From Lepisosteus oculatus (taxonomy: Eukaryota > Chordata > Actinopteri > Semionotiformes > Lepisosteidae), in contig NC_090706.1 of assembly GCF_040954835.1 (NCBI RefSeq), positions 31,939,148-32,003,147 on the forward strand: a stretch of DNA of 64,000 nt, in the 5' to 3' direction. Both the position numbers and the translations under genes were made by a program. This document shows positions 1-64,000 of the stretch, piece by piece. How positions within the stretch are numbered: position 1 is the first letter of the stretch; every line of letters begins with the position of its first letter. The notes under the pieces were generated by a model. The model was not told where the DNA came from. It saw nothing but the letters and a program-made list of their open reading frames with translations, and did no database searches.

Positions 1-323
1 CAAAGAGGTACAGTATATCACTTTTGTTTTGTTTTGAAAACAGCAAACAATTATAGTTAAGGCCTAATCTGAACTGTTGCATTGTCATTTATATTCTTTT
101 CATTAATGAAGTTTACAACAAGTTAATTAAATTAAATGTGGTTCTGCCCCCTGGTTTCCTTCTCTCTTCCATTGGGAAGATAATTTCTAAATAGATTAAA
201 ATTCACCAAGAATCTTTGTACAAGTGTTAAATCTCTGTATCTGTGTGTCTCATGGAGAGCAAGCTGGGGTATGCGAAAGGACAAATTCCTAATGCAAGAA
301 ATTGTAAAGGGTTAATAAATTGA

Positions 324-325
<2 letters not shown>

Positions 326-373
<48 letters not shown>
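326..373. repeat. (TTA)n microsatellite
   Basis: An uninterrupted trinucleotide tract of about 16 TTA/ATT units. It lies in the AT-rich DNA upstream of the WD40 exons. Long pure tracts of this kind are usually length-polymorphic. Confidence 0.95.
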
Positions 374-374
<1 letters not shown>

Positions 375-1720
375 ATATAAGTTTTTCTAGTATGACTGAA
401 TGTAAAGAAAATGGAGAAATGTGTTTTGCATTGTTTAATATGTTAGTTCTTTGACAAACCTCATATCAGTGTTGCAGAAAATCTAGAATGTTAGGATCCA
501 AGAGACCACTCACCAAATAATTTTAAAGCAGTGCTGAGCAGTGAAAAAAATAAATAACAAAAGAAATAAGGATCAAGTGTACTGCTAAAAAGAGGAAAAC
601 AGCTGCACTTCTTTATAGAAATGTTTTGTTTTTACTGTAGTCTGTCATGATTAGCTTAGTGAAAAGCTGAAAAGACTTGATCTGGACTCTGTTCAAAATG
701 ACAATAACATGCTGAGCTGTTAGGGATCAGGGTGCATAAATGGAAATGAAATTTCCAAGGAGATGAAATAAACATAATAAATTACATGTATGTTGCAGAT
801 TGCAAAAGGTGGAATTTCACCAGGATTATTCAAGAAAAAGTTTAATGAAACATGTCTTGAAAGAAAATGCATGTCTTAAAATGAATCCTTATTCAATGAT
901 CTAAAATGGGTGTATAGCCTCCTTTTGTCTTTAACGTTCACTTATAAAGTACAGTAAGTCACTTGATTTTTTTAACTTCAAGAGATATATTAAGAGGGTG
1001 TCTTTTAAGAATATGCTGTGCTTGCATTAGTTTTGTCTTCCTTTTTGTTTATCATAAACTTTCACCATTTTCTGGTAACACGTAAAGACATATCAGGAAA
1101 AATATGTCTAGTCCCTGGTCCCTATTTACATAATGCCTTTGAATATGTATATTAGCACCCTTTATGACAACACAATAAAGTAAGGTTTTAAAAAAGGCTG
1201 TATTGTTTTTTTTTTCTCTGAAAGTCCTAGGGGGTTTAGTGTATGCTCAGTGCTTCCACAAACAGGAAGGATAGCAATGGAGCTCTCAGAAATCTCCTTG
1301 TGATGAGGAGCTGGAAATTCCCCTCAGCTAATTACTTTATAAAAATGCAGGAAATGTGCACTATCCTGAAATATTTGACTAACACGGTTGTTAAATACTG
1401 GAATCACATGCCCCCACATCTTCATAGAAAAGACATGGAGGAATTTCTGAATTTCTGTGGTTATCACAATAATGTATTATAGACCTCATCTAAAGCTGAT
1501 ATGAAACATTTCTTAATATACTGTATACAGTATTAACATACCATATATATTTACGAAGTTGCCTGGATACTCACCTGTTTTAATATCACTGTTAATGATT
1601 TTTGTAATTGCACTGTGTTGTTCATTTTTAACATAAATAATTCTGGAAAGCTCTCCACTTAGACAATTGTTTAGTGGATATATTACACAGTTTGAAGAAT
1701 TTAATTTAATAAGGAAAATG

Positions 1721-1797
1721 TAATGGTTTATTCCAATCTGAAAAGAAGAAAAGAAACACACCGTTTCAGCTGTGGAGCCTTCTTCAGCCTTCCTGCT
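1721..1797. repeat. Short dispersed repeat, copy 1
   Basis: Contains a TTTATT-rich start, a purine run (GAAAAGAAGAAAAGAAACA) and a GCTGTGGAGCCTTCTTCAGC end. A diverged copy with the same order of motifs lies at about 3608-3678. Two copies 1.9 kb apart with unique flanks point to a dispersed element end rather than a gene part. I cannot assign the family. Confidence 0.6.
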
Positions 1798-2120
1798 GAC
1801 ACAGCTACCTACTTTAATTAAATATATGATTATAATTCAGAAAAATAATCAGATTTAAAAAATACATTTTAAATAAACCATGGAATGCAAATTTCTAACT
1901 AAAAATACTGAAATGTATCATTGTGGGCACCCTGATCATGCAGGATGACAAAGAGCAAGCAGGATGACTAAGAGTGAATAAGTCATTATTTTTCCATACT
2001 GCAGGAAAATAAATGCTAATAAGATAATAAGCTTGTCGAAAAAGTCTTAAATCATGAAACTCATTAAGAGGTTAAAGCAAATACCTGTACTGCCCCTTCA
2101 TTGTTCCTTGAATTTTTCAG

Positions 2121-4419
2121 GAATGAGTTTGCTTACTCCTCCAGCGATGGGCTTATCTACTTGCGCCAGTTCAGCCCTGTGGGCAGAGAGATGAAGCTAA
2201 TCAATGTGATGCGGGGGCACGAGAGTGATGTCACTGCTGTCATATGGCACCACAGTCGAAGTCAGTGGATCAGCGGCTCAGAGGACAGCACCATACGTAT
2301 ATGGGTACGAGATGGGATGTTGCTACTCTATAGATACAGAAGAAAAGCAAATGTGTTTGAGAACTGGTCAGAATTACTGAGTGCATACAGTATGTCAGTC
2401 TCACAATAGGTATACAAGTTGATGAGTGAAGTGTTTTTTCCCTTTTAGATCATTTAACTCCAATAGCTTTTCCTTCAGTTAAAAGATGAACATATATTTT
2501 AACTCTAATTTCATTTTAAACTACATGGCAGATTCACAGTATAGGTCTTATTCAATTTCTGAAAACCCAGATGACACTGAAAGCATTTTATGCTGTGCCA
2601 GTAATATCAATAATATTTTGGCACTAACACTCCCTTCTGAAATCAAACAGTTAAAGGACTTGATTCTCCAAAGTTATGGTATGATTATTTCAAAATATGA
2701 CTGAATTTATCCATTCACCTGTCACAGAACTTTCTTTACACAGAACTGCCATTGTTCTGTGTGGAAAGTCATCTGTTATACCACAGTTCAACACATAGCA
2801 TTACAAAAACATGCAGAGCAATTGTTCTCCAAGCTAATTTGTTTGAATTTGATTCCCACTCTCTTTAGTTCAACAAAGTTTCCATTTCAGCACAAGGGCA
2901 AATACACAGACAGTATTAATGTATCCTAGCTAAGATTAAGGAGTTTCATGATCTGTTATTAACAACATATTCCGCAGATAGGGAAAAAAATCTTAATCAA
3001 GAACTAGACTTCCTTTTTGTGTTGCATCTGCAACATGTAAGATGAAAATTATGTGTATAACAGAACTTTAACTTAAAGACACTTTAAATATTTAACCATA
3101 GTTATTGGGATCTTTCAGAGTGTTTTTTTCTTTCAGAGTGAAAATGGCATGCAATGTGAAAACATCTTATTCACAAATGGAGCTGTAGGCTGCCTTGCCT
3201 TTGACCATTTCAATGGCTGTCTCTTGGCTGGAGTACTAAACGTGTTAAGGTACCTTATAGGCTACACCTGATATATAAAAAAAGGTGCTCTGTAGTGACT
3301 GGAGTCGGAGTTTTCACTGTTGCTAGAGGATCTTCTCTAAACCTTCTTTAAGATGTTGAACAGCTGTATATGGAGCACAATCATTTTAACTCACAAATCT
3401 CTGAGATAGAAACATTGAATTGGGATGATGCTGTTGTAGCCTTAAACGGGGTATTACACTTAAAATTTGTCTACAGGTCATCATTATTGTAAATCATAAA
3501 TTGTTTGCAAATAATTTACCTGGTAAAATGAAAGAATAAATATATATATGGAAGTTGAAGCAGATAGCTGCATCAGTATGCATAAGCTGCAAAGGAAGAG
3601 GTAAAGGTTTATTGAAAAAACAGAAAGGAAAAGAAAAGACAACATTTCGGCTGTGGAGTCTTCATCAGGGATGTAAGAATCTTTTAGGATCTTTCAGATC
3701 CTAAGCAAAGACTCAGTACAAAGACTTTCAGTAGTGAAAATTCTCATTCAGTATAAACAGCCGTTCTGAGATAATTTCTCCTCCCCAAGTGAGACTAGAA
3801 CTAAATAAAAGGAATAAGCCTTACGCAGTTGTAATATTAATTTTAATTTTTAATTTTTGTTCAGCTCATATTATTTTTTAATGTAGTAATTTTACTTTTT
3901 TTTCTTTTCAGGGTGTATGACCTGGATTCATGTTTACAAGTGCAGTCTCGTCATGGGCACACAGATACCATTCGTGCTGTTTTACATATCCCAGAAAGGA
4001 ATCAGGTGAATTAACAACTAAAGATGCCAACATTAGAATACCTATTAGGATAAACACTTCAATGTGGTTTTCAAATACTGGTTAAACTTTAGAATTCATA
4101 ACCTTTCTACATATTGTGATTTCTATTTCAGTAGTTCAGTCAAATCCTTATTAATGTGATGCAGAGATGACACTTATTAAAGGTATGCTTTAAGTGTCTT
4201 AGATCAAATACATTTGCTTTGTATTGAGCAGTATTAGTCCTAGTATGTATGGTTGTTCTTAATTCACAAAGTGAATTTAAACAGTTATCTTCTTGCTTAT
4301 ATCTAGGAAGAGTCAGACAATACACTTATTATATTTTATCTTCTGTTCTTTAGTACATCACAGGCTCTTCAGACAAAACAATACAGATGTGGAACACCTA
4401 CAGCAAGTCTCCTCCTTGA
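2121..4419 (+). CDS. WD40-repeat protein, C-terminal exons (5' part outside window)
   Basis: Four exons join in phase: 2121-2304, 3137-3249, 3912-4005 and 4354-4419 (stop TGA). All have good AG acceptors and GT donors. The first exon enters in phase 2, so at least one more exon lies upstream. The translation shows WD40 landmarks in order: a GHESDVTAVIWH strand ending in SGSEDSTIRIW, a degenerate blade (GAVGCLAFDHFNGCLLAG), then a GHTDTIRAVLHIPERN strand ending in TGSSDKTIQMWN shortly before the stop. These are the last blades of a beta-propeller, typically a protein-interaction scaffold. I do not recognise the orthologue. AATAAA near 4639 and 5618 are candidate poly(A) signals. The WD40 call is firm; function is unknown. 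Confidence 0.85.
3608..3678. repeat. Short dispersed repeat, copy 2
   Basis: Shares with 1721-1797 the order TTTATT, purine run with AAAAGAAAAGA, then TTTCGGCTGTGGAGTCTTCATCAG. It lies in the intron between the second and third visible WD40 exons, in the same orientation as copy 1. Confidence 0.6.
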
Positions 4420-5694
4420 AGTGCATTTAAACAAAGCAGCAAGCACCTTCTTCAATTACTTGAATTATTCAGAATTGTATACGTTAAATGGCATTTTAAC
4501 CCTTTTGATTTTGTGAGCTTTATTTTACCCTTATGGCCATATTTGTGATGTTAATTTCAGATATCAAACACAAGGATAGCGGTGATCTAGCTTCCCCAGA
4601 CTTGAGATAGAAGGCACTCATCAAAAAAGAAAAGTAAAAATAAACCCATAAAAAAACCATAAAATTTGTCCTAATTAAGCGCTTGCAATTCCAAATTTCC
4701 TTTGGAAGACATTTTCTTAAATGTCACAGGTCATTCCATTCACTGAACTGGAATTGCTTGAACTCACTGGTTTTTCAAATCTTAAAACTTAGTACTGTAT
4801 ATCCCCTTCACCCTCCCAAAAAATCACACATGGCAGTGAGTTTCAAAGTGGATTTTGTGACGTAACATAAAAAAACTAAACAAAGTGATCTTAGTTAGAC
4901 TATACCTAAAGGAAAAAAACTGATTTGCATCATGGAGTGTATGAATGTTACTATGCACTGTGCATAATATTAAGTATTTGCATTATTATCTCTCTACATT
5001 TTTAGAGAGAAAATCATGCAAAAGTCATTGCACAAGTCATGATCTGCTCTTTGAGAGCAGTAATTCACTGCACTCAATAGGCATTGCTCCTTCACAGAAG
5101 CCAAATGTTAAGCAGAGAAGGTTAAAGAAATTAGGTAAGAACAACATTTCCTTTTAAAATTATTATAACTACATTTTGAAACATTTTTTCTGCCTTTAGA
5201 AATATTTTTAACATAATTGTTCAGTAGGAAATCTATTTGAAGCATATAATGAATTCTGTCTTCAAAATATGTACAGTAACTGTCTCACTTCATCTTTTAG
5301 ATGTTTTTCCTTTGTCTTGATTTGAGAACCAATGCATGTACTGCTATCATTTATCTATTACTACTGTAAATATAAAATGGCTTTTCTGACAATGTATAAA
5401 TGATGTTGGTTAATGCTTACTGTATTTCATGTTTACAACTTGTGGAAACTTTATTTTTTCAAGTGAAACAAAATGCAAATTTACTTAATGCTTAATGGAT
5501 TATACCCCCTGTAAATGTATAATTAAATCTGAAATTGGGTAATGTATGTTCTTGTTTACAATGATTTTCTTTCCCGACTACTACAGTTTACACTTTACCC
5601 ATTTGAGGTAAAGATCTGAATAAATATTAATATGGTTGTATTTATATAAATCTTTGTATTTATGTGGCTGCTTTGCAGCCACAGGACCTGAAAG

Positions 5695-6160
5695 CTTTAC
5701 AATCATTGAGTCTGCTCTATACCAGCACATTCTAGAGGTATTTTGAGACCATCTGTCCAACAGCTAAAGCTTAGCCAAAAATGGATCAGCTAACGAGACA
5801 ATGATCAAAAACACACCAGTAAATCTACAACTGAATAGCTGAAACAGAAAAGAATCAGGATTATGGAATGCCCAGGTCAAAGTCCACACCTCAACACCAT
5901 TGAAATGCTGTGGTGGGAAATCAAGAGAGCAGTTTATGAATGAATGCCCCTTAAAAATCACTGAGCTGAAGTAGTTTTGTAAGTAGGAACGGGCCAGAAT
6001 TCCTCCCAGGTGATGTAAGAAACTGATAAACTCAGTTTATTTCAAGTAATTAGTACTGTAAGGACTTGGTGATGACTAGATGAAGGTCTGATCTGTTTTA
6101 ATATGCAAAACCATAGGATCATAGGGGGAGATTACTTTCTTTTCCACATCACTGTATATC
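5695..6160 (+). mobile_element. Degenerate Tc1/mariner-like DNA transposon remnant
   Basis: The stretch keeps the nucleotide skeleton of the 3' half of a Tc1-like transposase gene: words equivalent to a QDND block near 5800, then CCACACCTCAACACCATTGA near 5885, the counterpart of the PDLNPIE motif holding the last catalytic acidic residue. A tail follows that ends in a GGGGGAGATTACTTTC motif (6125-6140), common near the 3' end of fish Tc1 elements. Frame is disrupted and no 5' half is visible, so this is a dead fragment. Confidence 0.7.
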
Positions 6161-6499
6161 TCCCCACTGAGACACTTTGAGACCAGATTCAGTTTTAAAT
6201 ATATATTTTAAGAGACTTACTTTAAGTTTTTAAATTTAACATTGCACCTTAGCTAAATTGGGTACTGTTGCCCTATTGTAAAATAATTCATTTTTAGAAT
6301 TATTTTCTTTTTATTTTAGGCTTTAGAGACAACAAGTTTTAGATCTGATGATCATCCATTCAGATTTGCATTTTAGGGTTATAGTGTCCTACTAATACCT
6401 TCTCCAGTATTTATTTCTATCAGGAGATTAACAAAAGTAAGCAAAACTGAAGCCTATATGCAAAATAAAATTTAAACTTAAGGACTGTATCTGCAATAC

Positions 6500-6690
6500 A
6501 GTTTCAGTATTGACAGGGCAAGAGCTGGCCCCACTAACACCTCTTCCAGTGTTTTTTTCCCAGGAGGTCTAACATCCAGGTACTGACCAGGCTCACACCT
6601 GCTTAGCTTCAGTGGGTTATCAGTTGTAAGTTACAGGGTGATATGGCTACATAATTTCACTTTGCAATCCTGTCCTTCTAGGACAGACCT
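6500..6690. repeat. Probable dispersed repeat, family unassigned
   Basis: A locally GC-richer block holding GGCTCACACCTGCTTAGCTTCAGTGGG and ACAGGGTGATATGGCT-type words, which contrast with the AT-rich flanks and resemble the body of fish SINE-like repeats. No internal second copy or target-site duplication was found. Confidence 0.35.
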
Positions 6691-6918
6691 CAGGTTCTTA
6701 TGAGAACTCAGCAGCTTTATGATAAAGGATGGATCATACATGGCATACAGTTTATTTTTTTATTTGGTTCAAAAGCTAATGGAAGGCACAGTGCAGGGTT
6801 AACAACACAATGAAATATACAGTAATATCTAAAAATTTAATCCTGCTTCCACTGATTGGTTTTTAAAAGAGTACTGTATAAATGCTGTTTTTTTTATTGC
6901 AGCTTCTATACTTTGAAA

Positions 6919-9900
6919 ATGAAACCCTGTGGACTTCTTCCTTGTATGCTGGTTTTGATTTTTATTTCTAGTAAGTGGTTTGTCACCGTTTTTCTCTTTT
7001 ATATATTTTTATTTTTAAATGCTATTATTACTGTGATTGCAGTGTAGAGGTCCAAATCCCACATAAATCAAGCCATTTACCAATGAGGCACCACATATGG
7101 TGGACATACAGAATATGTACATAATATACATTTTCCTTGAGAATTCATGAGGGCTGATTTTCAAAAGTTTCTGTTCCTGCAGAAAGCAGTTTATACAATA
7201 TCACATTTGAAGGCTGTATTTTAAAATATGAACTTAACCTGTGTGAAATATTTTATGTTTGTGATTTTTTTGCCCTAGGTATCCAAATGGACATCATTGA
7301 TCAATTAAATCTCTGCAAACAGTGCAATGTAAACAGCAACTGCTGCATACCGTCTATTAACAATTTTTACCAACAGAGTATTGGATGGTCTTTCCATCTT
7401 GGTAAGCTTGCCTATCTTTAGATGATAGTTCCTGGAATCTGAAACGATGAAAGATTCTTCATTCTCTCTGAAGGAAATTACTGATCCTGTTTAAAATTAA
7501 AAGCAAAAAGACTATTATTCTGCATCTTTAAAATATTGACAGTGGTGTTCAACTCCTTTTTAATCTGAGCAATTAACTCTCAGTTCTGTTCTAGTAAACA
7601 CCTAATTTTCTTCTTTACTACGAGGAAGGCCTTGGAACAAATTTGAATTTATTATTACCTATATCAGGTTATGCTTTGATGAATTTTGTCAAAGCAATTA
7701 TCTATCTGGTCCCTTTGCCACTCTAGTTCAGTTCATACCTTACAACAACCTACCCTAATTATTACCCCCAGTAAATTATATTTCATTGTGTTACAACCAG
7801 AATTGAATCTGGATAATTAATCTATGAGTTCTATAATGGAGTAATGGTGGATTTTCATCAGATATCTGACCACTCATTTTTAAGTACTTAAAGTATGTGT
7901 TATGATCATAAGTCCCTCCTCTTAAGGGCACTCCGGCTCTTTCTTGTTTGCTTGATTGTCCTGCACCTGACTCCTATCCAGCCCCTCCCTACAAAAGCCA
8001 GATGCTCCTACCATTCTGGGCTCAACATTGGAAGATGGACGCCTGGAAGCCCTCCTACCAGTGGGTCCAGGAGAGGCTCGACGGCAAAGGCTTCGCAACG
8101 GCGTCCTGGTCATCTGGGTCTTGCAGCTTGGAGCTTGGTGCTTGGAGCGCCTGGCCCTGTTACACCTTTTTATTCCCCCGACCTTTCACCAGATCCCGCT
8201 CCGGCTTTTAACTTTTGTCTTGTCTGTCTTGGATGGATGACCCGGCTCTGGACTTTAGCTCCAACTCTGGATTTCCCTTACGGACTCCTGCTGGGCTGTC
8301 GCATGGGCTACGCCCCCCCCGAGCACCAGTGCACTGTCGACACGCCCCCTTGTTCTTCTATCAGCCCCACTCCTAGTCTTCTTTCCCGCATGTTTGTTAC
8401 ACTCCCTTCTGGATTCTATCGTCTGCATAGGGTCCTGATTAACACTGCGTGACAGTATGCAAGGAACCGATGATCATATATCTCATCGAAAGAGTTTGTC
8501 GTAAATTGTTAAAGAAAAAAAAGACAGCAAATTGTGTGTTTTGAATATTTTATTTTATTTTCTCCTATACCTGACAGTTGAAACTGATTTGAAGGCAATA
8601 AATCAATGCTGTGTCAACGTGTCTTTAAACATTCCTGACGGCATTACTTCCTGTAAGTGCTGTTGTTTTTTACACTTTTTAAAATTTTCATAGATTACGG
8701 AATGTTTTCAAGTTCCTTAATTGTATTGTGTTATATTTATTTAATATTTGGTTTCTCCAGCTGCCTGCAAATCCCTGGCGGAAAACATTACGAATGTATG
8801 CCTCTCGGAAAATAATTTTACAGATCACATGTTTTGTGGTAAGCACTTCAGCAGATAATGCATGCCTTATTAAAAAGTTGTTCTCGTATGGTATTTTTTT
8901 CTTACAAGTTTTATTATTTTCTTTATTTTTGTAGTCAATACTTCTAAAACACCAGGAAAAGTAATTTGTTCTATTAATTTAACTTATGTTTTATCTATCT
9001 AGTTCTCAATCTACAGTATGTACAGTATTACTCAGTTGTTTCCTGGCTTATTAATGACCCAGTTTGAGCAGCTGGGTTTTCAGATTTTTTATCCTTCTAA
9101 AGTTAGATTTATTATTAACATCAGGCCTTTTATAACAATATCATTTTTATTGTCAATATATTTCAGTATTATAACTATATTCTCCTTCCATTTTTCAGTA
9201 ATATTCAAGGACTGCCTGAAAGGTATTTTTTTCTCAGTGTTCATTCCTAAGACACATGCTTTCTATTGTATATGGACCCAAATAATACTAATTAAGAAAT
9301 AAAAGGGATATTTCTAAAGATTACTTCTCTGCAGTATATAATTGGCCTGCAATTATCTGAAACTTATTGTAAAATATTTAAGTTTTAAGTCAAATAACAG
9401 ATAACTGTAGAATATGAAATATTTTAGTATGTAAGAGGAGAGAGATTATAAAATAAGTATTGAAGGACATACAGTCAGAACCTCTATGAAATGTTCCACT
9501 GGGTTGCAGCAATGGCCGTGATGATAGGGTTGGTGGTGGTGTATTTTTGCAATAAAAGCTGGAAATGTATCTATATCTAGTGAGTAGTGATTGGCAGGAA
9601 ATACATTCAAGCTCTGTCCTGAATGCATACTGTATTCATCAATAGAATGATTGATTACAAATGGCTTTCCACAGATTCGCGGTATTTTGAATTTTATAAA
9701 GGTAAAACTAAAGCCTTTTACTCATCCCTCTCACAATTCTACAATTCATCAATTAGTTTAAGCACACGTTTTCTGTATTTTTAGTTAGCCATTTCTTGAA
9801 CATTTTCACCCTCAGAAGGCATGTTTAACTTTATTTTAATCCATTTGTCTTTAATTTTTTATTTAATGTACACATATCACAGAAGTAATCGATCTAATTA

Positions 9901-11027
9901 TTATGTGTTTTTTGTACCTCTGATTGCAGCTTACACTGTTCAAATAAAAACAAATAGCACAGAAGTTCCTGAAGGCAATGACCTTACATTGTCCTGTGCC
10001 AATTATGTTCCTAAAGTGACTCAATTGTTTTATTGGTTCAAAGATGACCAGTTCTTGAAACTTACTAATTCAAGTAATCTGACATTAAGAAATGTGTTGC
10101 AAAACTACACTGGAATGTACCACTGTACTGTGAAAACACCATGTCTAAATCTGACTTCAAATAAACTTCATATTACTGTTAAAAGTAAGTACGTCTTAAT
10201 TTATATTTTTTAAATACATTTTTCAACATGTTCTATAATATTTACAGAGAAACAGAATATAATGTTATTATTATTTATGGTTTTGTCTTTGATTATACAA
10301 CCAGGTGATGGTTTTATACTACTTCTTCTGTGTGGCTTGGCTGCTGGGATATTTGTCTTTGGCTTGGCTGTCATGATGAGATGCATACTTAAAAAATCAA
10401 GAGGTAAGGTTTTGTGTTCCTGCTCTACTTTGAAATAGCTGTCCCTCTAAATGTAGCACCATTAATAAGGTATACTGTAGCAGTGCACAGATAAATGTGA
10501 CCTACTGTATACTAGTAATATCAGAACTAAATATTTACAGACTTTTAGAAAAGCAAGAAACAGTTGTCTGTAGTTTGCCAAAACCATGACTTGCCAGGTG
10601 CGTGCAGGCTTACAGTGATGCCAGTGTGAGACACACAGCACTCCTCCAGCTGGTGCCAACTGTGCTGTTGGGCACTTGCAGCATGCCAAAAAACTATGAG
10701 AGGTGGCATGCCCCCACCTCAAAATGTGCTCTCACTCTTATTTTTCTCCATGCAGCCGCAAGCTGACAATTGATCAATCGGATGGACATTTAAAACATAT
10801 TTTAAAATTTTAATGTCCATGTTTAAAAACAATATCACCTATCCATGATCATTTGCCAATACATTTGCTTTTGCATTAAGAAGTACACATTTGTGTATCT
10901 GCCTGTAACATTATACTTTAACACCTTTTTTTTATTTTCATCTTCACCTTTTAATTTTCTGTTGTATTTCTTCACAGCCCAAAACACAAAAAGAAATGAG
11001 ATGCATATCTACGCCAACGCTACTTAA
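6919..11027 (+). CDS. Single-pass immunoglobulin-superfamily receptor
   Basis: Seven exons, all split in phase 1 (the classic Ig-domain exon phase): 6919-6970, 7279-7401, 8578-8652, 8761-8838, 9930-10184, 10305-10403 and 10978-11027. They encode 243 residues. Residues 1-17 are a signal peptide (MKPCGLLPCMLVLIFIS). Exons 2-4 (about 19-110) encode a short cysteine-rich region with CKQC and two CC pairs and several N-glycosylation sequons. Exon 5 (about 111-195) is one Ig domain: first Cys in LTLSCANY, core WF, then YTGMYHC. Exon 6 is the transmembrane helix (about 198-222) followed by RCILKKSR. The 16-residue tail ends IYANAT; YAN fits the pYxN Grb2-SH2 consensus, and there is no clear ITIM or ITAM. 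A polypyrimidine-AG acceptor at 6902 implies an upstream 5'UTR exon. Likely a leukocyte surface receptor; orthologue not recognised. Confidence 0.82.
7898..8454. mobile_element. Solo LTR (LTR retrotransposon/ERV fossil)
   Basis: A 557-bp GC-rich insert in intron 2 of the Ig receptor gene. It begins TGTTATGATC and ends GCGTGACA, and is bounded by a perfect 5-bp target-site duplication GTATG (7893-7897 and 8455-8459). TG...CA ends, 5-bp duplication and absence of internal genes define a solo LTR. It belongs to the same broad family as the element at 12332-12848. The exact superfamily (Gypsy/ERV-like) is inferred only from structure; the intact duplication suggests moderate age. Confidence 0.88.
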
Positions 11028-12331
11028 ATTTCTATAATTTTGTAACATTCTATACAGTGTATGACCTATAATGGCCTTTTGCAAAATTCTGGGTGCAGCT
11101 CAATCTTTAGATCTACTGTGGAGGAAATGGTCAGTAATGTTTGTGGGGGGCCTCTTTAAAAAATGGGCAGTCTACTATTGTTATAAAAGGCAATGTTTTT
11201 TTTTTTCATTTACTGGGTAAAGGCAAAAAAAGTGTTTCAAAAACACTATTTCTATTGTAAAAGAATTGCCTGTACAGTTGTTGAACCAAAGTCTTTACTC
11301 ATGCTACTGTATATGGTATACCAGGCTATTCAATACAGGAAAGGAAGACTTTACAAACAGCTTCCATTAAAATGTTACCTGATTTTACGTTTAGAAGTTA
11401 AATGCTACTTTTTATCACATATTTGAATTTGCTTGATATGGGGCCTGGTTGTAATCTTATCTTCAAGATACACATATATTATACAGCAAATGGAAAACCA
11501 GAAGACTGCTTGGAAATTCAAACATGGACTCTGGACATCTAATGAAATCATGTGAAATCTAGTGTTGCTTATTGATTTCATTATTTTTGTTTTGTTGACA
11601 AATTAAAATGATATATTTTGTTTCCCCTCTATTTTTGTACTTAAGACTCCTTATTTGGAAATTTGTTTTTGCAAAATAGAATGATGACAGCATCTGTTTC
11701 CTGCTAATTCTAAAAGTGTACCAAACTGGATGCAACTTTAAAACTGAGAACAGGAAGCACTTATGTATGCAAAGAGTTATGGGTGTGTGGAACAATCTAA
11801 CCAGTAATGTTACACAAGCCATAATTTCACATCTCATTTGTAAGCGTTTTTATGTTCCTACCCCTAAATTATACTTCAGTAGAAAATATGCACTATTTAA
11901 TACTGTTTACCTAAGACAGCTTGTATCTGGATGATTACATTTTGTTGTATATAGAAGACATTGTATACTTAAACTGTATACTATAATAATTATATAACAT
12001 GTAGAACGTGTATCTCTGTTTTTTATTTTGAAATTAAAAATATTATTTGATAAGGAGTCAAGGGGTAAGTGAAACATGGGTGGTTATTATATATGGACTG
12101 AATATAGTTTGAACTGAATTACATTTACATACTGTATAGAATGTACAGTATTTTTAATATAGTACACGTTTATTTTAAACTTACACATAAATGTACTTGT
12201 AACACTTTGAAGTTTTGAGCGAATTTGGACAGGTAGTGGTCATTGTTCATGAGTTAAATTGTACAGTATGTTTTAATATTGGCTTTGGTCTTCATGCATT
12301 TTAAAATGAGGTTCCTAACCCAAGAGAAGAC

Positions 12332-12848
12332 TGTTACGATCCCTGCTTCAGAAGAAGACGTAGATCACGCTGAATTAGGCAACCTATCTGATCACTTATT
12401 CACCACCACACCTCCAGCACATTATATACTTAAGCAGTCTTCCCTAACCTCCTCGCTCAGTATTGGTTTTCTGTGTGAGCTTCATTACTGCTTTACGCTT
12501 TTTTCTCGTTTGCACCTTTTCGGCTTTGGAACTGCTTTTTGTCTGTTGGACCTATGGCTTTTGGTTTATGGCTTGGCTCTGGAAAGTATTTTCCTTGTTT
12601 TTGGACTCCTGGCTTTCTCCTTTGAGCTACGGCTTCTGGATAATGACTCGGGTTTGGCAAGTACCCCTCCCGGTTTTGGATTTCTGGCTTTATCCTCTTA
12701 ACTACGGCTCTTGAGTTACGGCTTTGAATTGGCAATCACACTCAGTCGATTTAGGATTATTGGCTTCCCCTTTTGAATTGCAGAAAAGATCTTTTACAGG
12801 ATTATTTTCCAGCTCTCGCATTAGGGTTTATTTCTTAGTTTCGTAACA
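12332..12848. mobile_element. Solo LTR, related family (fossil)
   Basis: A 517-bp segment that begins TGTTACGATC and ends CGTAACA, flanked by a perfect 5-bp duplication AAGAC (12327-12331 and 12849-12853). A TATATACTTAAG-like promoter word lies at about 12424, as expected inside an LTR. Its termini resemble those of the solo LTR at 7898-8454, although the interiors differ, so these are probably two subfamilies. No internal retroelement region is present. Confidence 0.85.
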
Positions 12849-13229
12849 AAGACAAAGTAATATATACAGCAATATTATACTAATTTTAATTTATCTTTAT
12901 TTTAATTTTAATCATGCTATTACAATTTTAGTATTTATTTAGGAGGGATTTATGATTTGGGGAAAAAATGTGTTTATTTAATGGTAGAGGGACACAACTT
13001 TGTCTCCTTTTTGTTGGTTTGTTTTGTAATAAATCTGCATGATTTGGATATTTATCCTGCTAAATATAGTTGTTTTTCTTCTGCGAATAACACTTATCCA
13101 CAAGCATCAGTGACAGGTCATCAGTATTAAATCTCTCTTCACATTAAGGTGACACCTACAAGTCATTCTACAGATTACTTTACAATCAAACTCAGGCCAC
13201 CTATACAGAGGTTTGTTTTGACTGCTACA

Positions 13230-13556
13230 GGTAGACATTACAAAGGGGGGACAATATCAATAAAATTTCTGTTTATAACAGTGAAATATTTACCATAGGT
13301 TAGGTCCCCTTTTCAGGCCATATAGGCCCATGGGGAATGAGGGGCAAGGGCCACCATTTTTCTCAACCATCAGACACTGGAGGTAATGTGGTCAGCATCC
13401 ACTCTGGCCGGCCTATTAGCCCTGGAAGGATTAACCCCTGGTCCTCATTTGGAAAGCAGGCTGAGTGGACTTGGGAGCAGTCTGGTAGAAATTAGAGTAA
13501 GCTACATCACTTGCCTCTACCTGGGATGGCCTTGCTGTCTGAGCTACCACCGCTCC
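13230..13556 (-). repeat. tRNA-derived SINE (minus strand)
   Basis: Read on the minus strand, the element starts near 13556 with GGAGCGGTGGTAGCTCAGAC, a good tRNA-like head with an A-box (TGGTAGCTCAGA). It continues through a non-tRNA body. A GGGGTTAATCCTTCC stretch near 13430 may be a relic B-box-like word. The left limit is approximate. Confidence 0.6.
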
Positions 13557-14979
13557 AAAATATTTGCCATATTAGCACTAAAAGACCAGTCCGGTGCACG
13601 ATTACATCAAAACATAATCATTTCTCATTTTTGAAATTTCTGAAATAGCACTAAAATTCAATCCTGTTGGGATGATAAAAAGTAAGGAAGAAGAAGAGAT
13701 ACATGTTTTCAAATCCATGAATGTCAGGTAATCCACATGACTTCCAGAGCAGCAGGTGGCACAGGGATAATCCAGGTAATTATTTAGTGCCGAAGAGAGG
13801 GAGGTATATGTGGAAGACTGCAGCTAATTCTGGAGTTCTAATCCTTCCCAGCCCCCACAGAGCCAAGAAGAGAGAAGACAATCCCAGCAGACTTAGCTTA
13901 TTGCACAAGTGTAACCAGAGGAATAGAGAATCCATTCAGATGACCAGGGAACCTCAATAGAATGTAGCTACATTTCATTTCTGTTGCTGAAAACAAAAAC
14001 AACCTACAATGGGAGAAGTGCAAAAGGTGCGGTTTGGAATATTGTTTTGTCTCTTTCTATGTGATTTAGTGTGATCCTGATATTTTCAAGGTAGGTGGGT
14101 ACCTGGGAGTAATACTCTTTTAGAAGGGATATGGGGTTGGGGTTTGCTGAAATGGTTACAAAGCTTGACAGTTTAACAGATTCTCAACTCCATAAAACTG
14201 AAATCTAATCTAAAGGGCTGCCTCGTGGGCCCAGAAATAGTTTTGATCTTTCGAACTTTCAAATAATCGGAATTATTTGAAATTCTAATTTAATACTACT
14301 ACTCCTTACTACTGATTATGATTGTCCACATTAGGGACTATTTATCCTTTCTCTTTTGCATGCTCTATATTTACACACAAAAAAAACATTGAAATGAGTA
14401 AAAGTTTTCACTGATTCTTAATGGGATTTTAATGATTAATCAAAGTAATTCATTAAATAAAATTACAGTATAATTTTCTGTAATTTTCAAGAAGTATCTC
14501 ATATCTAAACAAGAGATACTATATATTACTTGGCTGACAATTTTATCTAAAGCAACTTGCTGTACAGTTTGTGGAAGCAATTTGAGGTATAAGGAGAAAG
14601 GGCACAATAGCAAGATCCAAGTGCAAACCCACACACTTTTAGCTACAATTTCAGATTGCTGTTAACATATGCACTTAGACAACACTCAAGAATATTTACA
14701 ATCTATAAATATTTATTTTGTACTTTATTACTGAATCACAGAATGCTGAGTTAATGTGTTCTGCATGTCTTAATACTATATAAAGACCAGTATTAATCCT
14801 TTATTACTGACAAAGGACTTTGTACAAGGCCACAATATATCTATGATATGTTAAGTACTAGTGTGTCAGTCATACATAGTTAATCCATTCCTTGTAGTTG
14901 ATGCTTAAAATACTTTTTCACTATTTTCAATGACATCATATACTGTAAAATCCATTGTATTGTTATAAGGAAATTAGGG

Positions 14980-15036
14980 AGATGATGATGATGATGATGT
15001 TGATGATTATTATTATTCTGGTTGTTGTTGTTGTTG
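14980..15036. repeat. Compound GAT/TTG trinucleotide microsatellite
   Basis: Runs of GATGAT, ATTATT and GTTGTT units follow one another. Read on the minus strand they give a spurious Asn/His-rich ORF. Confidence 0.9.
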
Positions 15037-16109
15037 TATTTTTTATTTGACTGAATTTTTTCACCACATAAAACAGTAGTCTTTCCCATACACAGAAGTC
15101 ATTTTGTATTGAAATAGACAAGTACAAATTATTCTGGATAATACAGTGCCCTCTAGATTTATACCCCTGATGAAATAGATCAACATCATATAGCAGAATG
15201 ATTTATGGATTGGATAATGTGTCTCACTTAATAAAGTACAACAGTGTTCTATTATAATCCTAACAGTAGTCCACAGATCAAAAAGTACAGAGCACAGAGC
15301 AAAGTCATGTTTGTCAAATTCCAGAAAAATGAGGGCTTTAGCAAGACACACTATCCAATCTGTATGTGTTTCTGTTATTTGGTGTTTATGTCATATATTA
15401 ATATATGAAACACCCCTATTTCATCAGTTGTATGAATAATTTTGGTCAGCACTGTACGTAGAGTGTATGCAATATGAGGGTTTCTAAAGTCCAGCCTCTT
15501 GCCTTTTCTACTTAATCTGTTCAATAAGCAAAATAGGGTCAGCATCGACAGGCTTAAATATATAACGACTCCTTTCATGCTGGATTCACTATAAGTAACC
15601 TCGAAGGCTTGTTAGTTTCCCTGTGTCCTATGTGTTAGGCAAACAGGATTATGGAGGTTAACACAATTGTACCACAAATTACACTGTCTTGGTCTCCATT
15701 CTGTTGGATCAAGGTCACATTCTGTCTAGACATATGTGTCCACTGGTGTACAAGGGTTTCTCAACAGTAAAAGATGTTCTCCAAATCCTTTGCAAACAAA
15801 TTGATAGTGACAGGAGTAAGATACTGATGCCCAGAAGCTCAATGTAATGTTCAAGCACAAAGGCAGCTGTAACATTTGCTCAGCAGCAACATTTGGGAAG
15901 GAAAAAAAGATGACCTAAGCATAGTCTGCCTCAACACTGTTAACTGGATAGCCATGTCCAGAACTGTTACCATTCTACACTTAAAAAAAAACATAATTTG
16001 GCACTTCAAACATCCAGACCATGATTGACCTCACCGCATTTGTGGCCTGTGAACTATAGAGAAAAGACATTGAAATCACTGCTCTGAGCTGGAGAAGGGC
16101 AGTGCTCTG

Positions 16110-16850
16110 AGAGTATTTTAACCCTGCTCAGTCTCTCCTTGGTGATCCAGCATTGACATGTTCACCACTTCACTCCTGAGCCACCTTCCAGCATCTCAGC
16201 AGAGCCCTTCCTATTCCTGATTTCCAGTCCTCTTGGGCTCCATCTGGGATCTCTACCCATGGATGTGCTGTCCAGGTGGAGACCAGGTTCAGACCCGAAC
16301 CCCAGCTGTCGACTGCCTCAGCCGGGTCACAAGTGCATCTCCTTATTCCACCCTGATGACACACACCGGCCTGGTCTCCAGAGATGACCCCCTGATGAAC
16401 ACATGCCCAGTCCAGCCCGGAGACAGACTTGTCTAGTGGATGACCGCCCTGACTGGGAGTCTCCTACCTGGTTTCAGTGCCGAACCCCTCAGCCCTGCAC
16501 GGCATCCTGGAATGAAACACAGCTCTGGACCTTGGTGGCTTGTCCCTGTTCTACACCAGCCTTCCCTGGACTTCCCTTTCCTTCTCCTACATTTCAGTCC
16601 CTCAGTCCACCTGCCTGCACCCCGCACAGCCCTTTCTCTAGGAGCCCGGCTGCAGGATTCTGGATTGAACCTGATGTGTCCAAATCACTTGCTTCTGGAC
16701 CTTGACTTCTGCAGACAGTTTTACCTCATGCTGGCTTTGTGTCCGAGGTGCAGTGATCTGAAAACTCACCCTGGACTGTAGCACCTTAGCTCTTGGATCC
16801 ATATGGACTTACCTGGGGGGGCAGCTGTAGTCGTAGTATCTTGATCTCAA
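16110..16850. repeat. GC-rich block, possible old LTR or other repeat
   Basis: This is one of the few GC- and C-rich blocks in the window, containing GAGTATTTTAACCCTGCTCA followed by CTC-rich sequence, similar in style to the interior of the two solo LTRs. I found no matching terminal dinucleotides with a target duplication, so identity and limits stay open. Overlapping ORFs on both strands here are a by-product of the composition. Confidence 0.3.
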
Positions 16851-17720
16851 ACGAACAGTGATCCAGTAAACCTACTGAACATGATTTTGACATAGGTTTC
16901 TTTAATATGTAATAAAGGATCTATGAAATGTCCTTAAAATATATACTAAAATGTCCTTAAACTTGTGTTACAAACTAACTTTTACTCAAGTCTTTAAATT
17001 CAATTGTCTGGCTGCTTCATGTCTGATTCTGCCCATAGTGAAGGTTTCTTTTCTGGCAATACGAATAACTATGGAAGCAACAGAAAGGAGTAGTGATGAA
17101 AGGAAAGGCTATTTGATGAAATAATAAACGTAATGCTGTACAGTTTGCACCAGTCCTTTTAAAACAAATATTTCCATCATTATAAATAAACTTAAATGCT
17201 AATGGATACACAAAAACAGCTTTGCTTCAAATGTGTTCCATTTTTACCTTCTATTTTTTTAAATGAATGTTACAAAATGTTTTATCACAAGCCTTTTATA
17301 ACCAGAACATACTGTTGCTTTCTTCTATGTTCATTATTACAGTATATTTATATTTCATTAGAATATACTGCAGCAAATATTATATTTCATACATCACATA
17401 AAGAGAGAATTTACTTTTTCAAAAACTGTTAGGTGAAGTTCTTCATGGATTTTGCATTTGTTAAAGATTGTTTGCATGCAGGACTCTCAAATTTCTAAAC
17501 AAATCTGTCCTCTACTTCTGACGGACCTAATTTTGTTATGTCAGGCAGACAAGGTCAGTCATTAGGGTAGTGCTGGTTGCCAAATCCTTTTCAGCTTAGA
17601 AGCAGGTTACGAACACCATACCTCTTTGACAGACTCCTATCGCATTCCGGTCACTGCTACACAACCTGCTCACATCAGTTTAAAAAAATAATATTGTAAC
17701 CTCTTTTGACTCTATTTTAG

Positions 17721-20700
17721 GGTTTATTTTCTGTCATTCAGAAACTGAAAGGTTCCACTGAGCAGGAGTTGAGGATAGTTCTTCTGGGATTGGACAATGC
17801 TGGGAAAACGACATTACTGAAGAAGCTTGCTTCAGAAGATGTGAACACAATCACTCCAACACAGGTAAGAAACAGGAATGGAATTTGACCGTAATGGGGA
17901 TAATGGATAATGAGGCTATGCAACATTATAGAATTCTTCCTACTTGTAATTAAAGTACTATCATGAAAAATAAAAATGTGAAATTTGTGGATACAGGTGT
18001 ACTGTAAGATAATATGCATTGTTGACAATATTTATTAAAACGCATTTGTGTTATATTTCTGCATTGTAATGCTGATCCTTTCTCTTGATTATTTATAAGA
18101 TAAGTTTCAGCAATTTTGAGCATTTGACGTTAGTTGGGCTCCCAGGTCACTCCACTCGTGTGGCTGAACCCATGAAGTAAATGTGGAAAAGCTGTAAGGG
18201 TTTCTAATTGATAAAACATGAAGAGCAGAATTATTATGGTTGGAATTAGGACAGATGCCTTTCCTTATTGTTTTCTTGTTCTGAATTTAAGCCTTGCCAT
18301 CACAGCAAGGCAAAGCTCTAATACTAACAGCTAAGTTGAACAACTTGAGCTAGTGGGGGAAATGTCTTGTAGATAGGTACATTCTCAAACTTCATTCATC
18401 TTTTTATTTTATGTCACTGATACATCCTGTCTAAAATCATGAAATAGTTTTGTACTACCCTTGTACTCCGGTTGTAATTGGCTGTAAATCAATACAACCA
18501 GCTAAATTACTCCTTACAAGCAGACTCAAATGGATGCAATAGATCTTGTGTGTAAGGCAGAGGTCAGACAAAACCAGCAGTAGTGACTCCCTACTAAAGT
18601 AGGGAGCAGTACATCTTGATAAGTGCGCTAGAGCTCCTCTTGTACTCAACATATAGGCACCTTGTGTTGCTCTTTTCGGCTCCTAAACTGTTTTGAACCC
18701 TGATACAGGACCAGATTAGTTTTCCCTGAAGGTGAAATTCCTTAAGTTGAGCCAAGTCCTCAAATGAGATTGATCCACTAAAGTAAATTGTGTAACAGAT
18801 TGGCAGAGAAAATCTGCCTCTGAATTGGATAATGTTGCTGGGGTGTGAATACTGGTCAACTCAAGAAGAAAATAGCCTGAGAAGTTGCATCACTAATCTA
18901 GCGTGGAAATAAATACAACCTTTATTTATTTAAAGAATTAAATGTGATTTCTAAAAATCAGACTGAAATATACAATCGCATATAATACATGGATAATGCA
19001 GAAAACACTAATTCGCTATAGTTCAGATAAAAGTAAAAAATAAACACTAGAGTTTCAATGTTCAATAGTTCCAGGTGCTAGTAGAAATGTCTGCACATGG
19101 TGCTTGGAATTGGCAATTTCTTTATTCACCACAGAATAATTAGTTCTGCAGTATTGTTTTTAAATGAGATTAAAAAGCAATCTGTGTTTGAAGAGCCTTA
19201 GGCTCTTGTAAGCTTATATAAAAGCTTATCACTTTTCACTGTCTTTGGAGGCTTCTTTATTACTTTTCTCATTCTGGGGGGCAGGAGTTCTCCTAGATAT
19301 TTTTTTGTTTCCTGGAGCAATGAGTCCATGGTCTGCTTGCTTCACATAAAGGATTGCTGTTGGTCAGTAGTTCTGTATTTTTTAAAGGCACAAGTATTAT
19401 ATGTTGTGGGTGCCAATGGTGAAAAGCCTAAAAAATGTGCCAGACTTGAAACATGGCTTATTTTCTAATATTAAGCTGCAATTAAGATGTTTTCACAAGC
19501 ATAATAACCTTTGCTGATTAAGAAATTTAGCCTACATAATTAGTTATATTATCAATGATATATCTCTTTTTTATCACCATTTCTTTTTCAAATAAGATAG
19601 CCAGACAACTGTGTATTCCAGAACACCTGACCTTTTACATAGATTTAATTGTTCTTTTCAATACAGTAAAAAGGTTTTGGATTAATGGAGTCAATACTTT
19701 GACAGTTGTTATACCTTATTAATTGCTGTCCGTTGACTAGTACCGCAGTCTAAAACAATTTGGAAACAATGGCTGCAACATTACAATTTCACTATTTAAT
19801 ACAAAATAGTGACCTAAAACATCCAAGGTTGTAAGAAATTGCCCTTTCATACTATTATGGTGTTTCAGTTTTGCCACAAACAATTGCTGAGTAAACTTTC
19901 TCGGCTCTCACTTCATACAGCTTCACTCATCCTCATTGGCACCAATATAAACTGGACACTCTGGCTATTATAGTAGCACTTAATCCCTGTCACTTCTTTG
20001 GCTCTGAACTCTTCTGGATCATCTAACTTGTGCAGGCCCTAATTGGTACAAATGAATCCTTCTAATCTAACAGACTGTTAGACTTTTCCATGGGACTAAA
20101 GATTTTAAAGTATTGCAAAGGCTGTTTCTCTAATGCAAAACACTCCATAGCATATTATTCATTGTTATCCTAAGTTATATAGAAAAACAAAGTTTCTAAA
20201 CTGGCAGCAAACATCCCAGAGTACTTTAAAGAGGCTCCTCGTTTCTACAAAAAAGGAAAAGAGTGACAAACACTAGGTTGACAAGTTACAAATAATTTGT
20301 TACAAAATATGGGATATGGTTGTTTTATGAGATAAGAAAAGGTTATATTGCTAATACGTCTGATTGTGTCAAGTCCACTTACATAAACTGACCAAAGTGG
20401 TCAAAATAAATGTGCAAATAAAAAAACAATAGTATGCTATCACTAGTAGGAAATATTAAGAATTGTTCAGCAAATGTTCAGCAAGTTGAAATTGAGCAAA
20501 TTTACTGATTTAGGTGGTAACTAATCTCTGTCAAAATAAAAAGTCTCAAAGAAAGTTTTAACAAACGTTCAAGTATTCAGCAACATTTTATGTAATCAGA
20601 TACACAGTATATTTTCAGCGTTCAGAATTGTAAAATTATGGTTTTAAATGCACTGAGCCTACGTTCTTTTATCATTTTAATTTCCTCTACTGCAGGGTTT

Positions 20701-23700
20701 CAATATTAAAAGTGTGGCTTCCAATGGTATGAAACTGAATGTCTGGGATATTGGAGGCCAACGGAAAATTCGCCCTTTCTGGAAGAAGTATTTAGAGAAC
20801 ACAGACTTGTTGGTGAGCAATCTGAAATTATTTTCTCCCACTTTTTAGAACTCAGCCTTCCATCATGGTATGATACTCAGCACTGAAGGACTAGGTAGTA
20901 AATCTGAATCGTGTCTCCTTTTTTAAGAAAAAAAAAACAAAAGGAAAAAATCTCCAAAGTTTCTCTGTCTTTGTTAATTATGTTTTTGTATAATTTCAAT
21001 TACACTGTTTCCTCATTGTGGAAATAAATATTAAACCTCCATATGTCTTTCTAATATTAATATGAGTTTCAACTTTACTATAACTAGTTTTACATAGTAA
21101 CACTTTATACTATGGTGCTGCTTATAAATGTTATTTTAACATTCTATGAATATTTGGAAGATGTAAAAATAACATACAGTATAACAGATTGGACATATTG
21201 GAGGTTTTTTAAATTTAGGAGTACTTGCCAATTACAATTTACAAGAAAGTTCTACTTATTACTTTATTTTCATACCTTTATTACTTATTTACCTTATTAT
21301 TGCATTTTCTTCTTTATTAACAATGTTCAAAAAGACTGAAGAATGTCAATAAGAAATATATGTAAAAAATGGGGGCCTTTGGCTGAGGCACAGGTTCTTT
21401 TGCTAATTCGAGCCTGGGTCAGGTTGCTTGCCAACTGTGACCGGGATTCCCCACGAAGTGTCACATAGTTGGTGGAGTTGCCAGAGTAGTGCTGGGATGA
21501 ACCTGTTGGGGCTTTCTCAGCTGCCTACCAAACAGAGACTCCTGCAACATGCCTGACACTTTCAGGCTTACACATATGTCAATGAGAGACCGAGCGAGTT
21601 AGGGGCAATGGAGCCTGCTGCATGTCAGATGGTTCAGCAGGTGGGCATGTCTGAGGAGCACATTTGTGGTCTCTGTCTGTGTGAGTGCAGGAGTCAAATA
21701 AACTGGAAAATAGACATTGGGTGAGTATAAAACAAAATGTGTCAAAATAATAAAAACATATTTATAACTCCTTTATAAATTGCCACAGAGGAATAATTAG
21801 TGTTGTGTTTTTCGTCTTATTTCGAATTTAAAATATTTTTTTGCTTCTTTCTTCAAAAAGAAGAAATGATTTTCCCCCTACATATTTCATGACTTTATCA
21901 GTTGTTCTTGCACTGATAGATTTCTGGATGATTGGTCAATAGTTAATAGATGATAAAGGCGCAGTGTGGCAATGTGGCAGTCTGCCAGTACAGGGTCATT
22001 TTACATTCTAACAATGCTTCTTTCTGTGGGACTATGACTTTGATGTAGAGCACATACGTTCATGTAAGCCTTGTAAATAAGTCAGCTTTCTTTTTTACAG
22101 ATCTATGTCATAGACAGTGCAGACAAGAAACGGTTTGAAGAAACAGGCCAGGTAATGTTTTTTTTTTTTCTGTAGGTCATGCCAAAACCCTGCATCATTT
22201 TTTTACTACTGTGAACTTTATATTCTTACCATGAGAATTCTGGGACAATTTCCAGACTGTTGCACAATGCTTCTACAGTTATCACTTTGCCTTGGTATTA
22301 GCAAAGTAGTACTAAAAGCAAGTTAAAATACATATGTTAAAATCCCATACCTTTTTAAAATTTGCAGAAACAAATGAATGAGAAGGCAATCGACTTTTAA
22401 AACACGATTCTCCTCACCACATCTTGGAGGTGTTCTATATGTCCTCATGGGTTTATTTGTTGTGTTCGCACTGTATCTCACCTATTTCAGGAACTTTCTG
22501 AACTCATAGAGGAGGAGAACCTGAAAGGTGTCCCTGTGCTCATCTTCGCTAACAAGCAGGACCTGGTGTCAGCAGCTCCAGCAAGTGAAATTGCAGAGGG
22601 GCTCAACCTTCACACATACCGGGACAGGGAGTGGCAAATTCAGGCCTGCTCAGCGCTGTCAGGGGAAGGCGTGCAGGTAAAAGCATCACCTGGTAGTCTT
22701 GAAGCAGTGGCCTGACAAAGATGATGTCCGGAAGAGAATACACCACGCTGTAACATGTTCTTGCTTGGGATTCAGACAAACATGGCGAGTCCAACACTGA
22801 CTGCCCTCTGGCAGAAGAGAAATTTATATATTCCAGTTGGCATTTTTTAAATGGGTTGAAATAATTGAAGTTTAAATGACTGAATCTCTTCAATCACACA
22901 TGAGCACAATCCAAACGTTTAGCACTTACCAACCCAAAAAACATGTCCAAAAGAATTAGTGATGTTTTCTGTAATACTTCTCAATCTTAAAATGAATGGT
23001 AGGGACTGGAAAGTGAATTCTGGGTTTTTAAAAAGGAAATGCTGTAATTGAGGCCCTATGTGTCAAGTGAATGATGTCTGTTCACTTTCATAACATATCA
23101 CCATAACATCTATGTCCCAGGTTTCACGAGGAAAACTGTAGGTACCTTTTGTCTCTTTTGGTCATATCCTGCATAGATTGTCCTTTGTAATACCTCTAGC
23201 AACCAGAAGTTAATATCAAAATCCTAGCATTGCAATTTCTCTTGAGTGCACAGCAATTATTCCAGGTGACAAGTTTCATGTCCAATCAACACAGTATGTA
23301 CAATATCACATGACTCAGTCTTTTAATAAATTATATGACTTGCTAAGATAAAGGGAAATAAAAGAAGAAAAGCAATTATTATTATTCCTCTGGCAGCTTA
23401 TTGCTTTATATGTTCCCAGGTTGTAGTCCTCAAAATGTGATTGGCTGTTGCTCTGAACAGTGGCAATTTGTATCAGATGTGACTTTTGTCAGGTCAAGAC
23501 AAACAATCAATTACTGCAATAGGTCCAAACAGAAGGCTTTTTAGTCTAGATTTTTGAATTTGTCAATTTAAGAATTTTACATTTTAACTTAAGGTGTTAA
23601 TTTAAGAAATTTGGAAATTCATAACACAAACCGCATATCAAAATTCTATCTAAAATTTACCTTTTATAAACATCAGTACACATCTTACATTCTGTGGTTC

Positions 23701-24867
23701 ATAGACTTTTGTATTCTCTGTATCTGTAAATTTTCATTTGTATCTATTCCCTACCAAGGCAATTAGCTTTCTGAATTATTTTCTATGCTACTTACATACA
23801 TTTCTATGCTATTTTACATACATGTCTGGTATTGTTATTACAAACTTTACTTAAATATAAGCTTATATACAGTACTGAAATGTAAAGAATGCTAGATAGA
23901 ATTGATGTATTTTATCAGTACTTGTATTGGTAGATTTTAAATCCGCATGATCCTATCTATTTTTGAGGGATTTATAAATATATATATAACTCTAGTCTGC
24001 ACTTAGAATCATCAAAATGGAACAGAACTACTGTAATTGCACACAGCCATATTTTTTATCATGAACAATACTTTTGTTTTTAAGTAAAATGCTGCAATGA
24101 TTTCTAAAATATTAGTCCTGTAGAGCTATTCTGTAGGAGATTTGCATAAATTAATGTCTTATTTTACGGAAAATATTTCAAATCAGCTTTTGAATTAAAT
24201 CCTGCCATAAACCCCATTTAAAGCCTGTTCCATTCACTGTCTGAAGGTTTATTTATGATTAATTTCCCTATTGGTGTGTTTCATTCTTCACTTTAGTTAC
24301 CAGATGAGAAACAGTAATTGCCTTGAAGTGTACACGATACACTACATTGAGTTTTATTGAATTTTCCTTAAAGCAACAACATGATACTTTTTCCGATACA
24401 GATGCAGTTGTCAGTTACAGTTTTGCCTTTACACAGATGTGGTTAAGAGGTCTAAATACAAGACTAGACCCAGCTCAAAGTCTGCATATAATAATCAAAT
24501 AATATTAATATGGTGTTAAAGTATATTTGTTAGTTTATATTTATTATGTTTGTGGCTTATTCAGTTTAACACCTTTTAACACCTTCTCAGTTTTTGGAAA
24601 CTTATAAAAATATGATTAACCATGATATAAATCCTATAGTTCAGGAAGTTTTTTATGGCATTAAACAATACGTGCACATAAAGATATCCTGAAGATAAAT
24701 TATGAAATACCCAAAAAGTAGGTTTAGTAGAGTAGTAGAGTGTATTCATAAACCCAAGCTATTCAAGGATGTTAAAATTCAGTTCTGAAAATACTAATTC
24801 CTGCTTTATTATTTTTTAGGATGGGATGAACTGGATCTGCAACAACATTGTTAATAAGAAAAAGTAA
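17721..24867 (+). CDS. arl3: ARL3-type ADP-ribosylation-factor-like GTPase
   Basis: Five coding exons join without phase shift: 17721-17864, 20696-20812, 22101-22151, 22491-22676 and 24820-24867 (TAA). With an initiating Met from an unlocated first exon the protein would be 182 residues, the length of ARL3. The visible sequence starts [11 protein letters not shown] and shows P-loop GLDNAGKT, switch [12 protein letters not shown], switch [19 protein letters not shown] and a SAL G5 motif; the C-terminus is NIVNKKK. Gly2 follows the missing Met, as in ARL3, which is not myristoylated. ARL3 releases lipidated cargo from UNC119 and PDE6D in cilia. Several substitutions relative to canonical ARL3 (for example KGSTEQEL early on) fit a fish paralogue (ARL3-like 1/2). 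AATAAA at 25007 and 25169 are candidate poly(A) signals. Family assignment is firm; which paralogue is not. Confidence 0.93.
21366..21720 (+). repeat. Probable tRNA-derived SINE in an ARL3 intron
   Basis: Starts with TTGGCTGAGGCACAGG (A-box-like) followed by AATTCGAGCCTGGG (B-box-like TTCGANNCC), then a non-tRNA body. It sits in the intron between 20812 and 22101, in the sense orientation. Limits are approximate. Confidence 0.5.
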
Positions 24868-26434
24868 CATCATTATCTACAGTACATTGTTAAGAAAATA
24901 ATCCTTAATTTTCACTTATACTTTAAGTGTGTTATTGCTATTAACAATAATTATGTTAATCGTGTTTGCAGCTTCAAGCTATCTCATTTGAAATGAACTG
25001 CTGGAAAATAAAATTACCAAGATCTGTGACTGATATTAATGGCCTTTTCTGCTAATATTCATATACAGAAAAGGAAATCTATCAGTCAAGATGGGTTTAC
25101 TAGTGCAGATTGATCTATCAAAACTGTATGGTTTCTTTGGTTGATAAGCTGTAATGTACAATTTTAAAAATAAAACACTAGATCATTATTGTTTCCTGTG
25201 TTCATTTATTCCCCTGTAATTATTGTAAGTAGAAAGTAGGTTGACTATTTCAGTTATTACATCTATTGTACTTTCAGAAAACAAATGACTGTTTGATACT
25301 TATGGCACAAGAATTGTGGGTTATGTATGAAGTTTGTACTCTTAGATCACACTGCTTAAAAATCAGTTCTGTGTAGGTATTGTTTTTACCATTACATTAG
25401 TTTAATTCATTTTCCTTAGGAAGGAAAGTGCTGTTTTCTAATTTTCTGAAAACGTTATAACAATGGGAACACTTCATGACTAATTTTTTTAACAACCATC
25501 TTATCAAAGTACTAAAAGGTACTGTTACAGTTACAGTATGTGGGTGGAACCACATAAAATGTAATGAAATACAGTACTTGAGCTTTCACCTCTGATGACT
25601 TTCCTACCATGTCTACTAACAGAATATAATACTAAAAGATCTAGTCCAGCCATTCCTTGAAAGACGTCAGGGTATGAGCTTCAACAACACAGCTGGGTAG
25701 CGATTTCCTGCCTCACTCTCAGCTGTGAAATGCCTGGTGTTCTAAATGTCTAGTATAACTTTTTTCAGTCTGTGTGTTTCCCATCTTACATTTATTGTTT
25801 ATTATTTTATTACCTGTACATAATACACTGCTTTTGTCTACATTGTCATCCCCCAGGTTTTTACCCACTTTTGAATATTGTCTTAATCTTTTTTACTTTT
25901 CCTTGCATCATCTACAGTGTAACTCTCTGAATTTCATGTGATCTGCTCATTTTACTAGTGTGCTTATTATACCAGAATTCAGATGATTGACATACACTAG
26001 AAAAAGCACTCTGGTACCAGCACTCCACTCTGGTACCAATCCATAGGCAGGTCATTTCCAAATCCAAGTCACATTGGCTCCTCAGGCAAGAACTTAACCT
26101 GGTTTCTGTGACATTAAGCAGATGAGAGAGCTCAAGACACACAATACAGAACGCTGGCCCATCTCAGGGATTGTTCACAAGCAATGCTAGTCCCCATTTC
26201 TATAGCCATGTGGACTGGGGAATTGAGGTAAAAGTAAAGTACATTGCTCATGATACAATAGGACTGTCTGCAGTGGGGACTTAAACACAGAACCTTTCAT
26301 TAGAAAAAGTATTAAAAACCATCTGAATATCTAAACATACCATATCATATGCTCTGTTTCAACCACTGTTTTTGCTTGTTCACAGATTTGTAATAAAAAT
26401 AAAAAGACTAATAAGAATGGTAAAATGAACGTGA
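24868..26434. other. 3' flanks between convergent ARL3-like and profilin genes
   Basis: The two genes point toward each other. The interval holds the ARL3 3'UTR with two AATAAA signals and a copy of a dispersed repeat at about 25630-25750. No further gene was seen. Confidence 0.55.
25630..25750. repeat. Dispersed repeat fragment, related to 50110-50285
   Basis: Shares with 50110-50285 the ordered words ATCTAGNCCAG, CCATTNCTTGAAAGA, CAGGGTATGAGCTTCAACA and AGCTGGGTAG. The shared order over more than 80 bases shows common descent from one interspersed repeat. Family not assigned. Confidence 0.6.
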
Positions 26435-26440
26435 TTTATT
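26435..26440 (-). terminator. Poly(A) signal of profilin
   Basis: AATAAA on the minus strand, about 40 bases downstream of the profilin stop codon. Confidence 0.65.
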
Positions 26441-26479
26441 ATTGTTTCTGTAACCTGTTTGCACTGCTGTGCATGAGAT

Positions 26480-26893
26480 TTAAATCCCTCTCTCTTTGAG
26501 ATACTTCACAATGTCGTGGACTTTCTTGTTCAGTAAGCCCCCATGGACCCCTCTCTTCCCTATCAGAAACACCAGTGCCTTCGCTGTCCTTCCCACGGCT
26601 ATTGACTTCCCTTCGTCGCCCTTGGTCCTGATGTCCATGGCTGAATCTTCATCGATCATCAGATAGTCTCTGATAACCGAGGCTTTTTTACCTCCTATGG
26701 TAATGCCAGTCCTCAGGAAGGATGTCCGATCATTTCCCATCAGTATCTCCACTTCTTGTGGGCTGACAGCTGCCAGAACACCACCAGGTCTGGAAGCCCA
26801 GACAGCCTTGCTCTCTGAACAGCCGACGACAGCGGCATCTTCCACGGTTTCCTCTTTGAGAAGAGCCGCAACGTAGTCTTTCCACTCTCCCAT
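26480..26893 (-). CDS. pfn: Profilin, coding region in one exon
   Basis: An uninterrupted 137-residue ORF of full profilin length. Profilin binds G-actin, promotes nucleotide exchange and feeds polyproline-bearing actin regulators. The N-terminal WxxY pair (W4, Y7) and W32, which build the polyproline groove, are present; the C-terminus ends YLKERGI, so the usual last tyrosine is missing. The actin-binding segment retains VRD-type and KRGVHGGLLNKK blocks. Vertebrate profilins usually have two introns in the coding region; here there is none. A GT donor at 27535 (minus) and a CTTTCAACAG acceptor just before 26929 suggest a single 5'UTR intron, with a CpG-richer first exon at about 27536-27600. 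Intact frame, own poly(A) signal and probable promoter argue for a working gene, possibly an old retrogene. Paralogue class (PFN1/PFN2-like) is uncertain. Confidence 0.9.
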   Translation of the reverse strand: MGEWKDYVAALLKEETVEDAAVVGCSESKAVWASRPGGVLAAVSPQEVEILMGNDRTSFLRTGITIGGKKASVIRDYLMIDEDSAMDIRTKGDEGKSIAVGRTAKALVFLIGKRGVHGGLLNKKVHDIVKYLKERGI

Positions 26894-27535
26894 TTTTTCC
26901 CCCTATTTTCAGTTTTTAATACAGAGCTCCTGTTGAAAGATGATGTAGAGGAGTCAGAAAAATAGTCTAATCATTTATCCTACTGTTGTAACTGGTCCAT
27001 CACATTTTCTCTAATCTCTGAAAACGAATTAATTGAATTAATTGTAGGTATTGCAGTATTACTGAATCACACTTTTCTACTATAACTGCATATTTATTAC
27101 AGTTCTGAACACTGGACTGTTTATAAATGACACTAACTACTAACTACTGTTACTAACCATATACAATTCATCATTAGCAACGATCGCGTACGACCAAGCT
27201 TTCGGTACAAAGTTTCTCTTCATGTCTTACAATTGTACATACAGTACAGTAAGTCTACAGTCCATGTATTGAAATGTTACCGGAACAGAAAATAATAATA
27301 ATTAATAACAGCAAACATTTCTTCCTGGTTTGTTTTACCCTTTGTGCTATTCATTGTTGGAATGAAGGAAAGCGCAGAATGAACCTCAAATCAGAAGTCA
27401 GGCAAACAACGTTTTCACACCGAGATCAATTCTCACCACGCTGTGGTGGCCGTCCAGCAAGCTTTCAAGCGTAAACATCATTATCCTTTCCGCGTTTCCG
27501 GCACGGCACCTGTAACTGTTTTAATTTCGGCTCAC

Positions 27536-27600
27536 CGTGGAAACAGAACGTGTCTGGCTTTCTGTGAGAAGAGGCTGGAGCTAGAGCGCACCGTTTTCTG
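27536..27600 (-). promoter_or_regulatory. Probable profilin 5'UTR exon 1 / promoter region
   Basis: On the minus strand GTTTCCACG is followed by GTGAGCC, a good donor at 27535. The surrounding 27475-27600 is CpG-richer than anything nearby, as in a housekeeping promoter. The upstream limit is a guess. Confidence 0.45.
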
Positions 27601-29699
27601 TGTTCTGGCAGTAACAAATTAAAGGCTTTTTTTTTTTAATGGGTAGCTATTGTAAATGGATGCTGCAAAGAACATGCTGCTGCACGAATTGGTGAAACAA
27701 ATGCGCTAGACTTACTCACTATCACACAACAACTAGAAACATAATAATAAAGCAAACTACGAATTCATTTTTAAAATATTAAGGCAACTAAATTGATTAA
27801 AAAGTGTTGTTTTTTTTTCTTTTTAGGCCACTTTCCGAAACTGATTTTCTTATTTTGGGACGTCGTATAGAGGTCGTTAACCTTATTAAGAAGGTTAATT
27901 TATTAAGAAGACCATTCAATCTTAAAAGATTCATGTTTATTGTTTACACGTTTTTAGCCCTTGTGTGGAAAAACTAAAAAGCAGAGCTACATCAATCTTT
28001 AAAATGCAGTAGACCTATCTTAATGTTGTTAGAAATTAGGGCTATATCTATACTGTACATTCTATTTGGAAAGCAGTGGAGTGTGTAATTAACTTAGGAC
28101 ATCGCTTTGATAAGACCTACTCAATCCATTAATGAATAAAGTAATATCTTAAAGGGTGTTATTATGTCCCCTGATTTTCTAACTACAATGAGAGGGAATC
28201 GTGGGCGCAGGTTGTCTAGAAGAAATATATTAGTGATAAAGCGTAGTGTTACTACTTACACAAAAACACGAGAATTAACAACTGGGTTTTGAGGCCAGTT
28301 ACCAGAATTGAACTTTTTTAAGGAAATCATTTTCCTTCTGAATCCTTGCTAGTTTTGCAGTGCCGTCAGTAGGTGGAGCCAACAGCTTTCAAACTGCAGT
28401 TTATTAATTGCTCCAGCTACATTAAACTAGCAGTGGCTGGAGTTTTGATTGCGTTACTACAGTTTTTTAATTGTAGGATTGTAGGATAATTGCATTTGAA
28501 TTACATTGGGGATTGCATAATTCAACACTCTAATTAATACATTCATACTGCAGTTAAATTGATATCCTGAAAAGAACATTATGTCTCTTGCATTATTTAT
28601 ACTTTTGGAGAATTGGATAACTAATTCCACCATGCACAAAGAAGATATTGTTTTGTATAGATAAGGTATTCTTGCTTTCACTCATAACCTTCCACTTTGC
28701 AGGCTTTTTTGTCAATGTACTTTATATATATCAGAAATTGTTGCTTATATTTTTGTTTAGATTGATAATACTGATTGTTCTAACCCAGTGGAAAGAAAAA
28801 TGTAAAAACCTGACCAATTATAAGCAAATAAAGTATGTTTTGTTTGACTCAGAAACAATAGTGGGATATTATTAGAAACTACTATATATACTGTTTTAGA
28901 AACCAGCAATTTCATCAATGTGATAAAGCACCTTAAAAACAAGGGAAAATGTTAAAAAATGCATGATTAATTTTTATTTACCTTTCACACTAATAACTGA
29001 AAAAAGAGAGTACCTTACTTTACCAGAGATGGTAAGAGACTTTAACCAAGAACCGTGTATGAATATAGTGGGCAACACAAAGAATTAACCTAAGACACTT
29101 TAATTATTAAAGGTTTTCATTCCTTATCAAGAAATACATTAAAATAAATAACTCCTCTCTGACCTTTGCAATTCTGTCAGAAAATTACGATTAAGCTAAA
29201 CATTGTAGAATGCTAACATAATACATACACAGAACACCACAGTGGCAGAATCAGTTCTTTATGGGTTGCTATAAGGGCATCTCTCCTCCAAGATCATATG
29301 AAAAAACAATCTAAAAATTGTACTGCAAGTTAATATGTAGAGTGCTTTCAGATTAAATCTTTGTTGTTAAAGGGCATTTATTAAAGATGGCATTGTCAGC
29401 ACTAAAAATCTCCTTTGTGTAGGGAAAGTGTCAGACTGAGTAACATTTGATGTTGTACCTGTTTTGACAGACAGCCTTTCAGACATTTTATTTGGGTAGA
29501 TGAAAGGAAAAACAGACCTTGTAATGTCCTCTTTTTTCCCATCCCATTGACCTGTGATGTTACTCAGACTTGATGTCATAGAATCAGTGCTTCTCTTCTC
29601 TGTCTCTCCGCTGTGGTTGTCATGGAAACATTCCCTTTTTAGGTGAAGTTCTTTTCATTTTTTTTTCTTCTTTCTCTACCACTCCTACTGGAGATGAGA
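27601..29699. other. Non-coding DNA between profilin promoter and next gene
   Basis: AT-rich DNA without recognisable exons, tRNAs or well-defined repeats; only short ORFs of random composition. Confidence 0.5.
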
Positions 29700-29889
29700 A
29701 ACTGACGGTGATACTGGCTACTTGCTGCGATAAAGAGGGTCTGTCATTCGGAAACCTGGAAGCTAGTGTGAAGGAGAGAATGCTCTCAACCTGAAGACAA
29801 GTGAGCCAGTGATGTGTGTCTCTCAATACGACTGATACAGCATTTCCTGAAGCTGCAAGAGGAAAAGAACTCACATGTGAGAAGTATAG
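29700..29889 (+). promoter_or_regulatory. Possible 5'UTR exon of the small membrane-protein gene
   Basis: Ends at a near-consensus donor (ATAG|GTAAGT, 29889/29890) and could join the acceptor at 31079 ahead of the 99-codon ORF. The 5' end is unknown; this is an inference from splice signals alone. Confidence 0.35.
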
Positions 29890-30635
29890 GTAAGTAAACC
29901 AAACCCCTGTTCAAACAAATCAACATCAAACCATTGATTTCATGCCTTATTAAGAAATAATTTAATATCTGCAATTCTACATTGACCTGTGGGATTCTGT
30001 CAAAAATTTGCAATGAGGCTTTCAGAAAAATGTCATTTCAACTCAGCGTTTGAGATAAGTCAAAGTTCTGCTAGTTCGAGGTAGTTTTCCCCTGGGCTTT
30101 AATAACAAATTAAATAAATGAAAGAGCTTTAACAGATGATACAGCTTTTTCTATGTTATTCTTCTAAAACAAATACAGGAATACAATAAAAATATCTGTT
30201 AATATGTAAAAATGAATTGCATATTTAAAAATAGTTATGAAGTCACCACATCGCATTGACAGTTGAGAGATCATTTTATCGGAAGTAAACAACAGTAGAA
30301 CTATTTTATTTTCTTTATTTGAACTGTTTGTATTACTAAATTGCTTGAATGTCCTATTTCTTAGAGGCTTTACCGACTCTATGTTTCCTACTACACTTTG
30401 CTCAATTTGTTCACAGGATTAAGACGTTCAATGTGATTTACCATTATTAGTGTAGTAAGTGTTGTTTAGTTAATTGTCCTAATTTAGGAAAGAATGTGGA
30501 AAGGGTAGGATTATCTTCGACTTTGGATGCAAGTCCACTTCGTCACGTTTTTTCCCTGTAATTTTACTGACTCTTTTGTGTTAATGCACTTCAATGTCCA
30601 TCGCCTGTGGTCAATAAATTACAAAAGGCAATGTA

Positions 30636-30937
30636 TTCATGGCAACACAGTAGTGCAGTGGCTAGCATTGTTGTCTCACAGTGCTGGGGCTGTTGGTTCA
30701 GTTCTGGACCTGGAGTGTTACCTTCATGGAGTCCCCCCATGTTTGTGTGGGTTTCCTCCCACAGTCCAAAAACACACTGGTAGATTAATCAGCTTCCAGG
30801 AAAATTGTCCCCAGATGCGAGTGTGTGTCTACCCTGTTATAGACTGGTTTCTTATCCAGGGTGTACTCTGCCTTGTGCCTGTTGCCTGGGCTCCGGCTCC
30901 CCTGTGACCCTCAATTAGAAGTAGTTCGAAATGAATT
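30636..30937 (+). repeat. tRNA-head SINE with L2-type tail
   Basis: The order GTAGTGCAGTGGCTAGCATTG, TGTCTCACAG, GGTTTCCTCCCACAGTCCA, GACTGG, then CCAGGGTGTACTCTGCCTTG and CTCCGGCTCCC is the familiar layout of widespread fish SINEs whose 3' part is shared with L2 LINEs. A 9-bp direct repeat GGCAATGTA flanks it (30627-30635 and 30938-30946) and is a plausible target-site duplication. Confidence 0.75.
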
Positions 30938-31174
30938 GGCAATGTAAAAAAAGTAGCAAGTTTACAATCATTTACAGAATGAAACTATGAAGAGTGATTA
31001 AAAAGGAAGTCAATTATGTTTGACTCCTTCACTACTTGCAAAGCTGAACAGTAATGATTGTTTTTTTTTCCTTTGCAGGCAAACAAGGAGTACATCTTGT
31101 GTTTGTGGTCACATGGTACATTCTCACTGTTTGGAACAAGAAAAGTGTGTTGGAATTCCGAAAGAGTCCTCATC

Positions 31175-31474
31175 ATGACTGATTTCCCCATTTTTAACGC
31201 AGCAACTTTAGGGTCTCCCGACACCACCACTCACATCGATTCCTTAGACCCGCCTGTGGAGGAGACCCACATGAGAGTACACACCATAATCATCGTCATC
31301 ATTTTCTGCGTCGTCTGCTTTCTCCTCTTGGTGGCCTTTTTCTACGCCTTCTGTTTCCACTGCACCATTGCTCCCGTGCCAAAAGAGGGTCAGTCTCAGG
31401 CCAAGTGCAACTTGGAACGTGAAGATGCTACTTACCGTAGGAGCTCCTCTCTGTCTGTGGTCAACTCTATCTGA
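31175..31474 (+). CDS. Unrecognised 99-residue single-pass membrane protein
   Basis: One coding exon with ATG at 31175 and stop at 31474. A strong acceptor (TTTTTTTTCCTTTGCAG) ends at 31078, so the ORF begins inside the last exon of a spliced transcript. Residues 1-34 form a soluble acidic N-terminus without a signal peptide. Residues 36-62 are one very hydrophobic helix (VHTIIIVIIFCVVCFLLLVA) with several Cys, followed by CTIAPVPKEG and a tail ending YRRSSSLSVVNSI, in which RRSSS is a potential basophilic-kinase site. The frame is clean, the helix convincing, and codon use coding-like. AATAAA at about 32203 could end the transcript. It resembles small single-helix regulators in size and layout, but I cannot name the family. 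Confidence 0.65.
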   Translation: MTDFPIFNAATLGSPDTTTHIDSLDPPVEETHMRVHTIIIVIIFCVVCFLLLVAFFYAFCFHCTIAPVPKEGQSQAKCNLEREDATYRRSSSLSVVNSI

Positions 31475-34400
31475 AATAATGCATCTACGAATAAGAAAAA
31501 AGCTCAAATTAGAGGACCTAGTAGTAAAAAAAGCACTGTAGATTACAGGAAGACCAGAAGTCAAAGCAGCTGTCACCTAGTTGTTTCTTTGCAGTCAAAT
31601 AATTGTATTGCTAATTTTGCTGTATAAGGAATATAATGAATTTTTGACCACTCTTGTCCTGTCACATAATTTGTATGAGATTCACAAGCATTACTCAAGG
31701 TTAGCTCACATGTGACCAATGGGATTGTGTTTTGTAAATTGCTATCACAAATCAAAAGCAGAGCTGTGTATTGTTGATCAATTGATAGAAACACTTGATA
31801 GTAGGACTTGGATTACACTCACTACAATAGAATATTTGTTCTCGCCATTATTGTACCTTGTTTTTCTAGTAATCTTCTCTATCGTTTTCCCTTGTGTGGT
31901 AGATTGTTAATGGGATTTGTAAATACTCAGAAATACATGGAATAGTCCACTAGAGGGCTCTATTTATTTTGTAGACTTGTGCTGGTTACACTGATGATAT
32001 ATTGATTTATGCCTGCAGGAGAGTTTGGCATGTTCGAGATTGAATGTGCAGTGCTTCCGGAACATTTACTTTAATACAGGAGTGAATTATTCACCATCAA
32101 CCTCTGCTTTGTTTTTGCACTGAAGCGAAGATAATACACCTTGAACTTGCACTTGGTGGAAAATCTTCTCAACACTGTATGTGCAGTATGTAAGGCATCT
32201 AAAAAATAAATCTTTGTTTTTTTTTTCTGTTGTGGTTCTTAGTGTTCATTAAATGGCATAGTACTCCTGATTTATCACCTCCAGTGCTCCATCTAGGCAA
32301 TTGGTAAGCATTGGTTACAGATCTTTGCCATGATAGAGGGATATTGACTGTGTTTTCAACAGCAGTCCACCCTCCTTCTTGGCCATCTATCGACCTCAAT
32401 CAGGGGAGATGCATGCCTCTTGAATACACTGACAGGAGCTACAGACTGTTGGAAAGTGAATCAATTCAGCTAGTGAACAGGACAAACGTGGCAGAACGTT
32501 TCTATTTCACTCATATTCTGGAACCCACACCTATATATCTTATACAGTTCTGATGGGCAAACTTACCCTTCCAGTCCACTGCATTAGTGTTAAATCCATA
32601 ACTGAATGTTCAAGTCAAAGCTCAGGTTGAACTAAATTCAGAAGACAGTGTGACTCTCAAGAAATAGGACTGTGTCTGTCCATGGATAAAACACCAGTCT
32701 AAGAGGAATATGTAGCAGAGTCTATCAGGTTAGCGTACCTAAATTAAAAATTACGAACAGTGCCCAAGATGTTCAAATAATACCAGATTCAATGCCACAA
32801 GAAACTGAATGAATTGCTATTGTAAATATAAGCAGAAAATATGATTTAAGCAAAACTGTATTTTTTAATTGATTACTAAAAAATGAACTAAAAAGTTTGA
32901 ACTAATTAATTTAGTCAATTAACTCCTGTTCATAAAAATATTTACTTAAAATGTGGTGAAAAAAATGGATTGGGACATGACCATACACTGATTGATATCA
33001 ATGTCTTTCATGAAAATACACGCCTCTACATTACACTGTGCCTTTTATGAGTTTGACTAATTTGGAAATTACATTGAAACGGCTCAGAAACTTTAGTTAA
33101 ATTCTATACTTTGTTGCTATGTCAACAAAGATGATTGGAATTTGCTGTAGTGTAGGTCTAGATTAAATTACACAAAAACACATATTACACTTTCACATGC
33201 AGCATATTGAGCTGCCTAGTGGCCTCTAGATAGGTACTACTTCAGAACTGAGCAGAACTAATGTACTTTGAAAGTTTAAAAAAGGTGTTCGCCGGATGGA
33301 AGGGGTCTGTTGATACCATTTTAGCTCTTAATTTGATACGGCTGTCTTGGATTATAAAAGTATAAACAATGTTTCCTGAAATGGCTGTTGCAAATAACAC
33401 AAAGCATAAATCGACTTCACTTTCTAATGCATATCCATTGGCAGATTCTACTTCTTCAACCGGTGAAGAAATGTGAAGAAATGTACAGAAAATGAATTAA
33501 AAATGTTCATTAAAAATACAGAGGAAGCAGACATACATAAATTCCCAAATTTAGGAAGAATGTCTTAGGACTCTGAAACCGCATACCAAACTGGCTACAC
33601 TGATACTTTGTGATATTGTCCTTAGCCTTCTTAAAAGCTGCAATAAACTTCATATATAGATGAAGAGAAGTCCTTTGAACTTTTAGTCCATTCCTAGGTA
33701 GTAGAATTGGAGTTCTATCTTACATAACATGAACGCTATTTTAGTAGAAGTGTCCTATGTGTAGGCAAAGGTCCCTTAGGGATTTGAAATATCAGACAGT
33801 AGTTATAATTCTGTAAAGAAGCACCAAATAGGACTGTGATAGGACTAAGATTGCATATTCAAGATACTTAAAGCATCTAAATTCCTGTTACAATCCCTGT
33901 AATCTGATAAATGCTTCTGACTATTTATCAGAATTATTGACTTTTTACATGCTTCTCTTTGGGAGAGCCTGAATTAATTACAGTAATGCTTTACTATTCA
34001 TTCTTATTTAATTAGCTTAAGTTTAACAAGAGGAGGCCTTATGGGCTGTATAGTGAAAAAATCAGTACTTTTAATACAACTAAATGGAGGTTGCTGCTCT
34101 GTAGTCCAGTAGCCTTTGTCTGTGATTATTCTAGTAGATTAGAGGGTGGAAAGTGTTCATTCCCTTCGGCCCTGACACTATCCTCCTTCATACTCGTCTG
34201 GGCTACACTCCCTTATTACGTTTTTGATCTATGGACTCTTCCAAAAACAAAACAGAATGCTTTTCTTCAGATAAATACCTTTTTAAAATAGAGAAGTAGG
34301 ATTCCCATTCACGTTGTAGCATCCAGGTTTATAGAGAGAGATTTAAATGTAGGTTGATCCCTGTTGTATTTAGAAGACAAGTTGATCTCTCTTGTTGGCC

Positions 34401-35672
34401 TGTAAAGGTGTTACATACAGTGGGATTTTAAATAGCAGCAGTCTGGGGTGATGGGTCAGGGGTTGGTCAGGATGGAGGCCTCTAGGACACCTTGTCTGTT
34501 AGTAAGGTAACTTGTAATTAGTTTTGTGTGTTCTTAGTGTATGTTATTGTCACTGTTAATAAACATTTCTTTAACCCAGTGTGCTTGATTTATTACTGCC
34601 AAAGTTGTGTCAGAGAACAAAGATCTCAGACACCTCAAATTATACCAACTGCTCAGGTAAAATCTTGGCATATATTTGACCATTTTGAGGCTATCATCAT
34701 TTTAATTATTATTAACTTGCTCCATCTATTTCTGCTTTTCTCTATTTTCGTAACTCCCTATTTGTAACAATATATTACACCACCAGCATGGTGAGGTGGA
34801 TTTGTTTCTATAGAAAAGCCTACAGTCATTCTTTCATATTTGATTGTGGACATTGATTGGAGCTGGCTTTAAGATTTATGTTTATTCTGGGAACCTGGTG
34901 GGTCACTCTATTCTTTTGTCTTGTTATTCACTGCTCATTAGGAAATTGACCACCCACCCTGAAAAGAATGTTAGTATGGGTGAAATTAAAACAAAATCGA
35001 GAAGAACAAATCAAGAATCATTTATTGTGATTATGTTCCTAACTGTAAGCTTTTTCCCTTACCACACATCAATATTATCAGAAGCCTTTTCACATTGCAA
35101 AACTCAGTCAAGAGCCAAAGATATTACCAAGACATGTGGGGAAAAAGTCCGTCTTCAAAGTATTTACAGTATGGGCTCTGCCTGTATCTATGTTAAATGC
35201 TTTATAGTTTTTCAATAAACCACTTCAGTTCTTTTTTTCAACAATATGTGGCTCTTGGAACAATAAACAAAAAACATGAATAACAACTTTCATCTAATGT
35301 TGTGACAAATCAGTGGAATGTTATATTGGGTATTTTTTTTATTTTCTAAAGTATTCAGACCAAAATTTGTCTTTAATTTCCAAGAACGTGCAACAAGTAT
35401 TTAACAAGTCAACATATGATTACATTGGTTCAAATAGCAGCTAGTCTCCGACTAAAAACTTAATGAAAGATTATGTTAGAAAACAACAAAAGCTGAATAT
35501 ATATAAAAATGTATTATTTTCCAGATGAAAATACATAGATAAGTAATTAAAAAATAACCCACTCTTCTACAACGTTTTACATACCACCTATGTTAGTAGC
35601 TCATCTTTTGGGGAAGGTCTTATTGACCTGAACTCCATAGAACAGGAAAGACACAGTGCAGGGTTTCTTTTA
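31475..35672. other. Intergenic DNA and 3' flanks
   Basis: Contains the probable 3'UTR of the small membrane protein, then AT-rich DNA with no recognisable coding exon. A minus-strand AATAAA at 35338-35343, 330 bases past the guanylate cyclase stop, is a candidate poly(A) signal for that gene. Confidence 0.5.
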
Positions 35673-38600
35673 TCAACACACAGAGCACAGGACACTCTTC
35701 TGTGACCTGCGGGAGTCTGAGGAGCAGTCAGGAGATTCGATGATAGAATCTTTCCCATTGAACTCTGGGGAGTCCAGTTCATGGTGTACATCCTGAAGAC
35801 CATTATCCAGAAGTGAGTCCTTATAGTGAGACTGTGGGAAAGAAGGATTTGCATAAAAAAGGAATGACCATCATTTGATCTTCTTTATGGGAATAGTGAT
35901 GAATATTATAATTAAAAGGTAAAGGTTAATGATTGTAATGCTTTTTTTCTTTTCTTGTGTGAAGCACAAACATTTGTTAATTGATGTTCATTAAGAAGTA
36001 ATAAAACAAGTGACAAAATCCTTCAAATTAAGATGATGCCTTTTCTGAACCCTTTAAAATGTGCTGCTCTGCTGGTTGAAACAACATAACACTAATAAAA
36101 GGATCAATTATTTCATATACTGTGTTCCACACAAAGTACTCCCATAGCACTAGGGTGTTGTCTTAAATATAGTGAAATGTAACTGAATATCACACGTAGG
36201 ATGGCATTTAGGTTTTGTTATCAGCATTTTCAAATTCGTACTTGACCTCTTGCAAGTAACTTTTCCAAGGTGATTTTCTTTTCCTAGAGGAACAGCAGCA
36301 GTACATAAAATCTGAAAACCGAAGTGAGAGATTATGTGGAAAGTTTTGATTGCACAACCTATAAAATATAACATTCAACATTTGTTGAAAAAATGTTCAA
36401 ATTATCAATTAATCAGAATATATCCAGCCCTGAGTGTTGAAAGATCTCTAGTCTTCCATCAGCATACACCTTACCTTACTCACAGATGTTTCCTCCACAC
36501 CACACTCCTCTATAGACTCTTCTAGTGAGTTCCCTGAGACCTCCATTTTAATCCGATGGGATCGAAGGGACTTCACATCATCCTCGTCATCTCCTGCCAC
36601 TGAAGGAAAGACCTGCAGCGATGATAACAATGTTTAATTATTATTGCAGTCCAGTTGCAGTATTACCTGATCAATAGAACATAATTACAGATTTTTAGAA
36701 ACAACCCAAACGCCACACACTGTCATTGCAGTAGAATGTAGTAAAGATAAAAGGGGGTAACTGATTAAAGACTTCATGAAGGGTCATACCAATTCATCCT
36801 CATCGATGGGGGAGTCTGGTGGGGAGATGGTGGCCTTGCTGATGGTCTGAGTTTCAAACTGTGGGCAAGCGGCCTGGGCATTACCATCTTTGTCTCTCTT
36901 CCCCTTTAGCCAGTAAGTCTCAATTTCAACATTGCCCTGAACAGAAGGAAATAATGGTTCACTTTGTGAATAGTGAAATAATTTTTAACTCCTCCAAATC
37001 GATTCAATAAAAGCTGCATTAAACTTCTGATTTTTTAGGCTTTGGCACATACAGTATTTACATTAAGAATTAAGGCAATTTCTCTTAAGTACAATGCTCA
37101 CTGTAACTTTCTTTGACTGCATCAGACTGTAACCACTCTCACCTTTAAATAGAATGACAAAAAGCCTTTTATTTAATGGTATCTTTATTTGTTCTCACTG
37201 ATAGTGTACAGTACTCAACCCTTATTTGCAAAAGCAATTCAAATATAAGGTCTGAGGCACCTATTAACCTTGAAGGAGTATCTCTAGAAGGTTCAAGAAA
37301 GACAAAGAAGCTGTATAAAACATACACAGGGATCATCTACAGATGAGGTGTCTCAGTCAAGAACTGAACCTAGAAACCCAGAGTAGCAAAGTAGGTAATG
37401 TTATATTCTGTTATGTTCTACTCTGATGTCTTAAGAAAAACTAAATAAAAGAAAATTGTCTGTGATTAAGAAAAAAAATCAAAGTCAAGAATACCTTATT
37501 ATCTCAGGCACTACATGGTAATGAAAAGGTACAGTACCTTAATAGTGATAGTGCCTCTCCTCTCAAAAATAAAATGACTTCCCTTGAGGTGTTCATAGGT
37601 GGCACTGCTTAACTGGATATGCATTTCCTACACCAAGAGCAAAAGATTGAAGACAAAACAGTCAATTCAATTGTTTAATAAAAACATTTTTTCTTAGAAT
37701 ATATATTAATACTCATCAAATAAATCAATTAATGACAAGAGGTCACAGACTCTCAGCGGAATAGATGAAAGAAGCTAGGCTCACAACAATAATTCACAGT
37801 TATCAGAAAAAGATCAATATTTTATTGCGAAAGGTCCTTTTTCTTAGATGAATCTAAGATAAGTATTTTATGCTTGCAGTTACAACAGTTGCCTCTGCTT
37901 TATGGCACTTTAATCATGCAATGTGAGACTCTACCTCTCTTGTACAGCATCATTGGAGAATTGTAACTCTTCCGCTATTGTACATACCTTCCCATTACTC
38001 TCCATGGCAGAGGCTGTGTGGACTGTGTCTCCATAGAGACCGTAGCGTGGCATCTTGTGTCCCACCACTCCGGCCACCACCATCCCAGAATGGATTCCTA
38101 AAATGAAAAACAAACATTGGGATTTTCCTGACGAAAGTCCTGATGAGTTTTTCCTCATGAGGTTGTAAAAGGCAAAAAGAAGGAGAGAAAAACAACACAT
38201 ACAGTACCCAAAGATTTACAGCGGTGCTGTGCGGTAAAAACAAAACCAATGAAAATAGATTAATCGACCGTGTGCGCTGTCTCTCTAGTCCAAAATTATT
38301 TATTTAATAACAAACCAAAACATAAGGAGCAGAGAGACTGTGCACCTGGTAAACTCTACTATATTTATTGATTATGGGAATTAGTCAGCACCAAATTAAA
38401 AGGAATGTGGCATGCTAAATAAATGTACTTCATATATACTGTATACTGTATATAGCGATAATAATACACACCTAAAACATTGTATTATATATCTAGGTTC
38501 TTATCTAGCAACCTAGCTTCATAAGCACATATTCGTTTTTTTCACTGTGGAAGAGGTATTGTCTGCAGTAAAGTGTAGAATCTGCATCTCTGCCCTCACC

Positions 38601-41600
38601 AACGCGGATCTGGATGTTGTTCCCAGTGGAGGGGTCCTTCAGGTGGTCGATGGAGCGCACCATATCCAGGGCCATGTCACAGATATTATGGGCATGATAC
38701 TTGGTTTTCTCAGGCGCACCAGCCACCACCATGTATGCATCTCCTATGGTCTCTACCTGAGGAAGGAGACAATAGCAGTCTTCAAGCCTTCACAGACTTT
38801 TATGCATTGCTGATACTGTTGGCATTTCCCTTTAATTGAGAATTGTCTTATTTTTCAACAAAAGTATAAAAAAATGCATTCGTATTATAATCAAACGCAT
38901 AAATACGTATTATGTTAATAGGTATCATTGATTGTTTCTAGGCATCCATCATCCAGATTGACAATAAAATACAAAAACAAATACAATACTATATATTTAT
39001 TTTGTAATACTAAACAGGCTTCTATTTCCCACAGTTTTTTTAAGTATGAATAAATAGCTTTATTGCCCTGTCTACAGATGCTGGTTTATTACAAGGCTCA
39101 AGTTTCTTTGTGAATGGAGTGCTGACCCTCCATTCTCCGTATCACTGGGTAGCCCTGAATAGGAGCAAACCAGCTGCTCACCTTGAAGACCCTGTGCTTC
39201 TCGCTGAGGGTGTCGAAGAGTGTGTACATGGTGTTCAGCATTGACACAACCTGCATGGGAGTAATGTGGCTGCAGATGCGAGTGAAGCCCACGACATCAC
39301 TGAAGAGGATGGTCACATCTGGAAACACCTGGGGGCCACAGCAGAGAGAGGTGTCTACCCTTTTGAGCAGTCCCTCACTCCCTTGCTCATATCCCCGTCG
39401 TAGTAGCAAGGGACTTTGTGTGTCGAAACCACAGTGAAAGAAGATCAAAAGCTTTTATTCTGTGACTCAAAAAAATATGATTGTGAATGATCAAGATTGT
39501 TGTTGTATAAAGCAACTTTGATTTTCCTCTTTTCTTAAATGGGGGCCTTATGACTGACTTGATTTATTCAGGATTCATTCAAACAGCTATAATCACATAC
39601 ATTCTAATTATTCTTGTTCACTTTCCCATCCTGCCTCCAATTGCCTTTTACAAACGCTGTATTATGTTTTTGCAGACATAAAGTTTTGGTGTTCAAAAAT
39701 GGATTCCACCCAAATAAAAGAGCGTATATAATACAGAATATATGGAAATTCCTCCTTAATTAATGTAGAGGGAAGATGTGCTAACCTCCACTCAGCGACC
39801 ATAGCATGTTTACTTTCTCTCTGAATCTGAGATCTAAATAGCTTCATTTCTTAGGCCCAGGCCTGTTCTTAATTTGGTCAATTTAATATTTGCATGGGTA
39901 ACCCCAGAACCTGGTGCCCCTGCGTTGCCTGACCTCACAAGTGTTGACAGCTGGCTCTCCTTTGCGTAGCCGCTTGGCAACTGGCTTGGGGATCATTCTG
40001 TAGAGCAAATCATCCGTCTTCTTCATCTCATAGTCCAGCATCTTCATGCTCTCCTCCAATTTACTGGACTTTTTTTGCTCCTAAAGCCGAATGCACAGCA
40101 TGTTTGCACTTCCAGACAGTACGGTTTGTGTAGCATAGACAACAGCATTCGTCCAGCATGCTCAAAGCTGTGCATTGAGGTCACATCTGGGCTTTGGACA
40201 ATGTCATGTGACAATGCACATCTGGCAGTTGTCTATTTACAGTTTGGAGGAATTAAAATCAACACATGCATCTAAAACTCATTTGAAAACGTTTGACTCT
40301 TTAGTAAATTTAAAGAGCAGCTTTCAAGGAAAGTCAAACCTTGAAACCGTCTATGGCCAATTTACCTGTATAAGGGCTCTTTTTAGCTCTTCGGACTGTT
40401 GCGTTCCTGCTAGAACAAGATCTCGGCTGGAGTCGTGCATGCTCAGGTCATTTATGTACAATCCAGTCTTAAACATGGCACTCAACCTTTTGCCGTCTAT
40501 GGCCAATTTACCTGTATAAGGGCTCTTTTTAGCTCTTCGGACTGTTGCGTTCCTGCTAGAACAAGATCTCGGCTGGAGTCGTGCATGCTCAGGTCATTTA
40601 TGTACAATCCAGTCTTAAACATGGCACTCAAGCTCTCCATCCTAGAACAGTGGGAAATAGATGTGGTAATACATGGGTACACATTTACACTAACACCTGG
40701 ACAGAAAATTAGGTGCTGATAAGCAATTATACATTCTAAACAAATAAAGACAGGGGTAACAAGTCAGTGCTCTTACTCCTGTCTGTGTTCAGAAAAGAAA
40801 AGCTATGTGAAATGCATTCCCACTGAATATTTTTACATCCGAAATGTGCAGCATTTACAGAAGGTAAAACATTCGCAAAAGCTTCTTTTCTCCACACGTC
40901 CGCAAAGACGAGTCTGATGTTGACAGGGGAAGTCCCTAGGGGAAAGGTTAAGACCGGAAGGCAATGCAATATTGATGGGCTTGGATGGTGTGCAGAGGCT
41001 TCTCAGAGGGGACAGGAAAGGACTCTTAAGTGTCTGGTTCTTACACAGGTGTGCCCAGAAAGATAATGGACTCCCACTCAGGCATGTATCTCATCTGCCC
41101 CTTCAGCTTCAAGCAGCGGCTCCCATCTCCCCAGCTCTCCATGGCGTTCGAGCTGTTTCCGTCTGGGGGAAGATTATCACCAAGACCTGAATCAAACTGC
41201 TGCAGTATTTCTCTCTGCCCTTTCATGTCCTGCATCAATGAACTATTTCATCAGCTGCGAATCAGACTAGAAAGCTAGGATAGCTCATGGTATTTCTTTT
41301 CTCAATTCCCTTTTTTAAAGCCTAACAGTTTGTGTCTTTGCAGAAGGCAGCTCTCCCCTCTTCTTCTCAATTACACATATAACTGAGAAATAATATACTT
41401 ATAACATATTATATACAATACAATATTTTGGAATAACTAAATATGAATGCACTTCTGCTTTCCATGAATTAAATGATACTCTTCTGGTGTTCTTCAAAAT
41501 ATATTAGCCCTATTATCCACCCATATTCTAACCACTTTATCCAATTCAGGGTCAAGGGGGAGCTGGAGCCTATCCCAGCAAGCAACGGTCACAAGGCAGG

Positions 41601-44600
41601 ATACACCGGAGAGGGGACACCAGTCCATCACAGGGCACACAGACACAAACACACACTCCCAGAAGCCAATCAACCTGCCAGCATGTTTATGGACTATGTG
41701 TGGAAACCGGAACATCCAGAGACAACCCACACAAACATGAGGAGAACATACAAACTCCATGCACATAGCATCCTAGAAATTGAACCCAGGGCTCCAGACC
41801 TGCGAGACAGGGATGTGAATTGCTGCTGCCCTAGCCCTACAACTTATAAGCTAAACTGAGAAGAGCAGTTTCATCTCAGAGCCAATCAGTGGTTCAAGTT
41901 TATATTATCCATCTGCTTGGTCCAGAGTACATCATTTATCTGGGAGTACACACTCCTTGTTCTATGATAGATGCAAGCTTGATTTTTTTTCTATGCTCAC
42001 TCTCTCTTATGTGTCAGCTATGCTCAACTGCGTTTTGGGAGCTTGAGGTTGATAGAAAAGATTCTTGTTTAGTCATAAAAGGTTAAAACCTGGATTAAAC
42101 ACTGTTAACACTTTTCAACATAACATTCTCTACTAATCATTCATTGACCTCTGAGGCATATGACTTCGAAATTCGTTTGACCAGACCTGTGTAAGACCTT
42201 CTTATTTTTTTAATGGCTTCTGCAAGTATGTAACGTGAGGAAGCCAATATACCTTTGTAATCATCTCCAATAATTGACTGAAATGCCATAAGCTCCACAT
42301 CAACATCAGCAGATCGATTAGCATTCTCATAATCAGAGTCTGTGGAAAGAAGACAAAAATGTCATCTCACAGGTCAGCACCGCATTATGAATGTCTAATC
42401 CTTTCCATTATAAAATCAATAAAACATGCTTTGAGAATCTGAAATTGTTGCATAACAAAGCAAATGAAAGAAATGAAAAGGACAGAGAGAAGGGAATGTA
42501 AATCAGAAAAAAGGGAATCTACTGTCAATAAAAATGGGCATTACTCTGAACTCGATTGTGCAGGTTCCTCTCTCTCTTTACTGGTTCCTTTGACATGATC
42601 TCGAACAGGTTGTTTGGGTGTGAAATAATCTACAACACACAGAATTGAAGATTTGTTCATTGAAAGTACAAAGCATTTAAAGAAGTACCCATACAGTGAA
42701 CATTTTGTCGCTACTTGTGTTTACTAAAAATGGACAATTGATATTACATCAATGATCACAGAACATTTATATTTACACAAAATATATAAAGTGGGAACGT
42801 ATCAGGAACAATACGCATACAAGAAAAATATTCTTGTATTTTTGATGGCCTAGTTCACAAGTTTAGCTTTCATTTTTGTGAAGTCCAACTCCCTCTAGTG
42901 GTTATCTGGTTACAAGAGGTTTCAAGGTAGATGGCTTAAAGTAGGATGATAAGCATTTTTTGTTCTGTCATTGTAATCATAAAAATAATACAGTCATAGC
43001 TCACAATACTTTGATCACTTTTTTTGTGATGAAGAGTCATAATACAGTGCAGGTTCAACAGTTCAACAGATTTAAAGATAGGGTTGATATAGATAAAGTG
43101 ATTTTCTCTATGATTTTGCTTCTATTCACCTCATAGTGCATCAGAAATGATAACCTACTGTACTTAATCTTAAATACTTAATTACATACATAAAAATAAA
43201 TTGAATTTCAAAATAAACTACTTTCTGACTCATATGATAACATTGAATGCAGAACACAGCACAATTACATTGTTATCATCCTGATGTTCATTTGTAATAT
43301 GGAGAGAAAAGGCTTCTATGAGTAGCAGATATCCTACAGTATGTCCTGTTTTGTGCTCATACCTTACCAGACTTATTAGAATCATATACATAATGTACAT
43401 GAAATGGAATTATTTCATTCAATTGTAATGCCAACTGCAAATAGTGCATTAAAAATTTGAATCAGGCCTATGTGGAACAGATGTAAGATTTCAAAGGTAT
43501 AGAGTCAGGACATTGACAAACCATGTTCCAGGTGAACTCCACCAAGGGCCGGGCCAGCAGAAAGGCATCATTAATCTTTTTTCCATCCAAATCTGGGAAA
43601 ACAGTGGCCAGGCCTGAGCCTACATTATGAACAACCATATCCTAGAGAAACAAAAAAATGTGGTTAAACAGCTTCTGAAATCCATACATGATGTACCTAC
43701 CTGCTTTAGAGGATTTTTTGGTTAATATTTTAGTGGCCCTTACCGATTTAAACATAATTTATATATTTTTTCCAGAAGCTGGTAAACATTAGCAGCAGGT
43801 TAATTATAAAAAGTAAAGAGCAAATAGTCACAGATATAGCTGTATCTGTCTTAACTGATGAGGCTGCCAGAACCGAGATATTAGAAGTTTGCGCATCACA
43901 CAAAATGCATTGATTAACTTCTTGGAACAAATCAATGTGTTACTGTCACATTACACTCCCACTAAATTAGAAAATGTTGCTAATGAGCAGGTGAAAGCTA
44001 TAACTATTCACAGAACAGATGTGCTTTTAGTTTTCATTTATGTCATTTTTTCCTGTCTTTAAAGATGTAACTGACATTGCTTTATTTGCTTTTATTTCTT
44101 AAGTAAGCATAGATAACTTAATATAAAAGCAAACTTCTATATACAGATATAGCTGGTTACATTACCAGGTTAGAAAGAAAATCAAAGACACTGCAATGAA
44201 ATTAGAAGATGTGTATGAAGACGTGCTCTTTCAAATGATCTTAATCATAAAAGAGAGTTTGAGGAAAAATAGTGAGAGGATACATTAGAGGTCTGTGCAG
44301 AAAATGAACATCATGAATTTGGAGAAATTAATCTGATGTTTCCTTTATGTTATTTGTTGCAGAATCCAAATGAAGCTTTTCCAGCCATACAAATCAATCT
44401 GGATATTATTAACAGTTCTGTGTTTTGAGTGTATTCATAGACATTTAAAGAAGACATTTAGGCAGGCTGTTAAATCACAAAATCTCAATCCAAGCCATTA
44501 ATGTACACCTGCAGAAATACTGTGATGTACTACATATAGAATACACACAGTGTTGTTGGATTGCGCATTTCAAAACAATGAAATACACAATACACTCTCT

Positions 44601-47116
44601 ATTGTATTTTCAAGTACATTGGAATTGCAGCCTCTGAAGGTCATAATGAAACCCAAGGATCAGTTGGCTATATTAAGGCTTGCACTAACCTGTCTGAAGA
44701 CAATGTTAAAGGGGAACACCTCAAAGAAGAAGTCACTAGTGATGGGCAGTATCTCCTGTTCCTCTTCATCTTCCTTCTGGATATACCGGTAGGCTGAGTT
44801 ATCAAAGTTCAACCTGAGGACAAAGTGGCAAAGCAAAAAAGGATGGACATTGGGCGTGAGTTCTGTATCTGGTTAAAAACTGTTGACAAAACTAACGAAA
44901 AGCTGCATTTGCACTACAGGATGCATCTGCAATCTTGTTATGGGCTTTATAAAATGACAGGCACTCTTGTGTGAAAATAAATCTCACGGAACCTCATGGT
45001 GACATGGGAGTAGTCTCCCACAAGCTGCTCACTCAGAACCTCCACATGGATGTCGGTGTCATAGAACTGCTTTCCCATCTGCCTCAGCTGGCCCATGGCA
45101 TAATGCAGGTAGCCTTTCCTCTTACTCCTGCAGTCAGCACAGTACAACACAGAAGCACAGGCTCTTAGATTCCTGCTTCGCTTGACACTTTATTTCACAT
45201 CATTTTGTGAGGCTAGAAAATCTAGCATAGTTCATTACATGACATTTTGGACATATTCCCTCACCCTTTCATTTGCAAATAGTTTGCATATTTTGCCTGT
45301 GAAAGCTCATCTTTGTTGGGTGAGTAGGACCATTGTAAAGAGGAAACCTCCTACTCACATCTAAACAGTTTTTGTATCATTGCGTTCAATCAGCAAATTA
45401 AAATGTTGCATAACTGTTAAAAGTGCAATATCATAATAAACAATACGACAAATTCTAAGCGTGTGATTCATAATACATATACGTAGGTATTACAGTGATG
45501 TAAAGCATTCATAAGAAAAAACTGTGTTGTGTAATGCACTATAACTTTATTACAGTAAACCACAGTAAAATGGGATAAAGCAGAGCTTCTCTCCCTCTTT
45601 TCAGTGACCTGTAATGCAGAGTAACTCCGGTGGCTGATTCTTCCTGACAGAAAAAGGTGGGGGGTTGGACTTTCGGGTAGCTGAATCGGAGGTATTCGTG
45701 TAGGTTGTCCAGCCCGTTAACAAAGTCTCTGACGTGTCGCCCCAGAACCTGTAACACAAAGATGTTCCACCTCAAATCCATGTCAGCCTGCCACACTGAC
45801 AAGCATTTCTGAGGGAGGACTCTTATTGATGTTATGATTTATGGGTATGACTATTGATTAACTCTTGCCATATTACAACACCAGGAAGAGGGAACCATCT
45901 TTCAACTTCAAATTCCATATTTAAAATCACAGCAAGCAGCTATAGACAGCTGTTTCTCCCTTGGTGGTGACTTATCACCAGTTTATCAGTGGGGCATATC
46001 ATTACATAATACATTATATAATAAATATATCTATAAAAATATATATTCAAACTTTTTTCAGAATGACAGGCTTACATTGTTCCTGAACATGAAGGGAAAT
46101 ATGTCAGTGTGAAAAGAAAGTTGAAAAAACAGAAAGAACAGGGGTCTGTCTTTAAAGATTACTGGAGATTGTCCAAGAATTGCATATTTGTCCCCCTTTT
46201 AAATAATGATTTATGTTTAATTTTACCTTTGGACGTCCTCTACCCACCTTTAATATTCTGTCATAGCCATACTTCCCTACAAATCCCAGAAAGTAAACAC
46301 CCCAAGAGTTCATCAGCTCATTGTAGGGGGTTCCTGTTACCCCACTGGCAGCTTTGGCAATGCGAGGAATGACACTCTCGCTGTAAACCTGAAAGAGGAG
46401 GATCGCAGTCTCTCAATAGGATGTTCACTTGAGGGACTCTGACCAGAGATCTCAGGAAGCAAATAACCTGTTATGTTTGTTCCGGCCTTGGAAGCCAATA
46501 TTATTTTTCCATAATCAGTTACAGGTAAGCAAGGTATACAGTAGATGCCTTTAGCAATGCTGGTAAGACCAATCATCAGCCTTGCTGCAACCAATCAAAC
46601 AAACAATCTACCGTTTGAGCCTTAGAAATTTTGATCTTTTGATCACATACAACTGTAAGTTGTTTTTTCCTTCTGACAAAGATTAAATTAGTCCCAGAAA
46701 TACACAAATAGTATAACGACTGACTATCAATGCAGTCAAACCAAGGAAAGTCATATTTAACTCCTAATCTGTACCTATCATATAATGGAGTCATCAAACA
46801 TCAGTGATTTAGCTAGATAAGGTAATTGTCTTTTAATAACCAGGAAAACTGTGTGATTTCATCAGTCAGAATGCAAATACAGGATTTAATTTGCTCTATT
46901 TTGTTCCTCTATTCTGGTCTTTCACTCATATGGTAGAGTAAGTCCTGCCAAGATTCTTATTTAACTTCTCAAAGCATTGATCCTAAATGACACCTGATGT
47001 GTAACGAAGGAATGCAGTCTGACATCTGCCCTCTCGCGGACGAGTTTCCAGACATCATCCCCATAGGATTCTTTAATGAAGTCGTGCAGACTCTCACATA
47101 GCAACCCGTACATCAT
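35673..47116 (-). CDS. Gyc88E-like: Atypical soluble guanylate cyclase, Gyc-88E-like
   Basis: Eighteen exons close in phase to 761 residues: 46994-47113, 46248-46388, 45609-45748, 44993-45127, 44690-44813, 43522-43641, 42545-42629, 42253-42339, 41045-41162, 40512-40641, 39934-40080, 39182-39328, 38600-38756, 37988-38097, 37538-37627, 36790-36936, 36484-36612, 35673-35831. Domains: heme H-NOX (1-180; MYGLL start, proximal His104, YRSKR at 133-137, Tyr143), PAS-like HNOBA (about 210-365), coiled coil (390-445), cyclase (450-617), acidic tail ending CSVC. Metal Asp460 and Asp504 and purine Glu500 are present, but Gly570, His577 and Ala581 replace the usual Cys, Asn and Arg. [16 protein letters not shown] and the H-NOX are far closer to insect Gyc-88E than to vertebrate beta1 or beta2. 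Two in-frame ATGs (47116, 47113); exon 9 has an alternative acceptor (ending TTGATTCAG). Probably a cytosolic O2-responsive cGMP-pathway subunit. Confidence 0.92.
36475..36483 (-). other. Tandem alternative donor of cyclase exon 17
   Basis: Two good GT donors lie 9 bases apart (TCT|GTGAGT and AAG|GTAAGG). Use of the distal one adds Val-Ser-Lys in frame before the last exon. Confidence 0.55.
40347..40631. repeat. Perfect tandem duplication spanning a cyclase exon
   Basis: Two identical 139-bp blocks, 40347-40485 and 40493-40631, are separated by 7 bases (period 146). On the minus strand each holds most of cyclase exon 10 plus its donor GTAAAT and the first intron bases. Only the 40493-40631 copy has the strong CTGTTCTAG acceptor. 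The other copy is preceded by GGCAAAAG, a weak acceptor, which would still give an in-frame exon (40366-40486). Absence of any mismatch implies a very young duplication or an assembly artefact. Confidence 0.97.
41515..41835 (-). repeat. tRNA-head SINE with L2-type tail (minus strand)
   Basis: Reverse complement of the same layout as 30636-30937: CAGGGTCAAGGGGGAGCTGGAGCCTATCCCAGC at the tail side, CCAGTCCATCACAGGGCACAC in the middle and GAACCCAGGGCTCCAGACC near the head. It lies in the intron between cyclase exons 8 and 9, in the sense orientation of that gene. Confidence 0.75.
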
Positions 47117-50100
47117 TGAGGCTTGCTGGTGTTGATGTCAGAGCAGAGCGACCAAAGAGGCTATTGCAAGAGAAACATATAAATTGCATTGGTCAGATTG
47201 AAAAAAAGAAAGTGAATCATACCCATGTCTAGCCCAGTTTTATTCATGGTACATAAAATGCTTTGTACTGTGATAGGTGACAGTGTGGTATAAATACGAT
47301 TTGGAAAATGTAACTCAAAGGTCGTAACAGTTGAATATTAGTTTTTAATTGAGGTGTGCAGATTCCACAACCCACAGCAAAGCCTCACAAATAATATCAC
47401 CTAAGCAGAAATCGTCTAGATTTTGAGATTTGTTTTGTCTTGTAGGGAGATTTGTAATTTTAGAATATGTTTTCTTAAGAACAGAAAAGGCAGTGGAAAA
47501 AAAGCATTTGATAACAGAAATCTGTGCTTCCAGGATTGGCTCTACGTTGTCATGAGCTCAGCCTGGAACAAGCAGCTTTCCGATAATGAATGGATGGATA
47601 ACAGAAATATTAATTTAAAGCTTACACTCAATCCCCAATATGTTGGCTTTGAATAAGTTTAAATATTTGTCCCCTTATTTAAAATAAACCTGATTTATAA
47701 ATGTAACAAAACTGACATTATAATTTATCAACTTCTATTCCTAAAACTTACAGGGCCTATATCCTGGCCAATCCTGCTAAATTAAGTAATATTGTTTCCT
47801 TGCAAGAAAACACAAAAGTGCCACAAATCTTTCAAGATTCTACTGTAAATTCAGAGTCACTCATTTTAAACCTTTTTTTTTTATTTTACAAAATTGGGAG
47901 TTTATCAAATTAAGTTTAGAAAACCAGGTGGTAAAATTAATGTGAGAGAAAATAAGGTTCTATGAAAAAGGCTCATAGACTGATAGATCCCCTTGATAAA
48001 TTAAAAAGGAAAGGAAAGGAACTGGTAGGGTAGCATCCCAAGGACTATTAATAGTATAGTATACTGTATTTATTTATACTTCCATTTAAACCAGTATTTA
48101 TAGAATGAACTACAGTCAGCTACAACATGAAACTCCTGAATATGTTCCAGCAATTTGCTCAATCGCATCCTGGGAAGAGAATACTCATCTTTTTAATGAA
48201 TCCCCAATTCTTAGTGTCACTTCCAGAGACTGCTGTAGAAGAGACCAGTTGCAAACTGTGACTCTAGTCCAGCTGTTATTTAACAGGGCCTATCAGCCTG
48301 ACACAGTTTTAAAATTGTCAAAATCTGCTAAATGAACTTTTACTGTTAACCATGCTGTGTCAGGTAGTCTGAAAATAATTAAGCATCTGAACACTCTTTA
48401 AAAATGAAAATAAATGTAGAAACCCCCACAAAAAACTATTAAAGCCCAATACCCATGAGCAATACTCAGCATCTTTCAGAGAATCTAATCCACAAATGAT
48501 TTTAAACTGATGCTGTAAATCACCACCATAAAATACATCTCTTGGTCTGATTAAAAAAAAACAGAAAATACCTTTGGAAGACAAGCTGCTGAATTCTTGT
48601 CACCAGTTTGGACAGTGCATCGCAACTGAAGCAGAATGAAGCTTTTTAGAGGCATTTCTCTTATAAACACCTAAGAGCTGATAAGATGGTATTGTCACCT
48701 GTCACTGCCTGGTGGCCCTTCATCTCAGAATATTGCTCAATTACAGCACTGTACGCCACAAACAGACTCCCAGTCAGCTTTCAAATACAGATGTCGTCCC
48801 TCTCAAGCATTGACGATATCTACAGTATGTCTGACTAGAAGGGATTCCTGCGATTTCTCTGAGACATATTCACATTCCACATTGTATTCTGAAGTAGTTA
48901 AGAAGTTTGCATACAGATTGTATACAGTTCTTGTCAAACTAAACATTTGAAAGTTTCGTTTCAAATAATGCTGATGGAATACAGTAGTATACCTTTAAGG
49001 CTTGCTTTTTTCATTAAGGTTATTTCTGCATTCAATTCAAGCTACCTGTCTCATCATAATCATTTTATATGCCAGCATGGTTTTGTAATGCAGCTAAAGA
49101 GTAACGCAGTTAATTAAGGTACAAGTTCAATAGTGTAAGCATTAAAGCTGTAAGGGGACTGTTTATTGATGATATATTAACAAGGTAATTGCTCATCTCA
49201 CATCCTGTATTAATTAGGTAACCTTCAGAACAATAGTCTGTTTGCCTGACTTCTCTTATTCATTCACTATGGATTCACAAAGAGAGTGTCAAGAATATCT
49301 ACTTTCTGCAAAATTATCTGAAAACGTCTATCAAGTCAAATAGCAAAAATATTTAAAAATGTATTCAAATGTTGGAATAAAGACATATTTTTGTCTGTTC
49401 AATCCAAAAGAAGCAACAATTTTGCCTTTAAGATTCAACTTCCCCCCTAAATATCTGGATTATAGGTTTTCCAGCCTCCTGTGGTTTCAAAGTGACAGGT
49501 GAGATTGCAGGTGGAAAACAGTTTTTTACGATTTCAATCAGTATGCCTACTTTCAGGAAATTATCTGCCCAGATGTTACTGGCAAAGGGCAATGAGTGGG
49601 CATTACACATCAAAAGTACTGTTTGTGTCAAAAAGCCTCAAAGCATATCATTGCAAGCTTTAATAAAACTGGCATTATCTGACAAAGAGCCACACTAAAT
49701 GCCTGTTTGTATTTAAACATTTCACAACGCCTTGTGCTCCTAATGAGTATTACACAGAGTACCAATAATGTATCTGCTAATAGAACTTTCAGTTAAGAGG
49801 TACTTGATAAGCAGTCATTTTTAAATCAAATCTACAAAATATGAAAAACATAGCTTTTGTAAACATTGCCCAAGCAGAAAACTATGTTAAAATCTCCATC
49901 TGAAAGATGCAATTGAAGATAAATGGTGAATGGAAATTGTTGGAATGCTTATTCTGTTGATAAATTTGTCATAAACAAAATTATTATTCTTAACACAGGG
50001 ATGCATGACCCACCATACATACATACATGTATACCAATCAGCTTGCTAATGCAAATAGTTTACACAGAAATACCATGACTACTTGAGATGAAAACATAAG

Positions 50101-50960
50101 GATATAAGGAATTTTAAAACCAGAGGAGGCCATTCAATCAATCTAGACCAGTTGGTAGTTAGCATTTACCTGACCTCATCTAGCCATTTCCTGAAAGATG
50201 ACAGGGTACCAGCTTCAACATCATACACTAGCTGGGAAGCTTGTTCTAGTCCCTCAACCCTTTGGGCAAAATCAATGTACATGAATGTGCACTTAGTGAC
50301 TAAATGAGAAGTTCATTTTTGCATGTTTAGGATGGAGACAAAAATACAGGTTAAAAATCTGGACATGCAAAATTAGGTGCCCAAATTGCAGGATTTTTAC
50401 AAATGTTTTACAAACGCTTTACAAAGGCTTTTTCACATACTGTACAGGTAGATATTATTAGAAGTCTGGTGGTTCCATGACAAAACATGGGAGGGCTGTA
50501 GGTAAATATGCACAGATGAGGCCATCAATGATTTTAAAATATTGCTTTTCCGCAGTACAGATAAAGGAGCTCCAGCAATTACAGTTAGTATGGAATGATC
50601 CTTATAGCGGTGAGTGAGAGATTGATTGCAATGTTTCCTAGTGGGTTGAAAAAAAACAACAGCAATATTGTCAATACACAAACTCTGAAGGTTGATTTCA
50701 TGTGAAAAATCAATGACAACCTTGAACATGATAGGCTGTGGTTTGATGACTTACATAGGCCATTCACTAAATGAGGACATACAGTACAGGTTAGACTTTG
50801 CATTGGTGAGAGATAAGATCTATAAATAGCAAGTAAAATAGAGCAGTTAACATCAGCTTGAGTGTTAATGTATATTTTGTGATGGTGACTCTCTGACTGA
50901 CACGTCAGTGACTAACCAACTGTCAGCTGCTTGTACCAGACCCACACTGTAGTGTCCAGA
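47117..50960. other. Intergenic DNA between cyclase and myozenin-3 starts
   Basis: The two genes are divergent, so both promoters should lie in or near this interval. Apart from a dispersed repeat at 50110-50285 no exon, RNA gene or mobile element could be recognised. No TATA box or CpG-rich stretch was evident just upstream of the cyclase ATG. Confidence 0.5.
50110..50285. repeat. Dispersed repeat, related to 25630-25750
   Basis: Contains AGAGGAGGCCATTCAATC, CATCTAGCCATTTCCTGAAAGA, CAGCTTCAACATCA and AGCTGGGAAGCTTGTTCTAG. This is the fuller of two copies in the window. Confidence 0.6.
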
Positions 50961-51204
50961 TCATATTTTTATTATAAAGGTTATACAGCCAGTTATAGCA
51001 CTCTGCACATTTCCAGGCCAACCCCCCGCCTAACTAAATTAAGTCAGTGATGTAATACGGAGATGCCCAAGACTGTTGGCATAACCCAGCTGTTCTCTTA
51101 CCGAAAGAGTCTGCTCAGGAAGGAACAGCAGCAAGACTTGGGACTTGAAAAAGACCTGAGGACCAACTTCTGACAAAAAGGCTTTTCACACAAATATTCC
51201 CAAG
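50924..51204 (+). promoter_or_regulatory. Probable myozenin-3 promoter and 5'UTR exon
   Basis: A TTATAAAGG word (50972-50980) lies about 230 bases before a good donor (CAAG|GTAAGG, 51204/51205), suggesting a short non-coding first exon that joins the acceptor at 52067. CAGCTG E-boxes at 50924-50929 and near 51088 fit myogenic bHLH control of a sarcomere gene. Start site inferred. Confidence 0.45.
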
Positions 51205-52071
51205 GTAAGGTAAATTTGAAAAAAGAAATGATTTTCAGATGCATTTAATGTCTTGTCTCAAAACTATTGTAAGAAAAAGAAAACAAAAATCAGTATATTT
51301 AGCTGTAATTTTAGTTGTTTTGGTTTGCTGATGCTTATGTTATTGAAACTCTTTGTTGGTTCATGCTAAAGAAAAGTCACTTGGTTACGTTTGCTGGGAA
51401 ATTGATAAAGTTGTATTGGATTTTTTTTCTTGCTATATATGAAGGCATCTAATGCTTGTTCTAGGTTTTATTACTGTGCATTTCTGTATATATTTCAGTT
51501 ACAGTGTACAGCTATTGAACCCACATTACAAAACAAATGGAAAAAAAATTACTAGCAAAAAAAACTTTTGCATTACTTAAAATGATGATATGACAACCTG
51601 TTGTACCATCTTGTTTAGAGAATGACAGAATACTGTTGTACAATGAATTGATAAAGAACTAGTGATACTCTGATCAGGACAAAGTTTGAGACATAAACCT
51701 CAATACTAAAGTAAATAAAAGACAGGTTTCTCATTTTTGCTCATAAGCTGTCAACATTTCAATTGCATTGTAGATGATAAACTTTCTAGTTCAATCAGTG
51801 CAATATCACACAATATACATGAACAACACAGGCGGTGGTTTTCAAAATTGTAAATTAATTTTTCCATTTATAAACTGGTACAGTTGCCAGAAAGCTATCT
51901 TAGTTCTTGGCTTAATACATGCAGTAAGGGAAAACACAGCGTACCGTCCCAGCACCCTTTACCTGAGTAAGAACTGTAATTTTAAATAGAAATACTGTAA
52001 TACAGATGCAGAAATGGTGTTATGACTTACTTTACATTCTAGTAAGATTTTATCGTTTCCCTCAAAGGAAG

Positions 52072-55000
52072 ATGATTCCAGTGACTTACTCCAGTTTAGC
52101 CAAAGAGAGGCGAGACATGGCAATAGCACTGTCCAAGGAGGTTGAGGGAGGTAAGAGTCACCAATGATAACATGAAACAAAGCAAATTCAAATGTGTAAG
52201 CAAATTCAAAATGTGGTCTTGTGGTCTCTCGCACACTGTCTAGCAAAACAACACCTTTTACTAATCTACAAAGAATGCAATTTTAGACATTCGGGGTCTA
52301 ATGTTGAATCATGTCATTTGGTTACAATTATCTTAGGAATAGTGGCTTCAGATTAAAAACATTGCTGAGGTTTGCCCTTTCTCTACTTACAGTCTGGAAT
52401 TAAAAAATATATCAGAGGACAAAAAGTTAATTTAATAACCTAAAATACAAGAAGTTTCCCCATAAAGAAAACTTTGCAAAAAAAGACAACTATTGTTATT
52501 AACCATTGTTTTTGAGCTACAGCTCTCTTAAACAGATATTTAGCACACAGTTTTGAGATTGAAGAACACAGGTCTCATTTGACAAGAGTCAGATGCTCCT
52601 TTGGATGAGAGCTCACTTCACTCAGCAAAATGTGACCCCGACATCAATTTTATATCCAACTGCACAGGCGATTCCTGAGATGTGCAGCATAGTAGAAAAA
52701 TTATCATCACTGACCCATCCTTACCATACTTAAAGTGGACTAAGGGTGTTTACAAATTTCTATTTATATACTGGTTGCCTAAACAACCAGTCACAAACAC
52801 ACAAAACAAATCTTGGCCATATCTTTGAGTCTATTTTCGAGTAGCAGCAGTAAAGGTCCAATCTGTAGAAATACAGGGAAACAATTAGTAACAGAGATCA
52901 ACATTTGTCAGTACCAACTTTTATCCTATTTTCTGTTGTTTCTAATGAAAATGTTAGATCTCGGTTTCATTTACAACATATTAAGTACTTCAAAGGTATA
53001 ATTAGAACCTGTGGAAAGTGCCAAACTGTTTCAAAGCATATAATAATCTACTGATGTGCAAATCCAGACTATCGATTACACCTTGTGATAAATCCACTAT
53101 TACAACTTCCTGTTACACTTCAGAGGCTGTCAGCCCATTTAGGTTTACAGCAGCAGTGATCGGCACACACTCATCTACGTTCACTTAACTGAAAGCACCA
53201 TTTTTACCTGCACATGTGTTATTTGCTGGTTATAGATAGCAGGAAGTCACATTTTGTAGGTGGTGCTTTCAGATTTTGCATATTTATTACAGTGAACACA
53301 CCTTTTAAAATATTTTAGATTGTTACCTGCCTTGTAGCTGTATTTTGCCATTTCAGTGCCACACAATTGTTGTTCTCCTCTGCATAACCTGCTGTCTTTT
53401 GGAAGATGACATGATAATATTGAGGAGGAGGCAAAATACTCATTTCAGATACCATGCCAAATGGTGCTGGAGTTTTCACTGGATTCTTTTAAGGTATATC
53501 TTTATCATTTCAGGGAAGCACATTAATGAGTCTGGTTTTTAGTCTTTATTTAATCAACGTGAGAGTTTCTTACACAACATAAATGGTAACTTTCATCTAT
53601 GGCCTTTCAGAGCACTTGAACTTGGGAAAGAAGATCAGTGTTCCTCAGGATGTCCAGATGGAAGAGCTGGCTTTGCTTTCTAATAAAGGCTCCAGGATGT
53701 TTCATGAGAGACAGAAAAGAGTACAGAGATTCACTCTAGAAAACACAGGAGAGAGTCGAATCACTGTAAGTCCTCCAGACCAGCATGAAAATAAGTACCT
53801 CTCTGCATGCACATAAGACAAAATAATAATTAGAAAAATATTCAAATAACATATGATCTATATAGCCAATAACACTCTCAAAAACATTTAACCAGTTAAA
53901 ACAACTAAAAATGCTACTGAGCACCATAGCTTAAAACTAACACTAAATCATTTTCCTTATTACATCTTTTATCCTATACCATGTGCTGGGATTATTGCAT
54001 TATTGAGATCCGTCTTTTGTTAGTAATTTTGAAAACAATTTTTGGTTTACCCAAATGAAAGGGTCAGTCATGGGAAAGGTTTGCAGGTAAGAAATGGGAA
54101 GGGCTGGGAGAATAATCTCAAATTCTCTGGGTGGACATCTCATGGGAGGTATTTTTACAGATATGTCTTTGTTTTGCATGTGAAGCATCCAGAGATTGGC
54201 ACTCAGACATCTGAAATAGGCAAGCCAAAATCTGCTGACTCTTGGCCTCAGATACTTTTATCATTAAAAACTGAGCTTCAGAATGTGATAAAGAAAAGAA
54301 ATATCATCTAATAATTACATTATTGTTTTAGAATAAGTTTAGACTAGATGCCAATAGCTTTTACCAATATTAAGCACACTGCTATCTATCAGCATATCCC
54401 ACTATATATGACCTGAAACCTTTTGTCTAATTGATAGAAGAGTTTAACGGGAGAAATGGTGATGAAACTATTTGACAAATGAGAAACTCTTTTGGCTACT
54501 CTTGATTGTGTTTGGAAAATGTCAAATGAGCAATGACAAAGGTTTCAAACTGTTCAAAAACTCCAGAGTTTGGTAAAAATTTCACTCTGCAATTCTTCTG
54601 CTTAGAGTGATATCTTATATACAGTAGTCAAGTAATTTAAACTTTTAGCTCTTTTTTGGGGGGAGCACATTGAGTCAGAAAAAGGAAGTTATCATTTCAC
54701 AGAGCCATGTCGTTGGTAGACAGTCTCTTGAACTGGATTTATGATATATGAAGGTAAGTAATATTAAATTAAAGCAATTTATTAGAACAAAGCACACCAG
54801 AAGCATAATTCTTCTTGCTGCCATTTGCCACTTGTTACAAAGCAAGTACACATATATCTATTACATTTATATGGGCTTTTACCATTTGCGATTTATGAAG
54901 ACTAAAGAAGAGCTGGTCCCTTCTTTTGATGCTAGCACTTGTACTTGTACATTAGGAGTCTGAATAGAAAAGTACACCGAGACACCTCAATCTAATTTTT

Positions 55001-57203
55001 TCACTTATTAGGAACATAGCTAAAAGGACTAATATGTACATATCCATCACCATTCCAACTTTTCTCACGGTGCAGAACGGGAGCAAAACACAGAAGATGG
55101 TCCCCGAAGAAGGAAAGGAAAACTTCCGCACTGAGATTTTCATTCAGCAGCCTGGGAAAGGTCACTTTCTGTCAGCTTTGAAAAATACAGCAGCCACAAA
55201 ACCTGGGAGTCCTAGTGTAATTGCACCAGGTAACGTCCTTGGTTTGTATTGTTTTGTATGTATTGTTTTTTTGTTGCTGTCTGAACAGAGGATGGCCATA
55301 ACTTTGGAAATAGAAAAAAAAATTACGATTGTGTATTAAACTAAGTAGTTTCACACAGGAACAAGTTTAAAACTAACATCATGTATGACATGACAACTGT
55401 GCCACTTAGACTGCTGTTTTGGGAATTGTCACATATCAATCACTGTGACAGTGAGGTATATTAAAGGTCCAGGCAGATTGCCCAGTTTTATTGAAAGGAA
55501 GAAACAAAAAGTACTTCTCAAACTAACCGATATATTGAAGTTCAGACTTGCAAACAGTGATTGTTTTCACCTCTTCAGTGCCAACCTTTTGTGACCATCT
55601 GCCACACAAGAAAACAAGAAATTACACTGTTACCTTTCAATTAAAAGAATGTTGTAATCCTTACTATATAGCCAGAACATCCCAATCAGAGCAAATCTGA
55701 CTAGCCTTGAACGTGCCAATATTTCTAAATTGATTTTGCAACAATCAATGCAACAAATTCTGTTCCCAAAACTCATGTCCCAGCATTGTCAGAAAACTGC
55801 TTACCCTGGTGAAGTTTGTGTCAAGCTGTAGCCTATCCCAGATGCACAGAGCACCAGGAGTGCAAGTGCCCAGTGCATTTCATAACAACCGTAGTCAGTG
55901 TGCATTTAAAATCTGGAAGAAAACCCAGGCATCTAGAGATACCCACACAGAGGAAGAACATGCAAGTGCTACAAAGACAAATCCAGGACCCTGTAGCTCT
56001 GACACATACTGTATCAACATGCCACCCTTCAAGAACAATGTTTCTGTGCTTGTTTTAGTCATTTGTATGCGAAAACCTGCTGTCAAGATGTATATATTTC
56101 TTCAGGTTATGCTGGTCCCCTGAAAGAAATCCCCCATGAGAAGTTCAACATCACTGTCATCCCAAAATCATATCATTCACCATGGCAGAAAGCACGTGGG
56201 GAAAATGACCTCCTTGTTAATTTAAATGTTCAACTCCCCGAGGTCCCACAAATGCCAGGCCCAAGCACCTTTAGGTGTTTCAACAGGTAAGCTACTGTGA
56301 CGGGTTCTGGCCTGGGTGCCAACTGCCTTGTTCTGGTAAGTTCAGGATTGATTTGAATAAAATATAAGGACCAACAGAATCAGAAATGTGATATGCAATA
56401 AAATCTATACATGCAAAATGGGGGGCAAAAGCAAACATTCAAAAGGTCAGAACAGAAAATCTCTCATGGATGAAACCAGACAAAGCCAACCTGTTTCAGC
56501 ATGTCTCACTGCCTCCATTTACTGAGTGCGAGTATTTTCATTTTATGTTTAAACTCAATGAGTCCAGAAATTTAGAAAAAAATAAAAGTAACTTTGTTGC
56601 ATGCACTAAACTATCCCGGAGCCCTTTCGAAAACTCATCTCAGCATTGACAAAGTTTTCTGCCTTTGAGACCAGCTTCTATTTAAACCTCAGAACAGAAA
56701 TCCGACACTTCCAACATTGCTTGCCTTTCAGAGCAGACAGTTTGCAGGACGCAGAATAACCCAGCAAGACAAAATGTGCATTTCCTCAAGTGTCAAAATA
56801 AAAATGAAGACTCCCTTTAAACCGTTTATTCTTTAACTGCATTTACACAAACTTAAGTTTTATTTGCACGTATGTAAAGGTGTCTTTTCTGTCAACACAA
56901 TAAACTTGAAGACCTAAATAGGATAGCACGAGGAATATAACGTATAATGCTCTTAATCGATTGTCCCGTTACATGTAGCTTCAACATTTACAACAGTCCT
57001 TGTCACTCATATTTTGCAGAGTAGCCATGCCTTTTGGGGGAACAGCTGGCAGTGAAAGGATATTCCCTTTACCTGGATTTGAGCTCTCCCAGGCGCAGAC
57101 AGAACCCAACCTTAACTGGGAACGGATCAACAACCGCCCCAACTTCAACCGCGCCCCTCGAGGCTGGGGGGTAAACTACTCCCCTGAGTCTAGTGAGCTG
57201 TGA
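52072..57203 (+). CDS. myoz3: Myozenin-3 (calsarcin-3)
   Basis: Five exons close in phase to 250 residues: 52072-52150, 53611-53765, 55076-55229, 56106-56286 and 57020-57203. The start MIPVTYSSLAKERRDM resembles the MIP start of mammalian MYOZ3 and is followed by the calsarcin signature LGKKISVPQDVQMEEL, then a basic RQKRVQRFTLEN stretch. The C-terminal half has APGYAGPLKEIPHEKFN, SYHSPWQ, RVAMPFGG and PNFNRAPRGW, and the protein ends ESSEL, the PDZ-ligand type tail of myozenins. Myozenins tether calcineurin to alpha-actinin, filamin C and telethonin at the Z-disc; MYOZ3 is the fast-muscle form. RBM22 next door, as in human 5q33.1, separates it from MYOZ1 and MYOZ2. AATAAA at 57786 lies at the edge of a Tc1 element, so the 3' end may partly be transposon-derived. 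Confidence 0.93.
55815..56040 (-). repeat. Diverged SINE copy in myoz3 intron
   Basis: Minus-strand remnant with TAGCCTATCCCAGATGCACAGAGC, GGAAGAAAACCCAGGCA and AATCCAGGACCCTGTAGCTC, matching the order of the SINE at 41515-41835. It ends about 65 bases before exon 4. Confidence 0.6.
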
Positions 57204-57750
57204 GAAAGAACAACCAGAGCCTCTCAAGAGCAAGTGGAAACAGTCAATCAAAAACATTACAGGGAAAGCACTATTTGAACCCAGAACTCTGCAGTGCCAA
57301 AGTGTCCTTGGCAGTTCATTTTTGTGCTACATTATTATACTTATTCTTAAACATATACCTTTATTTTACAAAACTCCTTCACTGATGGCAAAGAAAATTC
57401 AGAACGTTTTCAGATCACACTGTTCTGAAAACTGGCTCGAGTCTTCCTTTAGAATCACTGCTTAATTTTACTGCTTAAACATAAGGCAGCTTCACATTTT
57501 TAAATGCTCAGATTAGAAAAAATTTGCCTCTGATATTAACTGTAAGGAAAAGAATTGTGCTTCCTAGCAACTGCATGATTCTGGAGATTAAATGATTTTA
57601 AAAAATCAGGAACAATGAAACGGAAATATGGTACTATTTTTAATGTTCAAAGTGAAGAATCTAAATGAAGCATTCACATTACAAAACACTTATCAACTGC
57701 ACAATGTAACAAATTTCAAAAATTATCTTCAGTTCACATGAGCTTGCATA

Positions 57751-58490
57751 TATACAGCTGGCTCCAAATCCATTCACACCATTGAAATAAAGTTGGTTTG
57801 AGCAAAACAATGTTAGTATACGTTTAGTATGTTAAAATGAGTACATCTTTCAAAATACATAATGCGTAGGTTCTCTCACGCCCTGTAACAGTTAATATGT
57901 TATGTATAGCAATAAAGCTTCAGAGTGCCACCTTGGAAAAAAAGATGTACTATAAAAAATAGACAGGAAATCTCCCCAAGAGGACAATTAACACAGAAAA
58001 GTGGAGCTTACATTTAAAAATTCCTTGCACTAAGAAGCTGAAGCTTAGTCTTTCTGTGGGTATATGGTTAAATGTGCACAGAATCAGCATTCATGATTGG
58101 TTACCACAACATTCAAACCTAAATCCAATAGAACATTTGTGGTATAAACTAAAATAGTTCACAACCACAATATACATGGAAGAAAGGTCAGAAACTATGC
58201 TAAGATGTAGATGAACATATTAAAAGGAAACAGAAGAACATATTAAAAGGGACAGATACTCCGTTATCAAAACCGAATGAAAAAGAAATTGTTCCAAGAA
58301 TGAAATAATTTTAAACTGTGTACTTGTATTTTTATTAATTAAAATGAGAGATTTGTTTTTGCAATAATTAAGAATGACTCAGTGTTAAGATTTTTCATAT
58401 TTTATTTATGCATCAAATACTGAATGTACACTTACATTTATTCTAGCTCAAACCAACTTAAGGGTACAAATATATCTGAAGCCATCTATA
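57751..58490 (+). mobile_element. Degenerate Tc1-like element with terminal inverted repeats
   Basis: The ends are inverted repeats: TATACAGCTGGCTCCAAATC at the left with AAGTTGGTTTGAGC at 57789-57802, and GCTCAAACCAACTTA at 58446-58460 leading to CCATCTATA at the right. Between them, CAAACCTAAATCCAATAGAACATTTGTGG (58113-58141) encodes an NLNPIEHLW-like DDE motif. The 740-bp length and shattered frame show an internally deleted, inactive copy. It lies between the convergent 3' ends of myoz3 and rbm22. Confidence 0.75.
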
Positions 58491-59459
58491 TCTGACGGGT
58501 TTAAAAAAGGCCCTCAAAGATTAAATGTATACAATGTTTCAGACCTGGAAAAAAGTTACCATTTAGATCTCACTGACAGACTTCATTTGTGAATTCTTTC
58601 AATCCTTGAGATTTTATTCCATCCATGAAAAGAGAAAATGAGTCCCCACAAAACAAAAAGTAAAAAGAAATAAGATATTAAAAAGACTGCCTAGATTAAA
58701 AGTCTATGGACAATTACTTAGTGACTACCCAAATTTCATCTAACCTTTGAGGCCAAAAGTAAGACATTGCAAATTAACACGTCATACTTAACAGTGACAT
58801 GCCATACACATCTGAGGCTCAGGGCACTTTGCTTCCTTGTATTTGGCCCTTAAAGTAATACATTAGTCTTATCTGTGCTTGTTGTATGGTATAAAACTAT
58901 ATATATATATTTTCAATAATAGTTTACAACTGATAACATGGATTCACCTAAAAAAAAATCCTGTTTCAGCTGAACCAGAGGAAAATGGCTGCTTTTGATA
59001 TTTTATGAACTAAATAAGTAAATCAGTGTCACCGCTATGACATCTTAGTTCAGCATTTACCAACATCATTATATTGTTTTTCCAGTGGCAAGGAGGTCAA
59101 CAACTCAGTAAATAACCCCCTAAAAATATTGAGTAATGAGTCACTGCAACTTTTATATGCAACTTAATCTTTTATGAAAACTTAAGTTTCATAAAGAATG
59201 TGTGCAAATGGAAGCTGACTGGAAAAGGCTTTTCATGTAGGAAGCAATTTATCACAATATTCAGACATTTCTTTTAAATTACAATCCAAAAATGTAGGTA
59301 TTTTCATTCTTTTATTATTCATTTATTTATTCAATAAGGCCAGACCCCTTTATTTCAAAAAGTTAAAACTAGGACTTGGTTTTAACCTTCAAGGAAAGGA
59401 ACCGCAGCTGTTAAAGTTGCCTCTTAACCCGATACTCAATGTTTTGAAAAGAAGTGAGA

Positions 59460-62400
59460 TTAGGAGCCACCGTGGCGGCTGGCGTGAGCACCCATGCGCT
59501 GAGGATCCTGGGAAGGGTAATGGATGTGACCAGGAGCTCTCATTGACATTGGTGGAGGGGGTGGAGGACCCATGGAGCCCATGGAGTGGAACATAGGAGG
59601 TCCGAAGCCTGCCAGGAAAAAATAAACCGTTTTAGCAAGCTCAAATAATGCTCAACAAATGATAAAAGGGGAAACAAATCTGTTCAAGATCATTCATTTA
59701 TCAACTATTCTTTGTTATTTAGTTGAAATAACACCATCTAGACTCTAGATCTAATCAATTAAATAAATGTCTTAATCCTTCGTGCAACTCTAGTTAGCTT
59801 TTGCCTAGCTCCTATTCTACGACTGACATTTATAGAGCACCTGCTTTTATTAGTCAGACATATTTTACAATGAGGATTTCAAATGTGGCATAGTACAAAG
59901 CAAGACGTTCATTTACTAAATGGAAAAGCTTTTAATACAACATATTAACCTCATTTGTACTGTCACTCCAGAAAAGAAGAGGTGAGCAGCGTGAACCACT
60001 TCAGTTGAAACACATTAGACATCTCCTAGAGCTAAACATGAATTTGTCTGCAGACCTCAGTGAATTGTAAATGCAGTGCAGTGGGTACCTGGAGGAGGAG
60101 GGGGTGCGATGCCCGGAGGAGGAGGCAGAGCAATGTTCATGACAGCGGGAGACGCACTGGGGGCCAGATTGAAGTAATTTGCAGGAGCTTCTTCCTCAGA
60201 TGCAGGAGGAGGGGGCAGAGCTGTCAGACATATGAAGGACAACAGTCACCAACACAACAAATGGAGAAGGACACCCTAAAGCCACCCTCGATATTTTAGA
60301 TAAATTGATCTTCCCAAACTTTTCCCAGATATCTCCAATGAAAGGTCAGGAATTCTAGCATGCCAACCACCTCCTAGGCTGTATTCCTATTCACATTTCT
60401 TCATTACAAAACTGAGACACAAAAACCCTTTGTACTACTCATGAAATGTTCAAGTAATTTCATTAAAGAATTCTGAATGCTTGTGTGAAAAGCTTCTTAC
60501 TGCAGCCAAAATACAAATTTCAGATTTTATAATTTCAAGCTACTTAACTCATTATGACATGTCCATGAATTTTACAAAACAGGCTTCTAGAAAGTGTAAT
60601 ATATATATATATTCATTTTAGAATTTTCATTCATTGATATCGTTTTCATTAACAAAATTTGATTATCTAATAAGTTCAAACATGTTGGCCACAATTCAAA
60701 TTCTTTACCTCCCGGAAGGCCAGGCACTGGCTCCAGTTTCATCCCAGTCTCGCTCACACCATCCTTGTCCTTCTCCTTCCCTCTGGCTGCCTGGGACCTG
60801 AAACACCACCACAAAACACATCACATGCTGTGCTGGAGAAGCAAAGCTTGCTGGTGTGTTTGTGTGAAGCGAAGGGGAAGGCAGAGCTAAAACGAATACA
60901 CCTTCAGTTCTGTAGAACTTTAGAGTCAGTCATTTACACAGATTTAAGTTAATGACAATCAGTGTGCGAGACTACGGTATTGTATCACAACCTTTTTCTA
61001 TAAATCTTTAAGCATAAGGAATGAAAAACCATTGTAAAGGTATGAATAAATTCCAGCATTTAACTTTAATAGGTAATCCAGAATATTGTAATTATGCAAA
61101 TGGCATAAAGCAAGCTGTACCTGAGTACAATCAGGATCATGTTGCCCTCAAGCAGAAGGAATTTGTCATTATGTAATTAGATGAGCATGAAAACTACACA
61201 ATGTGTAAATGTCAAGATGCCCATAACCATTCATAAAAGGTACTAGTAATTTGGAGAATAGCTCCCAGAAAAAAATGCAAGCACAACTTTTCTTCAGGCA
61301 ATCGTGAAAAAAACTTGGCACACTTATTTTTATTCATAACTAATTATGGCAGCTTTAAAATGAATTCTTAACTTTCCATAAAATATTCTGTTAACTTATG
61401 TAGAAGAAAATGTTTCCCTCATACTTCTTGGGTGGTACTTCAATGTGCAACATGACAATAATCCAATGCAACCAAGGAATTTAACAGGAGAAAAAAAGTG
61501 GGGAAAAACCTTAATCAAATTTCCAGATATAAATTCAACTGAACAAGTATTTTTCACACTGAAGAAAAAATTGAGCACCCCCAAGAAAAGGCAAAACTCA
61601 AAGTGGCTGCTGCCATCTCCAATGACAGCCAGGTTTATAGACAACAAACAGTTATTGCCTTAAAATGATATGCACTTATGAAATTCATTTATAGCGTGCC
61701 CCTAACTTATTAATTAAAAACAATGTGTTTAACACACAAGTATAATTTTGCAATAATTTACATATTAATCTCAAAATGACAAATACAAACTGCTTATCCA
61801 TAAAGCTTCTTTACATTACGTTAACTTTGCTGTCCCACAACCTCTTTATTTGTATTTGGGAGTGTTGGTGTGACTAAAACACATCATACCAAGACTTCAT
61901 TGTTTTCAGAGAAGAAAATCATATCTTGTCAAGACATTTTAGAATTAGACTTTAAAAACAGGAGTTTCTGTACACAGCCTCAAAAGCCAATAAAGTCTTG
62001 TGGTATCTGGATACAATCATGCATTTTCTGCTTGGGTTTACAGTATTACGGCTGTTTACAGTCAATACGCAGTAATCCCTTAGCCCATTAGCTCAAAGCC
62101 AATCATCTGAAATCCTGAAAAGCAATCACTGCACAGCCATGAGAATAAAATAGGATCAAACCATAAAAAGCTCCCCATTAAACATCCTGCCTAGCTTCCA
62201 GAGCAGCTTCAATTGACAAGACAACCTGCCACACATCAATAATGTTTAAGTCTTAATAAAAAGCAGATGCAATGCCTGTGCTCTACTTTACAACACACTT
62301 TAAAATTTCTCCCAAATGTCTACAGCATGTAAAATTTACCCTTTATTTTATTAAACACGAGCAGTTCATTATGTGTGAAAACGTCCAGGCACAGCAAGAG

Positions 62401-64000
62401 CTTTATTAAAACCTTACTGAATGAAGTTCCTTTTATATAAAAAATGTTCAGTTCTCGAGAAGATTAGAAGGCTGTAAGTAAGCAACAGAAATTGAGGAAC
62501 ATTAGCAAAGGAGCAGGTAAAAAAGCTGAAATAAGGAGGTACATTATGTACATTCCATTGAATGGATTGGTCCTTTTGTCTCTCATCAATGCCGATACCA
62601 TTGCTGTATCACTTTAGAGAGCAAATGCTTTATAACGGTGGTGGCGGTGGGGGGAAGGGGGGGTGTGTTCTGCTATGAAAAGTAACTACAGCCAATTAGG
62701 CGGTGTATCTCTTTCTGCCTTAGGGAATCCACACTTGACATACTAGTGCACTTTTAATAAATCAATAAACAAGCGCTGAACTATGGCAGTCACTCACCTG
62801 CCCCACTTGACAGTAAGTCGTCGGCCATTAATGATCAGCTTGTTAAAAGATTTCTCAGCAGCCAGTTCCGCAGCCTGTCGTGCAGCAAACTGAATGAATG
62901 CACACTGCTGCCTCTGCACTATTGTTGTGGTGCGAATCTCACCAAACTGGTAAAAGTGATTCCTGTGGAAAAAAAAAGGGATTTTACACTAGAATCAACA
63001 CCCCCTAAAAAGCTAAATATATGCATATTTCAGCTCAACAAATGATTTAAAACAAGTTTGATGTAGGAGAGAAAGTCAATTGCAAAAAAAATAAATGTTC
63101 TGAGGGAAGATTGAGGTTTAATGTAAAATGTATTTAATATAATGTATTACTAAGATTTATAACACCTACATACATGTATGTGATGTTATCTGAAAAGTAA
63201 CTATGTTTACGTTTTCATCAGAAAGTTTAAACACATTTCGAGTAAACATTCTACAGCAATGAAATGTGTGCACATGTGCCACAAAATGGGTTTTTGTCAA
63301 ACTGGGTGTGAAAAACGAAACTAACCAAGTGAATTTTAAGACTTCATAAGTGCAAAAAGTATCAGAATAATTCAATGAAATTTGAGAGATGTTGCTCATT
63401 TTCATGTCAGCCAGTCCATGCTATGCAAGTGATGGTCAGTGGGCTCAAAGGTTTCTCGTTGCTGTTGGAAATTACATTTTCATTGTGTTTACTTCAACTG
63501 ATTTTTTATCATGTAGCTTGTAACATCTCTTCCCACCCTCGGATACTTCCAGAGCAGTGACATCCAATGTACTATTTGATGAAAACATTCACTACTCCAA
63601 AAAACAGCTTCAAGTGTTTCCACTGAAGTTAAGCATAATTTATTCAGCTCAAGATCTTTTTGTGCACTAAGAAAAATCAACTGATTTATGAGGTTCTCAT
63701 AATAGTTCTCTAGTTTTAGTTTAGTTTTAGTCTCCAGTTAAATAGTTTAAGTTTTTTTTTAGATAACATAGTTAGATTAGAAAGTCTGCTGTTAAATATA
63801 ACATCCTGCACTATATTTTCTTGTGTGAATGTTAAGTCATACATCACTATCAATAGTTCATACTTTTCTAGTTCTAGTACTTCAGCACCAGTTTTCTCAA
63901 TGCCATGACTGCTAGTGTCTGTTGGTATAATATTTCTTTTCACACTGCTTTTGTCTCCAGAATTGTAACTCCTTTTAATACTTTAGACTCTCACCTGAGA
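59460..64000 (-). CDS. rbm22: RBM22 pre-mRNA-splicing factor, C-terminal exons (5' outside window)
   Basis: Exons 62798-62962, 60709-60797, 60089-60220 and 59460-59608 join in phase to the stop; six bases of a further exon are visible at 63995-64000 with donor GTGAGA, giving Leu-Arg before Asn-His. RBM22 (yeast Cwc2/Slt11 counterpart) contacts U6 and the pre-mRNA in the spliceosome catalytic core. Seen here are the second half of the RRM ([18 protein letters not shown]1-like [25 protein letters not shown]), then [18 protein letters not shown], and the Pro-rich tail with two [18 protein letters not shown] runs, ending [12 protein letters not shown]. Near-identity to human RBM22 is evident over the RRM; the penultimate segment is slightly more Met/Pro-rich. 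The N-terminal zinc-finger region lies beyond the window. Minus-strand AATAAA words near 59308-59330 are candidate poly(A) signals. Confidence 0.95.
61420..61665 (+). mobile_element. Tc1/mariner transposase remnant in rbm22 intron
   Basis: An open stretch reads [12 protein letters not shown], the counterpart of the Tc1 VFQQDNDPKH block, followed at the expected spacing by [17 protein letters not shown], the counterpart of PDLNPIEHLWDxLKxxL. The second motif has lost the PIE core, so the copy is inactive. It is antisense to rbm22. The ends are not defined. Confidence 0.55.

Follow-up and report, generated by a model that had tools for sequence, protein, structure and literature searches.

The gar gene 88E-A and its paralog B, found in the same genome, probably form a gas sensor that is missing from vertebrate textbooks, in which vertebrate soluble guanylate cyclase (sGC) is taught as alpha1, alpha2, beta1 and beta2. 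The active-site changes in A and B are complementary, which indicates that they probably act together. We believe, with a probability of about 60% judged from sequence, that 88E-A and B form an obligate heterodimer in which one catalytic site is functional. In this dimer, A would supply the metal-binding Asp pair and the triphosphate loop, as sGC alpha1 and adenylate cyclase C1 do, and B would supply the guanine-reading Glu/Cys, the ribose Asn and the phosphate Arg, as beta1 and C2 do. The gene, its family, the complementary changes, the presence of both genes in one genome and the strong conservation are established here.

The gene lies on the minus strand (47116..35673) of the window, the stretch of 64,000 nucleotides that was analyzed, and the predicted coordinates 35673..47116 are exact. 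The exon model built from the window has 18 exons with GT-AG at all introns, and its CDS of 2298 nt encodes 765 residues with 0 internal stops. The original prediction of 18 exons and 761 residues was thus right in exon number, and the length becomes 765 in the rebuilt frame. Pfam confirmed the expected H-NOX, HNOBA and cyclase domains in order (HNOB, E 3.2e-51; HNOBA, 2e-73; Guanylate_cyc, 1.9e-64). The coiled coil, also expected, was not predicted directly; it is deduced from residues 378-440, which match PDB 3hls (sGC beta-1), an entry we take to be the coiled coil of that subunit.

All exons are on the minus strand. Exon 1 (46994..47116) contains the start codon and the onset of H-NOX (PF07700), which continues in exon 2 (46248..46388), exon 3 (45609..45748; heme-ligand His105 and the Tyr of YxSxR), exon 4 (44993..45127; the remainder of YxSxR and a Tyr at the human beta1 I145 position) and exon 5 (44690..44813; H-NOX/HNOBA). 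HNOBA (PF07701) is encoded by exon 6 (43522..43641), exon 7 (42545..42629), exon 8 (42253..42339; linker) and exon 9 (41045..41162), and ends in exon 10 (40512..40641), where the coiled-coil region begins; exon 11 (39934..40080) belongs to the same region. The cyclase domain (PF00211) covers exon 12 (39182..39328), with metal Asp461 and P-loop Gly464/Thr466 retained; exon 13 (38600..38756), with Glu501, Gly504 and metal Asp505 retained; exon 14 (37988..38097); exon 15 (37538..37627); and exon 16 (36790..36936), where it ends and where the KGKG loop reads KGNV. Exon 17 (36475..36612) encodes a variable tail, and exon 18 (35673..35831) encodes its end, a CaaX-like CSVC, and the stop. The best four database matches share 93-94% identity at 97-100% query coverage, and 586/588 aligned positions are identical between the window protein and the spotted-gar model P0034, which together rule out a chance origin. 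Residues 279-317 (exons 7 and 8) are absent from P0034.

The 39-row tree placed the window protein within the 88E clade with 100/100 support, apart from alpha, beta1 and beta2. This agrees with the predicted 88E-type identity, and placement inside beta1 or beta2, the outcome named as fatal to it, did not occur: beta2 formed a separate 100/100 clade. Identity with GUCY1B1 was rejected by this tree and by the separate beta1 locus on C1. That the gene is vertebrate GUCY1B2 under another name can be counted as already refuted. GUCY1B2 also has H-NOX, HNOBA, cyclase and the heme His, with Cys at -4 in many members of both groups, but the clades are separate, gar 88E-A and gar beta2 are 37.2% identical over aligned positions, and gar beta2 is encoded separately, on C15 of the same genome. 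GUCY1B2 further differs from A in its full Cys/Asn/Arg set and in having Ile at the I145 position where A has Tyr. In the mouse, GUCY1B2 has been described in type B olfactory cells, which are detectors of low oxygen (PMC6131590).

The gar protein shows the features of 88E proteins: H-NOX, HNOBA, a class III cyclase, the heme His and YxSxR. It shares with Drosophila Gyc-88E and invertebrate 88E the clade, the domain order, the heme His, YxSxR and the Tyr at the I145 position, the dipteran 88E in these comparisons being a Musca sequence, and it shares Cys at -4 with 17/21 invertebrate matches. The catalytic residues are where it departs from them. The guanine Cys, ribose Asn and phosphate Arg, intact in all 21 invertebrate 88E matches listed, are replaced in A by Gly, His and Ala in 43/43 readable of 44 matches; in gar, these are Cys571Gly, Asn578His and Arg582Ala, all in exon 14, and were absent from the original prediction. 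The metal/P-loop motif is retained in 43/43 readable A matches and VETIGD in 40/40. In B, the Cys, Asn and Arg are intact in 61/61 readable of 72 matches, as they are in beta2 (112/112 readable, among the 120 matches listed). Both metal Asp residues of B are present, with a DVVKFN-type P-loop in 70/70 readable matches, in which the P-loop Thr is changed, and VETIRD in 67/67, which puts Arg in place of Gly beside one metal Asp. B also has Lys at the Gly464 position, a column that varies elsewhere too (Thr in beta2, 2/21 invertebrate 88E). The complementary changes are conserved from sharks to bony fishes.

In a column test devised after the motifs had been noticed, 69 cyclase columns were invariant across 20 outgroup rows. 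A had changed in 8/69, including 3/3 C2-type residues (P 0.0011) and 0/4 C1-type residues, and B had changed in 3/69, including 2/4 C1-type (P 0.0075) and 0/3 C2-type residues. The active site of human sGC is reported to be split in the same manner between alpha (D486/D530) and beta (E473, C541, N548, R552), and its homodimers are reported to be inactive (PMC3591389). In this division of classical sGC (GUCY1A1/GUCY1B1), A resembles alpha1 and B resembles beta1, and the P-loop Thr is replaced by Asn in both human beta1 and B; the classical pair is a different lineage from 88E-A/B in the 39-row tree.

Because the active-site Asn, Arg and Cys are lost, A by itself should not be an efficient cyclase, as far as sequence can tell. 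The original prediction of an atypical, O2-sensing form was correct in its 88E placement and incomplete as a description, as it did not include an active site without these residues; it also implied an enzyme that, like Drosophila Gyc-88E, works on its own as an O2-inhibited homodimer. The clade, the heme His, YxSxR and the Tyr agree with such an enzyme, and fly Gyc88E is reported to be active without other subunits (PMC11344882). We regard it as very unlikely for A, in view of the three substitutions and of the report that beta C541S alone severely lowers human sGC activity (PMC3591389). A complete homodimer-capable catalytic set is missing in A, and membership of the 88E clade does not require one. 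Since amphioxus possesses an alternative catalytic exon, a second, intact version of exon 14 was sought with tblastn using three exon versions; none was found in the window, where non-exon-14 matches all had E > 1. 88E-A is not a plain 88E enzyme, nor is it a rare relic.

The loss of all three residues, together with the changed KGKG loop, could also mean that A is a pseudo-cyclase, an H-NOX subunit with a regulatory or dominant-negative role whose cyclase domain serves for dimerisation only and takes no part in catalysis. Every readable A match keeps the metal Asp pair and the P-loop Gly/Thr (43/43, 40/40), residues that would be dispensable in a purely structural domain, and we consider this reading unlikely. 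A could instead pair with beta1, as an alpha substitute in a fish-specific NO- or O2-sensitive dimer, with B as a separate enzyme. Beta1 is encoded in the same genome and has the Asn, Arg and Cys that are missing from A, whose alpha-like set of residues suits beta1 as well as B. On the other side, A and B are closely related (71.3% and 72.5% identity in the cyclase domain) with complementary changes, and beta1 seems already served by two alphas, on C1 (adjoining beta1) and C5, named alpha1 and alpha2 by inference; we give this pairing a low probability. B may itself act as a homodimer, since both metal aspartates are retained and its metal half is possibly altered rather than dead.

Fly 88E is reported to be enhanced by 89D, suggesting heterodimers, and its activity without 89D means that 88E does not strictly need this partner (PMC11344882). 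Gyc-88E/Gyc-89D and C. elegans GCY-31/GCY-33 belong, like A/B, to the atypical sGCs.

For the preferred A/B heterodimer, we infer dimerisation, activity, ligand and direction of response. Gas sensing would probably take place at the H-NOX heme, mainly in A, where the Tyr characteristic of 88E proteins is retained. This Tyr was found in 37/37 readable of 44 A matches, in 21/21 invertebrate 88E and in 18/18 amphioxus matches, and B has Phe at the same position in 67/67 readable matches. The 88E type is characterised by inhibition by O2 and a weak response to NO, and if A/B behaves like the fly enzymes, it should make more cGMP as O2 falls. Classical sGC carries its heme sensor on the beta half, unlike 88E-A/B, where the H-NOX with the Tyr belongs to the alpha-like subunit.

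The survival of the gene in fishes had been predicted correctly, and "some fishes" was too narrow: sharks, rays, a chimaera, gar, many teleosts and the coelacanth were represented, and the sampled jawed fishes have two 88E paralogs, A (the window gene) and B. Many species were named for just one paralog, in lists where each 90%-identity cluster is represented by a single name and its other members are hidden. The predicted loss in mammals is consistent with the lists, as no tetrapod was among the named representatives of the 120 listed matches in either search; because only one name is shown per cluster, absence is unproven. In gar, B lies on C30, with B-type motifs as in other fishes and the same domains as A, and tblastn matches of the two to the genome are interrupted at similar points in the region of the catalytic exon. 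The two are sister or near-sister clades: A+B grouped at 87/66 in the 39-row tree and A+amphioxus at 72/34 in the 30-row tree, where constraints of A+B or B+amphioxus were not rejected (AU p 0.409 and 0.236). One amphioxus gene has lost the Arg, and the other has two catalytic exons, one intact and one without Asn/Arg. These genes and the unstable branching order of A, B and amphioxus complicate the history of the split.

Both genes already carry the automatic annotation "88E-like", and what is new here is the complementary active-site split. An 88E-like gene is named in a pikeperch brain transcriptome (PMC12673963), and PMC10248080 is the one listed paper that mentions both GUCY1B2 and Gyc-88E. 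No description of the split was found in the accessible portions of the open-licence literature, a scope outside which most subscription papers lie, and its newness is weakly supported by the literature. More tentatively, at somewhat less than even odds, jawed vertebrates would have had a second heterodimeric sGC, 88E-A/88E-B, that arose by complementary half-site loss after an 88E duplication, independently of alpha1/beta1, as an ancestral gnathostome O2 sensor kept near-unchanged in fishes and lost towards tetrapods. These two extra, highly conserved fish subunits, from a family with O2-responsive members in flies, would be a candidate molecule for fish oxygen sensing, and their disappearance towards tetrapods, should it be confirmed, could be compared with the move to air. 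The split site would repeat the layout of sGC alpha/beta and adenylate cyclase C1/C2, making the evolution of obligate heterodimers testable with close paralogs.

The domains of 88E-A are nearly identical among gar, salmon, coelacanth and shark, with a differing tail (38% to shark). Gar and shark share 97.8% identity in H-NOX and 94.4% in cyclase, compared with 83.2% and 85.4% for beta2. A 146-bp intragenic tandem duplication (40347..40631, minus strand; 2 copies, 100% matches) spans most of exon 10, and is absent from the original prediction. It could suggest that the gene is decaying in gar. Against this stand the 18/18 open exons with GT-AG introns, the conserved domains and the intact acceptor and donor of the first duplicate copy; decay is highly improbable, and pseudogene status was rejected on the open exons and domains. 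The duplication may have arisen as an error in the assembly. Its downstream copy has no normal acceptor context, and read-through breaks the frame.

The window gene, 88E-A, spans 47116 to 35673 on the minus strand and has 18 exons, GT-AG introns and a single 765-residue reading frame; its span and exon number agree with the original prediction of an 18-exon gene at 35673..47116. Pfam domains are ordered HNOB, HNOBA and Guanylate_cyc. The top four database matches showed 93-94% identity at 97-100% query coverage, and the annotated Lepisosteus oculatus protein P0034 differed at 2 of 588 aligned positions. A 146-bp tandem duplication (100% matches, 40347-40631) spans most of exon 10 and may be an assembly error. 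Residue 361 of P0034, beside the copy boundary, differs (S to R), which hints that its annotation was confused by the same duplication.

The family was placed with a tree (IQ-TREE, LG+C20+F+G4, 630 columns) of 39 rows: the window protein, 6 of 88E-A, 8 of its fish paralog 88E-B, 6 amphioxus, 9 other invertebrate 88E, 6 beta2, 2 beta1 and 1 alpha1. The beta2 rows formed one clade and 88E a separate one, each fully supported (100/100) with long branches meeting at both stems and elsewhere; the window protein fell inside the 100/100 88E-A clade. These clades identify the window gene, by sequence, as an 88E-type sGC, and the predicted family was correct. Searches of the window's own genome (1.2 Gb, 813 contigs; window on C11) located 88E-B on contig C30, beta2 on C15 and beta1 on C1. 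A second beta2-like gene was found at C13:6811500-6823500 (loci L018 and L019); its tblastn pieces are each about 51-90% identical to gar beta2. Further matches beside beta1 (C1) and on C5 probably represent alpha1 and alpha2, judging from position and weak match.

The best 120 of 683 matches to the window protein and the best 120 of 531 to Polyodon 88E-B were taken. These lists show two groups, A and B, about 53% identical to each other. When the two lists were read by eye, at least 17 species were named for both paralogs among the matches listed: coelacanth, spotted gar, elephant shark, white shark, Scyliorhinus canicula and torazame, Mobula, Narcine, Hemiscyllium, and eight teleosts (Anoplopoma, Archocentrus, Limanda, Pseudochaenichthys, Stigmatopora, Danionella, Muraenolepis and Mugilogobius). 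Each row is a 90%-identity cluster displaying one name, so the absence of a species means little. No tetrapod was named among these best 120 of 683 (A) and 120 of 531 (B), a few rows being nameless. A tetrapod orthologue falling short of 90% identity to every fish one, but exceeding 60%, would rank above the listed amphioxus matches; one hidden within a fish cluster is possible. Genomes of this kind are present in the database, as the beta2 search listed the lungfish Protopterus and numerous tetrapods. Because the A and B clades each hold cartilaginous and bony fishes, their duplication should predate crown jawed vertebrates. As to amphioxus, the 39-row tree grouped A with B (87/66) and a 30-row tree grouped A with amphioxus (72/34), in which an A+B or a B+amphioxus grouping was not rejected (AU p 0.409 and 0.236).

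In human sGC, alpha D486 and D530 bind metal, beta E473 and C541 read guanine, N548 binds ribose, and the phosphate contacts come from R552 and K593; neither homodimer has the full residue set, which leaves both inactive (PMC3591389). In the alignment, 88E-A keeps D461, G464, T466, E501, G504 and D505, and the Cys, Asn and Arg positions are changed (571 Gly, 578 His, 582 Ala). 88E-B has Cys, Asn, Arg and both Asp, with Lys, Asn and Arg at A-numbered positions Gly464, Thr466 and Gly504. The two sets of changes are complementary. In a census of listed matches, grouped by the analyst and counting isoforms of one species repeatedly (unreadable rows being truncated, exon-skipped or off-pattern models), Cys/Asn/Arg were changed in 43/43 readable A rows and the metal motifs retained in 43/43 and 40/40 (44 among the matches listed). 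Among the 72 listed B rows, Cys/Asn/Arg were intact in 61/61 readable, the P-loop K..N occurred in 70/70 and the Arg beside Asp in 67/67. Human beta1 shares the Thr to Asn change of B; the loss of Asn and Arg in A has a parallel in alpha1, which carries Thr and Lys there. Since Cys/Asn/Arg are intact in beta2 (112/112 readable rows, best 120 listed) and in invertebrate 88E without amphioxus (21/21 listed, three nameless ones assigned by rank), the A and B losses look independent of classical alpha/beta. In amphioxus, gene 1 has Arg to Tyr (P0044-P0048 and P0053, protein models), with an insert within the KGKG loop of P0044. Gene 2 appears to have two versions of the catalytic exon, an intact one in P0049-P0052 and P0054-P0056 and one without intact Asn/Arg in P0057, P0058, P0060 and P0061; the partial model P0076 holds both in tandem. 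This suggests alternative splicing, and a site splitting that is deep in chordate history or arose more than once.

Drift was assessed, in a test devised after the motifs had been seen, over 69 cyclase columns that do not vary across an analyst-chosen outgroup of 14 88E rows and 6 beta2 rows. In A (13 rows), 8 of the 69 were changed, including 3/3 of the C2-type (Cys/Asn/Arg half; hypergeometric P 0.0011, post hoc) and 0/4 of the C1-type (metal/P-loop half). In B (12 rows), 3 of 69 were changed, two of the four C1-type (P 0.0075, post hoc) and no C2-type. Gar-shark identity of A was 97.8% in H-NOX and 94.4% in the cyclase, and paddlefish-shark identity of B 96.8% and 97.8%, compared with 83.2% and 85.4% for gar-shark beta2. 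Both proteins thus appear tightly constrained, except for their tails (38.0% for A, 34.5% for B in the same pairs).

We believe, with a probability of about 0.6, that A and B would form an obligate pair around one catalytic site, A giving the metal half and B the purine/ribose/phosphate half. A could instead be a pseudo-cyclase, given its lost C2-type residues; with its metal motifs so well kept, this is unlikely. Pairing of A with beta1, which is encoded in the gar genome and carries the half that A lacks, is similarly improbable, A and B being close relatives changed in complementary ways. A self-sufficient A would have to work without Cys, Asn and Arg, and is very improbable.

In the sensor domain, the heme His was present in 41/41 readable A (44 listed) and 65/65 readable B (72 listed) rows. 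The position of human beta1 I145, the site of the O2-binding Tyr in bacterial H-NOX, is Tyr in A (37/37 readable, 44 among the matches listed), invertebrate 88E (21/21) and amphioxus (18/18 among the matches listed), Phe in B (67/67 readable, 72 listed) and Ile in beta2 (117/118 readable, best 120 listed). With Tyr in A versus Phe in B, O2 is more likely to be read by A, and the ligands of B may be different ones. Fly atypical sGC is strongly stimulated without O2 and inhibited with it (PMC2990333); the pair is likewise predicted to be active and to raise cGMP as O2 falls. A CaaX-like tail (Cys at -4) occurred in 32/44 A, 59/72 B, 17/21 invertebrate 88E and 71/120 beta2 rows among the matches listed, truncated models counted, and perhaps, if prenylated, would tether the dimer to the membrane.

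Databases name such proteins '88E-like'. In pikeperch brain, gyc88e (A or B) is highly transcribed, is up in piscivores and is listed under genes hitherto unknown as active in fish (PMC12673963). The O2-regulated basal group described in a 2006 phylogeny was insect and nematode (PMC1435932). No description of two vertebrate 88E paralogs or of a split site was found in the open-licence literature searched; the novelty is the split site, within a known 88E family.

Elsewhere in the window, an uninterrupted frame on the minus strand (26480-26902) encodes a protein of roughly 140 residues that resembles profilin-2, and is possibly a retrogene. The plus strand carries a WD40-repeat exon of an unnamed gene (2068-2409), an immunoglobulin-domain exon (9800-10213) and a 138-residue open frame that lacks a Pfam match and includes a strongly hydrophobic segment (31058-31474). 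A TTA repeat of sixteen perfect units lies at 326-373.
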